Assembly (NCBI GenBank): GCA_040755715.1
Contig: JBFLXN010000168.1
Span: 1 to 5,825 of the forward strand
Length of the DNA: 5,825 bases
Origin: JBFLXN01 sp040755715 [NCBI: Candidatus Edwardsbacteria bacterium]
Lineage (GTDB): Bacteria > Edwardsbacteria > AC1 > JBFLXN01
Direction: 5' to 3'
The translations under genes were made by a program, and so were the position numbers. Below are positions 1-5,825 of the stretch, in pieces. The stretch's first letter is position 1; the number at the start of each line of letters is the position of its first letter. Below the pieces are notes generated by a model. It had not been told where the DNA came from, did no database searches, and worked only from the letters and a program-made list of their open reading frames with translations.

Positions 1-144
1 CGACTTGTCGGGGGACAAGAGAAGAACAAGCCCAGAAGGCTTAAACGCTTGTCAGTGTTGATTTTCCTTCACTCCGTTCAGGATAAATCGTGCCAATTTT
101 AGACAAAATTTTAACAAAGTCGTGCATTTAATTGAAAAAGTGCT
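1..144. other. Non-coding leader upstream of yifB
   Basis: I see no coding region here. The first 60 bases are rich in small inverted repeats: a hairpin at 4-19, a 5-bp stem at 28-32 with 38-42, and a competing 6-bp stem at 26-31 with 47-52. These look like part of an intergenic repeat that may continue to the left of the window. A weak promoter-like pair exists (TTGATT at 58-63, GATAAA at 82-87, 18-base spacing), but each element matches consensus at only four of six positions, so I do not call a promoter. No strong Shine-Dalgarno precedes the ATG at 145; only a purine-rich stretch at 134-140 is present. Confidence 0.5.
4..19. repeat. Small perfect hairpin, 6-bp stem with GGGG loop
   Basis: CTTGTC at 4-9 pairs perfectly with GACAAG at 14-19 around a four-G loop. 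The motif ACAAG recurs at 26-30 and its complement CTTGT at 48-52, so alternative foldings are possible. It is too far from any visible gene end, and has no following T-run, to be called a terminator. It may be the edge of a longer repeat cut by the window start. Confidence 0.4.
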
Positions 145-1680
145 ATGCTTTCTAAAATTATTTCTAGCGCGGTCTTAGGGATTGATGCTTACCTAGTAGA
201 AGTGGAAACGAACATTGGCACACAACTACCTTCTTTTACCACTGTTGGTCTGCCTGATGGAGCAGTGAAGGAATCAAAGGAGAGGGTAGAGGCGGCCATC
301 AAAAATTCGGGATTCACTTTCCCTTTGAAGCGGATTACTATCAACCTTGCTCCAGCAGACATTCGCAAAGAGGGCTCAGCCTTTGATTTGCCAATTGCGA
401 TGGGTATTCTGACCGCAACCGAACAAGTTATCTCAGAGCAGTGCCATAAATTTGTAATCTTGGGCGAACTTTCTCTTGATGGTTCACTTCGTCCAATTCA
501 TGGAGCCCTACCCATTGCCGTCGGTGTCAGAGAAGCAGAAATAAAGGGGATTATTCTTCCAGAGGAAAATGCTAAGGAGGCGGCTATAGTAGAAGATGTA
601 GAAGTATATCCGGTGACGAACCTCAAAGAGGCAGTAGATTTTTTGAACGGAAATAAAAATATTGGACCATTCAAGGTTGACTTGAATGAAGTCTTCTCTG
701 AAGCTTCGGTCTACCCTTGTGATTTTGCTGAAGTAAAAGGGCAGGGGCAGGTAAAGAGAGCCTTGGAAGTGGCAGCTGCTGGTGGCCACAATATTATTAT
801 GATTGGACCACCTGGTTCGGGTAAAACAATGTTAGCCCGCCGTCTCCCGACAATTTTGCCAAAGATGACTTTGGCAGAGGCTCTGGAGACTACGAAGATT
901 CACAGTGTGGCTGGACTTTTGCCGCCCCATTCTGCCTTAGTGGCTACACGACCATTCCGTTCTCCCCATCACACGATTTCTGATGCGGGATTGATTGGCG
1001 GTGGAGCCCATCCCAGGCCTGGAGAGGTTAGCTTGGCTCATCACGGCGTCCTCTTTTTAGATGAATTGCCTGAATTCGGCAAGAATGTGTTAGAGGTAAT
1101 GCGCCAGCCATTGGAAGATGGAAGGGTAACTATTTCCCGAGCGGCGATGTCTTTAACTTATCCCGCCTCATTTATGTTAGCCGCCGCGATGAATCCTTGC
1201 CCCTGTGGCTACTTTACTGACCCTAACCATGAGTGTAGCTGCACTCCTGCTATGATTCAAAAATATATGGCAAAAATCTCCGGGCCGCTTCTTGACCGGA
1301 TTGATATTCATATTGAAGTGCCGGCACTAAAATATAAAGAACTATCAACAAAAGACCCTGGGGAACCTTCAGCCGCTATTCAGGAAAGAGTGAATAAAGC
1401 CAGAAAAATTCAGCTTGAACGATTCAAGGGCCGCAAGCACATCTTCTGCAATGCCCATATGCAACCTAAAGATATTCGTAAATATTGTGAAATAGACAAT
1501 CGTTCTGAAGAACTCTTGCGCACGGCCATTTCTCGCTTTGGGCTCTCTGCCAGAGCCTATGACCGAATCTTGAAAGTCTCAAGGACGATTGCTGACTTAG
1601 AAGGGACAGAACAAATTCAACCGACGCATATCTCCGAGGCCATTCAATATCGCAGTTTAGACCGCAATATGTGGATGTAA
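145..1680 (+). CDS. comM: YifB/ComM family AAA+ ATPase (Mg-chelatase-like)
   Basis: The 511-residue protein has the full usual length and domain order of the YifB/ComM family. Residues about 1-170 form the N-terminal ChlI-like (Lon protease-like fold) domain, starting with the family-typical [20 protein letters not shown] and including [15 protein letters not shown]. Residues about 190-395 form the AAA+ module, with Walker A GPPGSGKT at 221-228 and Walker B LFLDEL at 303-308. Residues about 400-505 form the C-terminal helical domain with the conserved [20 protein letters not shown] at 468-487. Four cysteines (C352, C354, C364, C366) form the family's CPCG...CxC cluster, likely a metal site. 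In Vibrio cholerae ComM is a hexameric helicase promoting branch migration in natural transformation; in many other bacteria the role is unproven. The start is fixed by the conserved N-terminus rather than by its weak RBS. purN follows after one base. The older label 'magnesium chelatase' reflects homology only. Confidence 0.95.
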
Positions 1681-1681
1681 A

Positions 1682-2302
1682 ATGACTCACAAAATTCGTT
1701 TAGGTGTTCTTGCCTCAGGAAGAGGTAGTAATCTTCAAGCCATCATTGATAATATTGAGTCTGGAAAATTGGAGGCGGAAATCGCTGTAGTCATCAGTGA
1801 TGTAGAAAACGCTCAGGCTCTGGAAAGAGCCAGAAAGCATAATATCCCGGCCATATATATTCCCCCGGGAAAATTTAAGACGAAATTGGAACCAGAAATT
1901 GAAAAAGAATATGTGGATTGCTTTAACAAATATCAAGTAGAACTTGTCTGTCTCGCTGGTTTTATGCGCATCTTGAAAGAAACTATTCTCAATGCCTTTA
2001 AAGGAAGAATGATAAATATTCATCCGTCACTCTTGCCAGCATTTCCCGGATTAGAGGCGCAAAAGCAAGCCTTGGCCTACGGAGTAAAGTTTTCCGGTTG
2101 TACTGTCCATTTTGTCACCGAAGGTATTGATACCGGTCCCATTATTATTCAAGCGGTTGTGCCGGTGCTGGATACGGATACTCCAGAAAGTTTATCTGAA
2201 AGAATCTTAAAAGAAGAACACAAAATTTATTCTGAAGCCATTAGACTTTATGCTGAAGGGAAAATCAAAATTGAAGAAAGAAGAGTAATCATAAAGGAGT
2301 AG
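1682..2302 (+). CDS. purN: Phosphoribosylglycinamide formyltransferase PurN
   Basis: PurN transfers a formyl group from 10-formyltetrahydrofolate to glycinamide ribonucleotide, the third step of cytoplasmic de novo purine synthesis. The 206-residue length is normal. Visible family motifs are the N-terminal phosphate-binding loop LASGRGSNLQAI (10-21), the folate-pocket segment LAGFMRIL (91-98), the catalytic segment INIHPSLLPAFPG (111-123) with N112 and H114, and EGIDTGP (147-153) with D150. N112, H114 and D150 correspond to the N106, H108 and D144 triad of the E. coli enzyme. The ATG lies one base after the yifB stop with no clear Shine-Dalgarno, suggesting translational coupling. Its stop overlaps the region holding the strong ribosome-binding site of the next gene. 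All key residues are intact. Confidence 0.96.
   Translation: MTHKIRLGVLASGRGSNLQAIIDNIESGKLEAEIAVVISDVENAQALERARKHNIPAIYIPPGKFKTKLEPEIEKEYVDCFNKYQVELVCLAGFMRILKETILNAFKGRMINIHPSLLPAFPGLEAQKQALAYGVKFSGCTVHFVTEGIDTGPIIIQAVVPVLDTDTPESLSERILKEEHKIYSEAIRLYAEGKIKIEERRVIIKE
2295..2299 (+). promoter_or_regulatory. Strong Shine-Dalgarno for the M15-type peptidase gene
   Basis: AGGAG (within AAAGGAG at 2293-2299) sits 7 bases before the ATG at 2307 and inside the last codons of purN. It supports a start at 2307 rather than the in-frame ATG at 2397, which has only a weak GGA upstream. It also suggests that translation of purN and the peptidase is coupled. Confidence 0.7.
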
Positions 2303-2306
2303 AAAA

Positions 2307-3410
2307 ATGCGAAGCAAAAAAAACTTAGAAACTGAAGGACGCAGGAACTCAAGAACAAAAGCCACAGAATTACACAGAACAACATGGAAAATCTTAATGG
2401 TTTTTAAAGAAAAATCTGTGAAAATCTGTGGAAATCTGTGGCTAAATATCTTGGTTCTTTCGTTCTTCAGTGGTGTTTTTGCCAAAAACGAATACTTTTA
2501 TCGGATAAACCAGGAATGGCATAGTTCTGAGGTTTTCACTTACTGTGTCTTGCCAGGGCAAAAAGTTGAAATAGAAATTATAAATTTGCCTTCCGATAAA
2601 GAAATGTTGAAACAAATGAAAGATAGACGAGTGGCCTATCATAAAGAAAACCGAGCAACGGAAGAGATTTCGTTTTTGCCAATAGAATGGACTGCTCCTC
2701 AAGAACCAGGGCTCTATCCGTTAGGTGCTTTGGATTTTCTTCCACAAAATACTAATTTAACTAGTCGGCGCCTTTTAAACATAATTGTGATGATTCCGCC
2801 AGAGAAAGTAAAAAACGGAAGATTGAATGGCTTTCTCATAGGCCATTACCCAAAGAACAAAATGCCGCTTGGTTTTATTGAAGTAACCGAAGAAAACAAA
2901 GATACCTATATTTCAGAACACTTTCAATTGAAGGATTTTCTTTGCCCTCAAAATAGTGGATTTCCTCAATACCTCGTTTTGGATATGAAACTAGTGGAAA
3001 AATTGGAGATTCTCATCAAAAAACTCAATAGCGAAGGGTATCCTTGTAGTAAATTTGCTATATTGAGTGGTTATCGGACGCCTTATTATAATCGCTCAAG
3101 GCCAGGAAGGGCTCGTGAGAGCCGACATATGTATGGAGAGGCGGCCGATATCTTTGTTGATGACCTTCCCAAGGACGGAATGATGGATGACTTAAATGGA
3201 GATGGTCAAGTGAATATGAAGGACGCTGAAATCATTGCCAAGGCGACTAAGGAACTAAATGATTTAGGGATTTTACCTGGTGGCTACGCCGCTTATCCCG
3301 CCACCAAACAACACGGTCCATTTGTTCAAGTAGATACCCGAGGATATTCGGTTACCTGGAGGACAACAAGAAGAAAAACCTACTCTCATTTAAAAGGAAA
3401 AAGAAAATGA
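2307..3410 (+). CDS. Secreted M15/DUF882 (MepK-like) peptidoglycan peptidase homologue with EF-hand insert
   Basis: The 367-residue protein has an N-terminal export signal with hydrophobic core LWLNILVLSFF (44-54) and likely cleavage after VFA at 57-59. Next comes a beta-rich, probably Ig-like, region (about 60-180, including WTAPQEPGLYPLG), then an M15-type zinc peptidase domain (about 200-352). Family motifs are SGYRTPYYN (254-262), SRHMYGEAADIFV (272-284) with H274 and D281 as expected zinc ligands, and GPFVQVDTRG (337-346). Relatives such as E. coli MepK have FVH at the last motif; here the His is Q341, so a zinc ligand may be missing. Between the last two motifs lies a dockerin/EF-hand-type loop, D295-N297-D299-G300-D306, likely binding calcium. 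Known relatives cut peptidoglycan cross-links or D-Ala-D-Ala. With the 2307 start the signal is about 59 residues; a start at 2397 (M31) would give a normal 29-residue signal. Much of residues 9-55 is encoded by a hairpin repeat. Its stop overlaps the next ATG. Confidence 0.85.
   Translation: MRSKKNLETEGRRNSRTKATELHRTTWKILMVFKEKSVKICGNLWLNILVLSFFSGVFAKNEYFYRINQEWHSSEVFTYCVLPGQKVEIEIINLPSDKEMLKQMKDRRVAYHKENRATEEISFLPIEWTAPQEPGLYPLGALDFLPQNTNLTSRRLLNIIVMIPPEKVKNGRLNGFLIGHYPKNKMPLGFIEVTEENKDTYISEHFQLKDFLCPQNSGFPQYLVLDMKLVEKLEILIKKLNSEGYPCSKFAILSGYRTPYYNRSRPGRARESRHMYGEAADIFVDDLPKDGMMDDLNGDGQVNMKDAEIIAKATKELNDLGILPGGYAAYPATKQHGPFVQVDTRGYSVTWRTTRRKTYSHLKGKRK
2332..2470. repeat. Phased-box hairpin repeat, copy 1 (CACAGA type), inside the peptidase signal region
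   Basis: The core arms are 2361-2379 and 2424-2442, matching at 16 of 19 positions as inverted repeats. Boxes on the left arm start at 2363, 2373 and 2383 (CACAGA, CACAGA, CATGGA), exactly 10 bases apart. The right arm carries AATCTGTG three times, ending at 2420, 2430 and 2440, also with period 10. The inverted match continues outward to 2332 on the left and 2470 on the right: over the 36 left-arm bases 2332-2367, 27 match with one gap. The outer ends are CTGAAG and CTTCAG. The element lies wholly inside the peptidase reading frame, without a stop, and encodes part of its export signal. Confidence 0.75.
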
Positions 3411-4129
3411 AAGAAGAAAAAAATAAAATTAGTATTTTCTTTCTTTTCTTTTCCTGTTTAATTTTAGTCTTTATCGGTGTCAGTTTTTACCGTTTTTCCG
3501 AAAAGAAAAATCACTTAAGGAAGGAAATAGAGAAGAAGACTTTAATGATTGATTCATTATCTTTAGTCAATAGACTTCTAAAAATAGAAAATGAGGCATT
3601 AAAGACAGACCAGTTCTATTTGGTTGTCAATTCCCGTAACGGTCGGTTTTATCTGAAAAAGCGTGACAAAGTAGTCTATGAGGGCCCTTGTGGAGTCGGT
3701 CTCGGAAAAAAAAAATTTCCGGATGAGAAAGCCCAATTAAAAGAATGGGATTTTGAAACCCCTTTAGGAGAACGTATAGTAAAAGAAGTGATTAAAGACC
3801 CTTACTGGATTAGACCAAACTGGTTCTGGTTAGAACAGGGATTAACTGTCCCCCCCCCAGATTCAATGATTATTATCCCGGATTATCTTACTTTTGAAGA
3901 AGCCATCTTGGCTTATGAAGAACTGACTCCCGAAGAAAGACTATTGGTCAAAAATGTACCGGGCTATCTGGGTAAATACAAAATAGATTTGGGAAATGGC
4001 TATTTTGTTCATTTCGGTGAAATAAGTAAAGAGTTTAGAGTCAGTCATGGTTGTATCAGGGTTTCTAAAGAAGATCTGGAAATTCTTCAACAAGTATTAA
4101 AAAAAGGAAGTTCAGTTTTTATTTTTTAA
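3407..4129 (+). CDS. Membrane-anchored YkuD-family L,D-transpeptidase
   Basis: The 240-residue protein has a charged N-terminus, one transmembrane segment (about 9-30), a Lys/Glu-rich probable coiled coil (about 31-67) and a YkuD domain (about 69-240). The catalytic signature is H202 followed by SHGCIRVS (213-220), with C216 as the nucleophile. The domain begins with the typical FYLVVNSRNGRFYLKKRDKVVYEGPCGVGLG pattern (positions 70-100). YkuD enzymes form 3-3 peptide cross-links in peptidoglycan or attach proteins to it, outside the cytoplasmic membrane. C17 lies in the middle of the hydrophobic segment and lacks a lipobox, so this is a membrane anchor and not a lipoprotein. The start overlaps the peptidase stop as ATGA, with AAGGA at 3394-3398, 8 bases upstream. 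The gene carries two long homopolymers, A10 and C9. Which reaction this member performs cannot be told from sequence. Confidence 0.93.
   Translation: MKEEKNKISIFFLFFSCLILVFIGVSFYRFSEKKNHLRKEIEKKTLMIDSLSLVNRLLKIENEALKTDQFYLVVNSRNGRFYLKKRDKVVYEGPCGVGLGKKKFPDEKAQLKEWDFETPLGERIVKEVIKDPYWIRPNWFWLEQGLTVPPPDSMIIIPDYLTFEEAILAYEELTPEERLLVKNVPGYLGKYKIDLGNGYFVHFGEISKEFRVSHGCIRVSKEDLEILQQVLKKGSSVFIF
3706..3715 (+). repeat. A10 homopolymer inside the L,D-transpeptidase gene
   Basis: Ten consecutive A bases encode the end of G100 and K101-K103. Gain of one A brings a TGA within a few codons; loss of one A reaches a TAA about eight codons later. Either slip would leave only the anchor, coiled coil and start of the YkuD domain, without the catalytic Cys. 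Confidence 0.8.
3850..3858 (+). repeat. C9 homopolymer inside the L,D-transpeptidase gene
   Basis: Nine consecutive C bases encode the end of V148 and P149-P151. Loss of one C leads to TGA a few codons on; gain of one C leads to TGA about 12 codons on. Both stops fall before the catalytic Cys at residue 216. In this copy the frame is intact. Confidence 0.8.
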
Positions 4130-4135
4130 ACCCCT

Positions 4136-4235
4136 AGGAAATTATACCACGGAAACACGGAAGGATGGAGACACGGAATAATTTTTAAGATTCTGTGCTT
4201 CCTAAATTCCGTGCTTCCGTGGTAAGGTTTTTCCT
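4136..4235. repeat. Phased-box hairpin repeat, copy 2 (CACGGA type), filling the gap before the mutase gene
   Basis: The core arms 4145-4162 and 4207-4224 match at 17 of 18 positions. Pairing continues inward to 4179 and 4190 (10 of 17 further matches), leaving a 10-base loop at 4180-4189. AGGAAA at 4136-4141 and TTTCCT at 4230-4235 form a probable outer stem, separated from the core by short bulges. Left-arm CACGGA boxes start at 4148, 4156 and 4172, and a degraded box (GATGGA) sits at 4164, so the period is 8. The right arm mirrors this, with its third box also degraded. It could act as a transcript hairpin or terminator-like barrier, but no convincing T-run follows directly. Confidence 0.85.
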
Positions 4236-4241
4236 CGACCA

Positions 4242-5630
4242 ATGGAAAGCATAGACCCCAAAATCTTCAAAGCTTATGATATTCGTGGAATCTTTCCAGG
4301 GGAACTCCAGGAAAAAATTGCCTATCTGGTGGGCAGAAGTTTTGTTGAGTACTTGAGAATGAATGATTCAGGGAGACAAATATTCAAGGTGGCCGTGGGT
4401 CAAGATATGCGTCTTTCTTCACCGGTGCTTTTCAAGAATCTGGCGGAAGGACTACAACAACAAGGTGCTACCGTGATAGATATTGGATTGGTGAGCACTG
4501 ATGCCTTATATTTTGCCGTAGGAAAACTTGGCTTTGACGGCGGCATTATGATTACTGCTTCACATAATCCCCCCGAATATAATGGCTTCAAGATGTGTCA
4601 AAAAGAAGCCATTCCCCTTTCAGCTGACGAGGGAATCTTTGAAATTCGCGATTTGGTGCTAAAAGATAATTTCTGCCAAAGAGATAGGGGCTCCTCTCAG
4701 GAATTTGATATCGCTTCCGCCTACACCGAACATCTTCTGTCTTTTATTAATCCTGATAAAATTAAGCCATTTAAAATTGTAGTAGATGCTGGAAATGGAA
4801 TGGCGGGGAAAATTGTGCCTTCTGTCTTTTCTCACCTTCCCTGTCAATTAGTGCCGATGTATTTTGAATTAGATGGCTCTTTTCCTCACCATATACCAAA
4901 TCCAATTGAACCTAAAAATGTAGCAGAGTTAAAAGAAAGAGTTCTGTTAGAAAAAGTTGATTTGGGTGTAGCTTTTGATGGCGATGCTGACCGAATGTTC
5001 TTAGTTGATGAGAACGCCACTTCCTTAGGAGGCGATATAGTTACAGCATTGATAGCCAAGCATCTTTTGAGTAGAGAAAATAAAGCCACGGTAGTCTACA
5101 ATCTCATTTGCTCAAGAATTGTGCCAGAGATTATTGAAAGATACCGTGGTAAATCCATCAAAAGTAGAGTGGGGCATGCCTTTATTAAACCTTTAATGCG
5201 CAAGCATAACGCCATCTTTGGTGGTGAGCATTCAGGACATTTCTATTTTCGTGGACACTGGTATGCTGATTCAGGAATGCTAGCCCTTTTGGTAGTTTTA
5301 GAACTTCTTTCCGAAGAAGAGACAAGTCTCTCTGAATTAGTGAAAGAGATTGACCGTTACTTTCGCTCAGGAGAAATCAATGTTCGTTTAGAAAACATAC
5401 CCGAGAAATTGAAAGAGTTAGAAACAAAATATGCCAAAGAGTCGGCTAAAGAAATCAGTCGGCTTGATGGTCTTACGGTAGAATTTGATGACTGGTGGTT
5501 TAATGCCCGTCCTTCTAATACCGAACCATTACTGCGGATTAACTTGGAGGCAAGAACGAAAGAATTATTAGAGGAAAAACAAAAAGAAGTCTTGGAGTTA
5601 ATCGGAAATGAAACCACGAATAAACACTAA
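4242..5630 (+). CDS. manB: Phosphomannomutase/phosphoglucomutase (alpha-D-phosphohexomutase)
   Basis: This enzyme interconverts hexose-6-phosphate and hexose-1-phosphate in the cytoplasm, supplying precursors for GDP-mannose or UDP-glucose and so for surface glycans. The 462 residues match the usual family length and contain all four domains. Signatures are KAYDIRG (10-16), the phosphoserine loop TASHNP (105-110) with S107, the metal loop DGDADR (246-251) with D246, D248 and D250, the sugar-specificity loop GGEHSGHFYF (327-336), and the phosphate-binding loop RPSNTEP (423-429). GEHSGH is the form seen in bifunctional PMM/PGM enzymes, so glucose and mannose phosphates are both plausible substrates. 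The conserved N-terminus fixes the start, yet no Shine-Dalgarno lies at normal spacing; TAAGG at 4223-4227 is 14 bases away. The last five residues (TTNKH) and the stop come from a hairpin repeat. A promoter of its own was not recognised. Confidence 0.93.
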   Translation: MESIDPKIFKAYDIRGIFPGELQEKIAYLVGRSFVEYLRMNDSGRQIFKVAVGQDMRLSSPVLFKNLAEGLQQQGATVIDIGLVSTDALYFAVGKLGFDGGIMITASHNPPEYNGFKMCQKEAIPLSADEGIFEIRDLVLKDNFCQRDRGSSQEFDIASAYTEHLLSFINPDKIKPFKIVVDAGNGMAGKIVPSVFSHLPCQLVPMYFELDGSFPHHIPNPIEPKNVAELKERVLLEKVDLGVAFDGDADRMFLVDENATSLGGDIVTALIAKHLLSRENKATVVYNLICSRIVPEIIERYRGKSIKSRVGHAFIKPLMRKHNAIFGGEHSGHFYFRGHWYADSGMLALLVVLELLSEEETSLSELVKEIDRYFRSGEINVRLENIPEKLKELETKYAKESAKEISRLDGLTVEFDDWWFNARPSNTEPLLRINLEARTKELLEEKQKEVLELIGNETTNKH

Positions 5631-5706
5631 TAAACACGAAATCCGTCTTAGACGGGCAAAGAACTTTGTTACAAAATAATTCGCGTAAATTTGTGTTAAT
5701 TCGTGG
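5614..5706. repeat. Phased-box hairpin repeat, copy 3 (CACGAA type), overlapping the 3' end of the mutase gene
   Basis: The arms 5614-5640 and 5680-5706 match at 22 of 27 positions. Left boxes start at 5615, 5625 and 5635 (CACGAA, CACTAA, CACGAA), exactly 10 bases apart. Read on the complementary strand, the right arm gives CACGAA, CACAAA and CGCGAA with the same period. The middle box departs from the consensus on both arms. The loop holds a nested 5-bp stem, CCGTC at 5643-5647 with GACGG at 5651-5655, then CAAAG/CTTTG at 5657-5668. The left arm includes the TAA that ends the mutase gene. Confidence 0.8.
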
Positions 5707-5825
5707 ACACACTATGTCAAGCTCTTTTTAACTTGTTTGACAAATTAATCGAAATTGACTGTCTGGCAAAATTAGCGAGCAAGAAATTTTCGTCGTAAGT
5801 GAGATTGTTTTTCCACATAGCAAAG
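5707..5825. other. Non-coding tail after repeat copy 3
   Basis: No gene or RNA gene is recognisable here. TGTCAA at 5715-5720 and TTGACA at 5737-5742 form an inverted pair separated by 16 bases. This could be an operator or two divergent -35 elements, but no matching -10 sequence was found at 16-18 bases on either strand. The region may be the upstream part of a gene lying beyond the window. Confidence 0.35.

Follow-up and report, generated by a model that had tools for sequence, protein, structure and literature searches.

The window, i.e. the whole 5,825-nt stretch of DNA analyzed here, contains three imperfect hairpins built of short tandem boxes (E1, E2 and E3), for which the explanation we favor, with some confidence, is that they are gene-less copies of a mobile-DNA family whose full form brackets a GxxExxY nuclease gene. 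Their membership in this family is probable, judging from box class, architecture and location; the window itself holds no GxxExxY gene. The hairpins and the open reading frames (ORFs) around them are as follows.

2307 to 3410, forward strand: peptidase M15-like ORF, whose N-terminal end reads through E1
2332 to 2470 (approximately 2332-2356 with 2445-2470), no strand: outer complementary sequence around E1, from the fold, with a spelling different from that of E1
2360 to 2443, no strand: E1 hairpin, period 10
2360 to 2378: E1 left arm, CACAGA at 2363 and 2373
2425 to 2443: E1 right arm, TCTGTG at 2425 and 2435
3407 to 4129, forward strand: L,D-transpeptidase (YkuD) ORF, upstream of E2
4145 to 4224, no strand: E2 hairpin, box spacing in multiples of 8 nt
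4145 to 4179: E2 left arm, CACGGA at 4148, 4156 and 4172
4190 to 4224: E2 right arm, TCTGTG at 4192, TCCGTG at 4208 and 4216
4242 to 5630, forward strand: phosphoglucomutase/phosphomannomutase ORF, with its last residues and stop codon inside E3
5614 to 5706, no strand: E3 hairpin, period 10
5614 to 5640: E3 left arm, CACGAA at 5615, CACTAA at 5625, CACGAA at 5635
5680 to 5706: E3 right arm, TTCGCG at 5680, TTTGTG at 5690, TTCGTG at 5700

When the window was shuffled 1000 times under a second-order Markov model, a hairpin with at least two boxes per arm arose a single time under the relaxed box definition and not at all under the strict one, compared with five and three pattern matches, respectively, in the unshuffled window, where these correspond to the three hairpins. 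The hairpins are thus genuine and above chance. The first-pass annotation had described three or four boxes per arm at fixed spacing, but the maximum is three, some of them degenerate, and the spacing is 10 nt in the first and third copies and 8 or 16 nt in the second. Its claim of a single spelling within each copy holds for the most part, with departures at 2383 (CATGGA, opposite a third E1 box, TCTGTG, at 2415), 4192 (TCTGTG), 5625 (CACTAA), 5680 (TTCGCG) and 5690 (TTTGTG). Arm alignments scored 15, 19 and 17 within E1, E2 and E3, respectively, while the 12 comparisons between elements scored 5-11, the exception being a 15 for the right arms of E1 and E3. The outer complementary sequence around E1 is possibly a second, nested arm pair. 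At E values of 5 or less, Rfam matched the window six times, with no score approaching a gathering score; for E2 both matching families were miRNA hairpins, far below threshold.

All three hairpins are located at gene boundaries: E2 lies after the L,D-transpeptidase stop and before the phosphomannomutase start, the left arm of E3 covers the stop codon of the latter ORF (nearest relative found 61% identical), and E1 is situated at an ORF start. An internal ATG at 2397 would begin a signal-peptide-like N-terminus encoded by the E1 right arm, both the start and the signal peptide being predictions. Location at gene boundaries, for which the annotation had proposed a test, was also seen in relatives, where the stop of a co-directional gene was found near the left arm in 38 out of 52 elements, a divergent start in four, and no call could be made in ten. 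Most of these elements point the same way as the gene upstream, and in three closely inspected cases that gene's stop codon is part of the element.

That GxxExxY genes accompany such repeats was initially our own presumption, afterwards tested here. The arms enclose a gene of the GxxExxY family (TIGR04256/PDDEXK_3, PF13366), which is part of the PD-(D/E)XK nucleases: PDDEXK_3 was matched in five out of five proteins tested (E 3e-37 or better), and residues D62, E72, K74 and Q86 are invariant across 16 aligned proteins. Entries for the family in domain and family libraries name a superfamily or motif and no role. The profile gave no match to solved structures up to E 1, and a structure predicted from a single protein without relatives (mean pLDDT 39) was set aside. 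Two other domain matches, Mg_chelatase and Formyl_trans_N, are what we take to be YifB and PurN.

Within the UBP2 phylum, matching inverted arms (score of at least 14) were found at 49 out of 54 GxxExxY genes, i.e. the ones whose flanks were long enough out of 56 inspected loci (67 matches in all, fragments included); five scored below 14. At the same threshold the controls reached 14% for swapped partners, 7.5% for a set of 1500 random windows and 7.6% for open frames of 95-200 aa in genome G016, of which there were 1332. The arms in the window fit inverted tandem CRC-N-R-A boxes, and this box class occurs on both sides of 32 of the 54 GxxExxY genes, none of 21 Y1_Tnp genes, none of 30 four-helix-bundle genes and one of 2000 random windows, making it specific to GxxExxY among the three gene families. 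The four-helix-bundle (TIGR02436) genes in UBP2, which we had presumed might also go with such arms, do have box arms, spelled differently; the mere presence of box arms is thus not exclusive to GxxExxY. Only at 20 out of 59 loci was a gene's own downstream arm the single best partner, because box classes recur between loci.

The association between arms and gene extends over several phyla. Box arms were found at all four GxxExxY loci in Chloroflexota (scores 59, 24, 50 and 23, with 200-nt flanks) and also in Bacteroidota; further arm scores were 24 in Bacteroides finegoldii, 23 in Bernardetia, and 29 and 26 in two IMG/VR contigs. Box arms are missing from some GxxExxY genes, namely those of Persicobacter (score 11) and Treponema (13) and three of the five loci in Zixibacteria (L097, L100 and L103), L103 scoring 16 without boxes. 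One 10-nt box pattern was matched in 60 out of 132 Zixibacteria genomes, with counts that by eye resembled those of the reversed-pattern control. Gemmatirosa (score 31) has box repeats on both sides of the gene, but upstream they are of the type seen in right arms and downstream there is a complete hairpin, placing the gene between hairpins and not inside one. One GxxExxY protein gave no match among phage records, and a first scan of viral contigs with one such protein gave none either, while a scan of viral contigs with five aligned proteins yielded two loci.

The Y1_Tnp counts also bear on the idea that the hairpins are REP/REPIN-type repeats moved by a RAYT (Y1 tyrosine transposase), a link for which the first-pass annotation had suggested a search. 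Size, two-arm architecture and short loop do resemble REPINs, and Y1_Tnp genes are present in eight out of ten UBP2 genomes. However, not one of the 21 genes had window-class boxes on both sides and only one had them on either side (22 loci given, of 26 matches), the Y1_Tnp flanks hold GC-rich palindromes, and genome G007 is rich in box arms without a Y1_Tnp match. REPs and REPINs share with the box elements that they are short two-arm hairpins, mostly intergenic and multi-copy, with a linked gene family (PMC3116915, PMC2817692, PMC3733652, as far as the text available from these goes). In the available part of PMC3733652 their definition requires every repeat to be tagged with GTAG (or CGTC) at one of its ends, and they are partnered by a Y1 transposase, whereas the box elements have tandem boxes and a PD-(D/E)XK gene; GTAG is absent from the three window hairpins, and CGTC occurs only inside the E3 loop and not as an end tag. 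For the UBP2 genomes the RAYT link is rejected, and we regard a REP/RAYT origin of the hairpins as highly improbable.

Sites without the element were identified in related genomes for five loci (L105, L119, L129, L152 and L195), with neighboring sequence continuous on both sides. For the first four of these, comparison of the sites indicates that arms and gene were inserted as a unit between neighboring genes. The flanks of L119 repeat AAGATA(A/G), a 7-nt duplication with six matches, relative to three empty sites; no clear target duplication was seen at L152 and L105. At one orthologous site (L154), the element carries the gene in G016 and is a gene-less hairpin in G017, G018, G019, G023 and G024, and the G016 copy of the L129 element has an internal deletion of approximately 260 nt, with both arms still recognizable. 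Arms also occur without the gene nearby, since 236 of them in about 1.52 Mb of viral-labelled contigs (two pattern scans) were accompanied by no GxxExxY gene according to the A1 profile. Single arms are common: 740 kb of G016 yielded a list of 25 arms with two boxes of the 8-nt class, and a search of about 100 nt around them turned up just one partner forming a gene-less hairpin. A hairpin scan of the same 740 kb returned 71 phased inverted repeats, compared with 19 for a Markov control, and was too noisy for counts given many GC-rich matches without CAC boxes.

Such gene-free arms, together with the five gene-less hairpins at the L154 site and the finding of GxxExxY genes that share a site without being orthologous, could instead reflect two layers, with the hairpins spreading by some unspecified route and GxxExxY being a secondary passenger that homes into their loops using the arms as homology. 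This is rather unlikely in our judgment: arms and gene appear together relative to armless sites at L105, L119, L129 and L152, arm class correlates with protein relatedness, and the deletion derivative illustrates a first step by which the gene can be lost. The family with a gene-bearing full form, which we prefer, also resembles MITEs, i.e. inverted-repeat copies lacking the gene that the full element carries, including the internal-deletion derivative (PMC10969869, in the text available). Gene-less relatives of gene-bearing elements are seen directly in the relatives, while the window hairpins are placed by arm resemblance only. A difference from MITEs lies in the partner gene, which encodes no known transposase, and target duplication was encountered once and inconsistently.

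The uniform spelling within copies was recovered in a larger sample of 144 three-box arms of a 10-nt class from viral-labelled contigs. All three spellings were identical in 64% of the arms, compared with 13% expected for independently drawn boxes, and left-right agreement was 0.78 inside one hairpin versus 0.35 between hairpins (54 arms with a partner); the same hairpin could enter twice, once through either arm, and arms sharing a contig were given full weight. The first-pass annotation had suggested that this homogeneity comes from local making or correction of arms, e.g. by template switching or arm-to-arm conversion, rather than from simple copying of one master; on that reading the two arms would be corrected again and again, so that every copy ends up with a private spelling. 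Same-site orthologs allow the two arms to be compared with their counterparts, the arms being chosen by within-element match, which biases within-element similarity upward. Outside this comparison were the same-site orthologous pairs L111/L112, L133/L140, L117/L124 and L100/L103. In the four pairs with at least 90% GxxExxY identity, arms scored a mean of 24.0 with the ortholog and 16.0 with their own partner, the ortholog being ahead in three, so differences between left and right are inherited and not erased. Among 11 pairs at 66-79% identity, which include two trios and are thus not independent, within-element similarity was the higher in seven (means 18.3 versus 17.2). A box changed in both arms at L128/L115 and, most clearly, at L144/L146 (CGCTGATT versus CACGGATT), and these more distant pairs allow slow concerted change. 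Different spellings at the same site with GxxExxY proteins 40-46% identical (L110 versus L120 and L134, L105 versus L127) suggest that one element replaced another or that each was inserted separately, and do not look like rewriting. A loop sequence common to the hairpins in L259, L266, L269 and L273, and partly to those in L211 and L222, reveals that copying of a master also occurs, contrary to that part of the annotation. Continual correction is therefore improbable; what stands of that reading is the one architecture, the mostly private spelling of each copy, the gene-boundary sites and the many copies elsewhere. Arm similarity between different sites increases with protein identity (rho 0.18, permutation p 0.002, 55 elements), and spelling would mainly be a marker of element lineages, with slow arm-to-arm correction fitting at most.

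Hairpins between genes, with tandem boxes that look like operator arrays, could also be static regulatory features, e.g. terminators, mRNA stabilizers or arrays of regulator binding sites. Their presence varies between genomes, a nuclease gene is found between the arms, spellings differ within one genome and one copy lies inside an ORF, all of which argues against this. Moreover, arm mismatches comprised 77 G-T and 83 A-C pairs, and with no G-T excess nothing points to an RNA stem, an RNA-level structure being rejected on this ground. A static regulatory role is accordingly very unlikely.

Intervening sequences (IVS) with an S23/four-helix-bundle ORF, e.g. in Coxiella 23S rRNA, were described as a selfish element in the available text of PMC4990558. 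They likewise have terminal inverted repeats around a single small ORF; unlike the box elements, they sit in 23S rRNA and are excised from the RNA by RNase III, their ORF is not a nuclease, and tandem boxes go unmentioned in that text. The neighbors in the window are protein-coding, no rRNA is among the six Rfam matches listed, and the loops of E1, E2 and E3 (46, 10 and 39 nt) are too short for a four-helix-bundle ORF. A print description of GxxExxY-linked box repeats was not found in the open literature by box sequence or family names, most subscription papers being outside this scope, and the accessible portions of texts that mention GxxExxY do so without repeats alongside.

Taken as a mobile family, each member would consist of two inverted arms of short tandem boxes, with one GxxExxY-type PD-(D/E)XK nuclease gene between them in the gene-bearing form and only a short loop in the gene-less form, and would settle at boundaries between genes. 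The nuclease may drive movement by recognizing the arms, either folded into a DNA hairpin or as a pair of sites, and each spelling may mark a lineage of elements in which arms and gene move together. Tentatively, and with appreciable doubt, we suggest a widespread element class in which a small PD-(D/E)XK nuclease, with no transposase or recombinase, recognizes the hairpin or cruciform of its own arms, moves the arm-bounded unit into stop/start junctions and leaves gene-less hairpins behind, a private box code restricting it to its own arms. This offers a likely setting and a testable mechanism for GxxExxY proteins, and a likely origin of the CAC-box hairpins found in many metagenomic contigs. 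If true, a nuclease-partnered type of element joins those that shape gene boundaries, its members contributing stop codons and probably, for those in the window, also coding sequence, while differences in spelling become a readable record of element lineages.

The three hairpins described in the first-pass annotation were all found in the window (5825 nt, 40.6% GC), which also carries five main genes:

Mg_chelatase-type ATPase gene, plus strand
formyltransferase gene, plus strand
M15 peptidase-like gene, plus strand
L,D-transpeptidase gene, plus strand
phosphoglucomutase/phosphomannomutase gene, plus strand
E1, imperfect hairpin, arms 2360-2378 and 2425-2443, CACAGA boxes with a period of 10 nt
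E2, imperfect hairpin, arms 4145-4179 and 4190-4224, CACGGA boxes spaced 8 and 16 nt apart
E3, imperfect hairpin, arms 5614-5640 and 5680-5706, CACGAA boxes at 10 nt

Only one relaxed hairpin appeared in 1000 shuffles of the window, which excludes a chance origin. The annotation's claim of one spelling per copy holds for most boxes, with deviations at 2383, 4192, 5625, 5680 and 5690, while the supposed fixed spacing turned out to differ among copies (10 nt in E1 and E3, 8 and 16 nt in E2). The phosphomannomutase ORF, whose closest relatives found are from Zixibacteria MAGs (61% identity), has its stop codon inside E3, and the start of the M15-like ORF reads through E1. Within 2307-2480, E1 encodes the first part of the M15-like protein, and the right arm could give a signal-peptide n-region, were 2397 the translation start.

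A box pattern was close to background in seven of eight relatives and frequent in the UBP2 MAG G007, with 22 matches versus 5 for the reversed pattern (50 versus 11 with a wider pattern). A lead that genes named GxxExxY (TIGR04256) have such repeats close by was then tested. G007 has eight TIGR04256 matches, with three box arms from the first pattern scan no more than 30 nt away from them; all 10 UBP2 genomes examined have such matches, 67 in total. We read 61 loci (56 from UBP2, 5 from Zixibacteria), 59 of them with both flanks. Aligned with its own inverted downstream flank, the upstream flank scored 17.0 on average, versus 10.6 with flanks of other loci (n=59); the own partner was the single best match in only 20 of 59 loci, because box classes recur among loci. 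A score of at least 14, our cut-off for matching arms, was reached by 49 of 54 UBP2 loci. The corresponding share was 14% for swapped pairs, 7.5% for random windows (n=1500) and 7.6% for open frames of 95-200 aa in the UBP2 genome G016 (n=1332). Spellings vary among the elements, e.g. CACGAAG, CACGGATT, CACAGAG, CACCAAG, CGCAGAT and ACAGGATT. Searched as a pattern, the window box class was found upstream and, inverted, downstream of 32 of the 54 UBP2 genes (on at least one side in 44), versus 1 of 2000 random windows and none of 30 four-helix-bundle genes (the 30 best loci of 123 UBP2 matches).

Outside UBP2, arms were clear at two of five Zixibacteria loci (L099, L102) and at all four in Chloroflexota, where the gene turned up in just 2 of the 44 genomes searched; they were present at both loci found in IMG/VR. 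Five of eight plasmid records were examined: Bacteroides finegoldii and Bernardetia have clear arms, Treponema weak ones and Persicobacter none, while in Gemmatirosa (L381) the arrangement is another, the gene lying between box hairpins (CGCAGAGGA) and not within one. At one Chloroflexota locus (L384), the arms span about 100 nt and contain two box types one after the other, CACAGAGAA followed by GACGAGAGA, in the same order in both arms.

By site-by-site sequence comparison, arms and GxxExxY gene form inserted units. The L152 element stands between two genes in G018 whose corresponding sequences adjoin in G016; as the frames were read, it provides the upstream gene's stop. Another (L105) lies between two genes, overlapping in G016, and likewise brings a new stop. 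Compared with G017, G018 and G019, the L119 insertion measures 507 nt; it is preceded by AAGATAA and followed by AAGATAG, and AAGATAA stands just once at the empty sites. L129 is absent from G017, G019, G022, G023 and G024, in which the upstream gene has its own stop, and its G016 copy has lost about 260 nt internally with both arms still recognisable. At the L195 site, G018, G019, G022, G023 and G024 lack the element and have a short AT-rich spacer in its place, and G017 has a different insert. Out of 52 elements, 38 follow a co-directional gene's stop and 4 a divergent start (10 without a call), a bias which suggests that orientation matters; on the downstream side, a co-directional start comes next in 34 and a convergent stop in 12 (6 without a call). 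Such siting at gene boundaries may reflect targeting, or survival of harmless insertions.

Gene-less forms also occur. At the L154 site, the gene lies inside CACNAAG arms in G016, and G017, G018, G019, G023 and G024 have partly decayed, gene-less hairpins of that class; further gene-less hairpins are found in G007 (e.g. L200, L202, L210, L211, L219, L222). In IMG/VR, where one hairpin may count twice, once per arm, the 8-nt class comprised 92 three-box arms in 65 stretches (inverted partner for 77, median loop 22 nt). For the 10-nt class 111 stretches were reported, and the 109 loci read among them contained 144 arms (partner for 54, median loop 50 nt). A profile search of these arm loci (about 1.52 Mb, both classes) found no GxxExxY gene. 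E1-E3 look like these gene-less hairpins, which fit the description of MITEs.

At one orthologous hairpin site (L244-L250, L255), the interior varies among genomes and is apparently inverted in G023 relative to G018 and G024, as if interiors were exchanged or flipped between arms. Contig 4 of G016 has many lone CACNAAG arms (e.g. at 1922, 4943, 22635 and 626431), partner-free within about 100 nt and apparently decayed or split elements. At L276, box arms 393 nt apart surround a small ORF of another kind (about 130 aa), and there may thus be further passengers.

The local arm correction proposed in the annotation agrees with homogeneity within copies: in the 10-nt class, all three boxes are identical in 64% of arms versus 13% expected, and left-right spelling agreement is 0.78 within and 0.35 between hairpins. 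Against it, in four same-site orthologous pairs of GxxExxY genes with at least 90% identity, arms on average resembled their orthologs more than they did their own partners. In 11 pairs with 66-79% identity, which were not independent, both similarities were alike; four more same-site pairs (L111/L112, L133/L140, L117/L124, L100/L103) were left out of this scoring. Where non-orthologous genes (40-46% identity) occupy the same site (L110 versus L120 and L134; L105 versus L127), between neighbors of 74-97% identity, the arms differ; L120 and L134 (56% identity) share a spelling class. In between-site comparisons of 55 elements, greater protein identity goes with greater arm similarity (rho 0.18, p 0.002). 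Together, these comparisons argue that spelling is mainly a lineage mark travelling with the gene, with slow arm-to-arm correction possible.

All five GxxExxY proteins tested matched PDDEXK_3, and D62, E72, K74 and Q86 are invariant among 16, the residues that an active PD-(D/E)XK nuclease should have. Arm mismatches showed no G-T over A-C bias (77 versus 83), so a DNA role of the arms seems more likely than an RNA stem. The nuclease would act on the paired arms, and host repair would then complete the movement.

Searches of the open-access literature by box strings and family names returned no description of a GxxExxY box-arm family. REP/RAYT systems are similar in architecture, but the suggested link failed on both tag and partner gene: E1-E3 contain no GTAG, and none of 21 Y1_Tnp genes in UBP2 genomes has the window box class on both sides. 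These RAYT-like genes (L321-L345) have REP-like GC-rich palindromes on their flanks and constitute a separate system. The IVS/S23 element (PMC4990558) is likewise a hairpin enclosing a single small ORF, but it is sited within 23S rRNA. TIGR02436 four-helix-bundle genes (L347-L376) occur in all 10 UBP2 genomes, with inverted arms (score at least 14) at 25 of the 30 best loci among 123 matches, many of which are tandem boxes spelled differently (AGCGGAT, GTGAATT, TTTACAGT, AAAGCTC). Since these genes also have box arms, the sequences suggest an element design common to the TIGR02436 and GxxExxY elements.
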